Positions 1 to 64,000 of a DNA stretch of 64,000 nucleotides are shown piece by piece (the stretch's first letter is position 1; each line of letters opens with the position of its first letter). The DNA is from Colwellia sp. BRX10-3. Lineage in GTDB: Bacteria; Pseudomonadota; Gammaproteobacteria; Enterobacterales; Alteromonadaceae. The notes below the pieces were generated by a model. It did not search any database. It was not told the origin of the DNA and saw nothing but the letters and a program-made list of their open reading frames with translations. The position numbers were made by a program, and so were the translations under genes. The stretch covers positions 1-64,000 of the forward strand of contig NZ_JACGWA010000005.1 in the NCBI RefSeq assembly GCF_014077505.1, written 5' to 3'.

Positions 1-35
1 TCGTTGCTGCAGGCCTTGCCTGAAGCGAGATGCGC

Positions 36-63
36 ATTCTACGCACCTGAGTTTTAATGTCAA
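36..63 (-). promoter_or_regulatory. Promoter-proximal rRNA-type sigma-70 promoter (P2), firing out of the window
   Basis: On the minus strand a perfect -35 TTGACA (58-63) is followed after 16 bp by a -10 TAGAAT (36-41) and then a G/C-rich discriminator GCGC. Such a near-consensus promoter with a GC discriminator is typical of stringently controlled rRNA operons. Transcription would run toward position 1 and beyond, so the rRNA genes themselves would lie outside the window. That it serves an rrn operon is inference. Confidence 0.6.
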
Positions 64-204
64 CGTTTTATTTAAATTTATTTTAAAAGTTTGAAACTTT
101 CAAAACCAACCAGTTTAAAACGTTACGTTAACTAATTCAGCCTAAACCGCGGTAGATAACTTATTAAAACAGCTCGTTGGGGTTACCCCTTGGAACTGGA
201 GCGC

Positions 205-232
205 ATTTTAGAGATTTTTGGCTTCACGTCAA
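205..232 (-). promoter_or_regulatory. Upstream rRNA-type sigma-70 promoter (P1), tandem with the 36-63 promoter
   Basis: On the minus strand -35 TTGACG (227-232), 16 bp spacer and -10 TAAAAT (205-210) are followed by the same GCGC discriminator as the downstream promoter. The sequence just upstream (about 233-290) is very A/T-rich and could act as an UP element. Two tandem promoters of matching architecture about 170 bp apart resemble the P1-P2 arrangement of gammaproteobacterial rrn operons. Confidence 0.55.
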
Positions 233-486
233 CACCTAAAATGCATTTAATTGCGAATATGTGTTTGTTTGCTTTTTAATTGAACTAATCGGCTAATTTA
301 CAGACTAACCCTATGAAGTAAGCCAATTTTGGTGAGTCGTTTTCTTGTTTTCTTGTTTATTTGTTCATATGTACAAATAAACAGGAGATATAAAGTAACT
401 TATACTCTATATTGATTTACTCATAAGAATAATAACCTTCAAATATAGTGGATCTTTCGACGATATTTGTACAGAGAGCATAACAA

Positions 487-1230
487 ATGAAAAAAATACT
501 CATCTTGTTAATGCTTGCTGGCATTAGTAGTACGGTTGTGGCGAAGGATGTTGCCGAATATAAACAGGAACGTTTAATAGCTAAGATATTAAACCAACAA
601 GTAAAAAAACATAGAACAATTCAAAGCAGTGTCCATGCAATACTTTCACGCTATCCTGAAAAAGTTGATGTAGTTATGGCGGTTGCCTTAAAACGCTATC
701 CGGAAGAGTATCGCCAAATTATGTTAGGCGCTTTATCAGCACAACCGGTACTAGCATGCGATGTCATAGAAAACGCCATAAAAGCTAAAGTCGCTCCTAG
801 CAGTGAACTTGTTGAAATAGCCATAACAGCAGAGCCTGCTTATGCTCAAGAAATAGTTAACACTGCAGTTCAATTCAATCCAACTGAAATTGAAAATATT
901 GTTCGAGTTGCTATACGAACTGAACCATACGATAGCAGTAATATAGTAAACAACACTGTATCTAGTTACCCAAGCAAAATGTTAAATATTCTGACAGCCG
1001 CTATTACAGCACTTCCTGAGCAGGCAACTAATATTGTCAAAGATATTTTAGCTTTATTTCCTAATGAAGCAGACACTGTAGTTGAAGCCGCAGTTCAACA
1101 GAGTAGTGATAGTCACAATAATGGTATTGTAAACGCTGCCATTGATTCAGGATTTGATAGGGATTCTGCAATTGCAGCCGCTGTAGCCGGTGGTGCCAAA
1201 AAAGAAACTTTGGTTACATTGAATAATTAG
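487..1230 (+). CDS. Exported protein made of tandem 15-residue repeats, unknown function
   Basis: I do not recognise a family. Residues 1-19 form a signal peptide (MKK, hydrophobic core, ending VVA-K). Residues 46-210 are eleven consecutive repeats of exactly 15 residues with the pattern x-x-I/V-V-x-x-A-I/V-x-x-x-P-x-x-x, for example QEIVNTAVQFNPTEI followed by ENIVRVAIRTEPYDS. A less regular twelfth unit and an Ala-rich tail follow. The register is kept without insertions, which suggests a helical solenoid of short helices broken by proline. The product is likely periplasmic because no membrane segment follows the signal. It is monocistronic and ends at a shared bidirectional terminator before convergent purD. 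The function is unknown; a binding scaffold is only a guess. Confidence 0.75.
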   Translation: MKKILILLMLAGISSTVVAKDVAEYKQERLIAKILNQQVKKHRTIQSSVHAILSRYPEKVDVVMAVALKRYPEEYRQIMLGALSAQPVLACDVIENAIKAKVAPSSELVEIAITAEPAYAQEIVNTAVQFNPTEIENIVRVAIRTEPYDSSNIVNNTVSSYPSKMLNILTAAITALPEQATNIVKDILALFPNEADTVVEAAVQQSSDSHNNGIVNAAIDSGFDRDSAIAAAVAGGAKKETLVTLNN

Positions 1231-1290
1231 TAATTGGTCACTTTATTAATTCAATTGCTATAAAAAATTATGGGACGGGACACGTTCTAC

Positions 1291-1320
1291 AAAAAAGCCC
1301 AGTAATTACTGGGCTTTTTA
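1291..1320. terminator. Bidirectional intrinsic terminator between the repeat protein and purD
   Basis: A perfect palindrome GCCCAGTAATTACTGGGC is flanked by A6 on the left and T5 on the right. It can form a stem followed by a U-run on either strand. It lies 60 bp after the rightward gene and 25 bp after the purD stop. Confidence 0.85.
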
Positions 1321-1344
1321 TTGTCAAATTTTTATCAATTAATG

Positions 1345-2631
1345 TTAGCTTTGTTCTCGCTCAATAGCTCGATAAGCAATATCAGTACGATATTCAACAC
1401 CTTGCCACGAAATTTGCTGCAATAACTCATAGGCTGCTTGTTGCGCTTGAGTAACATTATTACCTAGTGCTGTTGCACATAAAACACGACCACCTGCGGT
1501 AACTATGGCACCATTTTTTTCAGCTGTACCAGCATGGAATATTTTTCGATCAGATGCTTTATTTATATCTAGACCAGAAATAACATCGCCTTTGGGATAA
1601 CTCGCCGGGTATTTAGCTGCCGCCATTACAACGCCTACCGCTGGGCGTGGATCAAAATCAATCGTTGCTTTGTCTAATTCGCCACGACAAGCCATCATAC
1701 ACAACTCAACAAGATCAGATTTTAATCGCATCATAATTGGCTGAGTTTCAGGGTCACCAAAGCGACAATTATATTCTATAACTTTCGGCGTGCCATCAGT
1801 ATCAATCATCAAACCTGCGTATAAAAAGCCAGTATAAGGTGCGCCTTCTCTCGCCATACCTTCAACGGTAGGCATAATAACTTCATTCATAGCGCGTTGA
1901 TGAATTTCAGGTGTAACAACCGGCGCGGGAGAATATGCACCCATGCCACCAGTGTTTGGTCCTTTATCACCATTGTAAGCACGCTTATGGTCTTGGCTAG
2001 TGGCAAATGCTAAAACATTTTTTCCGTCAACCATGACAATAAAGCTGGCTTCTTCACCTTCTAAAAATTCTTCAATCACCACGCGATGCCCAGCATCACC
2101 AAAAGCATTACCAGCAAGCATATCCTGAATCGCGTCTTCTGCTTCTTTAAGTGTCATAGCAACAATAACGCCTTTGCCTGCTGCAAGACCATCGGCCTTA
2201 ACAACAATAGGGGCGCCTTGCGCTCGAACATAAGCAAGTGCCGGTTCAATTTCGGTAAAATTTTGATAACTACCAGTTGGAATATTATTTCTTGCTAAGA
2301 AGTCTTTAGTAAATGATTTTGAGCCTTCAAGCTGTGCAGCTTTTGCACTTGGCCCGAAAATCATTAAACCTTCAGCTTGAAAAGCATCAACAACACCATC
2401 GACAAGCGGTTGTTCAGGTCCGACGATAGTTAAAGCAACGTCATTGCGTTTAGCAAAGTCGACTAAGGCTGGAATATCGCCAGCAGACATCGCGATATTT
2501 TCCAGTTTAGCTTCTGTAGCTGTACCTGCATTACCTGGTGCAACAAAAACTTTTGTTACTGAAGATGATTGTGCAGCTTTCCATGCTAAAGCATGCTCAC
2601 GACCGCCACTACCAATTACCAAAACATTCAT
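1345..2631 (-). CDS. purD: Phosphoribosylamine-glycine ligase (GAR synthetase)
   Basis: Joins phosphoribosylamine and glycine using ATP to make GAR, the second step of purine synthesis, in the cytosol. The 428-residue length is normal for the family. The N-terminus MNVLVIGSGGREHALAWK is the family signature. The ATP-grasp region includes VVKADGLAAGKGV and the metal/nucleotide segment IEYNCRFGDPETQ. The start has an upstream AGGAA. It lies downstream of purH in the same direction, but an exported methyltransferase-like gene sits between them, so the usual purHD pair is interrupted. Confidence 0.96.
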   Translation of the reverse strand: MNVLVIGSGGREHALAWKAAQSSSVTKVFVAPGNAGTATEAKLENIAMSAGDIPALVDFAKRNDVALTIVGPEQPLVDGVVDAFQAEGLMIFGPSAKAAQLEGSKSFTKDFLARNNIPTGSYQNFTEIEPALAYVRAQGAPIVVKADGLAAGKGVIVAMTLKEAEDAIQDMLAGNAFGDAGHRVVIEEFLEGEEASFIVMVDGKNVLAFATSQDHKRAYNGDKGPNTGGMGAYSPAPVVTPEIHQRAMNEVIMPTVEGMAREGAPYTGFLYAGLMIDTDGTPKVIEYNCRFGDPETQPIMMRLKSDLVELCMMACRGELDKATIDFDPRPAVGVVMAAAKYPASYPKGDVISGLDINKASDRKIFHAGTAEKNGAIVTAGGRVLCATALGNNVTQAQQAAYELLQQISWQGVEYRTDIAYRAIEREQS

Positions 2632-2695
2632 TAACTTTAATTCCTAGTTTGTTAAATCGCTATAACTGTAGAAGTCAGGTTATAGCGGCTCAATA

Positions 2696-3523
2696 TTATT
2701 TTACAAATTTTAATGTCATGCGATCACTTTCGCCAATCGCCATATATTTAGCTTTATCTTCATCGCCTAAGCGTAAAACTGGTGGTAAAGTCCAAACACC
2801 TTTTGGATAAACAGCCATATCTTTTGCGTTTGCATTTACTTCACTGCTTGCTGCGAATGTAAAACCAGCCGCTTTTGCTTGTTCAATAGTTTTGCTTTGC
2901 GATACATAGCCAACTGCATTTTTAGGGTCTACACCTTCAGGCAAGCGATGCTCAACTACACCTAACACGCCACCTTTTTTCAATGCTTTGTATGCGTCTT
3001 TAAAGGCTTGTTCTACCCCTTCATCACGCCAGTTATGTAAATTACGAAAAGTCAGTACCATATCGGCCGTGCCTGCAGGGGCAAGTTCACTTGCTTGACG
3101 TGGTACAAAGTTAGTTAACTCTACTTCACTAAAAACAGCATCACTGGCTAATTTTTTAACTAACTGTTTACGTGAATTGCTGTAATAGTTATCTTCGCCA
3201 GTATCAGGATATTGAGCTCCATACAGTTTACCTTTACCTTTTACTGCGGGTGCTAAAATTTCGGTATACCAACCACCGCCAGGTGTAATTTCAACCACTG
3301 TCATTGACGGATTAAAGCCAAAAAATTCTAAGGTTTCTTTCGGATGACGATATACATCACGCGCTTTGTTTATTGCTGAACGGTGATTTCCAGCGATAGC
3401 TTGTTCAAGTTGACTTTGCTGATGAGCATCTTGATGAGCGTTAACTAAACCAGAACATAATAAAGTTGCAGACACGATTGACGCGGTAAAAACTTTTTTA
3501 ATCGTTTGAGTTGTTGTATGCAT
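2696..3523 (-). CDS. Exported class I SAM-dependent methyltransferase-like protein
   Basis: Residues 1-29 form a signal peptide ending near LVNAHQ. The remainder has a Rossmann-type methyltransferase fold: motif I is VVEITPGGGWYTEILAP, later come a DMVLTFRNLHNW segment and a KALKKGGVLGVVEHR post-motif. This matches the group of predicted periplasmic methyltransferases I know as COG4798; the substrate is unknown. SAM is not normally available in the periplasm, so the protein may have lost methyl transfer or may use another ligand. It lies between purH and purD, 64 bp before purD, which could place it in the purine transcript. No functional link to purine synthesis is evident. Confidence 0.8.
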   Translation of the reverse strand: MHTTTQTIKKVFTASIVSATLLCSGLVNAHQDAHQQSQLEQAIAGNHRSAINKARDVYRHPKETLEFFGFNPSMTVVEITPGGGWYTEILAPAVKGKGKLYGAQYPDTGEDNYYSNSRKQLVKKLASDAVFSEVELTNFVPRQASELAPAGTADMVLTFRNLHNWRDEGVEQAFKDAYKALKKGGVLGVVEHRLPEGVDPKNAVGYVSQSKTIEQAKAAGFTFAASSEVNANAKDMAVYPKGVWTLPPVLRLGDEDKAKYMAIGESDRMTLKFVK

Positions 3524-3750
3524 TGTTATCTTCCATTAACTAGTAAATTTTTATAGAGGATAGTTATAGCAGATTTCGTTAAGATGTTCAGTGCCGTTAG
3601 TCTTATCTTATCGATAAAAAACGACATTTAAACTTAATTGCGTGTATCTAAATATTAATTTTATTACACATTTACCTACCAACTATGATTTACACAACAA
3701 AAATGCTCAAGATAACGACTCTATCTGAGCATTTTCATCATCAGTATCAA

Positions 3751-5346
3751 TTAATGGCGGAAGTGACGCATACCAGTGAATACCATAGCGATATTATGTT
3801 CATCTGCTGCGGCAATAACTTCATTGTCACGCATAGAACCACCAGGCTGAATTACTGCAGTTATGCCTGCTTCAGCCGCTGCATCTAAACCATCGCGAAA
3901 TGGAAAGAATGCATCAGAGGCCATTACTGAACCAGCCACTTCTAAATTTTCATCCGCTGCTTTAATACCAGCTACTTTCGCAGAATATACTCGGCTCATT
4001 TGACCAGCGCCAACACCGATAGTTGAGCTATTTTTAACGTAAACAATGGCGTTCGATTTAACATATTTCGCTACTTTCCAACAAAATTGTAAATCGCGCA
4101 TTTCTTTATCTGTAGGTTGACGTTTAGTCACTACCGTTAAGTCATCACTCTTTACGTTACCTTGGTCAGTATCTTGTACTAATAAACCGCCGTTAACGCG
4201 TTTAAAGTCAAAGCCTGTTGTTTTAGTATCCCATTGACCACACTCTAATAAACGCAGATTAGGTTTAGTGGCAACAATTTTTGCTGCAGCATCAGAAATG
4301 CTTGGGGCAATTATAACTTCAACAAATTGACGAGAAACAATAGCTTGTGCCGTATCTGCATCTAATTCACGGTTAAACGCGATAATGCCACCAAAAGCAG
4401 ACGTTGGATCTGTTTTATAAGCGCCTTCATAAGCCGCTAAGATATCATCACCAATAGCAACGCCACATGGATTTGCATGTTTTACGATAACGCATGCTGG
4501 CTCATCAAATTCTTTAACACACTCTAAAGCGGCATCCGTATCAGCAATGTTGTTATACGATAAGGCTTTGCCTTGTAATTGAATCGAAGTAGAAACTGAA
4601 GCTTCTTCAGGACTTGCTTCAACATAGAATGCTGCGTCTTGATGCGAGTTTTCACCGTAACGTAAATCTTGCTTTTTAATAAACTGGCTATTAAAAGTAC
4701 GTGGAAACTTTTGTTTTTCTACGCTAACAGCTTCATCACTGTTATATGCTGGTAACATTTTACCAAAGTAATTAGCAATCATACCGTCGTAAGCAGCCGT
4801 ATGTTCATAGGCAGCAATAGCTAAGTCAAAACGAGTTTGATAAACCAAAGAGCCATTGTTCACCGCCATTTCAGCTAAAACACGATCATAATCATGAGCA
4901 TTGACAACAATGGTCACATCTTTATGATTTTTAGCTGCAGCGCGCACCATCGTTGGCCCGCCAATATCGATGTTTTCAATGGCATTTTCTAATGAACAAT
5001 TTTCATCAGCAACGGCATTAGCGAATGGGTAAAGGTTAACCACAACGAGATCAATAGCGCTGATATCATTTTCAGTCATCACTGTTTCGTCAATACCACG
5101 ACGCGCTAAAATACCACCATGAACTTTCGGGTGTAAGGTTTTAACTCGACCATCCATAATTTCTGGGTGACCTGTGTAATCAGATACTTCTGTCACTTTA
5201 ATGCCGTTTTCAGCCAATAATTTCGCGGTACCACCTGTTGATAAAAGGTCGACACCTTTTTCTGATAACGAGCGAGCAAATTCAACAATACCGGTTTTGT
5301 CTGAAACACTTAATAGTGCACGTTTGATTGGGCGTGGTGTATCCAT
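3751..5346 (-). CDS. purH: Bifunctional AICAR transformylase / IMP cyclohydrolase
   Basis: Catalyses the last two steps to IMP: formylation of AICAR with 10-formyl-THF, then ring closure. The N-terminal MGS-like domain (about 1-150) begins with [11 protein letters not shown] and holds [11 protein letters not shown]. The C-terminal transformylase domain carries KHANPCGVA with the catalytic Lys-His pair, and [12 protein letters not shown]. The 531-residue length is typical of the family. The leader contains an inverted repeat, described separately. Confidence 0.96.
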
Positions 5347-5459
5347 GGTTTTTCTAATTACCTATAAATTAAAATAAAATGGTTGTCTGGTCTATGACAC
5401 ATGTCCGTCGGGTTGAGCAGTACTCTACATCACGTCCATTATCATTATTATGCATATTT

Positions 5460-5478
5460 ACTTTTACGGAGTAAAAGT
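5460..5478. promoter_or_regulatory. Inverted repeat in the purH upstream region
   Basis: ACTTTTAC-GGA-GTAAAAGT is an 8-bp perfect inverted repeat about 115 bp upstream of purH. On the minus strand it overlaps a possible sigma-70 promoter (TTTACT, 17 bp, CATAAT), so it could be an operator. It does not resemble the E. coli PurR consensus. Function is inferred only from position. Confidence 0.3.
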
Positions 5479-5512
5479 TGACTAACTGGATAACTTTTAC
5501 ATCTCTAAAAAC

Positions 5513-5536
5513 AAAAAAGCACCCGAGGGTGCTTTT
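5513..5536 (-). terminator. Intrinsic terminator after fis
   Basis: A hairpin AAAAGCACCC-GA-GGGTGCTTTT is followed on the minus strand by a run of T. It lies about 28 bp after the fis stop and would end the dusB-fis transcript. Confidence 0.85.
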
Positions 5537-5563
5537 AATTGACAGGCTAACCTGTCGTACTTC

Positions 5564-5851
5564 TTAGTTCATGCCGTATTTTTTTAACTTCTTACGTAAA
5601 GTACCGCGGTTGATGCCTAATAAGTTAGCGGCGCGGGTTTGATTTCCACGCGTATATTGCATGACTTCTTCTAGCATTGGCGCTTCAATCTCTGAAAGTA
5701 CAAGGTCGTACATATCATCAACGTCATTACCGTTTAACTGAGACAAGTAGTTTTTAATAGCTACTTTTGCTTGTGTGCGTAAAGGCGAGGCCTTTGTCTG
5801 AGTTTGTAGATCACCGGTAATAAATGGAGAGGAAATATTTTGTTCAAACAT
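5564..5851 (-). CDS. fis: DNA-binding protein Fis
   Basis: Small nucleoid protein that bends DNA and activates rRNA promoters during fast growth. The 95 residues match the family (E. coli 98). The C-terminal helix-turn-helix is nearly identical to E. coli Fis: [20 protein letters not shown] followed by a Lys-rich tail ending KKYGMN. It starts 5 bp after dusB, the conserved dusB-fis operon. The tandem rRNA-type promoters at the window edge would be natural Fis targets. Confidence 0.96.
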
Positions 5852-5856
5852 AAAGT

Positions 5857-6834
5857 TCAGACTCTTTCTAAAGTTAAATTATCAAAATACATAGTTAATG
5901 CGTCAAGTTGTTCAGTAACTGACTCGAGTGCATTAAAAATAGAACGAAACGATTTTCCTTGTTCATGCGTTTGCATGTACCAAGAAACATGTTTACGGGC
6001 AAAACGTACACCCATAAATTCACCGTAAAATTTGTGTAATTCCATTACATGTCCAATTAAAATTGAACGTACTTCTTCCGTTGAAGGAGCAGACAAATGC
6101 CTACCCGTTTTCAAAAAATGATTAATTTCTCGAAAAATCCAAGGTCTCCCTTGGGCACCACGACCAATCATAATTGCATCAGCCCCAGTGTAATTCAGCA
6201 CTTGTTCCGCTTTTTCCGCACAAGTAATATCGCCATTAGCAACAACAGGAATATTCACCGCTTGCTTTATTGCTTTAATGGTTTCGTATTCCGCATTGCC
6301 TTTATAAAAGTCATTACGAGTACGGCCATGTACAGCAAGTGATTGTATTCCGTTATATTCGGCAATATTGGCTATTTCAATACCGTTGCGAGTGTTTTCA
6401 CACCAGCCAGTTCGAATTTTCAACGTTACGGGAATATCTACCGCATTAACCACAGCTTTAACAATTTGCTCGACTAATGCGGGTTCTTTCAGTAACGCTG
6501 AACCTGCTAATTTTTTATTTACCTTTTTTGCTGGGCAGCCCATATTGATATCAATAATTTGAGCGCCATTATCAGCATTGACCTTAGCAGCAAAAGCTAA
6601 TTCTTCAGGATCTGAACCGGCAATTTGCACGGAACGTATACCTGCTTCTTTACTATGCAACATACGGCGCTGAGATTTACCGGTATTCCACACTTTTGGA
6701 TTAGATGACATCATTTCAGATACCGCTAGCCCTGCCCCCATCTGACAACATAATTGTCTGAATGGTTGATCGGTAATTCCCGCCATGGGTGCAAGCATAG
6801 TATTGCTTGCTAAAGTGTATGGACCTATCTTCAC
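5857..6834 (-). CDS. dusB: tRNA-dihydrouridine synthase B
   Basis: FMN-dependent enzyme that reduces specific uridines of tRNA to dihydrouridine. The TIM-barrel begins with [13 protein letters not shown]. The active-site cysteine is in [20 protein letters not shown]. The phosphate-binding segment reads [14 protein letters not shown]. The 325-residue length is standard. It is first in the dusB-fis operon. In enterobacteria dusB translation is coupled to fis expression, and the 5-bp spacing here is compatible with that. Confidence 0.95.
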
Positions 6835-7031
6835 GCTGTTGTTTTTTTGAGCTACTAGTCAAAAGGGCGCTAAGTTTACGCGTTTTTTTTAGGATTGAAA
6901 AGGATATAAATTGAACAAAAAGCGCTTTTTTTCACGTTTTTTATATTGACATTTTCTAAAGTGTTGATGCGAGCAGTTTTTGTACAAATTGATACCAAAA
7001 GCTGCTCACTTTTTAAGACATTTATTAGCAA

Positions 7032-7913
7032 CTAATAACGAACACCAGATAAACGCACCCATTCGTCTTGCACAGTAACTGGGTCCATCTGACAAAACTC
7101 ACCATATATAGTTTGTAATTGCTCGGCTTGCTCTTCTAAAACACCCGATAGTGCAAGCACACCATGACTAGAAACATATTCAATAATCACCGGAGCAAGT
7201 TCACGTAATGGTCCAGCTAAAATATTTGCCACTACCACATCAGCTTTACATTTTGGTTGATCTTTAGGTAAGAATAATTCTAAACGGTCTTCACATTGAT
7301 TGCGTTTAGCGTTTTCTAAACTCGCTTGCAACGCTTGCGGATCAATATCGATACCAATCACTTTTTTTGCACCTAATTTAAGCGCAGCTAATGACAAAAT
7401 ACCTGAGCCGCAACCAAAATCGACCACAGTTTTACCGACTAAGTCTAAACCGTCGAGCCAAGTTAGGCACAAAGCCGTAGTTGGGTGTGTGCCTGTACCA
7501 AACGCTAAACCAGGGTCAAGCATAACATTCACAGCAGTAGGGTCAGGAACATCTAGCCAGCTTGGACAAATCCATAAACGTTGACCAAATTTCATCGGAT
7601 GGAAATTGTCCATCCATTCTCGTTCCCAGTCTTTATCTTCAAGTTGTTCAAGCTTGTAAGCCATTTTGTTTTTATCTGGATGAATACTTTTTAAATAATT
7701 CAGCACTTTATCCATATCATGACTGGCATCGTATAAGCCCATTACCACGGTATTATTCCAATAAATGACTTCATCACCAGGAAGCGGCTCATATATAGGG
7801 GTATCTTTAGCATCGATGAAAGTAACGGCTTGTGCGCCACAAGCACTCAACCAATCGCTATATTTTTCAGCAGTCTCTTCATCAGCACTTAATCTAAGCT
7901 GGATCCAGGGCAT
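7032..7913 (-). CDS. prmA: Ribosomal protein L11 methyltransferase
   Basis: Trimethylates ribosomal protein L11 using SAM. The start [13 protein letters not shown] aligns with the conserved family start and gives 293 residues, as in E. coli; an in-frame ATG four codons upstream (7925) is possible, but AGAAG before the inner ATG fits a ribosome-binding site. The SAM motif is [20 protein letters not shown]. The substrate-side motif NILAGPL is present. It is transcribed toward dusB but separated by about 200 bp, so probably has its own promoter. Confidence 0.93.
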
Positions 7914-8099
7914 GTTTCTTCTCATTAAAATTTTTTTGCTAGTTTATCATTCTCTACCGCGACAAAACAGCCACTTTAGCCATATACTAATCTAATAATT
8001 GCGATAAACTTAATGTCTTAATAAACATGACAAGCAATGTTATCACCACCTATTTCAACACCGTTGCATGCTTTAATTATTCACATTGTAAGGATTAAA

Positions 8100-8582
8100 A
8101 TGCTAGATCTTCTCCCCGATTTATTCGACGACCATGCTGATAAGCTTTCTTTAGCTGCCCCTATATTTAAAGATTACGGTGGTAACATTATATTTTATGG
8201 CGAAATTGTTACCGTCAGCTGTTATAACGATAATTCCAAAGTTAAAGAACTTGTTGCTACTGATGGTACCAATAAAGTTATGGTAGTTGATGGTAAAGCA
8301 AGTATGACTAACGCCTTACTCGGTGACATGTTAGCCGAGCTAGCCGTAAAAAATGGCTGGCAAGCCATTGTGATTAATGGCTGTATTCGTGATGCTGGCA
8401 CCATTGCTACTTTACCCATAGCAGTAAAAGCATTGGGTTGCTGCCCAATAAAAACCGAAAAGTTAGGCAAAGGTGAAGTTAACCAAGTTATTAATTTTGC
8501 CGACCTAACCTTTAATCCAGGTCAGTATATTTATGGCGATAGTAATGGTTTAGCGATCAGTAAAGCACTATTATCCTTTTAA
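8100..8582 (+). CDS. rraA: RraA family protein (RNase E activity regulator / aldolase-like)
   Basis: RraA binds and inhibits RNase E in E. coli; relatives are class II hydroxymethyl-oxoglutarate aldolases and oxaloacetate decarboxylases. The start at 8100 has AAGGA and gives 160 residues, the family length; an upstream in-frame ATG at 8037 would add an unlikely 21-residue extension. Family segments are YGGNIIFYGEIVTV, KVMVVDGKASMTNALLGDML and IVINGCIRDAG. The Arg-Asp pair in the last segment is the catalytic and metal motif of the aldolases, so enzymatic activity is possible. Transcribed divergently from prmA. Confidence 0.85.
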   Translation: MLDLLPDLFDDHADKLSLAAPIFKDYGGNIIFYGEIVTVSCYNDNSKVKELVATDGTNKVMVVDGKASMTNALLGDMLAELAVKNGWQAIVINGCIRDAGTIATLPIAVKALGCCPIKTEKLGKGEVNQVINFADLTFNPGQYIYGDSNGLAISKALLSF

Positions 8583-8652
8583 TAAGCATAACCTTAGTGC
8601 AACCAGTGTCACTAAGATTATAAATAAAGCTAAACGTCAGAGTGTAATAACC

Positions 8653-9618
8653 ATGAAGTATTTTCCTATATATCTAGACGCCAAACATATTAACGCGATG
8701 ATTATAGGTGGCGGCGAAGTAGCGGCCCGTAAAATAGAGTTGTTGTTAAAATCAACAACTCACATTTCCATTATGTCTGAAACGCTTAATAGCAGCGTTG
8801 AGCGTTTAGTAAATTTACATCAATTAAAATGGCTCAAACATAATTATCAACCTGGCCACCTTAGCAATAGTAATATAGTTATTGCGGCAACAGACAGTAT
8901 TGAAGTTAATAGCGCAGTAGCAGCGGAAAGCAAGCAGTTAAAGCTACTGACTAATGTGGTCGACCAACCGGAACTATGCACCTATATAACGCCAGCAATA
9001 ATTGATCGAAGTCCTATAATAATTGCTATGTCGAGTTCTGGTAGCGCGCCTATTTTGCTACGTATGTTACGCGAGCAAATCGAAAAAACATTACCTAATG
9101 GCTATGGAAAATTAGCTGACTTTTCTTTTAAATTTAGAGATCATGTTAAAGCGCGGGTAAAAAGTATGCGTGAGCGTCGAACTTTTTGGGAACGCACATT
9201 ACGTGGCAGTATTGGGCAAGCTATTTTAGCGGGCAGAACAACCTTGGCTGAACAACATTTAATTGCCAGTTTAAAAACACAAACACCGCTGCCTGATGGT
9301 GAAATTGTTTTTATACATACAGGTAACGGTAATCCCGACCACTTAACACTGAATGCCCATCGAGAAATGCAGTTTGCCGATGCGGTTTTTTATGACCAAG
9401 AAGTCAATACCGATCTGATTGAATACATTAGACGAGATGCCAGTAAATTCCCGCAAGATATAGCCTCAAGTGTTTTAATTAATGTGCAACATGCATTAGA
9501 TTTAGCAGAACAAGGTGAAAAAGTTATCTACTTACTGAATGGTTCAGTCGAGTTGCCCGAAAATAAAACCCTAGCGCAAAGTCCAATTTATAAAAAACAT
9601 ATTTATAGCGGCAGTTAA
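8653..9618 (+). CDS. Siroheme synthase, N-terminal dehydrogenase/ferrochelatase with vestigial methyltransferase domain
   Basis: Residues 1-215 match the N-terminal half of CysG (precorrin-2 dehydrogenase and sirohydrochlorin ferrochelatase): FPIYLDAKHINAMIIGGGEVAARK, NAD-binding, then LTNVVDQPELCTYITPAIIDRSP and RRTFWE. Residues 230-321 still resemble the start of the uroporphyrinogen-III methyltransferase domain (HTGNGNPDHLTLNA, then ADAVFYDQEV and IRRDA). The protein then stops about 100 residues into a domain of about 250, with no GGDPF motif. It should therefore make siroheme from precorrin-2 but not methylate uroporphyrinogen, so a separate SUMT gene is expected elsewhere. Confidence 0.85.
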   Translation: MKYFPIYLDAKHINAMIIGGGEVAARKIELLLKSTTHISIMSETLNSSVERLVNLHQLKWLKHNYQPGHLSNSNIVIAATDSIEVNSAVAAESKQLKLLTNVVDQPELCTYITPAIIDRSPIIIAMSSSGSAPILLRMLREQIEKTLPNGYGKLADFSFKFRDHVKARVKSMRERRTFWERTLRGSIGQAILAGRTTLAEQHLIASLKTQTPLPDGEIVFIHTGNGNPDHLTLNAHREMQFADAVFYDQEVNTDLIEYIRRDASKFPQDIASSVLINVQHALDLAEQGEKVIYLLNGSVELPENKTLAQSPIYKKHIYSGS

Positions 9619-10105
9619 TAAACCCATAAAGCAGACTTTATATATGCCAAGTCACTTTTATGTTATGTCCGAATTTGAGATTATCCCCGTTAAAAAATCA
9701 ATACTATCGCAAAAATTAATCACGCCCACTTGCCAATACATATAGCTATAGAGGGATTTTAGATTGCATTTATGCGACTAATGCAATCGCGGTTAACAAT
9801 AGAATTATAGCAACCGCATACGCTTGATTGCTTATCGGCTTTGTCGTACTGACCACGGTACTATCTTCCATAAGTGACTCCATATTAAAATTTATTACTC
9901 TAATGGCACTATAGAGTCGATCTTAATAAGCTAAGTTCATCACTTTACGGATCTTTACATTCGGGTTATAGACAAACATTAACAAGTGTAATAATGTTGA
10001 TAAGAGCTTGCTTTCAATAACTAAAACCGTGAGAAACAGGAAGTTTTCAAATTTTGCGTTACACTAAATTTAAAATTAAAGTCTAATTAAAATGGAATGT
10101 AGTAG
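9619..10105. other. Intergenic region with one possible small gene
   Basis: About 490 bp without a long ORF. The middle holds a candidate 33-codon membrane protein on the minus strand (listed separately). The right end is the A/T-rich promoter region of the GTPase cluster. I see no tRNA and no strong terminator. Confidence 0.4.
9770..9871 (-). CDS. Candidate small membrane protein, 33 residues
   Basis: On the minus strand an ORF starts at 9871 with GGAG six bases upstream. It encodes a short polar head beginning MEDSTVVSTTKP, then a hydrophobic stretch (AYAVAIILLLTAIALVA) that could span the membrane, and stops at 9770. An in-frame ATG at 9883 lacks the well-placed ribosome-binding site. No family is recognised. 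Evidence is only the start signal and hydrophobicity, so it may be chance. Confidence 0.35.
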   Translation of the reverse strand: MEDSTVVSTTKPISNQAYAVAIILLLTAIALVA

Positions 10106-10642
10106 ATGCCTAACAATAAAAATGCAAAAAAAGAACCACAACAAAATGAAGCGCCCGTTAATGAGCTTGACCAGCTTAGACAAATTGTATTTGGCGTAGC
10201 CGAGCAACAATTAAAAAAGCAAATTGCATTAACGCGCAGTGATTTGGAACACGCGTTAAATACACAAAGCATTAGCTTCACCCATCGCCTAGATAAAATG
10301 CAGGAAAATATCACCCAACGATTTTCTGATATAGAGCAACAAATACAGCATTTAGATAAAACCCATGATGATAATGAATTAGTTATTCAAAAAGATCTTG
10401 CTAATTTAGCCTCTGAGCATGAGATGTTTGCCACTGCTACTCAGCAAGACTTTAAAACTATGGAACAGTCACTTGATATTGGCAGTCAGACGCTATCTCA
10501 TAATTTTAATGAACAGCTTGAACAATTAAAAACCCATCTTGAAAGTGTTTCAAAAGAGCTTAGTTCGTCGAAAACCGATAGAAAAACACTGGCTAAATTA
10601 CTAGCAACCATGGCGACTAATTTAGAAGATGACGAATTATAA
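10106..10642 (+). CDS. Cytosolic coiled-coil protein of the small-GTPase cluster
   Basis: A 178-residue, highly polar protein with no signal or membrane segment. Residues 18-50 (ELDQLRQIVFGVAEQQLKKQ) are followed by long heptad-like helices rich in Gln, Glu and Lys through about residue 165. No named domain is recognised. Its stop overlaps the start of the next gene by one base (TAATG), so the two are translationally coupled and probably act together. A structural adaptor or scaffold for the downstream membrane protein and GTPase is a plausible inference. Confidence 0.8.
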   Translation: MPNNKNAKKEPQQNEAPVNELDQLRQIVFGVAEQQLKKQIALTRSDLEHALNTQSISFTHRLDKMQENITQRFSDIEQQIQHLDKTHDDNELVIQKDLANLASEHEMFATATQQDFKTMEQSLDIGSQTLSHNFNEQLEQLKTHLESVSKELSSSKTDRKTLAKLLATMATNLEDDEL

Positions 10643-12399
10643 TGCCAACCGATGCAGAAAAAGAAGCTGAATCAGCGCAACAACTAGAGAAAGTTCGCAC
10701 TCTTCTGCTTGGAAAAGACAACAGTAGAATAACAGAAAGTATAAAAAAAGATGCTCGTAAAATCGTGGCTGAAGTCATTACTGAGGCATTGCACGATAGA
10801 CAAAAAAAAGACCATTCTGTTGATAAAGTACTGCAACCATTTGTTGAGGATTCTGTTCAACTATCTGTTACCCACAATAGTGAACAAATGGTTATTTCTT
10901 TATACCCCATTGTCGGTAGTTTAGTAAGAAAGTCAGTGGCGGCTTTTCTCAGTGACTTTATGGAAAAAACTAATCAGCTATTGGAAAACAGCCTAACAAT
11001 AAAAGGACTAAAATGGCGCCTTAAAGCTCGGCAAGGCGGCGTTAGTTACGCACAGTATGCAGCATCTCAAACCTTTGTTTATCGCGTAGAGCATGTTTTT
11101 CTGATTCATAGAGAGACTGGCTTACTTTTGAATACCGTTGCATTGGATAATGAAAACAAAAGTGATGCTGATATCGTATCGGCAATGCTAACGGCAATTA
11201 ATGATTTTGTTGGTGACTCATTTTTAACTAACGATGAACGACTAAAAGAACAATTACAATCAGTTAGTACCGAAAACTTTAATTTACTGATAAAGCCTGG
11301 ACCAAGCGCCTTGGTTGTTGCAGCCGTAAGTGGTAATCCACCCCAAAGCATAAGTGACCAATTACAGCTAACGGTTGAAAATATACATAGTTTGTATCTT
11401 GAAGAACTCAATAGCTTTAACGGCGATAATCAACAGTTTGACAATACCGACAATCTGCTGCGTGACTGCTTATTAACAGAACAAAAAACAGCAACAGACG
11501 ATAAGAAAAAAACACCTTGGTTTGCTTGGGCAATCGTACTTTTAGTATTACTATTCGCCGGCTACAAAAGCTTTAACTGGGTAAAAAGCTCGCAACTTCA
11601 CAATAAAATAATGCAGTTAGACACACAGCCAGGTGTTATCATCAAACAACTTAAAATACATAGTCTTGATGATATAACGTTAGATATTTTACGCGACCCT
11701 GATGCGTTAAATATTACTGACTGGCTGAATAATAATGAAATGAATGCGGCACAATTCAAACTTATTGAACGGAACTATTATTCTTTTGATCCGCCAATAT
11801 TACGCGAACGAGCGCAACGCATAATTAAAGCATACCCAAACATTACCTTTACTTGGCAAAACAATACACTTGTACTTGCTGGCACATTAGACATCACCAA
11901 AACTGAACAACTACTTAATACATTAGCTATAGCTGGATTTAAAAGCGATAAAAACTTAACCTCCGAGCAATTGCAGCTCACATCTTCTCTCCCTACGTTA
12001 CAAAGTAAGCAAATCCAGCAACAAATATTTGATGACCTTATTGGCCGCATCGCCGCACTTCAACTAAATTTTCCCGTTGCTGTAGAAACTATTACCCCTG
12101 AAATGCATGTGTCACTACAAAAGCTTTATCAATATGTACAACAACTTGAGCCAGTAGCAAAAGCACTTAACATCAATTATGGCTTGTTAATATTGGGCAG
12201 CAGCGATAATACCGGCAATAAAACCACCAACAATATTATTAGCCTAAAAAGAGCCAACAATGCCTCTTATGAGTTACAACAAAAGGGCATAAACAAAGAT
12301 AAAATGTTTGTTTTAGGCCTAGGACAAATAGAAATTACCGCGATTAGTAGTAAGGCAAGAACTGTTATGTTTAACGTGATACATATAAATCAGGAATAA
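10642..12399 (+). CDS. Single-span membrane protein: roadblock/longin-like region plus OmpA-like C-terminus
   Basis: 585 residues. Residues 1-290 are cytosolic; residues 146-253 (VEHVFLIHRETGLLLNT, then DADIVSAMLTAINDFVGDSF and a strand LLIKPGPSALVVAAV) look like a roadblock/longin fold, the fold of MglB-type regulators of Ras-like GTPases. A single membrane helix spans about 293-309 (WFAWAIVLLVLLFAGY). The periplasmic part ends in an OmpA/MotB-like segment (about 515-585: GSSDNTG, SLKRANNASYELQQKGI, GLGQIE), a fold that often binds peptidoglycan. With the GTPase next door, I infer a transmembrane receptor or regulator for it. The roadblock call is by eye. Confidence 0.75.
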   Translation: MPTDAEKEAESAQQLEKVRTLLLGKDNSRITESIKKDARKIVAEVITEALHDRQKKDHSVDKVLQPFVEDSVQLSVTHNSEQMVISLYPIVGSLVRKSVAAFLSDFMEKTNQLLENSLTIKGLKWRLKARQGGVSYAQYAASQTFVYRVEHVFLIHRETGLLLNTVALDNENKSDADIVSAMLTAINDFVGDSFLTNDERLKEQLQSVSTENFNLLIKPGPSALVVAAVSGNPPQSISDQLQLTVENIHSLYLEELNSFNGDNQQFDNTDNLLRDCLLTEQKTATDDKKKTPWFAWAIVLLVLLFAGYKSFNWVKSSQLHNKIMQLDTQPGVIIKQLKIHSLDDITLDILRDPDALNITDWLNNNEMNAAQFKLIERNYYSFDPPILRERAQRIIKAYPNITFTWQNNTLVLAGTLDITKTEQLLNTLAIAGFKSDKNLTSEQLQLTSSLPTLQSKQIQQQIFDDLIGRIAALQLNFPVAVETITPEMHVSLQKLYQYVQQLEPVAKALNINYGLLILGSSDNTGNKTTNNIISLKRANNASYELQQKGINKDKMFVLGLGQIEITAISSKARTVMFNVIHINQE

Positions 12400-12524
12400 T
12401 AGAGTGACTCCGCTGAAAATAAGCGTAGTATTTTAATTATACTGAGGCGAACTTAATAATTGTTCATTTAGCAAGTATTAAAGCTTAGCAAAACCAATAA
12501 GATGTCGAATATGGAGATGACGCT

Positions 12525-13019
12525 TTGATTCAAAAAAAAATCTGCCTTCTAGGGGCGTCCAGTGTAGGAAAAACAAGTTTAGTCAAACAATTTGTAGAAG
12601 GTATTTTTAGTGAAAAGTATCTTACGACCATTGGTGTGAAAATTGACAAAAAAACCATATTTTTAGAGAATGAAGAAATTCAGCTTATGCTCTGGGATAT
12701 GGAAGGTAATGATACTTATAACGTTTTCCAAGAAAGATATTTACGTGGCGCGGCCGGTTATATCATAGTAGTTGATCAAACCCGTGCAACATCATTACAT
12801 GAAGGTTTAGATATCCACACCCTTGTTCGCCAAGTAACGGACTGCCCCGCCATATTAGCTATAAATAAAAGTGATTTACCTGCCACTTGGAATATGGATG
12901 ACAGTGAAAATAAATCCTACCAAAATCTGTTTGATTTACAGTTTTCCACCAGCGCTAAAACAGGATCCAATGTGGAAGAAATGTTTTCAGCCCTGGCTAA
13001 GCTATTATTAAGGAGTTAG
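12525..13019 (+). CDS. Rab/Ras-like small GTPase
   Basis: 164 residues starting at TTG, with GGAG (12513-12516) 8 bases upstream; ATGs just upstream run into a stop. All G motifs are visible: P-loop GASSVGKTS (10-18), switch I YLTTIGVKIDKKT (32-44) strikingly like eukaryotic Rab, G3 WDMEGND (57-63), G4 NKSD (114-117), G5 STSAKTG (141-147). The usual catalytic Gln after DxxG is Asn62, so intrinsic hydrolysis may be slow and depend on a partner. There is no lipidation cysteine at the C-terminus. It sits between a roadblock-like membrane protein and a GGDEF-EAL protein, suggesting a signalling module. Confidence 0.88.
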   Translation: MIQKKICLLGASSVGKTSLVKQFVEGIFSEKYLTTIGVKIDKKTIFLENEEIQLMLWDMEGNDTYNVFQERYLRGAAGYIIVVDQTRATSLHEGLDIHTLVRQVTDCPAILAINKSDLPATWNMDDSENKSYQNLFDLQFSTSAKTGSNVEEMFSALAKLLLRS

Positions 13020-13022
13020 AAG

Positions 13023-15155
13023 ATGACACAGCTACTGAATAAAGTCATCAATGCATTAGAACAAATTATTTTAGAAGTTATCGACACTAACACAGGCACA
13101 GTGAAATGGGTTGAAGGTGACGGCGAATGGGCGATTGACTTATTCCCAAACGCGGGTAATCAACAGGCATTTGCTATTAATGAAGAAACTCCATTTTTGC
13201 AGGACTTTCTTTTTGACGCCACATTAATATGGCAAGCAGCTGAAAATGGTAAGTTACGTTCAGGCTTATGGACCGAAACAACTCACACTAATAAAGAGCT
13301 GTATCTAGAAGCGATTGCCATCAAGCAAGACCAGCATAATCTTCTGGTTATCACCAATCAACGTGAAGATTTTGAATTTCAGCAAAAAACCAAACAATTA
13401 GCTCGTGAAGTTTTATTATCATACGATCGTCTTTTTTTAAAAAATGAATATTTACATACCCGTTTACTGTCTATTTTAAAACAGCCTCCTGAGCAAAGTA
13501 ATATCTTAACAACACTCACTAAAGTTATTGAAAATGCAGAGTTTGCAGTGTTAATCGCGAGCAGTGACTTCAGCACTAATATTGAAAATTCAGCCGCAAT
13601 AAAACTCTTCGATCAAGGTACTTTGATAAGCAGTCAACCGTCTCGCCCCATAGATATCATTCTTAGATTAATGCAAAACCAATTACCTGAGTACGAGCGA
13701 ATTTTATCGACTAACTCTAGTTGGGATGGTGAACTATGCTGGATATCGCCACCATCAACACTTAAATGGCTTAAAGTTGCTTTTTATCCAGTTAAAAATA
13801 AACTCAACGAAGTTGAGAATTGGATAATATTCGCCAACGACATTAGTACAATTAAACACTTAATACAGCGCAATGAGCAACTTGCGCTGCAAGATATGTT
13901 AACTGAATTACCTAATCGCTTTTCTTTTTTGCAAATGTTAGAAAAACATATTGCGGCAAAACAGCCATTTTATTTACTGTATATAGACATTAATGACTTT
14001 AGACGACACAACGAATTTTATGGCCATGACCAAGGCGACAAGCTACTAATAGAGCTGAGTAAACGCATCAGTGCTGTGGTCAAAACTTCAGACTTTATCG
14101 CGCGAGTCGGTGGTGACGAGTTTGCAATAATGCTTAATAATATTGACAACCAAAAGGCCTGTAAAATTGCTATCCAGCGCATTATTGACAGCATAAATAA
14201 GCCATTTCATACTAAAAAGTCAGAAAGCTTTAATATTAGCATCAGCATTGGCGCTGCCAATTACCCTCATGATGGACAAAGTGTTGAAGAGTTAATGAAG
14301 TTTGTCGACTTAAGCGCTTATAACGGTAAAAAGAATAGAAAAAATTCGGTACAATTTTACTCGCAGTCAATGAAAGACGCCTCACATCATTTAATTATAG
14401 TGGAGCAAAATTTAAGGCAAGCAATCAAAAACAATGAATTTGAATTATATTTACAACCGATTATCGATATAAAAACTAATCGCATCAATAAAGCTGAAGC
14501 GCTGATCCGTTGGAATCACCCTGAGAAGGGTTTAATTAATCCGGATGATTTTATTCCTATCGCAGAAAAGAGTGGCTTGATCATCGCAATCGGCGAATGG
14601 GTAATTAGCCGAACTTGCCAAATGGCCAAACAAATTTGCGATCTTGGATTTGATATTAAAATATCAATGAACCTATCTCCTTCGCAAGTCACTGATAATA
14701 ATTTATTTGCTTATTTAAGTACCTGCATTAACGATAATAAAATTAACCCCCGCTTATTAGAGCTAGAAGTCACCGAAGGTGTCTTAGTTGATGATTATTC
14801 AGCCGCAGAGAAGTTATTGAGCAACGTAAGAACGATTGGTATGAGTGTCTCAGTTGATGATTTTGGTACCGGTTACAGCTCGTTGTCGTATTTGAAAAAA
14901 TTGCCTTTGGACTTTTTGAAAATTGACCGTTCATTTATTAAAGAAATTGTTGCTGATGACAACGATAAAGCGATAGTACGTGCGGTTATTTCCATGGCAC
15001 ATAACTTAAATTTATGTGTCACCGCGGAAGGCGTAGAAACAAAAGAGCAATTAAGTTTTCTGGTTGATAATTCATGTAATTCGGTACAAGGCTACATTTT
15101 TAGTCGACCAATTAAATTAGATTATTTTATCAAATTACTGCATGAACAAAAGTAA
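13023..15155 (+). CDS. Cytosolic GGDEF-EAL c-di-GMP enzyme of the small-GTPase cluster
   Basis: 710 residues without membrane segments. Residues 1-280 contain two putative sensory regions; the second (about 170-280) is PAS-like. The GGDEF domain has intact RVGGDEF (361-367) with Lys instead of Arg in the RxxD inhibitory site. The EAL domain is complete: EALIRW (492-497), NLSPSQ, LEVTEG, DDFGTGYSS (612-620), KIDRSF, AEGVET. Both synthesis and hydrolysis of c-di-GMP are possible. The ribosome-binding site AAGGAG overlaps the GTPase stop 3 bp upstream, so the two are tightly coupled. I infer that GTPase state controls this enzyme, perhaps through residues 1-120. Confidence 0.9.
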   Translation: MTQLLNKVINALEQIILEVIDTNTGTVKWVEGDGEWAIDLFPNAGNQQAFAINEETPFLQDFLFDATLIWQAAENGKLRSGLWTETTHTNKELYLEAIAIKQDQHNLLVITNQREDFEFQQKTKQLAREVLLSYDRLFLKNEYLHTRLLSILKQPPEQSNILTTLTKVIENAEFAVLIASSDFSTNIENSAAIKLFDQGTLISSQPSRPIDIILRLMQNQLPEYERILSTNSSWDGELCWISPPSTLKWLKVAFYPVKNKLNEVENWIIFANDISTIKHLIQRNEQLALQDMLTELPNRFSFLQMLEKHIAAKQPFYLLYIDINDFRRHNEFYGHDQGDKLLIELSKRISAVVKTSDFIARVGGDEFAIMLNNIDNQKACKIAIQRIIDSINKPFHTKKSESFNISISIGAANYPHDGQSVEELMKFVDLSAYNGKKNRKNSVQFYSQSMKDASHHLIIVEQNLRQAIKNNEFELYLQPIIDIKTNRINKAEALIRWNHPEKGLINPDDFIPIAEKSGLIIAIGEWVISRTCQMAKQICDLGFDIKISMNLSPSQVTDNNLFAYLSTCINDNKINPRLLELEVTEGVLVDDYSAAEKLLSNVRTIGMSVSVDDFGTGYSSLSYLKKLPLDFLKIDRSFIKEIVADDNDKAIVRAVISMAHNLNLCVTAEGVETKEQLSFLVDNSCNSVQGYIFSRPIKLDYFIKLLHEQK

Positions 15156-15175
15156 TAAGAGGCAAACTTAAAAAA

Positions 15176-15211
15176 ACCTCGAACTCAGTTGAGCTAACCT
15201 AAGTTCGAGGT
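15176..15211. terminator. Intrinsic terminator between GGDEF-EAL gene and cfa-like gene
   Basis: ACCTCGAACT and AGTTCGAGGT form a 10-bp stem around a 16-base loop, with A-rich sequence to the left (T-run on the minus strand). It lies between two convergent genes and could serve both. Confidence 0.75.
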
Positions 15212-15259
15212 ATTTAAACTTTTCTGGCCATTAAACCGGTGTCATTGCAGCGATATTCG

Positions 15260-16489
15260 CTACTTTCTCGCAACTAAATGCACGGTACTGGTTGAACGCT
15301 CAAGAAAAGCGCCTTCACAGTAAGCTAAATAATAAAGCCAAAGTCGCTTAAATTTTTCATCATAGCCAAGTGGGTTCAGTTCTGGCCAAGACTTTAAAAA
15401 GGCTTCACGCCAATGTGCTAGCGTTTTGGCATAATCTAGGCCTATATCACTAATCGACTCAGTAACTAAATCAGTATATTCAGTCAAATGGCCTGTCAGC
15501 ACAGTAACAGAAGGTAAAAAGCCTCCAGGGAAGATATAACGTTGGATAAAATCAACATTGTGTTTGTAATGTTCAAAACGCTGATCCGCAATGGTAATTG
15601 ACTGTATTAACAATTTACCACCAGGCTTTAACCTTTCATTACACTGCTTAAAAAAGCTCGGCAAATATTCAAAACCAACAGCTTCTATCATTTCTATTGA
15701 TACTAATTTGTCATATTCACCAGTTAAGTCTCGGTAATCTTGTTTTAACAGCGTTATTTTTTCTGTTAACCCTAATTGCTCAATGCGATCTTTAGCATAT
15801 GCATGCTGCGCATCAGAAATTGTCGTCGTGGTAACCCTGCAACCATAATGTTGCGCTGCATAAATAGCTAAGCCGCCCCAACCTGTGCCAATTTCTAATA
15901 AGTGGTCATCTGCGGTTAACTCTAAACGTTGGCAAATAGTCAACATTTTGTGAACTTGCGCCTGCTCTAGGCTCGCTTCTTCGTTAGGATATATAGCCGA
16001 CGAGTACATCATTTCAGGATCAAGAAAACGACTGTAAAGTTCATTACCTAAGTCATAATGTGCAAGAATATTCTTTTTTGATCCTGCCTGGCTATTACGG
16101 TTACCGCGATGAAGCAAAGCATATTTAAGCTTTGTTAACCAAGGTTTCTGCTTTTCAATACTATCAATTTCCTGCTGAGCGCGAGCAAATATGCGAATGA
16201 CTGTGGTTAAATTTGGGCTACTCCACTTTCCAGCAATATAAGCTTCTGCAACTCCAATAGAACCGCCTTTTACAAAATCACGATAAACACTACTGTCATG
16301 TATATTTATACGACCCATTAAAGAGTTATTTTCAACAAACTCCGGAAAAAGAAAACGCTGAGTATGATCAACTAATTCAATTTGACCATAGTTAATTTTT
16401 GCAAAAACTGAGAAGACTAAACTACGACAACGTTTGTCTAGCCAATTTGCTTGTTTTTTGATTTTTAATCCTGACACTTGTTCCACCAC
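15260..16489 (-). CDS. cfa: Cyclopropane-fatty-acid synthase family methyltransferase
   Basis: SAM-dependent enzyme that adds a methylene or methyl group to unsaturated acyl chains of phospholipids. 409 residues. Motifs: HYDLGNELYSRFLD, SAM site LEIGTGWGGLAIYAA, SIEMIEAVGFEYLP, QRYIFPGGFLPSV, and a conserved Cys near the C-terminus (LAYCEGAFLERS). It is the last gene of the unit running down from the ECF sigma/ChrR pair. Members of this clade next to DUF1365 and FAD oxidoreductase genes are part of singlet-oxygen regulons, and one in Rhodobacter (UfaM, from memory) makes methylated furan fatty acids rather than cyclopropanes. The exact product here is uncertain. Confidence 0.88.
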   Translation of the reverse strand: MVEQVSGLKIKKQANWLDKRCRSLVFSVFAKINYGQIELVDHTQRFLFPEFVENNSLMGRINIHDSSVYRDFVKGGSIGVAEAYIAGKWSSPNLTTVIRIFARAQQEIDSIEKQKPWLTKLKYALLHRGNRNSQAGSKKNILAHYDLGNELYSRFLDPEMMYSSAIYPNEEASLEQAQVHKMLTICQRLELTADDHLLEIGTGWGGLAIYAAQHYGCRVTTTTISDAQHAYAKDRIEQLGLTEKITLLKQDYRDLTGEYDKLVSIEMIEAVGFEYLPSFFKQCNERLKPGGKLLIQSITIADQRFEHYKHNVDFIQRYIFPGGFLPSVTVLTGHLTEYTDLVTESISDIGLDYAKTLAHWREAFLKSWPELNPLGYDEKFKRLWLYYLAYCEGAFLERSTSTVHLVARK

Positions 16490-16529
16490 TAAACTCCTGT
16501 TTTAGGTTTTGTTGGTTTACCTTTTTAGC

Positions 16530-17348
16530 TTATGTTCTTGGCTTACTTTTTTGGTAACCAATAAATGGTATACGTTTCAAGAACAGCTTCATGGCTTGCC
16601 AATATATGCCCAACACTATTTTTAATGTCATCACCGGTATATTTATCCAGAGTTGCCATAACGACGTTTTGGTAAACGGCGCTTTAATTAAATTCATTGT
16701 TACATCAAATATTTTTTCATCAGGTTTTATTTTACTATCATCATCGTTAGTACCCTTTAGATGGTTTTCTATATGTACTAATAATTTTGAACTAGTCATC
16801 GTTGGCGGTTTAATAAGCCATTTATAGCACATGTTCAAATCCATAAAAGGTGATACATGAAAGTTTTTATCAGTAATATGCGACGGTGAATCTTGGTTAT
16901 TATGGTCACTGTTACCTAATGGTACTAAGTAATAATGCCGTTCATTCCATGGCGTATTACTAACCTCCACCAATACTTGCGTACAAGTTTCAGTGGCGTC
17001 ATAACAAAAATAAAAATTTGCCGGACTAAAGTAAAACCCCAAACACCTAACCTGAACTAACATGGTAATGCGGCTTATGTCTTCAAAACCCGATAACATT
17101 GCTACTTTATTCTTTATACGTTGCTTAAGGCATTCAGGTTCACCTTTAAGGTAATCCTTTTCGTTAAACCTCAACAAGTTGAACCAAGAAAAGCCAAAAA
17201 TCCCACGCGGGCTTTGCTTAGCGTGCATTTCATCAACATCTAGCGCCAGCATATATAATTGATAACTAAAGCTGTGCGATTTAGGCGTAAATCGTCTATG
17301 TCTTATTTGACCACGATAAATACGGCTATGTAGTGAAGGCTCAACCAT
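16530..17348 (-). CDS. DUF1365 family protein
   Basis: 272 residues. The N-terminus (LHSRIYRGQIRHRRFTPKSH, then FSYQLYMLALDVDEM) and the central LLVQVRCLGFYFSPANFYFCYD are hallmark DUF1365 segments. A weakly hydrophobic C-terminal stretch (about 235-260) may associate with membrane. Biochemical function is unknown; the family nearly always accompanies a Cfa-type methyltransferase and a flavoprotein. The start overlaps the end of the FAD gene by 8 bp, indicating an operon. A role in modifying membrane acyl chains is inferred from context. Confidence 0.88.
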   Translation of the reverse strand: MVEPSLHSRIYRGQIRHRRFTPKSHSFSYQLYMLALDVDEMHAKQSPRGIFGFSWFNLLRFNEKDYLKGEPECLKQRIKNKVAMLSGFEDISRITMLVQVRCLGFYFSPANFYFCYDATETCTQVLVEVSNTPWNERHYYLVPLGNSDHNNQDSPSHITDKNFHVSPFMDLNMCYKWLIKPPTMTSSKLLVHIENHLKGTNDDDSKIKPDEKIFDVTMNLIKAPFTKTSLWQLWINIPVMTLKIVLGIYWQAMKLFLKRIPFIGYQKSKPRT

Positions 17349-18624
17349 TTTTAAGTTTCAATTCAGTTTTTTGCAAATAACAATCAAAGCGTTTTGCAAC
17401 GTCTACGGCACTTCTAACACCGTCTTCATGAAAACCGCTATACCAATATGCGCCAGCAAAATGGGTTTTTTTCTGACCACATATGGTTAAGCGTTGGTGC
17501 TGAGCATTGATAGCATCAGTTGAAAATACCGGGTGATGATAAGTAAATTCACGTAGAATTTTGCTTGGGTCAATAGCTTCACGCTGATTCAAGGTCACGC
17601 AGAACACATGCTGTGAACTCAGTCCTTGCAAAATATTCATATTGTAAGTAACACTGGCAGGCTTGGTTCTGTTTGAACTCAATTGGTAATTCCAACTCGC
17701 CCATGCTTTTTCTCTTTTCGGTAATAAATTAATATCGGTATGCAAAACAACCGAATTCTCGCTGTAAGGTATTGCGCCCAGTATTTCTTGCTCTTGCTGG
17801 CTAGCGTCACCAAGTAGTGCCAAAGCTTGATCTGAATGACACGCTAAAACTACTTCATCAAAGCTTTGAACTTCACCCGTGGCAAAATGCAATTGCACCT
17901 CATTATTTTCACGAGTAACTTGGGTTATATCAGCATTAAGATAAATATTATCAGCAAATGACTTACACAGCGGGGCTAAATAACTTCTTGAGCCATTTGG
18001 CACAACATACCATTGTGGACGATCAGCGATATTCAACAAGCCGTGATTATGAAAAAATTTAACAAAAAAATGAAATTGAAACTCTTGCATTTGCACCAAG
18101 GAACTAGACCAAATAGCCGCCCCCATCGGTAATATATAATGCTCAGCAAAGTAGTATCCAAAATTATTCTCTTGCAAAAACTGACCTAAAGTTAAGCTAT
18201 CGTCATAGTTTCTCGCATGATAACTTTGCTTGCAAAGCTTGTTAAATCTTAAAATTTCTTTTACCAACCACCAAAATTTGGGGTTAAATATATTGCGGCG
18301 TTGAGCGAATAAAGTATCGAGATTATGGCCATTGTATTCCAATCCGGTATCTGAATTGTGTACTGAAAAGCTCATTTGTGTTTCTTGCTTACCAACGCCA
18401 ATTTCGTCCAGTAAGGCTAAATAATTTGGATAGGTTTTATTATTAAAAACAATAAAGCCGGTATCAAGGACATAGTGCTGCCCCGATAACTCAACATCAA
18501 CCGTCGCCGTATGTCCGCCAATATGGGCTGACTTTTCAAAAACACTGACTTGATGCTTTTTCGATAATAAATAAGCGGCGGTTAAACCTGATACACCTGC
18601 ACCTATAATGGCGATTCGCTTCAT
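17341..18624 (-). CDS. FAD/NAD(P)-binding amine-oxidase-like oxidoreductase
   Basis: 427 residues. The N-terminal dinucleotide motif is IAIIGAGVSGLTAAYLLSKK followed by VFEKSAHIGGHTATV, typical of amine oxidases and phytoene-desaturase-like enzymes. Substrate segments VLDTGFIVFNNKTYPNY and GSRSYLAPL are typical of the subgroup linked to DUF1365/Cfa. The start overlaps the SDR gene by 4 bp. By position it may introduce or oxidise double bonds in acyl chains before the methyltransferase acts, as proposed for the flavoprotein of furan fatty acid synthesis; this is inference. Confidence 0.87.
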   Translation of the reverse strand: MKRIAIIGAGVSGLTAAYLLSKKHQVSVFEKSAHIGGHTATVDVELSGQHYVLDTGFIVFNNKTYPNYLALLDEIGVGKQETQMSFSVHNSDTGLEYNGHNLDTLFAQRRNIFNPKFWWLVKEILRFNKLCKQSYHARNYDDSLTLGQFLQENNFGYYFAEHYILPMGAAIWSSSLVQMQEFQFHFFVKFFHNHGLLNIADRPQWYVVPNGSRSYLAPLCKSFADNIYLNADITQVTRENNEVQLHFATGEVQSFDEVVLACHSDQALALLGDASQQEQEILGAIPYSENSVVLHTDINLLPKREKAWASWNYQLSSNRTKPASVTYNMNILQGLSSQHVFCVTLNQREAIDPSKILREFTYHHPVFSTDAINAQHQRLTICGQKKTHFAGAYWYSGFHEDGVRSAVDVAKRFDCYLQKTELKLKNG

Positions 18625-19391
18625 TTTTTATCATTCCTTACATTTTTGTCATTTGATTCATTTTTTAAAGCAATGCTTTGCCAAATAAAATTGGGCAGCA
18701 GTGAGATAAACCTCATTATCCAAGTTAATCTTTTAGGGAAATGCAGATATGATTTACGCTCACTTACACCTTGGTAAATACGACTGGCTGCTTGTTCGCT
18801 GCTGAGTAAGAACGGCATAGGAAAATCATTTTTGTCAGTTAATGGCGTTTTAATAAACCCTGGATGTACTAAGGTAACGGCTATGTTCTCTGCTTTTAAA
18901 TCCAAACGTAAACTATTAGCCAGATAATCTATCCCAGCTTTAGAGGCACCATACGCTTCTGCCCGCGGAAAAGGCAGTATAGTGGCACTTGAGCTAACAA
19001 ATACTATTTGCCCACCGGTAATAACTTTTGGCAAAAAGTATTCAAGTATGTGACCCAGAGATTGTAAATTTGTAGCAATAACGCTGGCAAACAGCGCACC
19101 ATCAAATGCTTTAGCATTGTCGATATAACGACAATCGCCAGCATTAAGCATTAAAATATCAATGTGCTCTATTTCGTTTATTTTATTGGCGGCTTTGCAT
19201 ATTTGTTCGGTATCAGTGACATCAAAAGCAAGCGGGATAACATGGGCATTATCATGTGCTAATTGTTTTAGCTTTTCCTCATTACGACCACAAGCAATAA
19301 CCTGATAGCCTTTGGATATATATCGATGTAGTAAAGACTCACCTATACCAGAAGTAGCACCTGTGATGAGAATAGTAGGCTGCTTATTCAT
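18621..19391 (-). CDS. Short-chain dehydrogenase/reductase
   Basis: 256 residues with an SDR Rossmann fold: TILITGATSGIGESLLHRY, cofactor specificity region ACGRNEEKL, NAGD, catalytic Ser in FVSSSAT and YGASKAGID holding the Tyr-x-x-x-Lys pair. A C-terminal hydrophobic segment (about 225-245) may bind membrane. It overlaps its neighbours on both sides by 4 bp. The substrate is unknown; an acyl-lipid oxidation product is plausible from context. Confidence 0.88.
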   Translation of the reverse strand: MNKQPTILITGATSGIGESLLHRYISKGYQVIACGRNEEKLKQLAHDNAHVIPLAFDVTDTEQICKAANKINEIEHIDILMLNAGDCRYIDNAKAFDGALFASVIATNLQSLGHILEYFLPKVITGGQIVFVSSSATILPFPRAEAYGASKAGIDYLANSLRLDLKAENIAVTLVHPGFIKTPLTDKNDFPMPFLLSSEQAASRIYQGVSERKSYLHFPKRLTWIMRFISLLPNFIWQSIALKNESNDKNVRNDKK

Positions 19392-19867
19392 TCTGTAACC
19401 GCCCTATTTTTAAGCCAGCGAATAACACGTCCAAAAAAAGGAAGTTGCTCATAAAGCATAGCCCCTAAGTCTAGGTAATCACGATGGTAAATAACTTTAT
19501 CACCATCGCCTTTAAGATGAGAACTACCTTGCACAGTCACGATTTCACCTGAATTTAAGCGTGGATGTTGAAAGCTCATTTGCCAATATATAGCGGCCTC
19601 TGAATCTTGAGCTATTACCTGCTCAATTTTGAATTCACAATAACTAAGTTTTTGGTAAAGCTTATTAAAGTAATTCTTTAGTTGTTCAAAACCGGCAAGC
19701 TGATGCATTGGGTCAATAAATATTATATCTTGATGATAAACGTCAGCTAACAACTGTAAATTATCCGTTGATAGCTTCTGGTAAGTATCAATGAATTTAA
19801 CTAACCACAGTGCATCTCGGGGTTGGGATTTCAGCTCATCCACTTGTGTAACATTTTGATTTAACAT
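19388..19867 (-). CDS. NTF2/SnoaL-like protein
   Basis: 159 residues. The sequence DVYHQDIIFIDPMHQLAGFEQLKNYFNKLY and the later IYWQMSFQHPRLNSGEIVTVQGSSHL and YHRDYLDLGAMLYEQLP are typical of nuclear transport factor 2-like folds, small cone-shaped binding or isomerase domains. It overlaps the SDR start by 4 bp and lies 91 bp after photolyase. I see no copy of the ECF promoter motif in that gap, so it is probably co-transcribed from upstream. Ligand unknown. Confidence 0.82.
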   Translation of the reverse strand: MLNQNVTQVDELKSQPRDALWLVKFIDTYQKLSTDNLQLLADVYHQDIIFIDPMHQLAGFEQLKNYFNKLYQKLSYCEFKIEQVIAQDSEAAIYWQMSFQHPRLNSGEIVTVQGSSHLKGDGDKVIYHRDYLDLGAMLYEQLPFFGRVIRWLKNRAVTE

Positions 19868-19958
19868 AAATACTCTTAAAATTTGATATGTATACCCGTT
19901 CGATTTAAAGCTGCAAAATACAGCAATCTTTAACAGGTAAACTCAAGTCATAAAATAG

Positions 19959-21362
19959 CTACCTATAAAACTCAAGAGCCGCTAATCTAGCTTGCTTGTG
20001 TTCGACTATTGCCGGCCAATAAAGTGATAATTTTTCTTTAGCAATATATTGATGAGGAAAGTGAATTTCTTTATCAGGTAACTGCGCCAGCTCTGGTATA
20101 AATTTACGTATAAACTCGCCTTTTGGATCAAATCTTTCGCTTTGTCTGATCGGGTTAAAGACACGAAAGTAAGGCTGAGCATCACAACCGGTACTTGCTG
20201 CCCATTGCCAGCCACCGTTATTAGCAGCGAGATCGCCATCAATAAGCTGCTGCATAAAGTATTTTTCTCCCCAGCGCCAATCAATCAGTAAATGCTTTGT
20301 TAAGAAACTCGCTACCACCATACGCAGTCGATTATGCATCCACCCTGTTTGATTAAGTTGTCTCATCGCAGCATCTACCAGCGGATAACCAGTTTTACCC
20401 TGACACCACTGGGTAAACAGCTCATTATTATTAGGCCAAACAACACCGTAATATTTAGGGTTAAAACATTGATGTTTAGATAAGTTTTGTCGATGAAAAA
20501 TTAAATTACGGTAGAATTCTCGCCAAATCAGTTCATTTAACCAGGTAAATTCCTCACTGTCTGAGGCGACTAAAATATCAGGAAAACGCTGGATAAATAA
20601 CAAAAGTAAGTATCTAGGGCTAATAGCGCCTATCGCTAAATAGGGTGATAAACCAGACGTGGCTTTAATCGCGGGAAAATCACGTTTTTTGCCATAACTT
20701 GCCACTTTATATTCGTAGAAATCAGGAATAACTTGTTGTTCAACTTTTTCAGCTAAAGGCCATGCGTCGGATACACCTGAACAATTTAATGGCGGCTTAA
20801 ATGTTAGCTTGGCTTCATCATTTTTTTCTGTTGAAACCCTAGCACTAGGTTTACCAAGGTAAGCAAAACCGTGTTGCTTTACATACGTTAACCAAGCCCG
20901 TTTATAAGGGGTAAATACCTTGTACATCTCGCCAGTTTTGTTTAACACTTTACCTTTTTCGACAATGACATCACTTTCAAACATACGCAATGGAACACCT
21001 TGTTCAAGACAAGACTTATCCCGTTGTTTTTCATTAAATTCTAATTCTTGATTAGCCACCACCTCACTAACATTATGCTGTCGGCAATATTGTTTTAAAA
21101 ATGAAATTTGCGCTGAAAAATCGTCACAATGAACCACTTCCAAGTTAATATTTAGCGACAACAGTTGCTCAGTAAGGGCGTTGACATGGCGCTTGATAAA
21201 ATCAATTTTGATTGCAGACCAGTCATGGGCTAGCCATTGTTTTTCACTGACAAAAAAAATCGCCTTAGCCGTTTCTAAGCCTTTATTTTTCTGTAGAAAA
21301 TAATCTAATGCTGGATTATCATGAATTCTAATATCGTTGCGGAACCAAAGTAACAAGGACAT
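19959..21362 (-). CDS. phrB: Deoxyribodipyrimidine photolyase
   Basis: Flavoenzyme that repairs cyclobutane pyrimidine dimers with blue light. 467 residues, normal for class I CPD photolyases. The N-terminal antenna domain begins LLLWFRNDIRIHDNPAL. The FAD domain has the family core: WLNELIWREFYRNL, GKTGYPLVDAAMRQL, TGWMHNRLRMVVASFL, NNGGWQWAASTGCDAQPYFR, FNPIRQSERFDPKGEFIR. It lies in the ECF/ChrR unit, consistent with the light and singlet-oxygen response known for this regulon. Confidence 0.94.
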   Translation of the reverse strand: MSLLLWFRNDIRIHDNPALDYFLQKNKGLETAKAIFFVSEKQWLAHDWSAIKIDFIKRHVNALTEQLLSLNINLEVVHCDDFSAQISFLKQYCRQHNVSEVVANQELEFNEKQRDKSCLEQGVPLRMFESDVIVEKGKVLNKTGEMYKVFTPYKRAWLTYVKQHGFAYLGKPSARVSTEKNDEAKLTFKPPLNCSGVSDAWPLAEKVEQQVIPDFYEYKVASYGKKRDFPAIKATSGLSPYLAIGAISPRYLLLLFIQRFPDILVASDSEEFTWLNELIWREFYRNLIFHRQNLSKHQCFNPKYYGVVWPNNNELFTQWCQGKTGYPLVDAAMRQLNQTGWMHNRLRMVVASFLTKHLLIDWRWGEKYFMQQLIDGDLAANNGGWQWAASTGCDAQPYFRVFNPIRQSERFDPKGEFIRKFIPELAQLPDKEIHFPHQYIAKEKLSLYWPAIVEHKQARLAALEFYR

Positions 21363-21382
21363 TCCTTAATAATTAAATGAGC

Positions 21383-22348
21383 TTAATAACCGTATCTAAG
21401 CTTTAAAGACTCAGGGTAAGGGTTTAAGTAAGCTTGTTGGGCTAAATAGTTTTTGGGATATGCTAATAAGTAGTGATTAATCAGGGTTAATGGCACCATT
21501 AATGGCATTAAGCCTGCACGATAAGCATCAATTTGTTGTGATAATTCTTTACGTTGATCTTTATTTAAATGCTTAGAAAAATAGCCTTGAATATGAGATA
21601 ACGTATTGGCATGATTCTTACGCGTTGCGACAAGCTTTAATGCGGTCATTAAACCAGAAATATATTGCTCTGCCATTTCTTCAACAGCAATATCTGCACT
21701 AGCCAACAAACGACCTAACTGCTTATATGCAATAAGATCATGGCTCATTAACGTGTACTTATATTGGGCATGAAAAGTGGTCAGTTTATGCTTACTAATT
21801 CCTGATTCAACTACGGTTTGCCAATGGCGATAAGCATAAACGCGAGCAACAAAGTTTTCTCTGAGGATAGGATCATTCAAACGGCCATTTTCTTCACAAG
21901 GTAACAAAGGGTTGGCTTTCATAATTTCTCTTGAAAATACACCGATGCCTTGGACTTGTAATGGGTTACCTGTAGGTGAATAAACTTTCACGCGCTCCAT
22001 GCCGCAGGTTGGGCTCTTAGCACAAAATACATAACCGCTAAGGTTTTGAGAAATAGATGCTATTTTTTTTCCGTAGGCTTTTATCGCAGTTGTTACGTCG
22101 CCAGAACCGTCGGGCCTGGCAACTTTTATTATTTGTTCGTCTTTAATCAAGCGGATAGTGGGCCGAGGTATTGGCATGCCAACAGCTACTTCAGGGCAAT
22201 AAGCTTTGTAAGTTACATGCTGCCCCAGCTCCTTATTGCAGAAGTTTGACGGTTTGTTACTGGCATCAAACCTAACTTTTTCACCGATTAAGCAGGCACT
22301 GATACCGATAACAACATCTTCTTTACCAAAATCTTTATACATAGCCAC
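21383..22348 (-). CDS. DUF523-DUF1722 fusion protein
   Basis: 321 residues. Residues 10-165 are DUF523 (GISACLIGEKVRFDASNK, CPEVAVGMPIPRP, CAKSPTCGMERV) with several conserved cysteines. Residues 195-315 are DUF1722 (YbgA-like: FHAQYKYTLMSHDLIAYKQLG, YPESLKLRYGY). The function is not established; the family is commonly linked to photolyase genes, as here 20 bp downstream. The gene follows chrR by 5 bp. The in-frame Met3 is an alternative start. Confidence 0.88.
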   Translation of the reverse strand: MAMYKDFGKEDVVIGISACLIGEKVRFDASNKPSNFCNKELGQHVTYKAYCPEVAVGMPIPRPTIRLIKDEQIIKVARPDGSGDVTTAIKAYGKKIASISQNLSGYVFCAKSPTCGMERVKVYSPTGNPLQVQGIGVFSREIMKANPLLPCEENGRLNDPILRENFVARVYAYRHWQTVVESGISKHKLTTFHAQYKYTLMSHDLIAYKQLGRLLASADIAVEEMAEQYISGLMTALKLVATRKNHANTLSHIQGYFSKHLNKDQRKELSQQIDAYRAGLMPLMVPLTLINHYLLAYPKNYLAQQAYLNPYPESLKLRYGY

Positions 22349-22353
22349 CTCGA

Positions 22354-23037
22354 CTAGTAAATGAAAGCACCAATAGGGTTTAGTAACTTATTTATACCTT
22401 GGGTAAAGTGTAGTGCATCATTGGCAACAGTATAACAAAGGCAGCCATGTTCAGTTGCTGGTTGATGCTGATGGCGTTTATCAAGCATAATAAAATCGCC
22501 AGCCACATATTCACCTTGTTCATCAGCAAAAGTACCGGCTAACAATAATGTAAGTTCAAAGCCTTTGTGCGTATGTTCAGGTATTGAACCACCAGGCCCA
22601 ATGTGCAATAAATTGGTATGAATTTCACCTTCACCTAAATTTAAACGAGCACGCGATAATTTACCTATTTGAGCTGTTTTACCTAACTCCATATTGCGCA
22701 GTGTATTTGGTAAGGTGTACTCCATACCTTTAAAAGTAATTAAACGTTCTTCATGAACAACTGCCGCCGGTTCAACGTCATTAGACGCGGTAATTTGATC
22801 AATAATTTCATCAAAGCTCATTGCTGATATTTCAGGGGAAATATCAATAACAGCAGATTTAGGTGATAAATCTTGCTCAAAACTCGCCTCTGCAACTTGT
22901 TCAGTAAGATGACCTATTTTCTGTTGGCAAAATGCACACATATCGGCATGTATCGCTATACCAGCAGCAAGTGAAGCGGGTAAGTCACCATCGACAAAAC
23001 TTTGTAACAACTCAAGTTTAGGGTGATGTTTAATCAT
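22354..23037 (-). CDS. chrR: ChrR-type zinc anti-sigma factor with cupin domain
   Basis: 227 residues. The N-terminal anti-sigma domain carries the zinc motif H-x3-C-x2-C (HADMCAFC, residues 27-38) and upstream His residues. The C-terminal cupin domain includes GPGGSIPEHTHKGFELTLLL and GDFIMLDKRHQHQP, which can bind a second metal. In Rhodobacter the ChrR family holds the cognate ECF sigma factor inactive until singlet oxygen or related lipid products act on the cupin part. The start overlaps the sigma gene by 8 bp, the standard sigma/anti-sigma arrangement. Confidence 0.92.
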   Translation of the reverse strand: MIKHHPKLELLQSFVDGDLPASLAAGIAIHADMCAFCQQKIGHLTEQVAEASFEQDLSPKSAVIDISPEISAMSFDEIIDQITASNDVEPAAVVHEERLITFKGMEYTLPNTLRNMELGKTAQIGKLSRARLNLGEGEIHTNLLHIGPGGSIPEHTHKGFELTLLLAGTFADEQGEYVAGDFIMLDKRHQHQPATEHGCLCYTVANDALHFTQGINKLLNPIGAFIY

Positions 23038-23680
23038 GGTGGTCTCCTAGTTTCAACTTCAGTTTGCCGAGTGCAAGCCTAAGTCGCGACTTTATTGTGC
23101 CTAGTGGTAAATCAAGATGAACGGCTAACTGCTCTTGTGACATTTCCATAAAGTAAAAACCTTTAACCACTTGTTGTTGGTTTTCAGGCAGGGTATCAAT
23201 AATACCTTGTAGATTTCGACTTTGAATGTGGTCACTAAACACCTCTTCTTCGGTGTTTAAAGATTCAGCTAGTGGCCATATGTCATCACTAAGATTATCT
23301 TCTTTATTCGCTTTCATTTTACGCAGTAAATCAAAAGTGACATTACGCATGATGGTATAAACCCAAGTGGTGGCAGCTCCTTTGCTGTCGTCAAACAGGT
23401 GCGCCTTACGCCACACATTACTCATAGTGTCTTGTACAACTTCTGCTGCGAGTGCTTCACTGTTGATTTTACTTTGGGCAATGCGTTTTATTTTGGGTGC
23501 AAAAAAACTAAACACCTCAGTGAATGCTTGCTTGTCTCTATCAACAGCTATTGATTTAAGCCATTGGCAAAGTTGGGGATGATCGATTTTATTAGTCATG
23601 TTACTAGAGGTGGCATAGGTCATGATACTAGATGTAGCATCTGTTCTGTGACTTGGCAACTCTGAATGCACTAACTGCAT
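23030..23680 (-). CDS. ECF RNA polymerase sigma factor (RpoE/ChrR group)
   Basis: 216 residues. Region 2 includes AAEVVQDTMSNVWRKAHLFD and TWVYTIMRNVTFDLLRK; region 4 includes LPENQQQVVKGFYFMEMSQE followed by LPLGTIKSRLRLALGKLK, an HTH. The long N-terminus contains in-frame Met20 and Met28; the true start could be one of these, since the first ATG has only a weak GGTAAG. It has an exact copy of the TGATC-N17-CGTATA motif upstream, consistent with autoregulation. It probably heads the ten-gene unit ending with the cfa-like gene. Confidence 0.93.
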   Translation of the reverse strand: MQLVHSELPSHRTDATSSIMTYATSSNMTNKIDHPQLCQWLKSIAVDRDKQAFTEVFSFFAPKIKRIAQSKINSEALAAEVVQDTMSNVWRKAHLFDDSKGAATTWVYTIMRNVTFDLLRKMKANKEDNLSDDIWPLAESLNTEEEVFSDHIQSRNLQGIIDTLPENQQQVVKGFYFMEMSQEQLAVHLDLPLGTIKSRLRLALGKLKLKLGDHHD

Positions 23681-23711
23681 AATTCTTACCCATTATTTTG
23701 TTATAGTGCCC

Positions 23712-23739
23712 TATACGATGCGCAAACTAGATTAGATCA
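23712..23739 (-). promoter_or_regulatory. ECF sigma promoter motif upstream of the sigma/chrR operon
   Basis: Minus strand TGATC (23735-23739), 17 bp, CGTATA (23712-23717). The same two blocks recur exactly at three other intergenic positions in the island. Position about 30 bp before the sigma gene start fits an autoregulated promoter. Confidence 0.65.
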
Positions 23740-23747
23740 AATTATTT

Positions 23748-24323
23748 TTATTTTTGTTCATCTGATAAAATAATGCGTTGTAAAAGTTGCTTCGCTTGAC
23801 TAAACGAGTTTTCGTTAACAAACAAAGTTTTTTCAGCAAGCTTAACAGGTAATAGCTCTAACCAACGAGCAACCACCCAATCACCTTGCTCAAGATATTG
23901 TTTTGGATATAGGCTACTTAACTCATTATTTTCATTAAAGAGTTTCCTTAACGACTTGGCGAGTTTATCGGTGGCTTTATCTAGGCTGACTTCAGGCCAA
24001 TGGTTTTTACTCGTGACATCGCCGTGATGTAGTTTGTCACTATCTTGGGTAATTGCTTTTATATCAACTAAGCACTTGCAGCGAACATCAATCAATAATA
24101 TGCCATCTTCGCCTTGGTCAAAGTTAATAATTTCAACCCAGCTACCGACGGCCATAGGATTAACTTTTTCATCTTTGTCATGCGAAAACACCACAAAGCC
24201 TCGGTTTTTCATTGCCAGCGATACCATTTTTAAATAGCGCGCTTCAAAAATACGCAGTCGAGTTACCCCTTGAGGTAACAAAAATATCGGCAGCGGAAAT
24301 ATAGGCAAGTTATTAATTGGCAT
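23748..24323 (-). CDS. Stand-alone LON substrate-binding domain protein
   Basis: 191 residues covering only the LON N-terminal (PUA-like) domain: NLPIFPLPIFLLPQGVTRLR, then IFEARYLKMVSLAM and VGSWVEIINFDQGEDGILLI. There is no ATPase or protease domain. Stand-alone LON proteins are widespread and poorly characterised. It lies just upstream of the sigma factor gene and has its own exact ECF promoter motif (24362-24389), so it is a probable member of the regulon. Confidence 0.88.
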   Translation of the reverse strand: MPINNLPIFPLPIFLLPQGVTRLRIFEARYLKMVSLAMKNRGFVVFSHDKDEKVNPMAVGSWVEIINFDQGEDGILLIDVRCKCLVDIKAITQDSDKLHHGDVTSKNHWPEVSLDKATDKLAKSLRKLFNENNELSSLYPKQYLEQGDWVVARWLELLPVKLAEKTLFVNENSFSQAKQLLQRIILSDEQK

Positions 24324-24361
24324 AAGCTTAAAGTGATTAATGTAGTTGAGTTAATGCTAGT

Positions 24362-24389
24362 TATACGTTGCAAAGATAAAAAACGATCA
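24362..24389 (-). promoter_or_regulatory. ECF sigma promoter motif of the LON-domain gene
   Basis: Minus strand TGATC (24385-24389), 17 bp, CGTATA (24362-24367), about 40 bp before the LON start codon. Its -35 block abuts the T-run of the predicted small-RNA terminator upstream. Confidence 0.65.
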
Positions 24390-24462
24390 AAAAAAAGCCT
24401 CAAAAAGAGGCAAGGGTTCACACAGAGAGTAAAATAATGTTCGTATTGATGTCTGTCTATAT
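24389..24462 (-). ncRNA. Predicted ECF-dependent small RNA, about 74 nt
   Basis: An exact ECF promoter motif (24469-24495) is followed on the minus strand by about 74 bases with no ORF of note. These end in a 5-bp GC-rich hairpin GCCTC-TTTTT-GAGGC and eight T residues (24389-24396). A second ECF promoter immediately downstream serves the LON gene, so the upstream promoter seems to have its own short product. The predicted RNA has an A/U-rich middle and a CUCUCU stretch that could pair with Shine-Dalgarno sequences. Singlet-oxygen-induced small RNAs are known in Rhodobacter; this one is inferred from sequence only. Confidence 0.45.
24397..24411 (-). terminator. Hairpin ending the predicted small RNA
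   Basis: On the minus strand the stem GCCTC/GAGGC (5 bp, 5-base T loop) is followed directly by T8 at 24389-24396. The stem is short but all strong except one pair, and the U-run is long. Confidence 0.55.
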
Positions 24463-24468
24463 CTTAGT

Positions 24469-24495
24469 TATACGGCAGAAAATAAAAAAAGATCA
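24469..24495 (-). promoter_or_regulatory. ECF sigma promoter motif driving the predicted small RNA
   Basis: Minus strand TGATC (24491-24495), 16 bp spacer rich in T, CGTATA (24469-24474). It lies about 145 bp upstream of the LON gene, behind the nearer promoter copy and terminator. Confidence 0.6.
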
Positions 24496-24580
24496 ACTAA
24501 ACTCAAATGAAGGTAAAATTAGATTTAACAACTAGGCAGCTGATTATCACATCCCCCTTTAAAATCATTAAATTCAATGA

Positions 24581-25141
24581 TTAAAAAACTTTATCACAAG
24601 TTTTAACAGGTAACTGTTTATCAAAAAACAAGGTGATTTCGGCTACAGCAACACCAAATTTTTTCATTTTTGTACGATTAAAAACACGGTACTCATCAAT
24701 TTGATACATCCAATCATCAAGTGAAAGCTGAATTTCATCGCCATCTACAGGGACAAGTAAGTCATATTGCCACTGAAAGGCGAAGCCCACTTGCTGGCCG
24801 TTTGCATTACCAACAACATCTTCTGCATTACCCAAGTATTTACCTTGCTTTAATTTTTTAAGTTGCCAGTTACGAAAGCTGACTTCGCCATCAGCAAAGT
24901 AAAACACTTCTTTTAACAAGCCTTCATCACCTTGCCACTGACCATCGAGTTCAACACAAAAACGACGTGTAACCTTATTTGTGTAATCTTGTACCATTCC
25001 CCAAGCAATGGATTTACCAGAGAAGTATTGCTGAATATCGAGTTTAGGTGACGTGGCTTGGTAATCTTCTAACTGGCTTGTACAGCTTGAAAGCGTATAG
25101 GCTAAACAAAAAATCATCGCCAATTTTATATTCTGCTTCAT
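24581..25141 (-). CDS. DUF3833 lipoprotein
   Basis: 186 residues. Lipobox LSSC places the lipidated cysteine at residue 20. Family segments YFSGKSIAWGMVQDYTNKV, RRFCVELDGQW, and DWMYQIDEYRVFNRTKMKKF are typical of DUF3833. It is probably anchored in the outer membrane and may bind lipid, but no activity is established. It overlaps the upstream chalcone-isomerase-like gene by 4 bp, in a three-gene unit with DUF2878. Confidence 0.87.
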   Translation of the reverse strand: MKQNIKLAMIFCLAYTLSSCTSQLEDYQATSPKLDIQQYFSGKSIAWGMVQDYTNKVTRRFCVELDGQWQGDEGLLKEVFYFADGEVSFRNWQLKKLKQGKYLGNAEDVVGNANGQQVGFAFQWQYDLLVPVDGDEIQLSLDDWMYQIDEYRVFNRTKMKKFGVAVAEITLFFDKQLPVKTCDKVF

Positions 25142-25779
25142 ATACTATCTCCTAGTAGTTTTAATCTTAATTTAGGTTCGCTGGTGTTTTCATCTAACCA
25201 AATACCAAGAAATGTTTTAGCAAAAGTTACACTTTGTATTTCACCTAAATATTTTCGGTTCAAATAAAATATGGTTGTGCCCTTTTGGTTTAGCATTGAC
25301 AGGCGATCGCCAGCGTTAATATCTAGCCATATATTTTCTAATAAAGGCAGAAAAGCTGAATATTCATTTTCATTAATTGATAAATGTTGCCATTGCGAAA
25401 TCGTATTATCTAATAATTCTTTTTTACTGATAGCTCTTAAATAATGTATTTCAAACAATGAATGCTGACATGTATTACTAAAGGGTCGTTGGCCATCGGT
25501 AGTTAAAAGTGAGCTTTCATAAATATCCCAAAACAACACAGAAAATTTAGCTTTGCCCAATAACGTAAAATGCTGTTCGGTGACTGTTTTTGTTAAGTCG
25601 CTAAATATAAGAGGCTCTGACTTGTCAACGCCACATACTATCTGACTTATTTTACTTTGATCATCACTTAAAATATTACTTTTAACCGTGTTTTGAATCG
25701 CACTACCACCCGCAGCATTCAAAGACCATAAGCAAACTAATATTGCAAAGGTCGGCAGAATATTAAAACTAGCTGGCAT
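25138..25779 (-). CDS. Chalcone-isomerase-like protein
   Basis: 213 residues with an N-terminal hydrophobic signal (FNILPTFAILVCLWSLNAAGG). The core has LLGKAKFSVLFWDIYESSLLT, FEIHYLRAISKKEL and FAKTFLGIWLDENTSEPKLR, the chalcone-isomerase-like fold found in bacteria. Eukaryotic relatives bind fatty acids, and in this setting (Cfa-type enzyme, DUF3833) a role in handling modified or peroxidised fatty acids is plausible. It overlaps DUF2878 by 11 bp and DUF3833 by 4 bp. Confidence 0.83.
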   Translation of the reverse strand: MPASFNILPTFAILVCLWSLNAAGGSAIQNTVKSNILSDDQSKISQIVCGVDKSEPLIFSDLTKTVTEQHFTLLGKAKFSVLFWDIYESSLLTTDGQRPFSNTCQHSLFEIHYLRAISKKELLDNTISQWQHLSINENEYSAFLPLLENIWLDINAGDRLSMLNQKGTTIFYLNRKYLGEIQSVTFAKTFLGIWLDENTSEPKLRLKLLGDSI

Positions 25780-26284
25780 GATTTTCTTCCTCTAACACTA
25801 GCAACCAGCGACTCAGGCTAAAAACAACTAACATTAACGGCCCCCACAAGCAGGCAAGTAATAAATAACTAAAGCCTAATGATGGTACTAAATAAACCAC
25901 TGATAGTTTCGCGCCCGCGAGATAACTCAAAGGCGCGAACAGTGAACCAACAAAAAATTGCAGCACTTTCGATTTTGCTAGAAAAGCTAAGCTGTGGCGT
26001 ATGGTCCCTGCAAACAAAAGCCACAGAGTCATCAGCCAGAAAGGAATACCTTCGGTCTCAGGGAAAATAAAAACACCTGAATATACTAAAGCGAAATCTA
26101 ACCAGATACCTATAGTGGCTACCAAACAGATTAATAGTATTTCGTTTTTAGTGGCTTGAAAGTACCAAAGCTGAGCACAAAAAATAATGGAAGCAATTGG
26201 AATAAATAAATTCCCTATAACCACCAAACCAAACCATGCAGCATTAAACGCCACTAAATTCCATAACGCAGATTTCATTATCAT
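25769..26284 (-). CDS. DUF2878 integral membrane protein
   Basis: 171 residues with about five hydrophobic helices (LWNLVAFNAAWFGLVVIGNL; then IWLDFALVYSGVFIF, FWLMTLWLLFAGTIRHSLAF, PLSYLAGAKLSVVYL and LLLACLWGPLMLVVFSLSRW). The FWLMTLWLLFAGT segment is characteristic of DUF2878. Function unknown. It heads a three-gene operon and has a near-match to the ECF promoter motif 30 bp upstream (26314-26341). Confidence 0.83.
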   Translation of the reverse strand: MIMKSALWNLVAFNAAWFGLVVIGNLFIPIASIIFCAQLWYFQATKNEILLICLVATIGIWLDFALVYSGVFIFPETEGIPFWLMTLWLLFAGTIRHSLAFLAKSKVLQFFVGSLFAPLSYLAGAKLSVVYLVPSLGFSYLLLACLWGPLMLVVFSLSRWLLVLEEENHAS

Positions 26285-26313
26285 CGTATAACCTTTTAAC
26301 CATCCTACTTATT

Positions 26314-26341
26314 CATACGTAATAAAATACAAATGGGATTA
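26314..26341 (-). promoter_or_regulatory. Near-match ECF promoter for the DUF2878 operon
   Basis: Minus strand TAATC (26337-26341), 17 bp, CGTATG (26314-26319). Each block differs at one base from the motif of the four exact copies, but spacing and position are right. It lies back to back with the exact rightward copy at 26357-26384. Confidence 0.4.
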
Positions 26342-26356
26342 GTCTGATGTTTAATA

Positions 26357-26384
26357 TGATCTAAGTACTGATGGGTGTCGTATA
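26357..26384 (+). promoter_or_regulatory. ECF sigma promoter motif of the DUF3429 gene
   Basis: Plus strand TGATC (26357-26361), 17 bp, CGTATA (26379-26384), 41 bp before the start codon. It is the only rightward copy in the island. Confidence 0.65.
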
Positions 26385-26425
26385 GATTTCTTATGTAAAT
26401 CAATCAACCTTGATAAGACCTTTCT

Positions 26426-26842
26426 ATGCAAACGAAACAATACTTAGGATATTTGGGGTTGTTACCCTTTGTACTGACATTCGCTTTTGAATCATTCAGT
26501 GAAGAATTATTTAATTTCCCGGCTGTAAAAGTTTTTATATTTTACAGTGCTATTATTCTAAGTTTTATTGCTGGTACCCTTTGGCGAAAGCACAATGATA
26601 AATTAAGTATTAAGCTACAAATTTTCAGTAATATTTTTAGTTTATTGGCTTTTTTTACTTTGTTTTTGCCCAACTATATTGCACTTGTAGCCCTGACCAA
26701 AATTTACCTACTCATTCTGTTGTGTGAATATCACTTCGATCATAGCAACCCTGAAAACCATGACTATTTACAAATGCGCATGCACCTTACGGCGCTAGTA
26801 GTATTAATGCACATTATTGCTTTTTTAATCTGGTGTACTTAG
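26426..26842 (+). CDS. DUF3429 membrane protein
   Basis: 138 residues with four hydrophobic helices. The N-terminus YLGYLGLLPFVLTFAFE and the second helix IFYSAIILSFIAGTLWRKH are the DUF3429 signature. Function is unknown. Its promoter matches the ECF consensus exactly, so it is probably induced with the ChrR-controlled genes. It is a single gene transcribed away from the DUF2878 operon. Confidence 0.83.
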   Translation: MQTKQYLGYLGLLPFVLTFAFESFSEELFNFPAVKVFIFYSAIILSFIAGTLWRKHNDKLSIKLQIFSNIFSLLAFFTLFLPNYIALVALTKIYLLILLCEYHFDHSNPENHDYLQMRMHLTALVVLMHIIAFLIWCT

Positions 26843-27118
26843 TAAGTTTGGGTACTAAGATAATGCTAACTCAGTTAAAACTGTAAATTTATGTTAAATC
26901 AAATCGTATAACTAAACTTATGGAAGGGTTTAATATATTCTCTTATTCAGTAGTGATTTAGCTCATATTATTAAATACCAAGTAGCATCTTAAAAATTAA
27001 TGAAAACTAATTTATTAATATAGTAATGGCAGATAAACCGGTCATATTGATATAGCTTACTTTAAAATTTACTAGCGCGCTTTAGCCTTCAGTATGTTTT
27101 TCAGGGCAGTGTTGTATT

Positions 27119-27334
27119 TTACTGCCAGCCAAAGCGCCAAAGTGTCGGTTGTTTCAAATCTCGCCAGTTGATCAGATATTCATTATTATTTATCACAGCT
27201 GTGATTAGACATTCGATAACATTTTTCTGCTCATCGAATTCCACCTGTGTAATAACAAAATGTTTTTCTCGGTTTTCAACAATCATTTTTGTCCACTTAC
27301 TATGAAGCAATACTTTCGGGTTTACTCTGTTCAT
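27119..27334 (-). CDS. TIGR02450 family Trp-rich small protein
   Basis: 71 residues. The pattern MNRVNPKVLLHSKWTKM, KHFVITQVEFDEQKNVIECL, INWRDLKQPTLWRFGWQ matches TIGR02450, small proteins with conserved Lys-Trp and Trp-Arg pairs. The function is not known; the family is often found near photolyase or cryptochrome genes. The start overlaps DUF3081 by 4 bp (ATGA). Confidence 0.82.
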   Translation of the reverse strand: MNRVNPKVLLHSKWTKMIVENREKHFVITQVEFDEQKNVIECLITAVINNNEYLINWRDLKQPTLWRFGWQ

Positions 27335-27603
27335 GCGTTTGAAACCAATAATTTGTTAACCTTAGTTAAAAAAATATCCATAGTTTCTTGATGCACAAAG
27401 CCGAAGGTATATCGACCATGAAATAACAAGGTTAAAGTCAAATCTTTATAGCCTAAAAAGCAAGTGTAACCATCAAAATCATGCCAAGCTTTTATACCTT
27501 GATATTCATAGTTACCCTCAGTTTTACTACCATGAGTGATAACCAAATTAAATACCTGTAATAAATCACTTAAGGCGACATTGTTATTTTTCATCATTAG
27601 CAT
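27331..27603 (-). CDS. DUF3081-like protein
   Basis: 90 residues. The segment ITHGSKTEGNYEYQGIKAWH followed by DFDGYTCFLGYKDLTLTLLFHGRY is what I recall of DUF3081. It is cytosolic with no signal. The first ATG has AAGGA five bases upstream; Met3 and Met4 are alternatives. It overlaps both neighbours. Function unknown. Confidence 0.72.
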   Translation of the reverse strand: MLMMKNNNVALSDLLQVFNLVITHGSKTEGNYEYQGIKAWHDFDGYTCFLGYKDLTLTLLFHGRYTFGFVHQETMDIFLTKVNKLLVSNA

Positions 27604-27863
27604 AATATCCTTTGTCGGTAACGGCTACTTTTTGATTGACCACACATTTCATCGAAAGCACTGTCCATCTCAAGCAATGCAGAAAAAATATTATTGTTAC
27701 GCAAATACGCTTTTGCTTCAACTATCGAACCGACAACTTCGCCTGAGCCTTGTCTTAATCCGACAAAGTTATTATTTGAATCAACTACACCGACAAGATA
27801 ATGATTGGTGTCGGCAACAGCGATTATTATGGCCTCTAAAAAGGGCTTTGAACTTGATTGCAT
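27597..27863 (-). CDS. Small hypothetical protein (possibly DUF6482-like)
   Basis: 88 residues. The pattern AIIIAVADTNHYLVGVVDSN, VGLRQGSGEVVGSIVEAKAYL and LLEMDSAFDEMCG suggests a small alpha/beta protein resembling DUF6482, but I am unsure of the family. It heads a three-gene overlapping operon. A near-match to the ECF promoter motif lies about 55 bp upstream, so it may belong to the ChrR regulon. Confidence 0.62.
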   Translation of the reverse strand: MQSSSKPFLEAIIIAVADTNHYLVGVVDSNNNFVGLRQGSGEVVGSIVEAKAYLRNNNIFSALLEMDSAFDEMCGQSKSSRYRQRILC

Positions 27864-27917
27864 TATAAACTTCCATTGTTCACATATTATATTAATTGAT
27901 CATGTTTATTTACAATG

Positions 27918-27945
27918 TATACGGTTTAAAAGGTAATAAAGTTCA
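27918..27945 (-). promoter_or_regulatory. Near-match ECF promoter of the TIGR02450/DUF3081 operon
   Basis: Minus strand TGAAC (27941-27945), 17 bp, CGTATA (27918-27923). The -10 block is exact and the -35 differs at one base from the exact copies. Confidence 0.45.
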
Positions 27946-28014
27946 ATCTTATTCACCTATATCTCCAAGCAGACTCATTTATTAATCCGCTTGAAGTAAC
28001 ACCAGCAACTTACG

Positions 28015-28518
28015 TTATTGATAAGCGCCTTGAGCATAAGTTAATTCATAACTATGACTGTAAATTTCTAAAATATTGCCAAAGGGGTCTTCCATATAAA
28101 TCATACGGTAGGGCTTTTCACCTGGATAATAGTAACGGGGCTCTGCCATACGTTTTTTACCGCCAGCCGCGACAATTTTTTCCACCAATTCTTCTAGATT
28201 TGGATCTTGCACACAAAAATGAAAGACACCGGTTTTCCAATATTCAAAGTTATTTTCTGGGTTTTGCTGATTTTTAAATTCAAATAACTCCACGCCGATA
28301 CGATCGCCAGTAGATATATGGGCGATTTTAAATTTATCCCAATTAGCGCCGAATACATCTGTGCACATAACACCTATAGCACTGTCGTCTTCAACAACCT
28401 CTGTTGGCTCCATAATTAAATACCAACCTAAAACTTCCGTATAAAACTTAACGGCTTTTTCTACGCTCGGTACTGAAATACCGATATGTGAAAATGTTCT
28501 TGGATATGCTTTGCTCAT
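28015..28518 (-). CDS. VOC (glyoxalase/bleomycin-resistance) family protein
   Basis: 167 residues from the ATG at 28518, which has GGAG at a good distance; an ATG ten codons upstream is less likely. The fold is shown by FSHIGISVPSVEKAVKFYTE near the start, FHFCVQDPNLEELV and MIYMEDPFGNILEIYSHSYE. Candidate metal ligands are His16, the central His and the C-terminal Glu. The substrate is unknown. A LysR regulator is divergently encoded and likely controls it. Confidence 0.85.
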   Translation of the reverse strand: MSKAYPRTFSHIGISVPSVEKAVKFYTEVLGWYLIMEPTEVVEDDSAIGVMCTDVFGANWDKFKIAHISTGDRIGVELFEFKNQQNPENNFEYWKTGVFHFCVQDPNLEELVEKIVAAGGKKRMAEPRYYYPGEKPYRMIYMEDPFGNILEIYSHSYELTYAQGAYQ

Positions 28519-28560
28519 GTTAATAATCTCCTTTAATTTGATGGACAAAGTATAGGTGCT

Positions 28561-28595
28561 ATTATAAATTATAAAAAATTATCATTAATTATAAT
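28561..28595. promoter_or_regulatory. Possible LysR operator in the divergent VOC/lysR region
   Basis: ATTATAA (28561-28567) and TTATAAT (28589-28595) form an inverted repeat within a very A/T-rich 94-bp gap between divergent genes. LysR regulators usually bind such dyads. The low complexity of the sequence makes this weak. Confidence 0.3.
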
Positions 28596-28612
28596 CATGA
28601 GTACGTTTTGTT

Positions 28613-29485
28613 ATGATAAATCTTGTTTGGTTAAAAACATTTTGCACTTTGGTTGATGTTGGTCATTTCACTAAAACTGCCGACATGCTTTTTATGACGC
28701 AGTCTGGGGTTAGTCAACAAATAAAAAAACTAGAACAGCAGCTAAACACACCATTACTAATACGTGAGGGTAAATCTTTTTCGCTCACCGATGCCGGTAT
28801 CAAGCTGCACCGACAAGGGCAAACCTTATTACAAAGTTCGGCTGAGCTAGAAAAATCAATCAAACAAGATGATCCGCATATAGGTACGGTAAAAATGGCT
28901 TCGCCGGGCAGTATTGGCTTAAAGCTATATCCTTATATGCTCGATATTCAACAGGAGCATACGCAATTAGCCATCGACTATAAATTTGCCCCTAATAAAA
29001 ATATTGAACAAGACTTAGCTGAACGTAAAATTGATATTGGCTTAGTCACCGAACTGAGTAAATCGTCAAACATTGTTAGCCATAAAGTCGCTGTTGAGCC
29101 ACTTGTGCTAGTAACCTCAAGTAAAATAAACAGTGTAAATTGGCAAAAACTGAACAAACTTGGCTTTATAGGGCATCCTGATGGTGAGCATCATGCCCAT
29201 GCTTTGTTAAGTAAAAACTATGCCCAATTTGAACATATAAGCCAATTTGATCACCAAGGTTTCTCTAATCAAATTAGTTTAATTCTTGAACCCGTTAGTC
29301 GCGGACTTGGTTTTACCGTTTTACCTTTGCATGCTGCTAACGCTTTTAGCAAAACAGAAAAAATAAGGGTACATAAATTAGAGCATTCGGTGAATGAAAC
29401 ACTGTATTTATGTCAGAACCGCCACTCACTTGAAAACAACCGCAGTAAGTTTATTAAAAAGACAATTATAGATTTCATTGGCTAA
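28613..29485 (+). CDS. LysR-family transcriptional regulator
   Basis: 290 residues. The N-terminal winged HTH reads LVWLKTFCTLVDVGHFTKTA, MTQSGVSQQIKKLEQQLNTPLL, typical of LysR. The C-terminal effector domain starts about residue 90 (GTVKMASPGSIGLKLYPYML). Co-inducer unknown. It is divergent from the VOC gene, the usual LysR-target arrangement. Confidence 0.92.
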   Translation: MINLVWLKTFCTLVDVGHFTKTADMLFMTQSGVSQQIKKLEQQLNTPLLIREGKSFSLTDAGIKLHRQGQTLLQSSAELEKSIKQDDPHIGTVKMASPGSIGLKLYPYMLDIQQEHTQLAIDYKFAPNKNIEQDLAERKIDIGLVTELSKSSNIVSHKVAVEPLVLVTSSKINSVNWQKLNKLGFIGHPDGEHHAHALLSKNYAQFEHISQFDHQGFSNQISLILEPVSRGLGFTVLPLHAANAFSKTEKIRVHKLEHSVNETLYLCQNRHSLENNRSKFIKKTIIDFIG

Positions 29486-29756
29486 GATACATCATTTTCG
29501 TAACATTACTCAAAGCCACCATATTCTGCTCGTTCAAGATCGTTTACCCAATATCGAGCTTAATTGAACACAACAACTAATTGCACCAACATAGAGCAAA
29601 CTAGTTTATTTAGTGCTCATTATGTCATCCTGAAAATTTTTTATAAATTAACCAATATATATAAAAATCATTATTTTACAATGCCCTACTCTAATATTTT
29701 ACAGTCTAGAGATAGTGGCATAAGAGTTGAAGGTATTATGATATTAATATTTAGCT

Positions 29757-30650
29757 ATGGTAAAAATTATGCTTTCAACTTTTATTAAACAACACAATTT
29801 ACCAGCAAATTTTAGACTAACAGCGGCAGAGCACTATCAACCACTCGCCGAACGAATTTTCAGTCAGTTTAAAAAAAGAAGTAGTACTTATTTTGTTGGC
29901 ATCAATGGCTGCCAAGGCAGTGGAAAATCAACCCTCACTGATTTCGTTGCCGAATACCTAACTAAAACACATAAATTAAATATTGTCGTGATGTCGTTAG
30001 ATGACTTCTATTTCACTGGTGAGAAGCGTAAACAGCTAGCCCATGATATTCACCCTTTATTAGCTACACGAGGTGTTCCAGGTACTCATGACGTGGCTAT
30101 GTTAGATCGTATATTAGTAAAATTAAAAGCCAAGAAAACAGCGTTTTCAATCCCAAGGTTTAATAAAGCTACCGACGAACCCTTTCCCGAAGCGCAATGG
30201 CAAGAAGTTAAGAAACCAGTAGACATTATTTTATTAGAAGGCTGGTGTTGGGGCGTAAAACCACAAACAGCCGAACAATTAAAAACTCCGGTCAATGAGC
30301 TTGAACTCAAATTCGATAGTAGTGGTGACTGGCGTAATTATGTTAACCAACAACTTAAAAATAACTATGAGCCTTTGTATAAAAAAATGGATTTCTGGCT
30401 TGCGCTGCAAGCACCATCATTTGATTGCGTTTACAAATGGCGTTTAGAGCAAGAGCAAAAATTAAAAGACAAAAATATTGGCTTACAAAATTCAAAAATA
30501 ATGGAATCTACTGAAATTTTAAATTTCACACAATATTTTCAACGACTTAGCGTACAGGCATGCCTTACAATTTCCCAATCTGCTGATGCAATTTTTTACT
30601 TAGATGACGCGAGAAACATTACTAACACTCCATTGATGGAAGATGTATGA
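29757..30650 (+). CDS. P-loop glycerate kinase-like protein
   Basis: 297 residues. The P-loop is VGINGCQGSGKSTL near residue 50, followed by SLDDFYFTGEKR and HPLLATRGVPGTHDVAML, typical of the D-glycerate 3-kinase/YggC group of phosphoribulokinase-like kinases. It should phosphorylate D-glycerate with ATP. It is the first gene of the glucosylglycerate operon, with a 4-bp overlap to the phosphatase. This makes sense because the phosphorylase at the end of the operon would release D-glycerate. The start is uncertain (ATG at 29757 or 29769; neither has a strong ribosome-binding site). Confidence 0.83.
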   Translation: MVKIMLSTFIKQHNLPANFRLTAAEHYQPLAERIFSQFKKRSSTYFVGINGCQGSGKSTLTDFVAEYLTKTHKLNIVVMSLDDFYFTGEKRKQLAHDIHPLLATRGVPGTHDVAMLDRILVKLKAKKTAFSIPRFNKATDEPFPEAQWQEVKKPVDIILLEGWCWGVKPQTAEQLKTPVNELELKFDSSGDWRNYVNQQLKNNYEPLYKKMDFWLALQAPSFDCVYKWRLEQEQKLKDKNIGLQNSKIMESTEILNFTQYFQRLSVQACLTISQSADAIFYLDDARNITNTPLMEDV

Positions 30651-31489
30651 GTACTGAGAAAACCATTATTTTCAGTGATCTAGATGGAACCTTGCTTGAT
30701 CATTATAGCTATCAAGCAACACCAGCAATCCAAACACTGGCACAATTGCGCCAGGCTAACATTCCAGTGATTTTAAATACCAGTAAAACCTTAGCTGAAT
30801 TAGAGGTTATTCGTACCGAACTCAAGCTTGATACGCCATTTATTATCGAAAATGGCGCCGCTATATTTATCCCAATCAATACCTTTCATGCTCAGCCTGC
30901 AGATACCGAAATAATTGCTAACTATTGGGTTAAATCGTTCTGTTTAACAAGACAGCATTGGTTAAGTGTTCTCACTGAGCTCAGTGTTGAATTTGGTCAA
31001 TTTTACCAAGGTTTTTCATCGTTATCGGTTAACGAGTTGAGCGAAATTACCGGTTTAGATTTAGCGCAAGCTGAACGGGCAAAACAACGACAGTATAGTG
31101 AACCAATACAATGGCTCGGGGATGAAGTAACAAAAAAAGCCTTTATAGAGCATTTAGTTGAATTAGGCGCCAGCGTTGTTCATGGCGGCAGATTTATTCA
31201 TGTTGGTGGTTACTGTGACAAAGGCCAAGCACTTATCTGGTTAACTGAGCAATATCGAGAACATTACAACAAAGATTCGGTATACACCATTGCCTTAGGT
31301 GACGGTGAAAATGACACCCCTATGTTAGACGCGGCAGACATTGCCGTACAAATACGCTCACCGGTTCATAGTTTCCCAGCCTTGTATCGACAATTTAACA
31401 TTAGCCAAACCCAGTTATACGGCCCCGAGGGCTGGGCAGCATCAATACAGCATCTCCTAGCTGAGCAATTACTTTCACACTCAATTTAA
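30647..31489 (+). CDS. HAD phosphatase, glucosyl-/mannosyl-3-phosphoglycerate phosphatase type
   Basis: 280 residues of the HAD-IIB/MPGP family: IIFSDLDGTLLDH (nucleophile Asp), LNTSKTLAELE, IIENGAAIF, GDGENDTPMLDAADIAVQI. Family members dephosphorylate mannosyl- or glucosyl-3-phosphoglycerate. Next to a GT81-type synthase, the substrate is most likely glucosyl-3-phosphoglycerate, giving glucosylglycerate. Start overlaps the kinase by 4 bp; 13 bp to the synthase. Confidence 0.86.
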   Translation: MSTEKTIIFSDLDGTLLDHYSYQATPAIQTLAQLRQANIPVILNTSKTLAELEVIRTELKLDTPFIIENGAAIFIPINTFHAQPADTEIIANYWVKSFCLTRQHWLSVLTELSVEFGQFYQGFSSLSVNELSEITGLDLAQAERAKQRQYSEPIQWLGDEVTKKAFIEHLVELGASVVHGGRFIHVGGYCDKGQALIWLTEQYREHYNKDSVYTIALGDGENDTPMLDAADIAVQIRSPVHSFPALYRQFNISQTQLYGPEGWAASIQHLLAEQLLSHSI

Positions 31490-31502
31490 TCAGAGGTATA
31501 TC

Positions 31503-32729
31503 ATGGCTGACTTTTATCAAAATGGCACAGTTACTACGTTACATAATTTAGCCCAACGCGAGCCAGAAAATATGGCTGCTGAGTTACTCGAGTTCTCTAA
31601 AAAACGTTCACTTGGGCTTATTTTGCCTTCGCTATTTTCCGAATTAGAAGGTAAAGCTTTACCTGATATTATTAACAAAATAAAAGACGTTAAGTATTTG
31701 TCTGAAATTGTTATTGGCTTAGACCGCGCTGATCTAGCGCAATACAAACACGCTTTGTCATTTTTTGGACAGCTACCCCAACACCACCGTGTATTATGGA
31801 ATGACGGTCCTAGGTTACAAGCAATAGATGCGAAATTACAAGCACTGGGCTTAGCACCAAAAGAGCTCGGTAAAGGGCGCAACGTTTGGTATTGCATGGG
31901 TTATATTTTATCGTCAGGTAGGGCAGAATCAATTGCACTACATGACTGCGACATTTTAACTTATGAAAAGGAGTTACTTGACCGGTTACTTTATCCTGTG
32001 GCCAATCCGTTATTTAACTATGAATTTGCCAAAGGTTTTTATGCCCGTGTTGCCGGCAAAAAAATAAACGGTCGTGTTTCTCGTTTGCTAGTCACCCCGT
32101 TGATCAAAGCGTTGAAAAAAACGGTTGGCCATTGTGACTATCTCGAATATATGGACAGTTTTTTGTATCCTTTAGCGGGTGAATTCTCTTTTCGTCGAGA
32201 TGTATTAAGTGATATTCGCATCCCAAGTGATTGGGGATTAGAGATTGGTGTATTATCTGAAATGTATCGCAACTACTCACCAAATCGATTGTGCCAAGTA
32301 GATATTGCCGCCACTTACGATCATAAGCATCAGGATTTGTCGTTGGATAATACTGCCGGTGGTCTTTCAAAAATGTCGATTGATATCAGCAAAGCCTTTA
32401 TTCGTAAACTTGCCACACAAGGTGAAACTTTCAGCGCCGAAAAATTTAGAACATTAAAAGCGACTTACTATCGCATTGCTTTAGATTATGTTGAAACCTA
32501 TCGAAATGACGCCATGATGAATGGTCTTGAGCTCGATATTCATAGTGAAGAAAAAGCGGTAGAAATGTTCGCGCAAAATATTTTAACGGCAGGAAATACC
32601 TTCTTAGAAAACCCAATGGAAACCCCTTTTATTCCTTCTTGGAATCGAGTTGTCAGTGCTATTCCAGACATTTTATCGCAATTAAAAGAAGCGGTAGAGC
32701 TAGACAACCAAGAATTTTATCAAGCATAA
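31503..32729 (+). CDS. gpgS: Glucosyl-3-phosphoglycerate synthase (GT81)
   Basis: Transfers glucose from a nucleotide-sugar to 3-phosphoglycerate, the first step of glucosylglycerate synthesis. 408 residues. GT81 features: LILPSLFSELEGKALPDII, IVIGLDRADLAQYKHA, GKGRNVWYCMGYIL, metal-binding HDCDILTYEKEL (Asp-x-Asp), EIGVLSEMYRNYSP, and TYDHKHQDLS with metal-ligand His. A clear AGAGG ribosome-binding site precedes the start. Donor (ADP- or UDP-glucose) cannot be told from sequence. Confidence 0.9.
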   Translation: MADFYQNGTVTTLHNLAQREPENMAAELLEFSKKRSLGLILPSLFSELEGKALPDIINKIKDVKYLSEIVIGLDRADLAQYKHALSFFGQLPQHHRVLWNDGPRLQAIDAKLQALGLAPKELGKGRNVWYCMGYILSSGRAESIALHDCDILTYEKELLDRLLYPVANPLFNYEFAKGFYARVAGKKINGRVSRLLVTPLIKALKKTVGHCDYLEYMDSFLYPLAGEFSFRRDVLSDIRIPSDWGLEIGVLSEMYRNYSPNRLCQVDIAATYDHKHQDLSLDNTAGGLSKMSIDISKAFIRKLATQGETFSAEKFRTLKATYYRIALDYVETYRNDAMMNGLELDIHSEEKAVEMFAQNILTAGNTFLENPMETPFIPSWNRVVSAIPDILSQLKEAVELDNQEFYQA

Positions 32730-32735
32730 AGGAAA

Positions 32736-34490
32736 ATGTCGATTATGTCCGAGCAAATTGAAACTATAAAAAGCAAATTAATTCAACAGCTTTCGACTAT
32801 TTATCTAGATGTAACGCTTAAGCAGTCAATGGATGATATTGCTGATGCATTGATTAATATTATGCGACTACCAAGCGATGTTGTTGCGCCAATGCCTTTT
32901 ACCAATCATTGGTCAGAAGCTGACATAGTATTGATCACCTATGGTGATAGCATCATAAAAGCAGACCAACCTCCGCTGCACACATTAAAACGCTTTTTAG
33001 ATAATCATGTGAAAAACACCATTAATAGTGTGCACATTTTACCCTTTTTTCCCTATAGCTCTGATGATGGTTTTTCGGTCATTGATTACTCTTCTGTCAA
33101 TGAGTCGCTGGGCACATGGCAAGATATCACCGAGATAAGTGAAAATTATCAATTTATGTCAGATTTGGTCATAAATCATTGTTCAAGTCGCAGTGCGTGG
33201 TTCGATAATTTTATAAAAGGCGAAGGACAAGGGCATGACTTTTTCTTTACCGCACAGTTAGACGACGACTTGTCTAAGGTTGTTCGACCAAGAACATCGC
33301 CATTATTAAAAGAAGTGATTACCGGCCAAGGGAAGAAATTCGTTTGGTGTACTTTTAGTCACGACCAAGTCGATTTTGACTTTCGTAACCCCGAAGTATT
33401 AAAAGCCTTTGCTTCTATCATTCGACAATACCTTGATAGTGGAGTGAAAATATTTAGATTTGATGCCATAGCATTTCTCTGGAAAATTGTTGGCCGCGAT
33501 TGTATCAACTTGCCTCAAACGCATGAAGTTGTACGATTATTGCGCACGCTAATCGAGTCTGCAGACCCCCAGACAATCATCATTACTGAAACTAATATCC
33601 CTAATACCCAAAACCTGACCTACTTTGGCAACGCCAATGAAGCACACGGCATTTATAACTTTTCATTGCCGCCACTGCTGATAAATACATTACTCACAGG
33701 TAATTGCTTATATTTAAAGCGCTGGCTAATGAGTATGCCACCTTCACAAGACGGCACTATGTATTTCAACTTTATTGCCTCACACGACGGTATTGGCTTG
33801 CGTCCTGCTGAAGGATTATTAAGTGACGCTGAGCTTGGTACGCTAGTTCATACTGTCGAAAACTTCGGCGGTAAAATTTCATGGCGAACGTCAGACAATG
33901 GCGAACAAAAAGCTTATGAAATGAATATTGCGCTTTATGATGCTTTTCAAGGCACGGTGAAAGGAAAAGATCAGTGGAATTTTGAACGCTTTATTTGTGC
34001 TCATGCCATTATGTTTGCCCTTGAAGGAGTTCCAGGGGTTTATATCCACAGTATGTTGGGCACACAAAACGATTATAATAAACTCGCCAACACGCAAAAC
34101 AATCGTTCAATCAATCGCCATCGTTGGCAAGAGGAAGAACTAGAGTTGGCACTTTCCAACAGTGATTTACATCACGCGAAAGTGCTGTCAACGTTGAAGG
34201 CATTGTTAAATATTCGTATTAAACAGCCCGCATTCCACCCCAATGCCACCCAATTCACCTTACATTTAGGCTTACAGTTATTTGGTTTTTGGCGACAAAG
34301 CCAAAATAGAAAACAAAGTATATTCTGTGTCAGTAACATCTCAGATAAGCCTGTCGTATTACCGTTAAGTGAGCTCAATTTGGTTGTTACACAAACTTGG
34401 GGCGAATTAATTAGCGGGGAACAGATATCCGGATTAACGCAAGATATTATGTTATCTCCTTACCAAACGGTGTGGATATCAAATGTGTAG
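32736..34490 (+). CDS. GH13 sucrose-phosphorylase-like enzyme, probably glucosylglycerate phosphorylase
   Basis: 584 residues, GH13 subfamily 18 type. Catalytic nucleophile Asp in [13 protein letters not shown], acid/base Glu in [14 protein letters not shown], third Asp in [33 protein letters not shown] and [12 protein letters not shown] are family landmarks. Subfamily 18 covers sucrose, sucrose-6F-phosphate and glucosylglycerate phosphorylases; the operon with GpgS, phosphatase and glycerate kinase favours glucosylglycerate, giving glucose-1-phosphate and D-glycerate. The start could also be the ATG three codons in (32745). Confidence 0.85.
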
Positions 34491-34507
34491 AACGTTAAAT
34501 ACTGGTA

Positions 34508-35851
34508 TTAATAAGAAATATTGTTGTCACTAATGGCGGTATCTAAGCTAGTATCATCTGTAGCTTCTTCGTCAGGTGAATCATCATCCATGACCTCGAT
34601 TCTGTTACGGCCATTTTCTTTGGCTCTATACATGGCGAGGTCAGCATCTTTTATTACGTCTTCAAAGCTAGTATGTTTATTATTAACCATGCAGATACCA
34701 ATACTTATAGTCACACGAATATCTTTGCCTTCAAATAGCAAACAATTATTCGCTAATGAGTCCTGAATACGCTCAGCGGTTTTAACGGCGCCACTTAACT
34801 CACTATCAGGTAAAAGGATGATGAACTCTTCGCCTCCATAGCGAGCAAAAAAATCAATGTTACGAATTTCTTCAGAACATATTTTGCAAATGCATTTCAA
34901 AACCTCATCACCGCATGAATGACCGAACTGATCGTTCACATCTTTAAAAAAGTCACAATCTAGTAAAATAATCGTAAATTGGCTTTTGGTTCTTTGCACG
35001 CGAGCGAATTCTGCATTTCCTCGTTCAAATAGTGAACGGCGATTACCTACATTTGTTAACGGATCAGTATTAGACAATTGTTCTAATACTTTTGTTCTTT
35101 CCTCAACAATTTTGGTCATTGACTCTAAAGAAACGGTTGTCTCACTTAACTCTGTATTCATGTCATTAAACGCGTTTGCAATACTTTCAAACTCTTCTGA
35201 TTTATTTGAAAGCTGTATTTTTTGAAAATTTCCGCTACGATTTTTTGCAAAGGCAAATTTAACTTCTTTAAGTGATGTTCTAAATATTTTAACTAATTTA
35301 AATGCACCATAAACCAAAATAAATAGCGTAAGAGATAATATCGATAAAACTAAGATAAGCTGTTGTCTAATAACATTATTAATATCCACTTGAACCGTAT
35401 TGAAAAGCTGTATTGAATCAGCTTTAATCGCCTCTAATTGTGTTATTAACCTTACTTTTAAATGCGTTTTAATTTTCTCATCAGCATTGATTAATTTATT
35501 TTTATTTATCGCATTAAATAAACGCAATACATTCTTATTTTGACTTACAATACTATTTTGAATCGTTTGTTGTTGCGGTGTCAAACTCGGTGTAAGTTCC
35601 AGTAACTCATTAAACTTACGATCTAAAGCTAACCAACTATCAGTATTAAAATCGCTAGCATAAATATTCTCTATACTAATAAACTGTTGTAAAATATTGG
35701 CATGATTCTCAACTTTATTAGCATACCTTTCTCTTTCTAATGCGACATTCACCACTTGAATTGACCATAAGATACTGATCACAAGTACAATAAAAAATAA
35801 ACAACTACTCAATGTAAAAGAGTAAATACTTTGCTGTAAGCTTAACTTCAT
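34508..35851 (-). CDS. Membrane diguanylate cyclase with periplasmic sensor
   Basis: 447 residues. Two membrane helices (about 10-33 and 162-184) bracket a periplasmic helical domain (about 35-160). A HAMP-like linker and short coiled coil follow, then the GGDEF domain with NRRSLFERGN, LLDCDFFKDVNDQFGH, ARYGGEEFIILL and an intact RxxD inhibitory site (RNID). It should make c-di-GMP and be feedback inhibited. It starts 13 bp after a solute-binding protein gene, suggesting that protein delivers a ligand signal to the periplasmic domain. Confidence 0.9.
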   Translation of the reverse strand: MKLSLQQSIYSFTLSSCLFFIVLVISILWSIQVVNVALERERYANKVENHANILQQFISIENIYASDFNTDSWLALDRKFNELLELTPSLTPQQQTIQNSIVSQNKNVLRLFNAINKNKLINADEKIKTHLKVRLITQLEAIKADSIQLFNTVQVDINNVIRQQLILVLSILSLTLFILVYGAFKLVKIFRTSLKEVKFAFAKNRSGNFQKIQLSNKSEEFESIANAFNDMNTELSETTVSLESMTKIVEERTKVLEQLSNTDPLTNVGNRRSLFERGNAEFARVQRTKSQFTIILLDCDFFKDVNDQFGHSCGDEVLKCICKICSEEIRNIDFFARYGGEEFIILLPDSELSGAVKTAERIQDSLANNCLLFEGKDIRVTISIGICMVNNKHTSFEDVIKDADLAMYRAKENGRNRIEVMDDDSPDEEATDDTSLDTAISDNNISY

Positions 35852-35864
35852 AGAATATCCTTAT

Positions 35865-36875
35865 TTACAATGTAAGGTTTACAGACCCAGGGTCGACCTT
35901 TGATAGTGCTCTACTATCAATAAAGCTCTCTGAGTTTTGGACGCTCTTAAGTCCTCCTATTTGCGCTCCCTTTGCCCAAATAGCTTGAGATTTAATATTT
36001 AATATCAGTGAATTATTCAAACTTAGCTTAAAAATATAATCAGACCAAACCCATTCAATAAAGGCAGGGTCTACATTAAGTTGATCTATCACTATTTTTT
36101 TAGATTCTTCAGGGTTCGAAGCAATATAATCAATGGCGATACGTAACCCTTGGATCACACATTCTGCTTTTTCCACCAGCAGGCTGTCTGCAGTTTGAGA
36201 AATCAAGTTAAAGCTCAACGTGCTTAAACTTTTCGTGTCATGAATTTTTACTTTGTTCTGCAGTAATTGTCGCGCTTGAAATGCAAAAGGTTCCCACGGA
36301 AGAATGGCGTCAACCTCATCATGACTAAAACCTTGTTGTAATTGTTCCGGCTTGTAATCGTGTAACTCAACATCCTCAATGGTTAACCCTTCAATGGCCA
36401 ACAAAGTACTTAATATATATTCACTCGCTGTACCTTTGGTAACCCCTATCCTTTTCCCCTTAAGGTCTAATGTTGATTCAATATTATCAGTAGCACGCGT
36501 TATTAATTTTACGTCATTATCAGATTGCACAAACATGGCGTGGGTAACAAACGACTGTGCAGTTAAACTTTGAAAGGCAATAACCGAGTCAGAACTTGTA
36601 CCAAAATCAACGTTGCCACTCATCACTTTTTCAAATGCGGCATGGCCACCCATCACCTCATCATATTCAACCGTGACACAAGTTTGATCAAAAGCATCTA
36701 TCGCTTTGGCGATATAGAAAGGGGTAGATAGTGGTGTTTTAGAAACCGCGATGGTGATGGGATATTTGTCTTGGCTCCAAGCCTGCTGTAAATAAAAATA
36801 GCAAACTCCAACGCCTACAATCATGAGCATTATAATTAAATATACGAGTGAGTTTTTTTCATGCAAAGTTTTCAA
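35865..36875 (-). CDS. NMT1/TauA-like periplasmic solute-binding protein
   Basis: 336 residues. A hydrophobic N-terminal helix (residues 10-28, VYLIIMLMIVGVGVCYFYL) acts as signal or anchor. The core is ABC-type: ITIAVSKTPLSTPFYIAKAI, GNVDFGTSSDSVIAF, LDLKGKRIGVTKGTASEYIL, DAILPWEPFAFQA. No permease or ATPase gene is nearby. Instead a diguanylate cyclase follows immediately, so it may be a sensor rather than a transport component. Ligand unknown; relatives bind sulfonates, nitrate or pyrimidines. Confidence 0.85.
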   Translation of the reverse strand: MKTLHEKNSLVYLIIMLMIVGVGVCYFYLQQAWSQDKYPITIAVSKTPLSTPFYIAKAIDAFDQTCVTVEYDEVMGGHAAFEKVMSGNVDFGTSSDSVIAFQSLTAQSFVTHAMFVQSDNDVKLITRATDNIESTLDLKGKRIGVTKGTASEYILSTLLAIEGLTIEDVELHDYKPEQLQQGFSHDEVDAILPWEPFAFQARQLLQNKVKIHDTKSLSTLSFNLISQTADSLLVEKAECVIQGLRIAIDYIASNPEESKKIVIDQLNVDPAFIEWVWSDYIFKLSLNNSLILNIKSQAIWAKGAQIGGLKSVQNSESFIDSRALSKVDPGSVNLTL

Positions 36876-37263
36876 CTACTAATTTTGCCTTATCCACACT
36901 TTTGTATGTCATGTGTATGATTTTTGATGCTTATTCCCCTATTAACTGAGGATACTATCCTGATTAGTCTCAGTAACTAGCCATTAAACAATAATCTTAG
37001 CCGCTAAATGAATACTATGCTTTTTTTATTTATAGCATAAAAAGTCAAAAATTAAACCTTGAGCACTCTAGTTAAGGTACAGTATTTTTCATATAGCACA
37101 GTTTTTGCTCTACAAGTAGTAATGTTTTGACAATAAAAGTACTTATAAAACTATGTCCATCAAAGAATATATGTCTCTTTTTCGTTTAATCAAGACCATT
37201 ATCTGATCGTAAACCCCACTCGTTACGTATTATAAATACCGGTAACTACTATGGCAGCATTTA
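36876..37263. other. Intergenic region between divergent genes
   Basis: About 390 A/T-rich bases between the solute-binding protein gene and the flavin reductase gene. ACTGAG (36945-36950) and CTCAGT (36969-36974) form a small dyad that may be regulatory for the binding-protein gene. Nothing else stands out. Confidence 0.3.
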
Positions 37264-37914
37264 ATGAAATATATCAATCACGACGATTTAGTGAACATGG
37301 CACCACGATATAGAGCGCAAATTATTAACAGTTTATCCGGTTTTAAAAGTGCTAATCTTATTGGCACTCGCAATGAGAAAAATATAAATAACCTAGCTAT
37401 TTTCAGCTCTGTGTTCCACCTTGGGGCCTCACCGGCTTTAGTCGGATTTATTTCACGGCCCGACAGTGTTGAACGTCATACTTTAAAAAATATTCAACAA
37501 ACTAAACAGTTTACGATAAACCAAGTGAGTGAAAATTTTTGGCAAGCCGCACACCAAACATCGGCAAACTATGCTGATGACGAGTCTGAATTTCAACAAA
37601 CCGGATTAACGACCGATTTTATTGAAGGTGTTAATGCGCCGTTTGTTAAAGAAAGTCAGCTTAAGTACGCGCTAAAATTAAAAGAAATAGTGCCTATTCC
37701 TCTGAACAATACCTTGCTTGTTATTGGTGAAATAACAGATATTATTTGTGAGCAAGCGGCGATTAAAACTGACGGTTACATTGATATTGAGTCATTAAAT
37801 ACCGTGATGGTTTCAGGGCTCGACAGTTACCATACTAGCCAACGACTTTCTCGGTTAAGCTATGCAAAGCCAGACAAGTTACCAACAAAAATTTCACTCG
37901 ATAACGAAAAATAA
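37264..37914 (+). CDS. Flavin reductase-like (FMN-binding split barrel) protein
   Basis: 216 residues. The segment LSGFKSANLIGTRNEKNINN with LAIFSSVFHLGASPALVGFI and RHTLKNIQQTKQFTIN matches flavin reductase-like domains that bind FMN. Likely an oxidoreductase of unknown substrate, cytosolic. It is followed after 134 bp by a DCC/SDR gene pair in the same direction; co-transcription is uncertain. No strong ribosome-binding site is seen before the start. Confidence 0.8.
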   Translation: MKYINHDDLVNMAPRYRAQIINSLSGFKSANLIGTRNEKNINNLAIFSSVFHLGASPALVGFISRPDSVERHTLKNIQQTKQFTINQVSENFWQAAHQTSANYADDESEFQQTGLTTDFIEGVNAPFVKESQLKYALKLKEIVPIPLNNTLLVIGEITDIICEQAAIKTDGYIDIESLNTVMVSGLDSYHTSQRLSRLSYAKPDKLPTKISLDNEK

Positions 37915-38048
37915 AATCTATTTAGTAAGCTCAAAGTTATCGCTGTAGCGCTCAATATCAATGAATAAACCATTGGTTATAATAACTTAGTTCGTATTAT
38001 GTTTTGATAAATGTAATTTACGCAGACAAAAATTTTAGCGGGTAATTC

Positions 38049-38474
38049 ATGTTAACAATTTTTTATGATGGCAACTGCCCATTATGTGCAACAGAAATGG
38101 CGCACCTGAAAAAGCATGATCAAAACAATGTTATTAGTTTGGTAGATATACACCAAAACGACTTTGCTGCGATCTACCCTAGTGTTAGCTTTGATGCAGC
38201 CATGAAAATATTGCATGGCCATTACAACGGACAGCTTTTATTAGGGCTAGCGGTAACACACAGGGCTTGGACTTTGGTAGGTAAAGGCTTTTGGGTTGCA
38301 CCATTAAATTGGCCGGTATTTAAAACCATAAGTCATTGGGTATATTTAGGTTTAGCTAAATACCGTCATCAAATTTCGGCGCTACTGGCAAAAGCATTTA
38401 ACATTAAAACCACTAACTGTAATTCAGGAACTTGTTATGACAACAGAACAAACACTGATCATCGGCGCAAATAG
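38049..38474 (+). CDS. DCC family thiol-disulfide oxidoreductase-like protein (DUF393)
   Basis: 141 residues. The N-terminus LTIFYDGNCPLCATEMAHLK holds the family D-G-x-C-P-x-C motif of thioredoxin-like DUF393 proteins; LVDIHQNDF and AVTHRAWTLVGKGFWV follow as usual. The C-terminal 13 codons overlap the next gene in another frame, so this tail is not conserved family sequence. Substrate unknown. Confidence 0.85.
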   Translation: MLTIFYDGNCPLCATEMAHLKKHDQNNVISLVDIHQNDFAAIYPSVSFDAAMKILHGHYNGQLLLGLAVTHRAWTLVGKGFWVAPLNWPVFKTISHWVYLGLAKYRHQISALLAKAFNIKTTNCNSGTCYDNRTNTDHRRK

Positions 38475-39183
38475 CGATATTGGCAAAGCCATTGCTGCGC
38501 AAATACAAACTTCAGAAAACACTGACTTAATCTTGATTAGCAGAGGACTAGCTAACAGTAATTTAGTGGCTAGCGAGACAATAAAAGCTAAGGTGACAAC
38601 CATTACGGTTGCAAACTATCAGCCAGAGTCAATTGAGAAAGCTATCGAGCAATTAGTACAATATAATCATGCACCAATAACACGCGTATTTGTCTGTAAT
38701 GGTATTTTGCATAGTCAAAATATTAAACCAGAAAAACGTTTAGAAGACTTTGATGCACAAGCGTTTATCGACGTTATTACATCAAACAGCTTAACGCCTA
38801 TGTTGTGGATTCAAAAATTAACGCCTTTATTGACAGGGAAGTCACCTTGCAAATTTGTGCTATTTAGTGCTCGAGTAGGCAGTATCAGTGATAATCGTTT
38901 AGGTGGTTGGTATAGCTATCGTGCATCAAAGGCCGCTTTAAACATGATGGTTAAAACCGCGGCAATAGAGTTAGCCCGCAGAGCCAAAAATATAAAGTTA
39001 ATTGCTTTTCACCCAGGTACAACTGACACGCCTTTATCAAAGCCATTTCAAAAAAATGTGCCCGCAAATAAACTCTTTACTGCAGAATTTGTCGCTAAAC
39101 AGCTATTAGCCATTGTCGAAGAAACACCATTGGATCAAACTGCAAGTTATCTCGATTGGCAGGGAGATACGATTAACTGGTAG
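38437..39183 (+). CDS. Short-chain dehydrogenase/reductase (C-factor-like)
   Basis: 248 residues. Cofactor motif LIIGANSDIGKAIAAQI, mid NAG equivalent VCNGIL, catalytic Ser in LFSARVGS and Tyr/Lys in WYSYRASKAALNMM. FHPGTTDTPLSKPFQ is typical of the CsgA/C-factor-like SDR group. The start lies 38 bp inside the DCC gene, with CAGGAA as ribosome-binding site, so the two are coupled. Confidence 0.86.
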   Translation: MTTEQTLIIGANSDIGKAIAAQIQTSENTDLILISRGLANSNLVASETIKAKVTTITVANYQPESIEKAIEQLVQYNHAPITRVFVCNGILHSQNIKPEKRLEDFDAQAFIDVITSNSLTPMLWIQKLTPLLTGKSPCKFVLFSARVGSISDNRLGGWYSYRASKAALNMMVKTAAIELARRAKNIKLIAFHPGTTDTPLSKPFQKNVPANKLFTAEFVAKQLLAIVEETPLDQTASYLDWQGDTINW

Positions 39184-39251
39184 CTACTATCAATAACTAA
39201 CTACGTCTTCAATGAAAAAGGTCGCTTTCTGATTCAAATGCACAAACATTG

Positions 39252-39863
39252 TTATTTAAAAGACAGACTAACAATAGCTAAAGAAAATGCTCCAGCTGTC
39301 TTCCTCGTTACTAAAAATCCGACTTCACGAATATTTTCAGATTGTAGAACCGGTGCATTGGGAATATTTCGTCCTCGAAATGATGCTTGAAAGTCAGCCA
39401 ATGAAAAAGTTAACTCTGCTTCTTGACCTGCAATCGTATTAAAACTTTGCTTATAAGCTAAACGATAACCGTCAAGGTTTACGACCATTCTTAACTGATA
39501 AGTCAGTCCATCACCTATGATATTAATAGTTACCGTCTCAAGTTCTTTAGGCAAGGGGTCTATCATGTGAAATACTGAACTGAAACCGCCGTTATTATCC
39601 AGTGAAATATCACCTTCGAATAGCGCTTTATTTTCTTGTAATAAAAAACTACCTTCAGATTTCCCCCCCATAACACCATCGTTAGTTATGCGCCAACTAT
39701 CCAGTTTTTTTTGCTCGGTAAAATCAATCATCAGGGCAGACTCTTTTTTGTCAGTAACATGCATTGGTTTATTTTGCTTGTGTAGTTTTTGGATATCGGG
39801 ACTGGCAGCAGAAAAACCAGCGAAGAGTGTCAATAATGATAGAGAATAAGCTGCGGTTCGCAT
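39252..39863 (-). CDS. Exported CIA30-domain protein
   Basis: 203 residues from the ATG at 39863, which is preceded by AAGAGAG and gives a clean signal peptide (MRTAAYSLSLLTLFAGFSAA). A start 23 codons upstream (39932) would overlap the HAD gene. The mature part has DFTEQKKLDSWRITNDGVMG followed by GGKSEGSF, the hallmark of the CIA30/NDUFAF1 domain, which in mitochondria assists complex I assembly. A periplasmic bacterial version has no established role. Confidence 0.82.
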   Translation of the reverse strand: MRTAAYSLSLLTLFAGFSAASPDIQKLHKQNKPMHVTDKKESALMIDFTEQKKLDSWRITNDGVMGGKSEGSFLLQENKALFEGDISLDNNGGFSSVFHMIDPLPKELETVTINIIGDGLTYQLRMVVNLDGYRLAYKQSFNTIAGQEAELTFSLADFQASFRGRNIPNAPVLQSENIREVGFLVTRKTAGAFSLAIVSLSFK

Positions 39864-39906
39864 TCTATTTGCTCTCTTACTTTTCGAGGATTTTAACCCA
39901 GAGTTT

Positions 39907-40533
39907 TTATACCGAAGCATCGGCAACTTCACAGGTAAAGCTTTGGGTAATTACGTCATTTAATTCGGTGAGTTCGTTCACTACAATACTTGCTAGGTTA
40001 GCATAATCAAGGGTTTCGCCATGCGTGACAAGGCAAGACATAGTATTGGCATTTTGTGCCGCTTGTAGATCATATAAATAGTCACCCACGTATAATAAAT
40101 TTTCAGTGGGAAGCTGCCAAAATTGGGCTAAATACAATAAAGCATCTGGCGCAGGCTTTGCTTTGTGATCAGCTCTAGTTAACAGTATTTCAATATTGAT
40201 ATTGTTATTTTCAATCTTTACCAAAGCCGCTTCTCGACAGTTTCGCGTGACAATAGCGCAAGGAATATCTAGTTGAGATAACAGCGCTAAGAGTTGATCG
40301 GTGCCGAGCAGCTTTTTCGCGTTCAGGGCGTCATTAACTTCAAATTCTACTAGCAATTTATTGGCATTAGCTTGCTGGCTTTTTGGTAGCGCATCAACAA
40401 AATCTAATATGTCGATATTATTTTTGCACCCTAAAGTCGCTCTTATCTTCTCAAAGTTTAACGATGAAGAAACTAAGGTATTATCTAAATCAAATATAAC
40501 GCCCAACAATTTATTTGCTAACAATTTACCCAT
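39907..40533 (-). CDS. HAD-superfamily hydrolase
   Basis: 208 residues from the ATG at 40533; an upstream TTG (40566) is possible but less likely. Motif I is GVIFDLDNTLV, motif II IVTRNCREA, motif III Lys in KAKPAPDALL, motif IV VGDYLYDLQAA. The arrangement resembles phosphoglycolate-phosphatase-type enzymes. It lies 43 bp upstream of the CIA30 gene in the same direction. Substrate unknown. Confidence 0.86.
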   Translation of the reverse strand: MGKLLANKLLGVIFDLDNTLVSSSLNFEKIRATLGCKNNIDILDFVDALPKSQQANANKLLVEFEVNDALNAKKLLGTDQLLALLSQLDIPCAIVTRNCREAALVKIENNNINIEILLTRADHKAKPAPDALLYLAQFWQLPTENLLYVGDYLYDLQAAQNANTMSCLVTHGETLDYANLASIVVNELTELNDVITQSFTCEVADASV

Positions 40534-40801
40534 ACTCCTATTTTTCTTAACCGAAATTAACCACAATCGTGCATTAATTTATTATCAATTCAATTACAGA
40601 TATTTTTTGATATTTACCCATAAGCTTTAGATAAAAGAGCAACCTGAATACCTAAGTAATTGCCGTTGCGAGCAATGTAATTGGCACCATGTTTGTATTC
40701 ATAAAAAACACATCAGCTGCTGTGTAATATCATTACGGGCTAGTCCTAGATTAAGATCAAATCATAGAAATTGATAAGCAAGGAGACTATTAGAATAGCA
40801 A

Positions 40802-42901
40802 CTAGGGTAGCAACTGAATTTGCCATATATTACTGGAGTTAAATTCTACTTGTTCGCAGGCAAAAAAGTCGTGCTTATAGGAAGTATGGCAACTATTTGG
40901 CGTTCGACCTTCAAAGGTATGCACAACTTGCTCAATCGAGTTATCAAGGTTTAGTTCCATGTAACTTTTGTCTAACAAATAATAGATTTTATTGTCACGC
41001 AATTGCCAATGTCGCCATCCAGAAATGGGAAAGCCTTTAATGATGACTGACTCAATACCCGTTTTTAAATCTAATTGGTATAAGCCGTCATGATTGAACT
41101 TAGTGAAATATACTTTCTTATTGTTTCCTTGAACACTATACCCCCCTTTTGTTGTTATTTGCTTTACTTGTTCATTAGCTAGCGATAGCTGCCATATATT
41201 CCACTGTCCATCGACTTCAGCACTAAACATGATGGTTTCTTCAACATAAGCGACTTGGTGCACTTGTGTGAATGTTGCCGCAATTTTTTGCCATTGCTGA
41301 CTTTCTAAAGAATATAGGTATAAAGCATTATTGATACTGGCGACAAGCTTGTCATCTTTAGGCGACCACGCTATACCACTGATATAATCAATTGACTCAT
41401 TAAACTTTGCCACAACAGTCGTTTCATCTGCAGCTTGAATATATATTTGCTCTTCACCCGTTCGATCAGATTTAAAAGCTAGCACGTCAGACCGGTTTCC
41501 AAGCATTGGGGTGAGATTAATCCCACTATTTTTTGTTAGCGGTTTTATCCCAGCCTGATCCTTTGAATAGCTGAATATGTTAATCGTCGTTTGGCTGCGT
41601 TCTGTTAATATCGATCGGTTATCATATCCCTGAGAAATCCCGCCAAATTGATCGCTGTTCTCTTTTAAGATTAAGGAGAGATTATTAACATTAAATTCAA
41701 ACAATCCATCGCTATTTGAAGCTAAAATTTTGTTGTCATCACGCCAAACCAGACCGTAAACATGGTCAATAAATGGTGCGCTAGCCATAATAGAATTATC
41801 ATTGAGATCAACTATCTTAATTTTATCGACTTCATCACCATTGTATTCAACAACCGCTAAGGTTTGGCTGTCTTCGGATATAGCAAAAACATAATCTCCG
41901 GCATTATTCCCCGCTTGTACAGGGTGCGTTATCTGTTGTTTTCTACCGGTATCAAGTTGGTAAGAATGAATTGAGTATGGCTCAGAAATACTCGGCCTAG
42001 ATTTATAGATAAGTCGTCTTTTTTTATCGTCGAATACTAATTTGGTAACGACCCTTTTACCGCAATCCATTATCGGAGTAAAACGCTTTGTTGCCGGCTC
42101 TATTTGAACTATTTCGCAGTGTCTTTGCTGTAAGTTGTTTAATCTTGAGGCGTAGATAAAACCATCAGTTCCATATAGGACATCAGTGTAATAATAATCG
42201 TCATTTGAAATAACTTGCGCTGGACCCATGGCTTTTTTCATATGAATTTGAGCGCTGGCGTCTGCGTCTGCTCGATACAGAAAAAGAAGTGTATTGGTTT
42301 TTGCATCATAAAACCCGTTAAACGCGTTACCCATGGTAGAAGTAACTGGCTGCCTACCGACCACGCCAAATGTTTCGCTGGGGTTTTGTGTAAAGAGTGT
42401 TTTATAGACAAAAATAATAAACAGGGCTAATACCGCAATCAGTAAAATCCATTTTCCATTAAGTGTCGATATTGGAGCAGAGTTATTGTTGGTCACTTGA
42501 AGTTGTTTTACGTCAACTATCAAAGGTTCAACTGGTGTTGTTTCCGGTTCGGCAATCCTAGGTTGCTCTTTATGCGCTAAATCGTGATCTTCTTCTAAAG
42601 TGGGTATTACCGCTAGTCGATACCCTACTTTGCTCACTGTTTTTATCCATTGTGGAGATGATGGGTTATCTTCTAGTAATTTACGTAATTCCCCAACAGC
42701 TCGGTTTATCGCGGCATCACTGACAATTCGACCGCCCCAAACTTGTTCGACTAATTCCTCTCTAGAAATAGCTTCTTGTGGGTGTTTGCAAAAAAACACT
42801 AATAGTTCAAAAACTCGCGGCTCGAATTCGATTTGTTTTGCGTGTTTAGTTAACTTTATCTGTTCGGCGTCAACAACTATATCGCCAAATACAAAACGCA
42901 T
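40802..42901 (-). CDS. CadC/ToxR-like transmembrane regulator with beta-propeller sensor
   Basis: 699 residues. Residues 1-100 form an OmpR-type winged helix (FEPRVFELLVFFCKHPQEAI, EQVWGGRIVSDAAINRAVGE, IKTVSKVGYRL). A single membrane helix follows at about 150-170 (WILLIAVLALFIIFVYKTLF). The remaining 500 residues are TolB/WD40-like propeller repeats (for example LVFDDKKRRLIYKSRPS, IAWSPKDDKLVASINN), placed in the periplasm. One-component regulators of this design sense an external cue directly. It is divergent from two lipoprotein hydrolase genes, its likely targets. Confidence 0.88.
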   Translation of the reverse strand: MRFVFGDIVVDAEQIKLTKHAKQIEFEPRVFELLVFFCKHPQEAISREELVEQVWGGRIVSDAAINRAVGELRKLLEDNPSSPQWIKTVSKVGYRLAVIPTLEEDHDLAHKEQPRIAEPETTPVEPLIVDVKQLQVTNNNSAPISTLNGKWILLIAVLALFIIFVYKTLFTQNPSETFGVVGRQPVTSTMGNAFNGFYDAKTNTLLFLYRADADASAQIHMKKAMGPAQVISNDDYYYTDVLYGTDGFIYASRLNNLQQRHCEIVQIEPATKRFTPIMDCGKRVVTKLVFDDKKRRLIYKSRPSISEPYSIHSYQLDTGRKQQITHPVQAGNNAGDYVFAISEDSQTLAVVEYNGDEVDKIKIVDLNDNSIMASAPFIDHVYGLVWRDDNKILASNSDGLFEFNVNNLSLILKENSDQFGGISQGYDNRSILTERSQTTINIFSYSKDQAGIKPLTKNSGINLTPMLGNRSDVLAFKSDRTGEEQIYIQAADETTVVAKFNESIDYISGIAWSPKDDKLVASINNALYLYSLESQQWQKIAATFTQVHQVAYVEETIMFSAEVDGQWNIWQLSLANEQVKQITTKGGYSVQGNNKKVYFTKFNHDGLYQLDLKTGIESVIIKGFPISGWRHWQLRDNKIYYLLDKSYMELNLDNSIEQVVHTFEGRTPNSCHTSYKHDFFACEQVEFNSSNIWQIQLLP

Positions 42902-43019
42902 TTAAAACTCCACTATTTTAGTCATCATTATCATTTCATTATTAAACCATTGTTACCTCTTTATTGTATCAAATCAAGAAACTGACAAACTCAAGCTTCA
43001 AATACTTAAAAGGAATATT

Positions 43020-43919
43020 ATGAAAAACACCATGGTTAATACAACCCTGCTAACACTTGCTATATCTTTACCAAGCTTACTTATGGGATGTGGGGGTGGA
43101 GGCAAAGACCCGGTAAAACCACCGGTAAAACCGCCAATTAGTGGTGCAGCTCAATGTGCAGGAAAGTCGCTTGATGAAGGAACAAGCTGTATGACTTTAG
43201 AGAACCGAGATGCGATTGTTTATAAACCTGCAAGCCCCCTAAAAGGCATAGCATTATTTTTACATGGTTCGCCTGGTTCAGCTAAAAAAGTCAGTCTACT
43301 TTTTGACGCTAAATCTATTAGTGACAGCCAGCAATTAGTATCAGTATCTCCTCAAGGTTTGGATAACATGTGGGGATGGAACAGTTTAAATACTCAAGCT
43401 AATCAAAGTAATGCGGATGTCGATTATATTGTTAATTTGTTCACTAAACTTAGAGCTGAAAATAATATTACTAGTGATAAAGTCTATATATTTGGCTACT
43501 CAGCGGGAGGATTTATGGGCTATAAGTTAGCTTGCCAAATTCCAGAACAGATAACCGCTTTTGTTTCTATTGCAGGACAATTTCGCGGTGACTTTAATGA
43601 ATGCTCAACCTCTACACCTATCACTTTACATCACTTTCATAGCCCACAAGATTCAGAAGTTCCAATCAATGGAAGAAATACGGGGGGAATAAAGTCAGTT
43701 CACGAAACACTAGCTCATTGGCGGTTAATTAATGGTTGCAGTGAAATATCCACCACCTTAGAACACCCAAAAGTGATAGAAGCTAGTGAAGGTACTAATA
43801 CTAAAATTTGGCAAGATTGTGTTAAGCCTGTAAGCTTTTCAACTATGAAGAATGTGCCACATGAGAGTAGTTACGACACTGATGTGCTGCAGCAGATTTA
43901 TGCCCCTATTTTTAACTAA
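43020..43919 (+). CDS. Lipoprotein alpha/beta hydrolase (LpqC/PHB-depolymerase-like)
   Basis: 299 residues. Lipobox LLMGC puts the lipidated Cys at residue 24, followed by a Gly-rich and Pro-Lys linker (KPPVKPP). The hydrolase core has LFLHGSPGSAKK (oxyanion region), the nucleophile elbow FGYSAGGFMGYKLA, and acid/base candidates HSPQDSEVP and the C-terminal His of NVPHESS. Probably a cell-surface esterase; substrate unknown. It is followed after 44 bp by a second lipoprotein gene. Confidence 0.84.
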   Translation: MKNTMVNTTLLTLAISLPSLLMGCGGGGKDPVKPPVKPPISGAAQCAGKSLDEGTSCMTLENRDAIVYKPASPLKGIALFLHGSPGSAKKVSLLFDAKSISDSQQLVSVSPQGLDNMWGWNSLNTQANQSNADVDYIVNLFTKLRAENNITSDKVYIFGYSAGGFMGYKLACQIPEQITAFVSIAGQFRGDFNECSTSTPITLHHFHSPQDSEVPINGRNTGGIKSVHETLAHWRLINGCSEISTTLEHPKVIEASEGTNTKIWQDCVKPVSFSTMKNVPHESSYDTDVLQQIYAPIFN

Positions 43920-43963
43920 AATCTAAAAACATCAGTAAACTTAACTTTAACAAGGGGAGCACC

Positions 43964-44761
43964 ATGCGCTCAATCTACTGTCTATTTATTATATTACTAA
44001 CTTTATCTGCTTGCTCTGGTGACTCAACTGAAAAAAATAAGCCGGATGATGATCCAGAAAACTTAGTTCCGCCTAGCGCTAACTTAGCAATTCCTGATAA
44101 TCGCTTTACCAATAATTACCAAGTAGTCATCTTTGGCAATAGCCATGTGGCGGGACTCGATAGCTTAATTAAAACTCTTATCAGCGCTGGTAATCCCTTT
44201 GCCAAAATTAACATTAGCAATGCGGGAGGTGGCTTTTTAGATGACCAATTCAATAGACAAAGAAGAGTAACTTTACTCGAAAACAGGCCATGGACACATG
44301 TTATCTTGCAAGGTCAAAAGTATTCTCAGTCTGGGGCAACAATTTACCCCACAATCGCTGCGAGAGTTTGGATAGATAAGGCTAAAAATCGAGGTATAAC
44401 CCCAATACTTTTTCCTGAACATCCACAAAAAGATAATAACGAAGAAGGAAAGCGAGTTCACAAAATCCACACTGGTATTGCGGCAATACAAAAGTCATGT
44501 GTCGCACCAGTGGGTTTAACTTGGGACAAGGTCATTATTACAGAGCCTGAACTTGCTTTACATAGCAGTGACGGCAACCATGCCTCTGTGATAGGAAAAT
44601 TACTCACTGCTTTTGTTTTTTATGAAGTTATCACAGGTGAATCGGCAGATTTATTGCCCTTTATCGACGGCATTGGTGTAGATCAAGCAAGCCAGCAAAT
44701 TTTAAGGCAATTTGCATCAGAAACCATTCAAGCTTTTCAGCCTTGCATGTTTGATACCTAA
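43964..44761 (+). CDS. SGNH-hydrolase-like lipoprotein
   Basis: 265 residues. Lipobox LSAC with Cys17. After a low-complexity linker comes VVIFGNSHVAGLDSL, resembling block I of SGNH hydrolases with GNSH in place of GDSx, then NAGGGFLDD and WTHVILQGQ. A late SSDGNHAS supplies the Asp-x-x-His catalytic pair. Likely an envelope esterase or deacetylase. It pairs with the preceding lipoprotein hydrolase. Confidence 0.78.
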   Translation: MRSIYCLFIILLTLSACSGDSTEKNKPDDDPENLVPPSANLAIPDNRFTNNYQVVIFGNSHVAGLDSLIKTLISAGNPFAKINISNAGGGFLDDQFNRQRRVTLLENRPWTHVILQGQKYSQSGATIYPTIAARVWIDKAKNRGITPILFPEHPQKDNNEEGKRVHKIHTGIAAIQKSCVAPVGLTWDKVIITEPELALHSSDGNHASVIGKLLTAFVFYEVITGESADLLPFIDGIGVDQASQQILRQFASETIQAFQPCMFDT

Positions 44762-45045
44762 GGAGTTTATATTATATATTTATTTTTTTACTCAGCTAAC
44801 AGAGCCGAATTTACTTAGTAATTTAAATAATAGCTTAGGAATAACTGAGCTATTATTTATTAATTATTTGAGTCATAACAGAAGGTTATTACTTGTGATG
44901 AGTTCAGGGTATTATAGCCAAGTTAAAGGGGCTTATTTAATAATGAAGTGATGAAAGGGTTCAATAAATCACAACACTTAAATCACTTTATATTCATTAG
45001 CTAACAACGACAAAGCGAAGTTTATAGTCGCTAAATGTTTATATG

Positions 45046-45429
45046 CTAAAGCAACGAAGCCTGATCTTTCTTAGCCATTTTACTCACGACTAACTTATAT
45101 GAATTATCAATCATGCGTTCAATTTCACCTTGTGGGATAGAACCATCTAAAACAACCGTGTTCCATTGTGCTTTATTCATATGATAACCCGGTATAACCG
45201 CGCTAAAAATATCACGTAACATAATGGCTTCAATAGGCTCGCACTTTAAGTTGATACAATAGTACCCTGCCATCTTACCATTGGTCCCTTTTTCATTACC
45301 TTTTCCTAAAGCTAATGTGGCAAACATTTTATGCTTGACCTTAAAAACACTAACATCTGACCCAAAAGGGAAGTATTCGATTGCTTCAACTTTATTGAGT
45401 AAATAACTTTTTGCTTGAGTGTTATCCAT
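45046..45429 (-). CDS. MmcQ/YjbR family protein
   Basis: 127 residues. The N-terminus AKSYLLNKVEAIEYFPFGSD, MFATLALGKGNEKG, INLKCEPIEAIMLRDIF, and the HMNKAQWNTVVLDGSIPQGE segment match YjbR (CyaY-like DNA-binding fold). Single gene; cellular role not known. Confidence 0.88.
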   Translation of the reverse strand: MDNTQAKSYLLNKVEAIEYFPFGSDVSVFKVKHKMFATLALGKGNEKGTNGKMAGYYCINLKCEPIEAIMLRDIFSAVIPGYHMNKAQWNTVVLDGSIPQGEIERMIDNSYKLVVSKMAKKDQASLL

Positions 45430-45806
45430 AATTTCAATACGACACCTTAAAGTGAATGAGCTATAGACTATGCTGTTTCGTAATTTTCAACAAGATAAAT
45501 AGCGCTAATAAAGGCTATGCATATCAAATTAAAAAATTGACCACTTATCGATAATTGAATTCTTTTGCTGTTAACGATAATAAATCAAGGTAGGTATGGT
45601 GACAATATTTTCTATTCCCATTTTAACTCGTTATGAAGAGTAAAGACACCATTAAAATAACAACAGTGATGACCAACGAAGCTGTTTGTTAATGTCATTG
45701 GTCAATAGTTTTTTAACTGAACATTTTCCAATAGTAACGATATTAGTGAATATGAGTAAATGTTAGTGAATACTTAATAGCCGGAGACTAAAAAAGTACT
45801 TTCCAC
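45430..45806. other. Intergenic region, nothing recognised
   Basis: About 375 A/T-rich bases between yjbR-like and PAS-GGDEF-EAL genes. It must hold the yjbR-like promoter. I see no ORF with coding character, RNA gene or clear hairpin terminator. Confidence 0.3.
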
Positions 45807-47930
45807 TTATAAAAGTGCCACAGAAAAATCAAGTAACTGTTTTGCGGGGATCGGTTTACTATAATAATAGCCCTGCACGACATCACAACCTAATTCATTC
45901 AATAAAGTCAGTTGTTCTTTCGTTTCAACACCTTCAGCCACAACCACCAAACCTAAACTATGTGACATGGCTATAATTGCTTTAACTAAGTTACAATCTG
46001 ACTTATTTAACGTGATGCCATTAATAAAGCTTCGATCTATTTTCAATATATCAAAAGGATAATCCCTTAAATAACTTAACGATGAATACCCTGTACCAAA
46101 ATCATCCATGGAAAGTTTTATACCGAGTGCATTAATTTCAACTAAGGCGTCATTAATATAAGATTGCCCCCCCATTAATACCCCCTCTGTAATTTCAAGC
46201 TCAAAACATTCAGCACTAACATTCATCTCATTCAGCGTTTTTTTGATCAAGCTGAGTAATTCGGTATCCTTAAATTGGCGAGGAGATAAATTAACCGCCA
46301 TGGTGTATTTTTTCTGGTCATGGCTTTGCCAAACATTTAAAAAACTTAATGCTTGTTTAATAACATACTGTCCAATAGGCACAATAAGACCCGTATGTTC
46401 AGCAATGGGTATAAACTCATCAGGTGTTACGTTACCTAACGCTGGATTATGCCAGCGTAATAAAGCTTCAGCGCCAATAATATGTTCTTGTTTAACATCG
46501 AATTGAGGTTGGAAATATAATTCAAATTCCTGGCGTTCGAGTGCTCCGTGCATTTGCTCTTCAATCGCATAGCGGCGTTGCATTACAATATTCATTTCTT
46601 GAGTAAAAAATGAATAGGTATTACGCCCTAAAGCTTTTGCCTGATACATTGCGGCATCAGCATTACGAAGCAAATCAGAGGCGCCACTACCATTTTCAGG
46701 ATAGACAGCAACGCCAATACTCAATGTCCGTATTAGTTCTCTGCCATCAATTTTGAAAGGCTCTCTAAACGTATTAAGTAAAGTTTCAGCAATGGTTAAG
46801 ACATCATGATGATCTGCCAGCCCTCTTAGTAAAATAATAAACTCATCACCGCCTAAGCGACCAACAGTATCTTCTTTTCGCAATACTTGCTGCAGTCTAT
46901 GAGCTGACTCTATTAAAAATTTATCGCCTACTTCGTGACCTAAAGAGTCATTAACTTTTTTAAAGTCGTCTAAATCAAGAAAAAGTACTGCGGCTTTTCC
47001 ATTATTACTTTCTGCTTCAATCAAAATTTGTGTTAAACGATCTAGGGCTAAAAATCGATTAGGCAATAAGGTTAAGCTATCAAAATAAGCTTGATGGTGA
47101 ATGAGTTCGGCTGATTTATGTTGCTCGGTAATATCACGAATAATAATCATGATTTGCTGATACGTCGAAAGGAGGCTAATTCTGGCCTCAAAATATGCTA
47201 GGCCATGAGGTAAAGTCAGTTCGTATTCAAAACTTATCATTTCTTCTTGCTGTAATGCTTTAGTAATATGGTTTTGAAATTTTTTAGCCACTTCATCAGG
47301 TAAAACATCGACCATTTTTTTGCCAATAAATTGCTCTGGTGACACGTAAAGAACACTCTTATTACTGGCTCGATAATCAATAATAGTGCCATCAAGGTCC
47401 ATCAAGAAAAACAAATCTGGTATAGCTTCAAATATAGTTTCAAGCATATGCTCTTTAAATATGGCTTGTTCTTGCGCTTCCCTAGTCTCAGTTAAATCAA
47501 TATCAATGCAATACATTTGCTTGTTGTTATATTGATTTGTAAACATCACATGGCTTGAAAAAACAGATATATCATTGCCACTTTTATCACATAAAGTAAC
47601 TTCTGCTGCGGGAATTTCTACATCTTTTTCTATCCAATTGGTATGTGCTTCAATCACTACTTCACGCATAAACTTAGGAATAATGAGATCTTCGATTTTT
47701 TGTCCCCCAGCCTCTTCCTTGGTATAACCATAAAGTAATTCGCTGGCTTCATTCCAATAGATAACTCGGCGGTCTTCATCGTATCCCTGTACAGGAATAG
47801 CATTTACTGCATCAAATAATTCGTGAAGAGGATCATTAATAATATATTGATGGCTTAAGGCACTGACAACTTTATTTAATTTCATATATTGCGGTGGTTC
47901 CAATAATGGCATTACCTTAATAGTAGTCAT
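45807..47930 (-). CDS. PAS-PAS-GGDEF-EAL c-di-GMP signalling protein
   Basis: 707 residues, no membrane helices. Two PAS domains occupy about 25-150 (QGYDEDRRVIYWNEASELLY) and 165-285 (PDLFFLMDLDGTIIDYRASN). The GGDEF domain has GRLGGDEFIILL and an intact RxxD inhibitory site (RKED). The EAL domain has AEALLRWHNP, NLSPRQF, LEITEG, DDFGTGYSSLSYL, KIDRSF and AEGVETKEQ, so both halves look active. It is a monocistronic gene; Cys or haem ligands in the PAS domains are not obvious. Confidence 0.92.
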   Translation of the reverse strand: MTTIKVMPLLEPPQYMKLNKVVSALSHQYIINDPLHELFDAVNAIPVQGYDEDRRVIYWNEASELLYGYTKEEAGGQKIEDLIIPKFMREVVIEAHTNWIEKDVEIPAAEVTLCDKSGNDISVFSSHVMFTNQYNNKQMYCIDIDLTETREAQEQAIFKEHMLETIFEAIPDLFFLMDLDGTIIDYRASNKSVLYVSPEQFIGKKMVDVLPDEVAKKFQNHITKALQQEEMISFEYELTLPHGLAYFEARISLLSTYQQIMIIIRDITEQHKSAELIHHQAYFDSLTLLPNRFLALDRLTQILIEAESNNGKAAVLFLDLDDFKKVNDSLGHEVGDKFLIESAHRLQQVLRKEDTVGRLGGDEFIILLRGLADHHDVLTIAETLLNTFREPFKIDGRELIRTLSIGVAVYPENGSGASDLLRNADAAMYQAKALGRNTYSFFTQEMNIVMQRRYAIEEQMHGALERQEFELYFQPQFDVKQEHIIGAEALLRWHNPALGNVTPDEFIPIAEHTGLIVPIGQYVIKQALSFLNVWQSHDQKKYTMAVNLSPRQFKDTELLSLIKKTLNEMNVSAECFELEITEGVLMGGQSYINDALVEINALGIKLSMDDFGTGYSSLSYLRDYPFDILKIDRSFINGITLNKSDCNLVKAIIAMSHSLGLVVVAEGVETKEQLTLLNELGCDVVQGYYYSKPIPAKQLLDFSVALL

Positions 47931-48304
47931 AAATATAAATTAAGCATGTTTAAATACTTTTCAAATTTAGTCAGATATCTGCAGAGTAAGGTATTAATAT
48001 CAATTTGTTATGCTATACATCCCTAGCTAAATGACTATCAGAACTTGAGCAATAGCTAGCGTATGCAAAAAGTGATGACTTTTATTTATAAAAGCTACTT
48101 ATGCAAAAACCGCAATGTTTGTGGTTATTGGCGATAATCTTTTTTATTACGATTTAATGAACTATGCCATGCAACAGACAAAACAGTCATTTTGTCGGAT
48201 AAAAGATGACAAATTTGATTACACTGGCACAATGGTGTTCAGACGCGTACTGCTTTGCCTAAATATCAAACAGTTTTTCAGGTAATAATAAAAAAGGATA
48301 TTCA
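47931..48304. other. Intergenic region between divergent genes
   Basis: About 375 bases. An imperfect hairpin AACCGCAA/TTGTGGTT lies near 48107-48130. The right end contains the promoter region for the protease-FHA pair. No gene seen. Confidence 0.3.
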
Positions 48305-49558
48305 ATGAAAGCTATTTTTGCTCTGCTACTTATGTGCTTTAGTACATTAAGTTCTGCAACTGAGCAGGCCGAAGAAATTTTTAAACAATTGGCCCCATCT
48401 CTTTATCAAATTCGCTTAATTGACAAAGCCAGTGGTGAAAAATCATCTATTGGATCGGGTTTTCAAATTAGTAGCGATGGGCTTATTGCTACTAATTATC
48501 ATGTTATTTCTGGTTTTGCGCGCCATCCTCATAAATACACTATCGAATATTTAGATAACAAAGGTCATAAAGCGGCGCTGACCTTAAAAAGTGTTGATGT
48601 AATTAATGACCTAGCCATAGTGCAACGTGATGTTAGTAAACCAATGCCCTTTTTTGAGATTGCTAAAAAAGCACCAACCAAAGGTGAAGAACTGTATTCA
48701 TTAGGTAACCCACATGATTTAGGCATGATAGTGGTACCCGGCACTTATAATGGTTTGAAAAACGAGTCATTTAACGATCGTATACATTTTACTGGCTCGG
48801 TAAACTCAGGCATGAGTGGCGGCCCAGTTGTTAACAAAAATACCGAAGTTGTTGGTATTAATGTTGCCACATCAGGTAACCAAATTGGCTTTTTAGTACC
48901 ACATGACAAGTTACATGCCCTTTATCTAGAATATAAGCAGAACCCACCAAAAAGTATTGAACAACAAATGGCTGCGCAGTTAATGCGCAACCAAGAGAAG
49001 TTGATCACCACAATATTGAACAGTGAATGGCAATTAAAACAACTTGGTCGAGGTTTAATTCCAACCATCGATGTACCCTTTGTGCGTTGTTGGGGCGAAT
49101 CGAACTCAGATAAAACTGACGCACAAATTATGGCAGCTGTTGCTAATTGTGACTTAGATGAAAACACTTACATTTCTTCTGACTTCTTTACCGGCTCGTT
49201 AGAAATGGAATATCGTTATATGGAATCAGATAAAATCGGTAGCACTAAGTTTTATCATATTTTTGAACGCCAATTAAACCAAGTAGCACCGGGTAATCTT
49301 GCCGGCAAAGATGATGTGACTGACTATCAATGTCACCACGACCTTGTGATGCCTCAAACCAGTAACATTAATAATAAAGCCGTATTTTGTACTCGCGCTT
49401 ATAAAGATTTTCCCGCACTTTACGATGTACTCTACATCGCCATATCGGTAGATCACGAACAATACGCGCTGCTCAGCCATTTTACTATTTCTGGTGTTGC
49501 ACAAGAAACCTCATTAGCCTTTTTAGCTAAATTTATGGAGTCGGTTTCATGGAAATAA
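48305..49558 (+). CDS. Exported trypsin-like serine protease
   Basis: 417 residues. Signal peptide 1-18 (MKAIFALLLMCFSTLSSA). The protease domain has the Deg-type triad: His in IATNYHVISG, Asp in DVINDLAIVQ, Ser in SGMSGGPVVNK. There is no PDZ domain; residues 215-417 are a C-terminal domain I do not recognise, with four cysteines (RCWGES, NCDLDE, YQCHHD, FCTRAY) that may form disulfides. Periplasmic. Its last 10 bases overlap the FHA membrane protein gene, implying a joint function. Confidence 0.86.
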   Translation: MKAIFALLLMCFSTLSSATEQAEEIFKQLAPSLYQIRLIDKASGEKSSIGSGFQISSDGLIATNYHVISGFARHPHKYTIEYLDNKGHKAALTLKSVDVINDLAIVQRDVSKPMPFFEIAKKAPTKGEELYSLGNPHDLGMIVVPGTYNGLKNESFNDRIHFTGSVNSGMSGGPVVNKNTEVVGINVATSGNQIGFLVPHDKLHALYLEYKQNPPKSIEQQMAAQLMRNQEKLITTILNSEWQLKQLGRGLIPTIDVPFVRCWGESNSDKTDAQIMAAVANCDLDENTYISSDFFTGSLEMEYRYMESDKIGSTKFYHIFERQLNQVAPGNLAGKDDVTDYQCHHDLVMPQTSNINNKAVFCTRAYKDFPALYDVLYIAISVDHEQYALLSHFTISGVAQETSLAFLAKFMESVSWK

Positions 49559-50520
49559 TTATTGAAGAAATTAGTCATGGCCACAAACTATTAAGCCGCC
49601 ATAAATTTGCACCTAAAAACATTACCATTGGGCGCGGTTACGATAACGATATTATTATCAGTGACCCACACGTTTGTGCTGAACACTTACAAGTGCATTT
49701 TAATGGTGAACATTGGCTAGTTGATGACCAAGGTTCTATTAATGGTAGTTTTCTTGAGAACAGTGAAGACAATGTTATTCAACATCAAGTACGCTCTGGC
49801 GATATCATCACCATTGGCAAAAGTCAGGTGCGCTTTGTGTTTCCAAATCATCCGGTTTCAGAAAGCATCGCCATTAGCCCATTCGAAAGTTTAATTAACT
49901 TAGCCCGTCATCCTGTAGTAGTTGCTCTAAGCATGGTTTTATTTGCTTTTATTGGCGGTTGGATTATTAATTTAAACAATGCCAACGAAGTGACCTTGAC
50001 ACAAATGCTAGTACCAACCATCGGCTTAACACTAGGTTTTACCTTATGGCCAGCAGGTATTGCATTGGTGTCGCATTTAACCAAACACGATGCGCGTTTT
50101 TGGACCCAAATGGGCATTAGCTTTATCTTCTTCAACTTAATGTGGCTCAGTGATATTTTTGAAAACATTGTGCACTTTAATACTTCAAGTAACTCTTCAA
50201 TGTTATGGCTCCTTGCCATCATTCCTTTGTTACTGGCCTTTTGTTTATTTTGGCTCAACTGTTACGTGGGCTTTCATATGACCTTACGTCGCAGAAATGT
50301 TGTCGCTTCAAGCCTAGTATTATTATTATTTGGCGGTAGCTTCATAATACAAATGAGTAAACAACCAGACTTTAATCCGCGTCCTCGGTTTGACACCACA
50401 ATAATGTCACCAGTTTTTTTATTCGCGCCAAGTAGCGATGTTGAGACATTTGTAAGTGACGCTAGTAAGTTATTTGAAAAAGTTACCAAAAGTGCAGAAG
50501 ATGAAGCGAATAAAGAGTAA
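49549..50520 (+). CDS. FHA-domain integral membrane protein
   Basis: 323 residues. Residues 15-100 are a cytosolic FHA domain (ITIGRGYDNDIIISDPHV, EHLQVHF, DDQGSINGSFLEN, VRSGDIITIGKSQVRF). The usual Ser of the S-R-x-H motif is replaced (HVCAEH), so phosphothreonine binding may be altered. Five membrane helices follow between about 120 and 290. Translationally coupled with the exported protease upstream. FHA domains read Thr phosphorylation, but no Ser/Thr kinase is in the window. Confidence 0.86.
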   Translation: MEIIIEEISHGHKLLSRHKFAPKNITIGRGYDNDIIISDPHVCAEHLQVHFNGEHWLVDDQGSINGSFLENSEDNVIQHQVRSGDIITIGKSQVRFVFPNHPVSESIAISPFESLINLARHPVVVALSMVLFAFIGGWIINLNNANEVTLTQMLVPTIGLTLGFTLWPAGIALVSHLTKHDARFWTQMGISFIFFNLMWLSDIFENIVHFNTSSNSSMLWLLAIIPLLLAFCLFWLNCYVGFHMTLRRRNVVASSLVLLLFGGSFIIQMSKQPDFNPRPRFDTTIMSPVFLFAPSSDVETFVSDASKLFEKVTKSAEDEANKE

Positions 50521-50617
50521 CACTACATTCAACACCACCATTTATTTATCTAAACTAAATGGTAATTAATTACCTGATCTTTAAATCAGTAATGCCCAGA
50601 AAGGCATGACACTGAGC

Positions 50618-50650
50618 ATAAAAAAGCCTGAATAATTTCAGGCTTTTTTA
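50618..50650. terminator. Bidirectional terminator between FHA gene and trpS
   Basis: AAAAAGCCTGAA and TTCAGGCTTTTTT form a stem around a short loop, with A-run left and T-run right. It lies between two convergent genes. Confidence 0.85.
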
Positions 50651-50685
50651 TGTCAAATCAATAGCGTTTTGGCTGACTAGTTTTA

Positions 50686-51690
50686 TTAAGGCTTGGCGAT
50701 AAAACCAACCGCTTGATAAACTTCTGCAAGTAATTTACTTGCGCGCGCAGAGGCTTTCTCAGCGCCTTTACGCATAACTTCATCGAGATAAGCTTGGTCA
50801 TTACGAAACTGATGATAACGTTCTTGAATTGGCGCTAATAAAGCAACGACAGCTTCAGCAACATCACCTTTTAAGTGACCATACATTTTATCTTCATATT
50901 CAGGCACAAGCTCAGCAACAGTTTTACCGGTAGTACATGATAAAAGTGATAACAAGTTAGAAACACCCGGTTTTTCAGCAATATCAAAATAGATATTCGC
51001 TTGCTCGTCAGAGTCGGTTACCGCACGTTTAATTTTCTTAGTTATTTTCTTGGTATCTTCTAATAAACCGATAAAGTTACCTGGATTGGTATCAGACTTT
51101 GACATTTTTTTAGTCGGCTCTAGTAAGCTCATTACACGGGCACCAAATTCTGGAATAAAAGGCTCTGGCACCTTAAAAGTTTCACCGTGTAAATTATTAA
51201 AACGCGTTGCGATATCGCGTGCTAACTCTAAATGTTGTTTTTGGTCATCACCAACCGGGACTTTGTTTGCGCCGTATAATAAAATATCTGCCGCCATTAA
51301 TACCGGATAAGTAAATAAACCTGAGTTCATATTAGCTTCAGATTTAGACGACTTATCTTTGTATTGCGTCATACGATTAAGCTCACCCATTTGAGTGTAG
51401 CAATTTAATACCCAACTCAATTGTGCGTGCTCTGGCACATGTGACTGGATAAAAATGGTGCTTTTTTCTGGATCAACACCACAAGCTAAATACAAAGCCA
51501 AGCCATCTAATGTCGCTTTACGCAAAGCTTCAGGCTCTGGACGAACAGTAATGGCATGTTGATCAACCAACATGTAATAACATTCGTGACTATCTTGCAT
51601 GCTTACCCATTGCTTTAACGCGCCGAGGTAATTACCAATAGTTAACTCGCCTGATGGCTGACAGCCACTTAATACAATAGGTTTGCTCAT
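50686..51690 (-). CDS. trpS: Tryptophanyl-tRNA synthetase
   Basis: Charges tRNA-Trp. 334 residues, normal for the bacterial enzyme. The class I signatures are present: the HIGH-equivalent in [20 protein letters not shown] (TIGN) and [11 protein letters not shown] (KMSKS loop). [16 protein letters not shown] is a further family segment. It lies 52 bp downstream of rpe, as in many gammaproteobacteria, but the gph gene usually between them is absent. Confidence 0.96.
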
Positions 51691-51742
51691 TTGTTATCCT
51701 TCAATTTCTCTGAATTATTTAATCTGTTAATTAACTGTTTTA

Positions 51743-52414
51743 TTATTTTACTGTCGACAATTCTGCGCGCATTTCATCAATAGCGACTTTGTAATCTGGC
51801 TTTGAGAATATAGCTGAGCCTGCAACAAACATGTCGGCACCTGCATTAGCAATGTCAGCAATATTATCGGCTTTAACACCCCCATCAACTTGCAAACGAA
51901 TGTCGTAACCACTGGCATCAATTTTTTCACGCACTAAACGCAGCTTATCTAAAGTCGTTGGAATAAATGACTGCCCGCCAAAGCCAGGATTAACTGACAT
52001 TAACAAAATAACATCGAGCTTATCCATCACGAAATCTAAAACATGCAATGGTGTTGCTGGGTTTAACACTAAACCAGCTTTACAGCCATGATCTTTAATT
52101 AGCTGTAACGTTCTATCAATATGGTCGCTGGCTTCAGGATGAAAAGTAATAATATCAGCGCCCGCTTTAGCAAAGTCAGGAATAAGGCTATCAACAGGTT
52201 TTACCATTAAATGCACGTCAATTGGTGCAGTAATTCCGTAGTCTCGTAATGACTTACATATCATTGAACCAAAAGTAAGATTTGGCACAAAATGATTGTC
52301 CATTACATCAAAATGAATTACATCAGCACCAGCGCTAAGCACGTTTGCAACCTCTTCGCCCAAACGAGCAAAGTCTGCAGATAAAATTGATGGAGCAATT
52401 AAAAAATTAGACAT
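51743..52414 (-). CDS. rpe: Ribulose-phosphate 3-epimerase
   Basis: Interconverts ribulose-5-phosphate and xylulose-5-phosphate in the pentose phosphate pathway. 223 residues. TIM-barrel motifs: [32 protein letters not shown] with metal ligands, [27 protein letters not shown]. Likely in a transcript with trpS downstream. Confidence 0.96.
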
Positions 52415-52776
52415 AATGATAACCTTGAAAAAATTTGCGCTACTTTAACTTAATTGCAGTAATTTTGCGACTGAGTAAAGCCACAAAATCGATTATAAAC
52501 ACAATCGCACTTATTAGATAATTCCATATCCTTTCAAATTTCACCTATTACCCTACTAATTAGCCGTTAATATTTTGGCTAAAAATATTGCACTTTTTTT
52601 GCACATTTGCAGCTAAATTTGCACCAACCCAGTACAAACGAACAATCAACCAAACTAAGTATCACATTAAAATATTCGCTAAGCACCTGATAGTAATGTA
52701 TTTATAAAAACATTCATTACATAGGCACTGTCTTTGCAATGTCCTTAGTAATTATAAAAACTTAGTGGACTAAAAC
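52415..52776. other. Intergenic region between rpe and the outer-membrane protein gene
   Basis: About 360 bases between divergent genes, A/T-rich, with promoter-like sequences for both sides but none I can fix with confidence. The GTGGA before the start at 52777 is the likely ribosome-binding site. No gene seen. Confidence 0.3.
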
Positions 52777-53421
52777 ATGAATAAAACAATTACCTCTCTA
52801 TCAATTTCGATGATATTAGCGGCTTCAGCACTTACAACAACTTCAGCATCAGCTACTGACATTGAAGGCTTAAGTACCAATGTTGGCGTAGTATCACAAT
52901 ATATCTTCCGAGGTATAGTACAAACAGACACAGCATCGGCTAGCGCTGGTGTTGATTATGAAAACAGTGGTTTTTATGTTGGTGCTTGGGCAGCTGACGT
53001 TCAAGAGGGTTTAGAAGTAGACGTTTATGGCGGTTACGCTGGCGAATTTGACGGCGGAATTGGTTATAGCCTTGGTTTTACTACTTACCAATACACGGGC
53101 GATTTTGATACTTCATATAATGAAGTAAACTTAGGTCTAAGCTACGGTATGTTCTCACTCTCTTATAACGTTGGTGAGTGGGAAGTTGAAGCGGGTGCAG
53201 ACCAAGACTATGATTTCTTATCTGCGACGGTTGAGCATGAAGGTTTTTATGCAACTTACGGCACTTGGGGTGACGATTTTGATGGTGATTACCTAGAAGC
53301 GGGTTACAGCACAGAAGTTTCAGGTTTCGATGTTGGCATTGCCGTTGTAGCTAACTCAAAAGAATTATCTGGCTCTGAAAGAGATGAAAACTTAGTCTTT
53401 AGCATAGGAACATCTTTCTAA
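52777..53421 (+). CDS. TIGR02001-type outer-membrane beta-barrel protein
   Basis: 214 residues. Signal peptide 1-26 ending SASA-T. The mature protein has alternating strands rich in Gly, Tyr and acidic residues (VGVVSQYIFRGIVQTDTAS, GFYVGAWAADVQEGLEVDVY) and ends in Phe, as outer-membrane barrels do. SQYIFRG is the signature of TIGR02001 (Gcw_chp). Such proteins are small channels of unclear solute; acidic composition fits a marine organism. Confidence 0.86.
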   Translation: MNKTITSLSISMILAASALTTTSASATDIEGLSTNVGVVSQYIFRGIVQTDTASASAGVDYENSGFYVGAWAADVQEGLEVDVYGGYAGEFDGGIGYSLGFTTYQYTGDFDTSYNEVNLGLSYGMFSLSYNVGEWEVEAGADQDYDFLSATVEHEGFYATYGTWGDDFDGDYLEAGYSTEVSGFDVGIAVVANSKELSGSERDENLVFSIGTSF

Positions 53422-53526
53422 GGCTAAAACTTTACCGATACTAAAGAAATTTCAGCAACAAAGTTGTTGATTAATCTAGTGGTGAATTTGGCGCGATACA
53501 GCAGATAAAAGTATCGCGCCACACAT

Positions 53527-56034
53527 TTAATTTAGCCCTTTAATTTTAACTTGCTGCTGACGATGATTCAGCTGCTGGCAAATAGTCACTAAATCGGCAT
53601 GAATACCACCTGCAGTAACATCACGTCCTGCGCCTGGACCACGAATAATTAGCGCGTTATCTTGATACCATTCGCTTTTAATTTTAAAGACGTTATCGCA
53701 TGGTGTTAATTGTGCAAATGCATCATCATGTCTCAACTCCTCCAAACTTACTTTCGCGCTAACTTGGCCGTTTTCATTAGCAAAGCGTGCTACAAAGCGA
53801 ATACCACAGGCCTTTTCCTGTGCTTGCGTTAAGCGTGATAAAAACAATTCATCAAGCTCGGTAGTTCTACTTAAAAATTCTTTCAACGATATATCACGTA
53901 ATGTCTCTGGCACTAAACTCTGACAGGCAATATCAGCTAACGACAATTCAAAACCAGCAATACGTGCGAGAATTAAGAGTTTACGCTGTACGTCTCGGCC
54001 TGATAAATCTTCTCGGGGATCCGGTTCGGTAATACCTTGCGTTAAAGCATCGGCTAAAAGTTCTGAAAATGGTGTTATGCCATCATAATACTGAAATAAC
54101 CACGATAATGTGCCTGAAAATATACCAGAAATTTCTGTTATCTCATCACCACTGTTAATCAATTCTTTAATCGTTGAATTTATGGGTAAGCCGGCACCAA
54201 CCGTGGTATTGCCAAGCCAAAGACTATTGTTTTTTTCTGCGCTTGTGATCAGTTGTTGATAATTTTCAGTGCTTGAAGACGCTGCCCATTTGTTTGCGCC
54301 AATCACGTGAATACCGCGAGCAAAAAATTCTTGATACAACTGACTAAAATCTTCACTGGGTGTGATATCAACAATAATCAACTCATCATAAGGGTGATTT
54401 GTTAACCAAGCTAACAGTTCTTCTCTGTCATATGGCTGAGCTTGTTGTTGATAATGTAAAAGTGCATTGGCGACATCTATACCATCATTATTTATCAAAG
54501 CTTTACTTGCACCGACCAAGCCGACTAAATGGACATTTTCTAAGCCTGAAACACGCGCTATTTGTTTTGGTAACATAGTTAAAAATCGCTGACCGATATT
54601 ACCTAACCCGGCGACAACAAGAGCAATGTTTTTGGCGTCTTTAGTCATATCCGCGTGGACATTATTGAGTATTTCACTCGAACATGGCTCAGGCAAAACC
54701 GCAATATAACTATGCTCATTAAAGGAATGTAAAAAATGTAAGGTTGGTTGATGCTTGAGCGCTCTTTTAAATCTTGCGCGCATATCGCCTTGTTTCGCTA
54801 CGCTATGGCCAACAATAGCAATAATCGCTACCGGCTTAAAAGTGACCTCCGTGTCATGGCTGGCGAGCCATTGGCTGACCGATTTTTGCTGAGCCTGCGT
54901 TACAACTATGTACCCTTCGTCAAGATTGTAGCAAACGGGTGTAAACTCATTTACCGCTAATACACCTGACTTAGCTAAAAAGCTGGTCGATTTTGCTAAT
55001 ATTAAATCGTTTAAGCTGGTGACTGAAAGTTCTTGTTTCGCTATTTGGCCGAACTTTCCTATTTCACTACCGCTAATATCTGGCGAAAAACTGCTAGCTA
55101 CATGTAAATGGGTATTATGATTTTTTAACGGTTGTAAGGTTTTTGCATGTAAAACGGGGTTGCCCAGACGACCCAGTTCATTGGCAACGGCATTGGGTAA
55201 GCGGTGTAATTTTCTCGCTAGCGGCACAACTCTAGGGTCAGCACTATAAATACCATCAACATCGGTCCACAACGTAACATTGCGCGCCCCTGACAAGGCC
55301 GCCATTATGGTTGCTGAGTAATCACTACCGTTACGTCCCAAGGTACAAGCTTGCTGCTGTTTATTGCGTGCAATATAACCGGTAACTATCACCAGTTGGC
55401 CTGGTTGTCGAAGCTTAGCAAAGCCTGCTTCGCTTTCGCTATAATCAATTGAGCAATTTTTTTCATCTTCTAACAAAAGAAAATCTCTCGCGTCCAACAT
55501 ATAACTTGGGCAAACACTTTCACTTAATACCGCTGATAACAATCGCGCCGACCAAACCTCACCAAAGGCCAATAAGTTATGTTGATAACTAATGGGGTCA
55601 CTGAGGAGTTTTTCTGATATTTGAGCAATATTGTCACTCAGTAAATTTTTTAACCTAGCGGCGCTACTGGCATTTAATAGTTCGTCAAGTAACAGGGCTT
55701 GCCCAATATTTAATTCAGCAATAGTATTAAGTAGCTGCGCGTGTAAGGTATTTAATTGCTTATTGGTACTCGCTTGCACAGGCTTAAGTAAAGTTACTTC
55801 CTGAAGCTCGACAGCCAGTTGATAAAGGTTAAATAACGCATCAGTAGTATTGCCATTGGCAGACACCACAATAATGTCATTCAACTGACAATGCTTACGA
55901 ATAATATCAACCACTCGCCCTATGCAGGCACTTGTCGCTAAACTGCTACCGCCAAATTTATGGACATTACAGGCAATTTTTACTAATTTATTTTTTTTAG
56001 AGCTGAGCGTTACCGCTGCATTTGAATCGATCAT
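53527..56034 (-). CDS. metL: Bifunctional aspartokinase / homoserine dehydrogenase II
   Basis: First and third steps from aspartate to homoserine. 835 residues. The N-terminal kinase has VHKFGGSSLA, CTLGRNGSDYSATIMAAL and LWTDVDGIYSADPR. An ACT-like region follows. The C-terminal dehydrogenase has VAGLGNIGQRFL, IGANKWAASS, LGNTTVGAGLPINSTIKELI. Adjacent metB and the divergent met boxes favour MetL over ThrA. Expected to be repressed by MetJ with S-adenosylmethionine. Confidence 0.94.
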   Translation of the reverse strand: MIDSNAAVTLSSKKNKLVKIACNVHKFGGSSLATSACIGRVVDIIRKHCQLNDIIVVSANGNTTDALFNLYQLAVELQEVTLLKPVQASTNKQLNTLHAQLLNTIAELNIGQALLLDELLNASSAARLKNLLSDNIAQISEKLLSDPISYQHNLLAFGEVWSARLLSAVLSESVCPSYMLDARDFLLLEDEKNCSIDYSESEAGFAKLRQPGQLVIVTGYIARNKQQQACTLGRNGSDYSATIMAALSGARNVTLWTDVDGIYSADPRVVPLARKLHRLPNAVANELGRLGNPVLHAKTLQPLKNHNTHLHVASSFSPDISGSEIGKFGQIAKQELSVTSLNDLILAKSTSFLAKSGVLAVNEFTPVCYNLDEGYIVVTQAQQKSVSQWLASHDTEVTFKPVAIIAIVGHSVAKQGDMRARFKRALKHQPTLHFLHSFNEHSYIAVLPEPCSSEILNNVHADMTKDAKNIALVVAGLGNIGQRFLTMLPKQIARVSGLENVHLVGLVGASKALINNDGIDVANALLHYQQQAQPYDREELLAWLTNHPYDELIIVDITPSEDFSQLYQEFFARGIHVIGANKWAASSSTENYQQLITSAEKNNSLWLGNTTVGAGLPINSTIKELINSGDEITEISGIFSGTLSWLFQYYDGITPFSELLADALTQGITEPDPREDLSGRDVQRKLLILARIAGFELSLADIACQSLVPETLRDISLKEFLSRTTELDELFLSRLTQAQEKACGIRFVARFANENGQVSAKVSLEELRHDDAFAQLTPCDNVFKIKSEWYQDNALIIRGPGAGRDVTAGGIHADLVTICQQLNHRQQQVKIKGLN

Positions 56035-56137
56035 TTTATTACCACAGGTGCAACAAACCTTGTCACACCAGATTTAATTTATTTATATATGACACTTAAG
56101 CCAGATTACATTTATGACTAATCAACAAGATATTACT

Positions 56138-57295
56138 TTATGCTTGGCTTGCGTCTAAAGCTTGAGAAAGGTCGGCAATAATATCGTCAATATCTTCAAT
56201 CCCTACAGAAACTCGCACTAATGATTGGGTAATGCCAGCCGCAAGCTGTGCTTCAATTTCCATACCCGCATGGGTCATGGTTGACGGATGGCTTATCAAG
56301 CTTTCAACGCCACCTAATGATTGTGCTAGGGTGAAAAATTCAAGTTTATCAAACAGCACTTTAACCGCTTCAACTCCACCTTTAAGTTCGAAGCTCATCA
56401 TGGCGCCAAAATCATACTGTTGCTTTTTAGCTAACTCATGCTGTGGGTGATCAGCTAAGCCCGGAAAGTAAACTTGTTCAATAGCACTATGTGTTTGAAG
56501 AAAAGCGGCGACTGCATTGGCATTAATTTGATGTTGTTTCATCCTAATAGGTAATGTTTTCAATCCACGCAAGGCCAAATAACTATCAAATGCTGAGCCT
56601 GTAATACCAATACAGTTGGCCCACCAAGCGAGTTCTTCACCTAAGGTTTTTTCTTTGGTAACCAAAACACCACCAACCACATCACTATGGCCATTAATAT
56701 ATTTAGTGGTTGAGTGAAAAACAATATCAGCCCCCAATAATAATGGTTGCTGCAATGCCGGTGACAAAAAGGTGTTATCTACGGCGACTAATGCGCCAAC
56801 TTTATGTGCTTGTTTGGCAACAGCGGCAATATCAACTAAGCGCAACAACGGATTGCTAGGTGACTCAACCAAGACTAATTTTGGTTTGGTTGCTAATGCT
56901 TGGCTCAACGCGACTTGATTGTTTTGATCAACCACTACTAAATTAAACTGTCCGCGTTTGGCAAGATGGGTAAATAACCGAAAACTTCCGCCATAACAGT
57001 CATGTGGAATAACCACAGTATCTTCAGTATTTAATAACTGACAAATAAGGAGTACTGCTGACATCCCCGTACTGGTAACAATACCGACAGCACCTTGCTC
57101 TAAATCAGCAATAGCTTGGGCAAATGTAGCGCGAGTTGGATTACCCGTACGTGAATAATCAAACTGACGCTTTTCGTTAAAACCTTTCAGAGCGTAGGTG
57201 CTTGAAAGGTGAATCGCTGGAATAACAGCACCGTGGTGTTGGTCACTATTAATACCAGCTCGAACAGCAGTAGTGGCAATTTTTTTCTCGCGCAT
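56138..57295 (-). CDS. metB: Cystathionine gamma-synthase
   Basis: PLP enzyme joining an activated homoserine with cysteine to make cystathionine for methionine synthesis. 385 residues. The PLP lysine is in VFHSTTKYINGHSDVVGG; other family segments are YSRTGNPTRATFAQAIADLE, SSGTGMSA-type VTSTGMSAVLL, ESPSNPLLRLVDI and SLGGVESLISHPSTMTH. First gene of the metBL operon, 103 bp before metL, with met boxes just upstream. Confidence 0.95.
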   Translation of the reverse strand: MREKKIATTAVRAGINSDQHHGAVIPAIHLSSTYALKGFNEKRQFDYSRTGNPTRATFAQAIADLEQGAVGIVTSTGMSAVLLICQLLNTEDTVVIPHDCYGGSFRLFTHLAKRGQFNLVVVDQNNQVALSQALATKPKLVLVESPSNPLLRLVDIAAVAKQAHKVGALVAVDNTFLSPALQQPLLLGADIVFHSTTKYINGHSDVVGGVLVTKEKTLGEELAWWANCIGITGSAFDSYLALRGLKTLPIRMKQHQINANAVAAFLQTHSAIEQVYFPGLADHPQHELAKKQQYDFGAMMSFELKGGVEAVKVLFDKLEFFTLAQSLGGVESLISHPSTMTHAGMEIEAQLAAGITQSLVRVSVGIEDIDDIIADLSQALDASQA

Positions 57296-57324
57296 ATGTA
57301 CTCCAGATTGGATTTTTTCTATTT

Positions 57325-57356
57325 AGATGTTTGGACGTCTATCAATCTAAATGGTT
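57325..57356. promoter_or_regulatory. MetJ operator: four tandem met boxes (metB side)
   Basis: Four consecutive 8-bp units, AGATGTTT, GGACGTCT, ATCAATCT and AAATGGTT, resemble the met box AGACGTCT in perfect 8-bp register. They lie 30 bp upstream of metB in the divergent metB-metJ gap. MetJ dimers bind such tandem boxes cooperatively. Confidence 0.75.
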
Positions 57357-57371
57357 TAAAGTGTACGGTCA

Positions 57372-57395
57372 AGAACTTTAGACATCTAAACTTCT
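57372..57395. promoter_or_regulatory. Second MetJ operator: three tandem met boxes
   Basis: AGAACTTT, AGACATCT and AAACTTCT follow in 8-bp register, 15 bp beyond the first array. The central box is a 7 of 8 match. This array may serve metJ autoregulation or strengthen metB repression. Confidence 0.6.
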
Positions 57396-57525
57396 ACACA
57401 TTCGTTATTGACTCGCGCCCCACAACCAGTAAAATCAGGTGGTAAGATAAAACTTATCGCTAACTGGTATACCAGAAAAGCTAAAGATAAGTTTATCGCA
57501 ATTAATTAAGCATAGAGGAATATTC

Positions 57526-57870
57526 ATGGCAGAGTGGAATGGCGAGTATATTAATCCTTACGCCGAGCACGGGAAGAAAAGTGAACAAGTAAAAAAGATC
57601 ACCGTGTCTATCCCTTTACGTGTGTTAAAAGTACTAACTGACGAACGTACGCGCCGCCAAGTGAATAACTTGCGCCATGCGACGAACAGTGAACTATTAT
57701 GTGAAGCGTTTTTGCACGCATTTACTGGCCAACCATTACCTGACGATAGTGACTTGGCTAAAGACAACACACAAAAATTACCAGCAAGTGTTCGCAGAGC
57801 CTTAGAAGCACAAGGTGTTACTGACTTTAGCGAGTACGAAACTGAAATTGAAGAAGAAACAGAAGATTAA
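57526..57870 (+). CDS. metJ: Methionine repressor MetJ
   Basis: Ribbon-helix-helix repressor using S-adenosylmethionine as co-repressor. 114 residues, slightly longer than E. coli (105) because of an acidic C-terminal tail (EIEEETED). The conserved core is [40 protein letters not shown] and [20 protein letters not shown]. Divergent from metB, as in most gammaproteobacteria. Confidence 0.96.
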
Positions 57871-57902
57871 CCGAGTAATTAACCCCTGGGTTTATAAATG
57901 AC

Positions 57903-57927
57903 AAAAGGCGCCTAGTGCGCCTTTTTT
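57903..57927 (+). terminator. Intrinsic terminator after metJ
   Basis: AAAAGGCGC-CTAGT-GCGCCTTTTTT forms a 9-bp stem with 5-base loop and T6, 33 bp after the metJ stop. Confidence 0.88.
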
Positions 57928-58140
57928 ATTGCCTGAAAATTATCTTTTACGGTTAAATTTTCTCGACAAGTTTGATTATTTTGATCTATTCAACAAGATC
58001 AACGGGATAAATAGTACTAAGCCCCCCATATGCATGACACTTCAACTCTGGTCGCCTTGTAGCATTTATCCGTTTCGTGCAGGTTATATCTTGGCTTTGC
58101 ATATCTTCGTACTCTCGCCACGAAAGGATATTACTGAATT

Positions 58141-58169
58141 AAATGAGGCGTCAATTTGACGCCTCATTT
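58141..58169 (-). terminator. Hairpin after the malic enzyme gene
   Basis: A nearly perfect 14-bp inverted repeat AAATGAGGCGTCAA/TTGACGCCTCATTT with a single central base, about 50 bp past the malic enzyme stop. The following T-run is weak on either strand, but stem strength and place suggest a terminator or mRNA-end protector. Confidence 0.6.
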
Positions 58170-58217
58170 AATTTATCAATAACTAGACGATAGCGTTACT
58201 ATCGGCAAAATTAATAA

Positions 58218-59459
58218 CTAACCGTTATAGTTTTCTGGCATGGGTAGCGCAGCAACACCTGAATCTACCGCCGCTTGTGCAACCGCAATAGCAACGGCTG
58301 AACGTAAACGTGAATCCATAGGTTTAGGAATAATATAATCCTTACCAAATGTTAAACTGTCACTGCCACTAGCGGCTAATACTTCAGCCGGCACGGGTTC
58401 TTTCGCTAAGGTACGAATGGCATGGACAGCGGCAATTTTCATTTCGTCATTAATGGTACGCGCGCGCACATCTAACGCGCCACGGAAAATGAATGGGAAA
58501 CAAAGCACGTTATTTACTTGGTTCGGATAATCTGAACGACCCGTAGCAATAATTAAATCATCACGCGTTGCTAAGGCAAGTTCTGGTTTAATTTCAGGAT
58601 CTGGGTTTGAACAAGCAAAAATTACGGGCTTTGCCGCCATCAGTTTTACATGCTCAGGCGATAAAACGTTAGGACCAGATACCCCAACAAATACGTCAGC
58701 ACCGTCAATCGCTTCTACTAAAGTACGTTTGTCTGTGTTGTTTGCAAATAGCTTTTTATATTCATTTAAATCATCACGGCGGGTGTGAATAACGCCTTTA
58801 GTGTCGAGCATGTAAATTTTTTCTCGTTGCGCGCCACACTTTATCAGCAGTTCCATACAGGCTATTGCTGCAGCACCAGCACCCATGCAAACGATGTTGG
58901 CATGTCGGAGTTCTTTACCTTGAATTTCTAGCGCATTGATCATACCGGCAGCGGTTACAATGGCAGTACCATGCTGATCATCGTGAAATACTGGTACTTT
59001 ACAACGTTCGATTAGCGCTTTTTCAATGACAAAACACTCAGGGGCTTTAATATCTTCTAAGTTAATACCACCAAAACTGTCAGCAATATTGGCTACCGTA
59101 CTAATAAAATCTTCAACGGTTTTATGTTTAACTTCAATATCAAACGAGTCAATACCTGCAAAACGTTTAAATAATAAAGCTTTACCTTCCATAACCGGTT
59201 TAGCCGCCATTGGTCCTAAGTTTCCTAACCCTAAAATAGCGGTACCATTGGTAATAACTGCAACGGTATTACCTTTACCAGTATATTTATAAACATCATC
59301 AGGATTTTCAGCAATAGCGCGAACTGGCTCAGCAACACCAGGGCTATAAGCGAGCGAGAGATCTAGGCTAGTTTCAGCTGCAGTCGTTAATTCAACACTA
59401 ATTTTACCCGGTGTTGGGTATTGGTGATAATCAAGTGCTTGTTGGCGAAGATCCGTCAT
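58218..59459 (-). CDS. Malic enzyme (oxaloacetate-decarboxylating), short form
   Basis: Oxidatively decarboxylates malate to pyruvate with NAD(P). 413 residues, lacking the phosphotransacetylase-like C-terminal domain of E. coli MaeB. Motifs: SLAYSPGVAEPVRAIA, VITNGTAILGLGNLGPMAAK, LEDIKAPECFVIEKAL, PVFHDDQHGTAIV, VCMGAGAAAIACMELL, IFACSNPDPEI. Cofactor preference cannot be read safely. Single gene with a long 615-bp upstream gap. Confidence 0.93.
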   Translation of the reverse strand: MTDLRQQALDYHQYPTPGKISVELTTAAETSLDLSLAYSPGVAEPVRAIAENPDDVYKYTGKGNTVAVITNGTAILGLGNLGPMAAKPVMEGKALLFKRFAGIDSFDIEVKHKTVEDFISTVANIADSFGGINLEDIKAPECFVIEKALIERCKVPVFHDDQHGTAIVTAAGMINALEIQGKELRHANIVCMGAGAAAIACMELLIKCGAQREKIYMLDTKGVIHTRRDDLNEYKKLFANNTDKRTLVEAIDGADVFVGVSGPNVLSPEHVKLMAAKPVIFACSNPDPEIKPELALATRDDLIIATGRSDYPNQVNNVLCFPFIFRGALDVRARTINDEMKIAAVHAIRTLAKEPVPAEVLAASGSDSLTFGKDYIIPKPMDSRLRSAVAIAVAQAAVDSGVAALPMPENYNG

Positions 59460-60074
59460 GTCTATTCCTAATGTGAGAGTTTGGTGTGTGAGTCTAATGC
59501 GTGAGTATTATGTTTAAGCTTAAGGCAATGTGATTATTGTGCTTTACATGTTATTGCAATGCACTGGCCAATTTCAAGCTATTTTGTATATATTAATTCG
59601 CTACTATCTATAAGTAATATAGCCTTATCAGTTTCATAATTCACATAACTTAGCTAAATATTCAGCATAATCTATTAACTATTCATAGATAAATAACGAT
59701 TAGAACGCCTTATTAATCCAAAAAGCGTTTAATCATCAAAATTTAGTTTACGTTAGTTGTTTTACTTATAAAGCTATTCACCTTTGTATCATTTCAACAC
59801 AGATAACAGAACTTAGCTGCAGTTCACTAGTACTTGTCCATAACTCTGTGTTAACTCTAATTCTAGCCTTGACTGAACTGGTTAACCTGAAGATACCAAA
59901 TACAATCCACCACAACGTCAATGTAGATAGTTTAAACAATTTAAAGCAAATGAATATGTAGAGGTTTAGGTTGTCACTTATTGACTTTTGTTACCGAGAC
60001 AGAGCTTAAATTTTGTGCATAAAAAAACCACCTTGTGGGTGGTTTTTAAGAGGTGCTTAAAACGCTGTTATTAA
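59460..60074. other. Long A/T-rich intergenic region with a nested inverted repeat
   Basis: 615 bases without a credible ORF. AACACAGA (59796-59803) pairs with TCTGTGTT (59845-59852), and inside it GAACT (59809-59813) pairs with AGTTC (59821-59825), making a nested dyad. The left end must carry the malic enzyme promoter; the right end has the purA terminator. I see no tRNA or other RNA gene. Confidence 0.35.
60021..60047 (-). terminator. Intrinsic terminator after purA
   Basis: AAAAAACCACC-TTGT-GGGTGGTTTTT forms a stem with a 4-base loop; on the minus strand it is followed by T7. It lies 28 bp past the purA stop. Confidence 0.87.
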
Positions 60075-61394
<1,320 letters not shown>

Positions 61395-61499
61395 TTAGGC
61401 GGGGATTCTATCAAATATCAATATTGAGTCCAAGCAATAATTGTTGATTTTTAACGCGATAAAAAAAAAGCTAGTAATAGTGCAGAGTTAGCAAAGCAA

Positions 61500-61685
61500 T
61501 TAATTTACTACCCAAAATAAAATCACACCTATTAACACCAAAAAAAATCCAATTTGACGGATATTATTGACCGGTTCATTGGCTAATTTTAAAACATAGG
61601 CCCGCCATTTATTCGGAAATAGTGCAGGTATCAGCCCTTCAATAATTAACGCAATAGCAAGTGCCATGAGCAGTATAGATAACAT
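61500..61685 (-). CDS. DUF2065 small membrane protein
   Basis: 61 residues with two hydrophobic helices (LSILLMALAIALIIEGLIPA and IRQIGFFLVLIGVILFWVV) joined by PNKWRAYVLKLANEP, the DUF2065 (YjeT-like) pattern. Conserved between hflC and purA in gammaproteobacteria. Function not known. It is separated from hflC by a strong terminator. Confidence 0.88.
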   Translation of the reverse strand: MLSILLMALAIALIIEGLIPALFPNKWRAYVLKLANEPVNNIRQIGFFLVLIGVILFWVVN

Positions 61686-61781
61686 ATAAATTCCTTATAT
61701 ATTCATTTGTAATTAACACCAAGTTATTGGTGTTAGGCAAAAAACATCGAGCATGCTAAATTTATCAGGAGATAAAAACAC

Positions 61782-61808
61782 AAAAGCCATGACAATGTCA
61801 TGGCTTTT
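61782..61808 (-). terminator. Intrinsic terminator after hflC
   Basis: AAAAGCCATGACA and TGTCATGGCTTTT form a perfect 13-bp inverted repeat around one base, giving an A/T-flanked hairpin 24 bp past the hflC stop. Confidence 0.82.
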
Positions 61809-61831
61809 CTATCACGAATCAACTGAGCGTA

Positions 61832-62716
61832 TTACTTCGTTTTTTTACCGTTTTTTAGGTAATTAAAGAAGTCACTATCAGGTTTAACAACCATGATATC
61901 GCTTTTAGAACTAAAACTTTTCTCGTAAGCTTCTAAACTACGAAAGAAGTTATAAAACTCCGCGTCTTGGGTATATGAATCAGCATAAACTTTCGCTGCT
62001 GAGGCATCGCCTTCACCACGAATTTCTTGTGCATTTTTCTGCGCTGTAGCTAACATTACAGTAACTTTTGCATCAATAGTTGCCCGAATGATTTCAGCTT
62101 GCTCTTGACCTTGTGAGCGATGTTCTTTCGCCACAGCGGTACGTTCAGCACGCATACGTTCGTATATCGACGTACTAACTTCAGTAGGTAAGTTAATCGC
62201 TTTGATACGAACATCAATCACTTCAATACCTAAGTCTTCACGGCTACTTGCAGCACTTTCAAGTGCTTTCGCCATAATGTCATCACGTTCGCCAGAGACT
62301 ATATCTTTAATAGTGCGCGTACCAATTTCGGTACGTAGACCATTATTTACTTTCTGTTTCAATAACGCACGTGCATTCTCAATTGAACCTGAAGTACGTA
62401 AATAGTAAGTAGAAAAATCAACGATGCGCCATTTAACAAATGAATCGACCATTAAATCTTTCTTTTCAGATGTAACGAAACGATCTGGCGCGTCATCTAA
62501 GGTTTGAATACGGGCATCAAGTTTACGAACCGTGTTAATAAACGGAAATTTAAAATGTAAACCTGGTTCATAAACCTTCATGTCGCCAGTATCACTGTCA
62601 CGCTTAATTTTTGAGAACTGGAAAACAATGCCACGTTGACCTTCAATGATAACAAAAACAGACGAAACCGTTAGCACGAGTATTAAGGCAATAATTGCCA
62701 ATAGAAAATTCTTCAT
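61832..62716 (-). CDS. hflC: FtsH protease modulator HflC
   Basis: 294 residues. N-terminal membrane anchor (LLAIIALILVLTVSSVFVII), then a band-7/SPFH domain (QRGIVFQFSKIKRD, PGLHFKFPFINTVRKLDARI) and a helical region with RMRAERTAVAKEHRSQGQEQ and EIRGEGDASAAKVYADSY. With HflK it forms a membrane cage around FtsH protease. It starts 3 bp after hflK. Confidence 0.95.
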   Translation of the reverse strand: MKNFLLAIIALILVLTVSSVFVIIEGQRGIVFQFSKIKRDSDTGDMKVYEPGLHFKFPFINTVRKLDARIQTLDDAPDRFVTSEKKDLMVDSFVKWRIVDFSTYYLRTSGSIENARALLKQKVNNGLRTEIGTRTIKDIVSGERDDIMAKALESAASSREDLGIEVIDVRIKAINLPTEVSTSIYERMRAERTAVAKEHRSQGQEQAEIIRATIDAKVTVMLATAQKNAQEIRGEGDASAAKVYADSYTQDAEFYNFFRSLEAYEKSFSSKSDIMVVKPDSDFFNYLKNGKKTK

Positions 62717-62719
62717 GGC

Positions 62720-63868
62720 TTAGTCTCTCCCATTATTGAAACGGTCATTACGACCGGATAATGTTGGTGCAGTATTATTGCTATTTGACGATTGATTTAT
62801 CGTCGTCGGCGCTGATTGTTGAATAGTACGTTGACCGCCAGATTGCTGTTGCATAATTTTATCTAGTGGTAAGTAAATCATGTTATTGCCACCGTCAACA
62901 TCAACCATAACTTTGCTGGTGTTGCTATACACTTTTTCCATCGACGTTAAATACATACGTTGACGAGTAACTTCAGGTGCTGCTTGATATTCAGGTAATA
63001 GCTTGTTGAAACGAGCTACGTCACCTTCAGCATCAAGTAGTATTTGCGCTTTATACGCCAAAGCTTCTTGCTCTAAACGCTTAACACGACCACGGGCACG
63101 CGGTTCAATACCACGAGCATAAGCTTCAGCTTCACGTAAGAAACGAACTTCATCTTCTTGCGCAGATATAGCATCATCAAAAGCGTCTTTAACTTCTTCT
63201 GGAGGACGAGCGTCCTTGAAGTTAACATCAACAATGATCAAGCCTAGATTATAAGGTTCGATAATTTTTTCTAGCTCTTTCCAAACCGCTTGACGAACAG
63301 CTTCTCGACCACTGGTCAAAATGTCGTCCATATTCGCGTGACCAACAACATAGCGCAAAGCACTATCAAGTGATTCACTTAAACTTTCATCGGCATTAGT
63401 AACACTAAAAATGTAATTACGTGCATCAACAACACGGTATTGAATTTCCATCTCAACACGAACAACGTTCTCGTCTTTCGTTAGCATAAAGCCCGAAGAA
63501 GGAAGGTTACGTGTGGTTTGCATATCAACTGGAATAATACGTTCAGCAAACGTCCATTTCCAACGCAAACCTGGCTCAACCGTGCCGGCGTACTGACCAA
63601 AGCGCAAAACAATACCTTTCTCAGCTTCTTTAATGGTAAAAAAGCCAGCGAAGGCATAAGCCAAGATCGCTATAACAAGCACTACCATGATGCCAATACT
63701 AGAAAAACTTTTTCCAGATCCGCCTCCTGATTTGTTGCCACCGAAAATACCGCCAAATTTATTGCCGATATCTTTTAATAAATCATCTAAGTCAGGTGGG
63801 CCTTGGTTCTTGCCACCTTTATTTTTCCAGGGATCTTTCTCATTATTCCCCGGTTCATTCCAAGCCAT
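62720..63868 (-). CDS. hflK: FtsH protease modulator HflK
   Basis: 382 residues. Starts MAWNEPGNNEKDPW with a Gly/Asp-rich cytosolic head, membrane helix about 58-80, then an SPFH domain (EKGIVLRFGQYAGTVEPGLRWK and AERIIPVDMQTTRNLPSSG) and the helical segment ARGIEPRARGRVKRLEQEAL. The C-terminal tail is Gln/Asn/Ser-rich. Operon with hflC, and probably hflX upstream. Confidence 0.95.
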   Translation of the reverse strand: MAWNEPGNNEKDPWKNKGGKNQGPPDLDDLLKDIGNKFGGIFGGNKSGGGSGKSFSSIGIMVVLVIAILAYAFAGFFTIKEAEKGIVLRFGQYAGTVEPGLRWKWTFAERIIPVDMQTTRNLPSSGFMLTKDENVVRVEMEIQYRVVDARNYIFSVTNADESLSESLDSALRYVVGHANMDDILTSGREAVRQAVWKELEKIIEPYNLGLIIVDVNFKDARPPEEVKDAFDDAISAQEDEVRFLREAEAYARGIEPRARGRVKRLEQEALAYKAQILLDAEGDVARFNKLLPEYQAAPEVTRQRMYLTSMEKVYSNTSKVMVDVDGGNNMIYLPLDKIMQQQSGGQRTIQQSAPTTINQSSNSNNTAPTLSGRNDRFNNGRD

Positions 63869-63934
63869 GCTATTCTCCGCTATAAAAAATTAATGCGCTA
63901 ACTGCTATATAAACAACGCTAATATATCAGTCTG

Positions 63935-64000
63935 TTAAGTTTGAATAAAGTGCTCTATTTCTGCTTCGTCTTGTTTTAGTAACTGATTCCACTCTCTAAC
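63935..64000 (-). CDS. hflX: C-terminal 21 residues of a gene entering from outside, probably hflX
   Basis: On the minus strand an open frame runs from the window edge to a stop at 63935, encoding VREWNQLLKQDEAEIEHFIQT. The position, 66 bp upstream of hflK, is where the GTPase gene hflX ends in gammaproteobacteria (hfq-hflX-hflK-hflC). The short acidic tail is compatible with HflX but not diagnostic. Confidence 0.5.
   Translation of the reverse strand, partial: VREWNQLLKQDEAEIEHFIQT

Follow-up and report, generated by a model that had tools for sequence, protein, structure and literature searches.

What does a Rab-like GTPase do in a bacterium when its gene lies between that of a membrane protein with a wall-binding end and that of a c-di-GMP enzyme? 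The question is raised by the window (the whole stretch of DNA that was analysed, 64,000 nucleotides from Colwellia sp. BRX10-3), in which four genes follow one another:

10106..10642, + strand: gene 1, small partner protein (178 aa ORF)
10642..12399, + strand: gene 2, membrane protein (585 aa ORF)
12525..13019, + strand: gene 3, Ras/Rab-like small GTPase, Group 1 Rup (164 aa ORF, TTG start)
13023..15155, + strand: gene 4, output protein with PAS-fold N-terminus, GGDEF and EAL (710 aa ORF)

As the initial annotation had described, all four open reading frames run in one direction, with genes 1 and 2 overlapping by 1 bp and genes 3 and 4 spaced by 3 bp. A scan of the interval between genes 2 and 3 revealed no terminator-like site on the plus strand, and promoter-like sites within it are no more frequent than in shuffled sequences.

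A Group 1 Rup module and its gene order

By composition the four genes make up a Group 1 Rup module, a gene neighbourhood that Wuichet and Sogaard-Andersen described in 2014 from a genome survey, without experiments (PMC4316618), and the initial annotation's statement that no system of this composition had been described therefore does not hold. The passages of that paper on Group 1 Rup list four products: one with a coiled coil, one that combines an unknown domain with a TM helix and an OmpA part, the GTPase, and an output of the GGDEF/EAL or histidine-kinase type. They name gammaproteobacteria and c-di-GMP fusion outputs, and their system shares with the present locus the same four parts (the first here a probable coiled coil), the absence of the G3 Gln and an output with an invariant N-terminal Gln (PMC4316618). 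The authors find Rup G motifs "remarkably similar" to the motifs of eukaryotic Ras-superfamily members and state that no Rup member had been experimentally characterised (PMC4316618). In the open-licence PMC literature we found neither a later experimental test or further description of the module nor an interaction, exchange or GTPase assay for it; a 2026 preprint, in the one passage located that names Rup, repeats the 2014 classification (PMC13015309). Whereas the 2014 passages give the membrane-protein domain as unknown and the output N-terminal region without a fold, we predict a longin/roadblock-like domain and a PAS domain, and whereas the outputs named there are "typically" c-di-GMP fusions and histidine kinases (PMC4316618), we also find outputs of the HD-GYP, class III cyclase, SpoIIE and sigma-54 kinds. 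Added here are the predicted folds of receptor and PAS domain, the conservation of the Gln over output types, the swapped outputs and a spread over ten bacterial groups.

Conserved order and co-occurrence in other genomes, among the checks that the initial annotation had set, were both found. By tblastn, each of 30 family loci (the window's own included) carries all four genes in the same order, with a gene 1 homologue upstream of the membrane gene, which argues that the set is more than a chance grouping. Of 40 membrane genes outside the family but within the phylum, 36 have the GTPase gene beside them, and bacteria-wide, among 80 GTPases, the membrane gene lies directly upstream in 71 and a PAS-type protein downstream in 76; a gene 1 homologue lies upstream of the membrane gene in 66 of 80 loci from bacterial genome contigs. 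The same order recurs in several phyla, the membrane-gene/GTPase pair being present in ten named bacterial groups and the full order in eight. In a sample of 369 genomes of the class, a GTPase match (E ≤ 1e-15) was found in 29 of the 30 genomes with the membrane-protein domain versus 8 of the 339 without it, where 3.0 shared genomes would be expected if the two were independent. We note that seven of these eight match at 1e-17 to 1e-28 and the other, G510, at 4e-59. Some loci count against the model proposed below: the GTPase has no PAS output nearby in 4/4 Deinococcota loci, L183 and L188 have a GTPase and an output with no membrane gene within about 6 kb, and L102, L104 and L120 have a membrane gene with no adjoining GTPase, two of the three genomes concerned (G322 and G541) lacking a Rup-type match genome-wide.

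The product of gene 1 has weak Pfam matches only, several of them to helical or coiled-coil families, and is probably a coiled coil. It carries the motif ELDQLRQIVFG at its N-terminus, and an N-terminal motif is common to this protein and the membrane protein.

The membrane protein and its predicted fold

The membrane protein consists of a helical N-terminus, a predicted longin/roadblock-like domain, one TM helix and a periplasmic OmpA-like end:

11074..11412, + strand: predicted longin/roadblock-like domain, aa 145-257 (AlphaFold2 with 56 rows; Foldseek against PDB)
11518..11574, + strand: single transmembrane helix, about aa 293-311 (hydropathy maximum)
12139..12333, + strand: OmpA (peptidoglycan-binding) match, aa 500-564 (Pfam PF00691, 4.5e-7)

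The OmpA end had been recognised at the outset. By string position, the Asp and Arg of its binding motif, the residues that bind the peptide, are at aa 522 and 537. Of 44 genomes with a match, 4 gave generic OmpA-type matches, which we excluded as unrelated.

A roadblock/longin-like region had been proposed at residues 140-255, a reading that fold prediction supports and sequence comparison does not. AlphaFold2 gave a moderate model (pLDDT 78.9, pTM 0.54, 56 rows), which predicts the topology strand-strand-helix-strand-strand-strand-helix at aa 145-257. Foldseek against PDB returned only one match with E < 0.001; 48 of the 50 best rows are entries titled as longin/roadblock proteins or complexes holding them, the matching chains being mostly unnamed. 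The best fold matches include complexes that hold the eukaryotic longin Rab regulators Mon1-Ccz1 and TRAPP or AP sigma subunits, all of which have Rab or Arf GTPases as partners, and Thermus MglB and Myxococcus MglC also appear among the matches. At the level of sequence, however, the membrane protein had no roadblock match in Pfam (E up to 1), PF03259 (Robl_LC7) matched it neither singly nor as 56 rows, a PDB profile search with the domain gave no roadblock or longin match up to E 10, and the domain has no significant similarity to eukaryotic longin Rab regulators. Profile comparison by hhalign with 25 Robl_LC7 proteins (26 ORFs, one left out for length), repeated with 146 more diverse rows, gave probabilities of 2.8 and 3.4%, against 0.1-1.9% for unrelated controls (alignments of GTPase, PAS and coiled-coil proteins); neither is significant. 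Because significant sequence or profile similarity is lacking, we class the predicted domain as a fold-alike of roadblock/longin proteins, not a family member.

We note that the repeat comparison aligned 74 columns in what looks like the register expected for the fold. A single one of the 56 domain rows matched Fuz_longin_1 in Pfam (E 0.08). The commonest Pfam match of these rows is the uncharacterised family DUF2884 (10 of 56, best E 9e-4).

The GTPase and its exchangeable outputs

The product of gene 3 belongs to the Ras superfamily (Pfam Ras, 2.8e-31) and its closest PDB sequences are Rab35, Rab5 and Rab1, as its initial description as Rab-like implied. The accompanying claim that all G motifs are present needs one correction, since the eukaryote-like G1-G5 motifs, as aligned, lack the G3 Gln:

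12693..12710, + strand: G3 motif WDMEGN, Asn replacing the catalytic Gln of Ras-type GTPases

The usual Gln is missing from 144 of the 145 distinct GTPase sequences that cover the site (146 sequences, one of them cut there); the sole exception, at L010, is accompanied by an output protein that also retains its own Gln, which again speaks against the model below. The genome of Colwellia sp. BRX10-3 holds four Ras-model matches; the frames that contain the other three are 464, 612 and 894 aa long.

The output protein has, as initially annotated, a GGDEF-EAL architecture, here preceded by a further domain:

13062..13358, + strand: PAS-fold domain common to the output types, aa 14-112 (AlphaFold2, Foldseek, alignments)
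13395..13397, + strand: Gln125 codon, in the PAS-associated helix (invariant in alignments)
13884..14345, + strand: GGDEF domain, aa 288-441 (Pfam, 2.3e-38)
14406..15110, + strand: EAL domain, aa 462-696, signature motifs retained (Pfam, 3.1e-76)

The N-terminal region common to the output proteins is predicted to adopt a PAS fold (aa 1-153, AlphaFold2 mean pLDDT 92.1; Foldseek), and none of 38 rows of it has a Pfam PAS match. After this constant part come GGDEF-EAL, HD-GYP, class III cyclase, histidine kinase, SpoIIE phosphatase or sigma-54 activator domains, and some outputs are the PAS domain alone, with no enzyme domain. HD-GYP, another class of c-di-GMP phosphodiesterase, takes the place of GGDEF-EAL in five outputs encoded elsewhere in the class. 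On a GTPase tree we count at least 12 output changes over 110 labelled rows of 128, which is not strong evidence; the tree was built by a quick method with cyanobacterial and family rows thinned, and family outputs were labelled GGDEF-EAL though the locus stops before their ORFs do. The position of Gln125 holds Gln in 166 of 166 relatives that cover it, across all output classes and the PAS-only proteins. It is presumably the invariant residue of the 2014 paper, and its conservation now extends to more output types than were given there.

In the window's GGDEF domain the GGDEF motif is intact and KTSD stands where an RxxD I-site would be. Among outputs of the window's own family the EAL signature residues are intact in 11/11 and the GGDEF motif in 7/11; because the EAL half is the better conserved, c-di-GMP hydrolysis appears likelier than the general turnover first suggested.

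A proposed relay and its alternatives

A relay from the wall through the membrane protein and GTPase to c-di-GMP, as the initial annotation put forward, is plausible, and we give the following version a probability of roughly one half. The OmpA end would anchor the membrane protein to the cell wall, with the predicted longin/roadblock-like domain displayed on the cytoplasmic side, where it would bind the Rab-like GTPase and control its loading at the membrane, much as longin/roadblock proteins act for Rab, Rag and MglA. The small, probably coiled-coil protein, which has an N-terminal motif in common with the membrane protein, probably joins this complex. The GTP-bound GTPase would then bind the PAS domain of the output and alter its activity, in Colwellia sp. 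BRX10-3 most likely c-di-GMP hydrolysis by the EAL domain, judging by motif conservation. Gln125 of the PAS-associated helix may supply the catalytic glutamine missing from the GTPase, and the effector would thus also end the signal; an effector-supplied Gln was already suggested in the 2014 paper (PMC4316618).

The flow might instead be reversed, with the PAS-enzyme protein acting as a GAP and the GTPase and wall-anchored protein forming the output, for example in pole positioning like that of MglA/MglB, which act in polarity (PMC2907295). A GAP would contribute just such an invariant Gln, and the residue is kept in enzyme-less proteins (31 of 32 rows of type-A standalone PAS proteins, the one without it being a truncated row). 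At 24 of 33 cyanobacterial loci a protein of this type comes after the GTPase. We nevertheless consider this unlikely, as one input domain joined to six output domain kinds is what is usually seen where a shared input serves interchangeable outputs.

It also seems improbable that the domain is a platform only, holding the GTPase at the membrane while exchange is spontaneous or due to an unlinked factor, with the OmpA end an anchor and not a sensor. Roadblock and longin domains do serve as platforms in Ragulator and TRAPP, both of which are among the fold matches, and the OmpA match is absent from three of ten membrane proteins scanned (L147, L107 and L111), but its retention in the other seven, one of them below the Pfam cut-off, suggests that the periplasmic end matters. 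That the four genes are co-regulated only and act apart, as the 125 bp that separate genes 2 and 3 might suggest, is hardly credible given the order kept across several phyla, the co-occurrence in the class sample and flanks that are not kept (the two window genes on each side are matched in 1 of 10 family stretches, from the same genus, and 0 of 9 others, with about 0.5-2 kb per side available).

The module resembles several known systems. MglA/MglB/MglC, the Myxococcus polarity system, likewise pairs a small Ras-like GTPase with a roadblock-fold partner (here a predicted fold), but the present GTPase is Rab-like and its partner domain is part of a protein with a membrane anchor and an OmpA end; with no Robl_LC7 (PF03259) match, the MglB-type partner, in its own genome and no significant hhalign result, the comparison drawn initially holds by analogy only. 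Yeast Ras gates adenylyl cyclase, and we predict the same logic for loci with cyclase outputs, claiming no homology; the window's output is not a cyclase. Actinobacterial conservons (CvnA-D) are also small operons of a GTPase, a roadblock protein and a signalling enzyme, but the passage describing them mentions no OmpA part (PMC4316618), which the present module has, and a Pfam scan of our four genes found no kinase or Robl_LC7/MglB-family protein.

More tentatively, and at clearly less than even odds, the module may represent a general bacterial Rab-longin system, in which a wall-anchored longin/roadblock receptor loads a Rab-like GTPase and a standard PAS effector, fused to at least six output kinds or standing alone, supplies the Gln and so serves as both receiver and terminator. 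The receptor fold, the effector fold with its single residue and the list of outputs make the module open to direct tests. The longin/roadblock match bears on the proposal that eukaryotic longins derive from prokaryotic roadblock-type proteins (PMC3521125), and should the receptor domain prove to be a true longin, eukaryotes would not have invented the partnership between Rab-type GTPases and longins.

A known kind of module in the window

The four genes lie where the initial annotation had placed them, all on the plus strand, with an overlap of 1 base between the first and second, a gap of 125 bp between the second and third, and a gap of 3 bases between the third and fourth:

10106-10642, + strand: small protein, 178 aa
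10642-12399, + strand: membrane protein, 585 aa, with an OmpA domain at aa 500-564 (Pfam)
12525-13019, + strand: GTPase, 164 aa, Ras (Pfam)
13023-15155, + strand: output protein, 710 aa, GGDEF and EAL (Pfam)

Among PDB sequences, Rab35, Rab5 and Rab1 come closest to the GTPase. The Colwellia genome holds four Ras-model matches, the other three within open frames of 464, 612 and 894 aa, and a search of it for Robl_LC7 (MglB-type) proteins gave 0 matches.

The initial annotation held that no system of this composition had been described. The sections of Wuichet and Sogaard-Andersen 2014 (PMC4316618) that define the Group 1 Rup GTPases describe a neighbourhood in which the GTPase is accompanied by a protein predicted to be coiled coil, by a second protein with a domain of unknown function (after which a membrane helix and an OmpA end often follow), and by an output that carries an invariant Gln in its N-terminal region and is typically a histidine kinase or a c-di-GMP fusion protein. 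There, the GTPase is described as being without the G3 Gln, and the authors propose that a Gln is provided in trans (PMC4316618). The module in the window matches this description as given in those sections, and the claim of novelty is therefore wrong. The block belongs to an already known kind of module, for which we found neither a later description nor experiments among open-licence PMC papers.

Conservation of the gene order

Full-length relatives of the membrane protein are present in 40 of 147 genomes of the family (own genome counted; one relative is split in two), and a further 4 have weak OmpA-type matches only. At G004:C3:95459-97172, in a family genome, the membrane protein is read as two overlapping segments, each in its own frame. 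The survey of gene order that the initial annotation had called for showed all four genes in identical order in 30/30 family loci (own counted), these being the best-scoring of the 40 genomes. In ten longer family stretches, seven of them from genomes already counted, the fourth gene was present in every case and the first was undetected in one (L258). The two genes upstream and two downstream of the block in the window were matched in one of these ten, from the same genus, the stretches covering only about 0.5-2 kb either side.

A profile of the unknown domain (A1) matched 30 of 369 class genomes and 50 of 398 phylum genomes, two samples that overlap. The 40 stretches examined around these matches all come from outside the family; the GTPase is adjacent in 36 of them and the small protein was recognised in 35. 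Of the four that show no GTPase, one runs into a contig edge (L095) and the rest have none nearby (L102, L104 and L120). These three carry the small protein and the membrane gene with no neighbouring GTPase; the genome of L102 (G429) has its GTPase on another contig, and whole-genome searches gave no Rup-type match in G322 (L104) or G541 (L120). By the initial annotation, a lack of co-occurrence in other genomes would have counted against its reading; we found a GTPase match at E<=1e-15 in 29/30 class genomes with the domain versus 8/339 without it.

With the GTPase as query, 84,980 species genomes yielded at least 587 confirmed relatives. The best 80 loci, many from metagenome-assembled genomes, were grouped according to record titles and fall in ten named groups for 79 of the 80: Cyanobacteriota (33), Pseudomonadota (19), Acidobacteriota (6), delta-type proteobacteria (5), Deinococcota (4), Bacteroidota (4), Verrucomicrobiota (4), Nitrospirota (2), Gemmatimonadota (1) and Myxococcota (1). 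Among these best 80 of at least 587, the membrane gene is directly upstream on the same strand in 71, the small protein is upstream of the membrane gene in 66, and a PAS-type protein is downstream of the GTPase in 76, the remaining four all being Deinococcota. Of the nine loci whose GTPase is not immediately preceded by the membrane gene, two have a contig edge near (L132, L207), two have the gene on the other strand (L133, L179), three have a match elsewhere in the locus or a broken-up frame (L169, L193, L195), and two have none (L183, L188). The membrane gene/GTPase pair occurs in 10/10 of the groups represented in these best 80 loci and the full four-part order in 8/10, the two others being Deinococcota and Myxococcota, the latter with a single locus that is truncated on the left.

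Several loci depart from the usual composition. L147, L151, L165 and L182 (Meiothermus, Thermaceae) are copies of the module in which no PAS output follows the GTPase, and the L147 membrane protein has no OmpA match. L183 and L188 pair the GTPase with a PAS output (HD-GYP and kinase, respectively); neither has a membrane gene within some 6 kb. L111-L119 form a divergent subgroup with the G3 motif WDTDG and domain matches in part; the three outputs read (L111, L112 and L115) are kinases with, by eye, a Gln in the PAS-associated helix.

A shared N-terminal motif and the predicted fold of the unknown domain

A motif, [LIVM]xx[LIVM]Rx[LIVMF][LIVMF]x[GK] (LxxLRxIxxG), is common to the N-termini of the small protein and the membrane protein, at 10106-10200 and 10642-10720 in the window. 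The pattern, composed after viewing the window sequences, is found in 126/131 small proteins and 96/146 membrane proteins versus 15/1628 other ORFs of the same loci, a background that contains spurious ORFs. The motif suggests that the two proteins have a common docking site.

An AlphaFold2 model of the domain, built from the window sequence and 55 genome_contigs relatives (A5), had a mean pLDDT of 78.9 and a pTM of 0.54, with long helices predicted at residues 4-132 of the membrane protein and strand-strand-helix-strand-strand-strand-helix at residues 145-257. Foldseek gave 795 PDB matches up to E 10, one of them below 0.001, and our reading uses 50 of these rows. From titles and the known make-up of the complexes, we take 29 to be longin entries (AP complexes, Mon1-Ccz1, TRAPP, COPI, Fuzzy-Inturned, SRX) and 21 to be roadblock entries (Asgard Roadblock2/3, Rag/Gtr complexes, Ragulator, MglC, MglB and two flagellar doublets); the chain is mostly not named, including in both flagellar doublets, which leaves room for error in individual assignments. 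The best row, 9ddt_B, may be either an AP sigma subunit or the pseudoGTPase partner of that subunit, and for several Rag/Gtr rows the rmsd is 14-16. Taken as a whole, the agreement of the rows supports a longin/roadblock-like fold for the model.

Sequence comparison did not extend this likeness. The commonest Pfam match among 56 domain rows was the uncharacterised DUF2884 (10/56, weak, best E 9e-4), and the best longin- or roadblock-related match was Fuz_longin_1 (one row, E 0.08); a PDB profile search gave no match up to E 10, and hhalign against Robl_LC7 proteins gave probabilities of 2.8-3.4% versus 0.1-1.9% for controls. The DUF2884 matches concern relatives of window region 10642-11514. 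The roadblock/longin guess of the initial annotation is supported at the level of fold and not at the level of sequence. Having dropped membership of either family for want of support from Pfam, the PDB profile and hhalign, we call the domain longin/roadblock-like and file it in neither; the two folds are related through circular permutation, according to the part of PMC3521125 that treats them.

Exchanged outputs and an invariant glutamine

Typed by Pfam, a set of 20 outputs drawn from other genomes in the phylum comprises 5 HD-GYP proteins, 7 kinase-receiver hybrids, 3 kinases (one assigned from its ATPase domain alone) and 5 class III cyclases. Ten further outputs, most picked as unclassed by earlier profiles, comprise 4 SpoIIE phosphatases, 1 sigma-54 activator, 2 with a kinase ATPase domain, 1 cyclase and 2 with no Pfam match, one of these cut by a contig end. 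A Mesorhizobium plasmid copy is annotated as an OmpA protein, a Rab family GTPase and a cyclase. Two extra annotated adenylate/guanylate cyclase genes lie near the cyclase-output module of L211 (Mesorhizobium plasmid pWSM1497). Within the window's family, EAL signature residues are intact in 11/11 outputs examined (two with EVL for EAL) versus 7/11 for the GGDEF motif, and the window GGDEF output is without an RxxD I-site; given the known roles of these motifs, the conserved activity is therefore probably c-di-GMP hydrolysis.

When 30 output N-termini of four catalytic types were aligned, one column was invariant, that of window Gln125. An AlphaFold2 model of output aa 1-153 (38 rows; pLDDT 92.1, pTM 0.75) gave three Foldseek matches below E 0.001, the top two titled PAS, and by this comparison the modelled region is a PAS fold, with Gln125 near the start of a long helix (114-152) past the last strand. 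The PAS domain comes in two sequence types, and the Gln is kept in 166/166 distinct rows of both types that cover the site (2 more of the 168 rows end before it). PAS domains without the Gln could be missed, as rows were chosen by profile; this bias is limited, because such a row is downstream in 76 of the best 80 of at least 587 GTPase loci. The usual catalytic Gln position of the GTPases holds another residue in 144/145; the sole exception, L010 819-1334 (-), reads WDIEGQ, and the L010 output retains the invariant Gln. The Gln is also retained in PAS-only proteins, which in many Cyanobacteriota are about 133 aa long, so its conservation is unlikely to reflect a role in linking the PAS domain to an enzyme.

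We infer that a wall-anchored receptor would act through the GTPase on a PAS effector, whose Gln would close the cycle. The gene association, the conserved residues and the swapped outputs are the demonstrated part of this mechanism; the longin/roadblock-like and PAS folds are its predicted part. Its main rival reverses the direction, such that the PAS protein would be the GAP for a positioning GTPase, and is a good fit with the PAS-only proteins. The value of the analysis lies in two folds, a single residue and a range of outputs, through which the module becomes testable.
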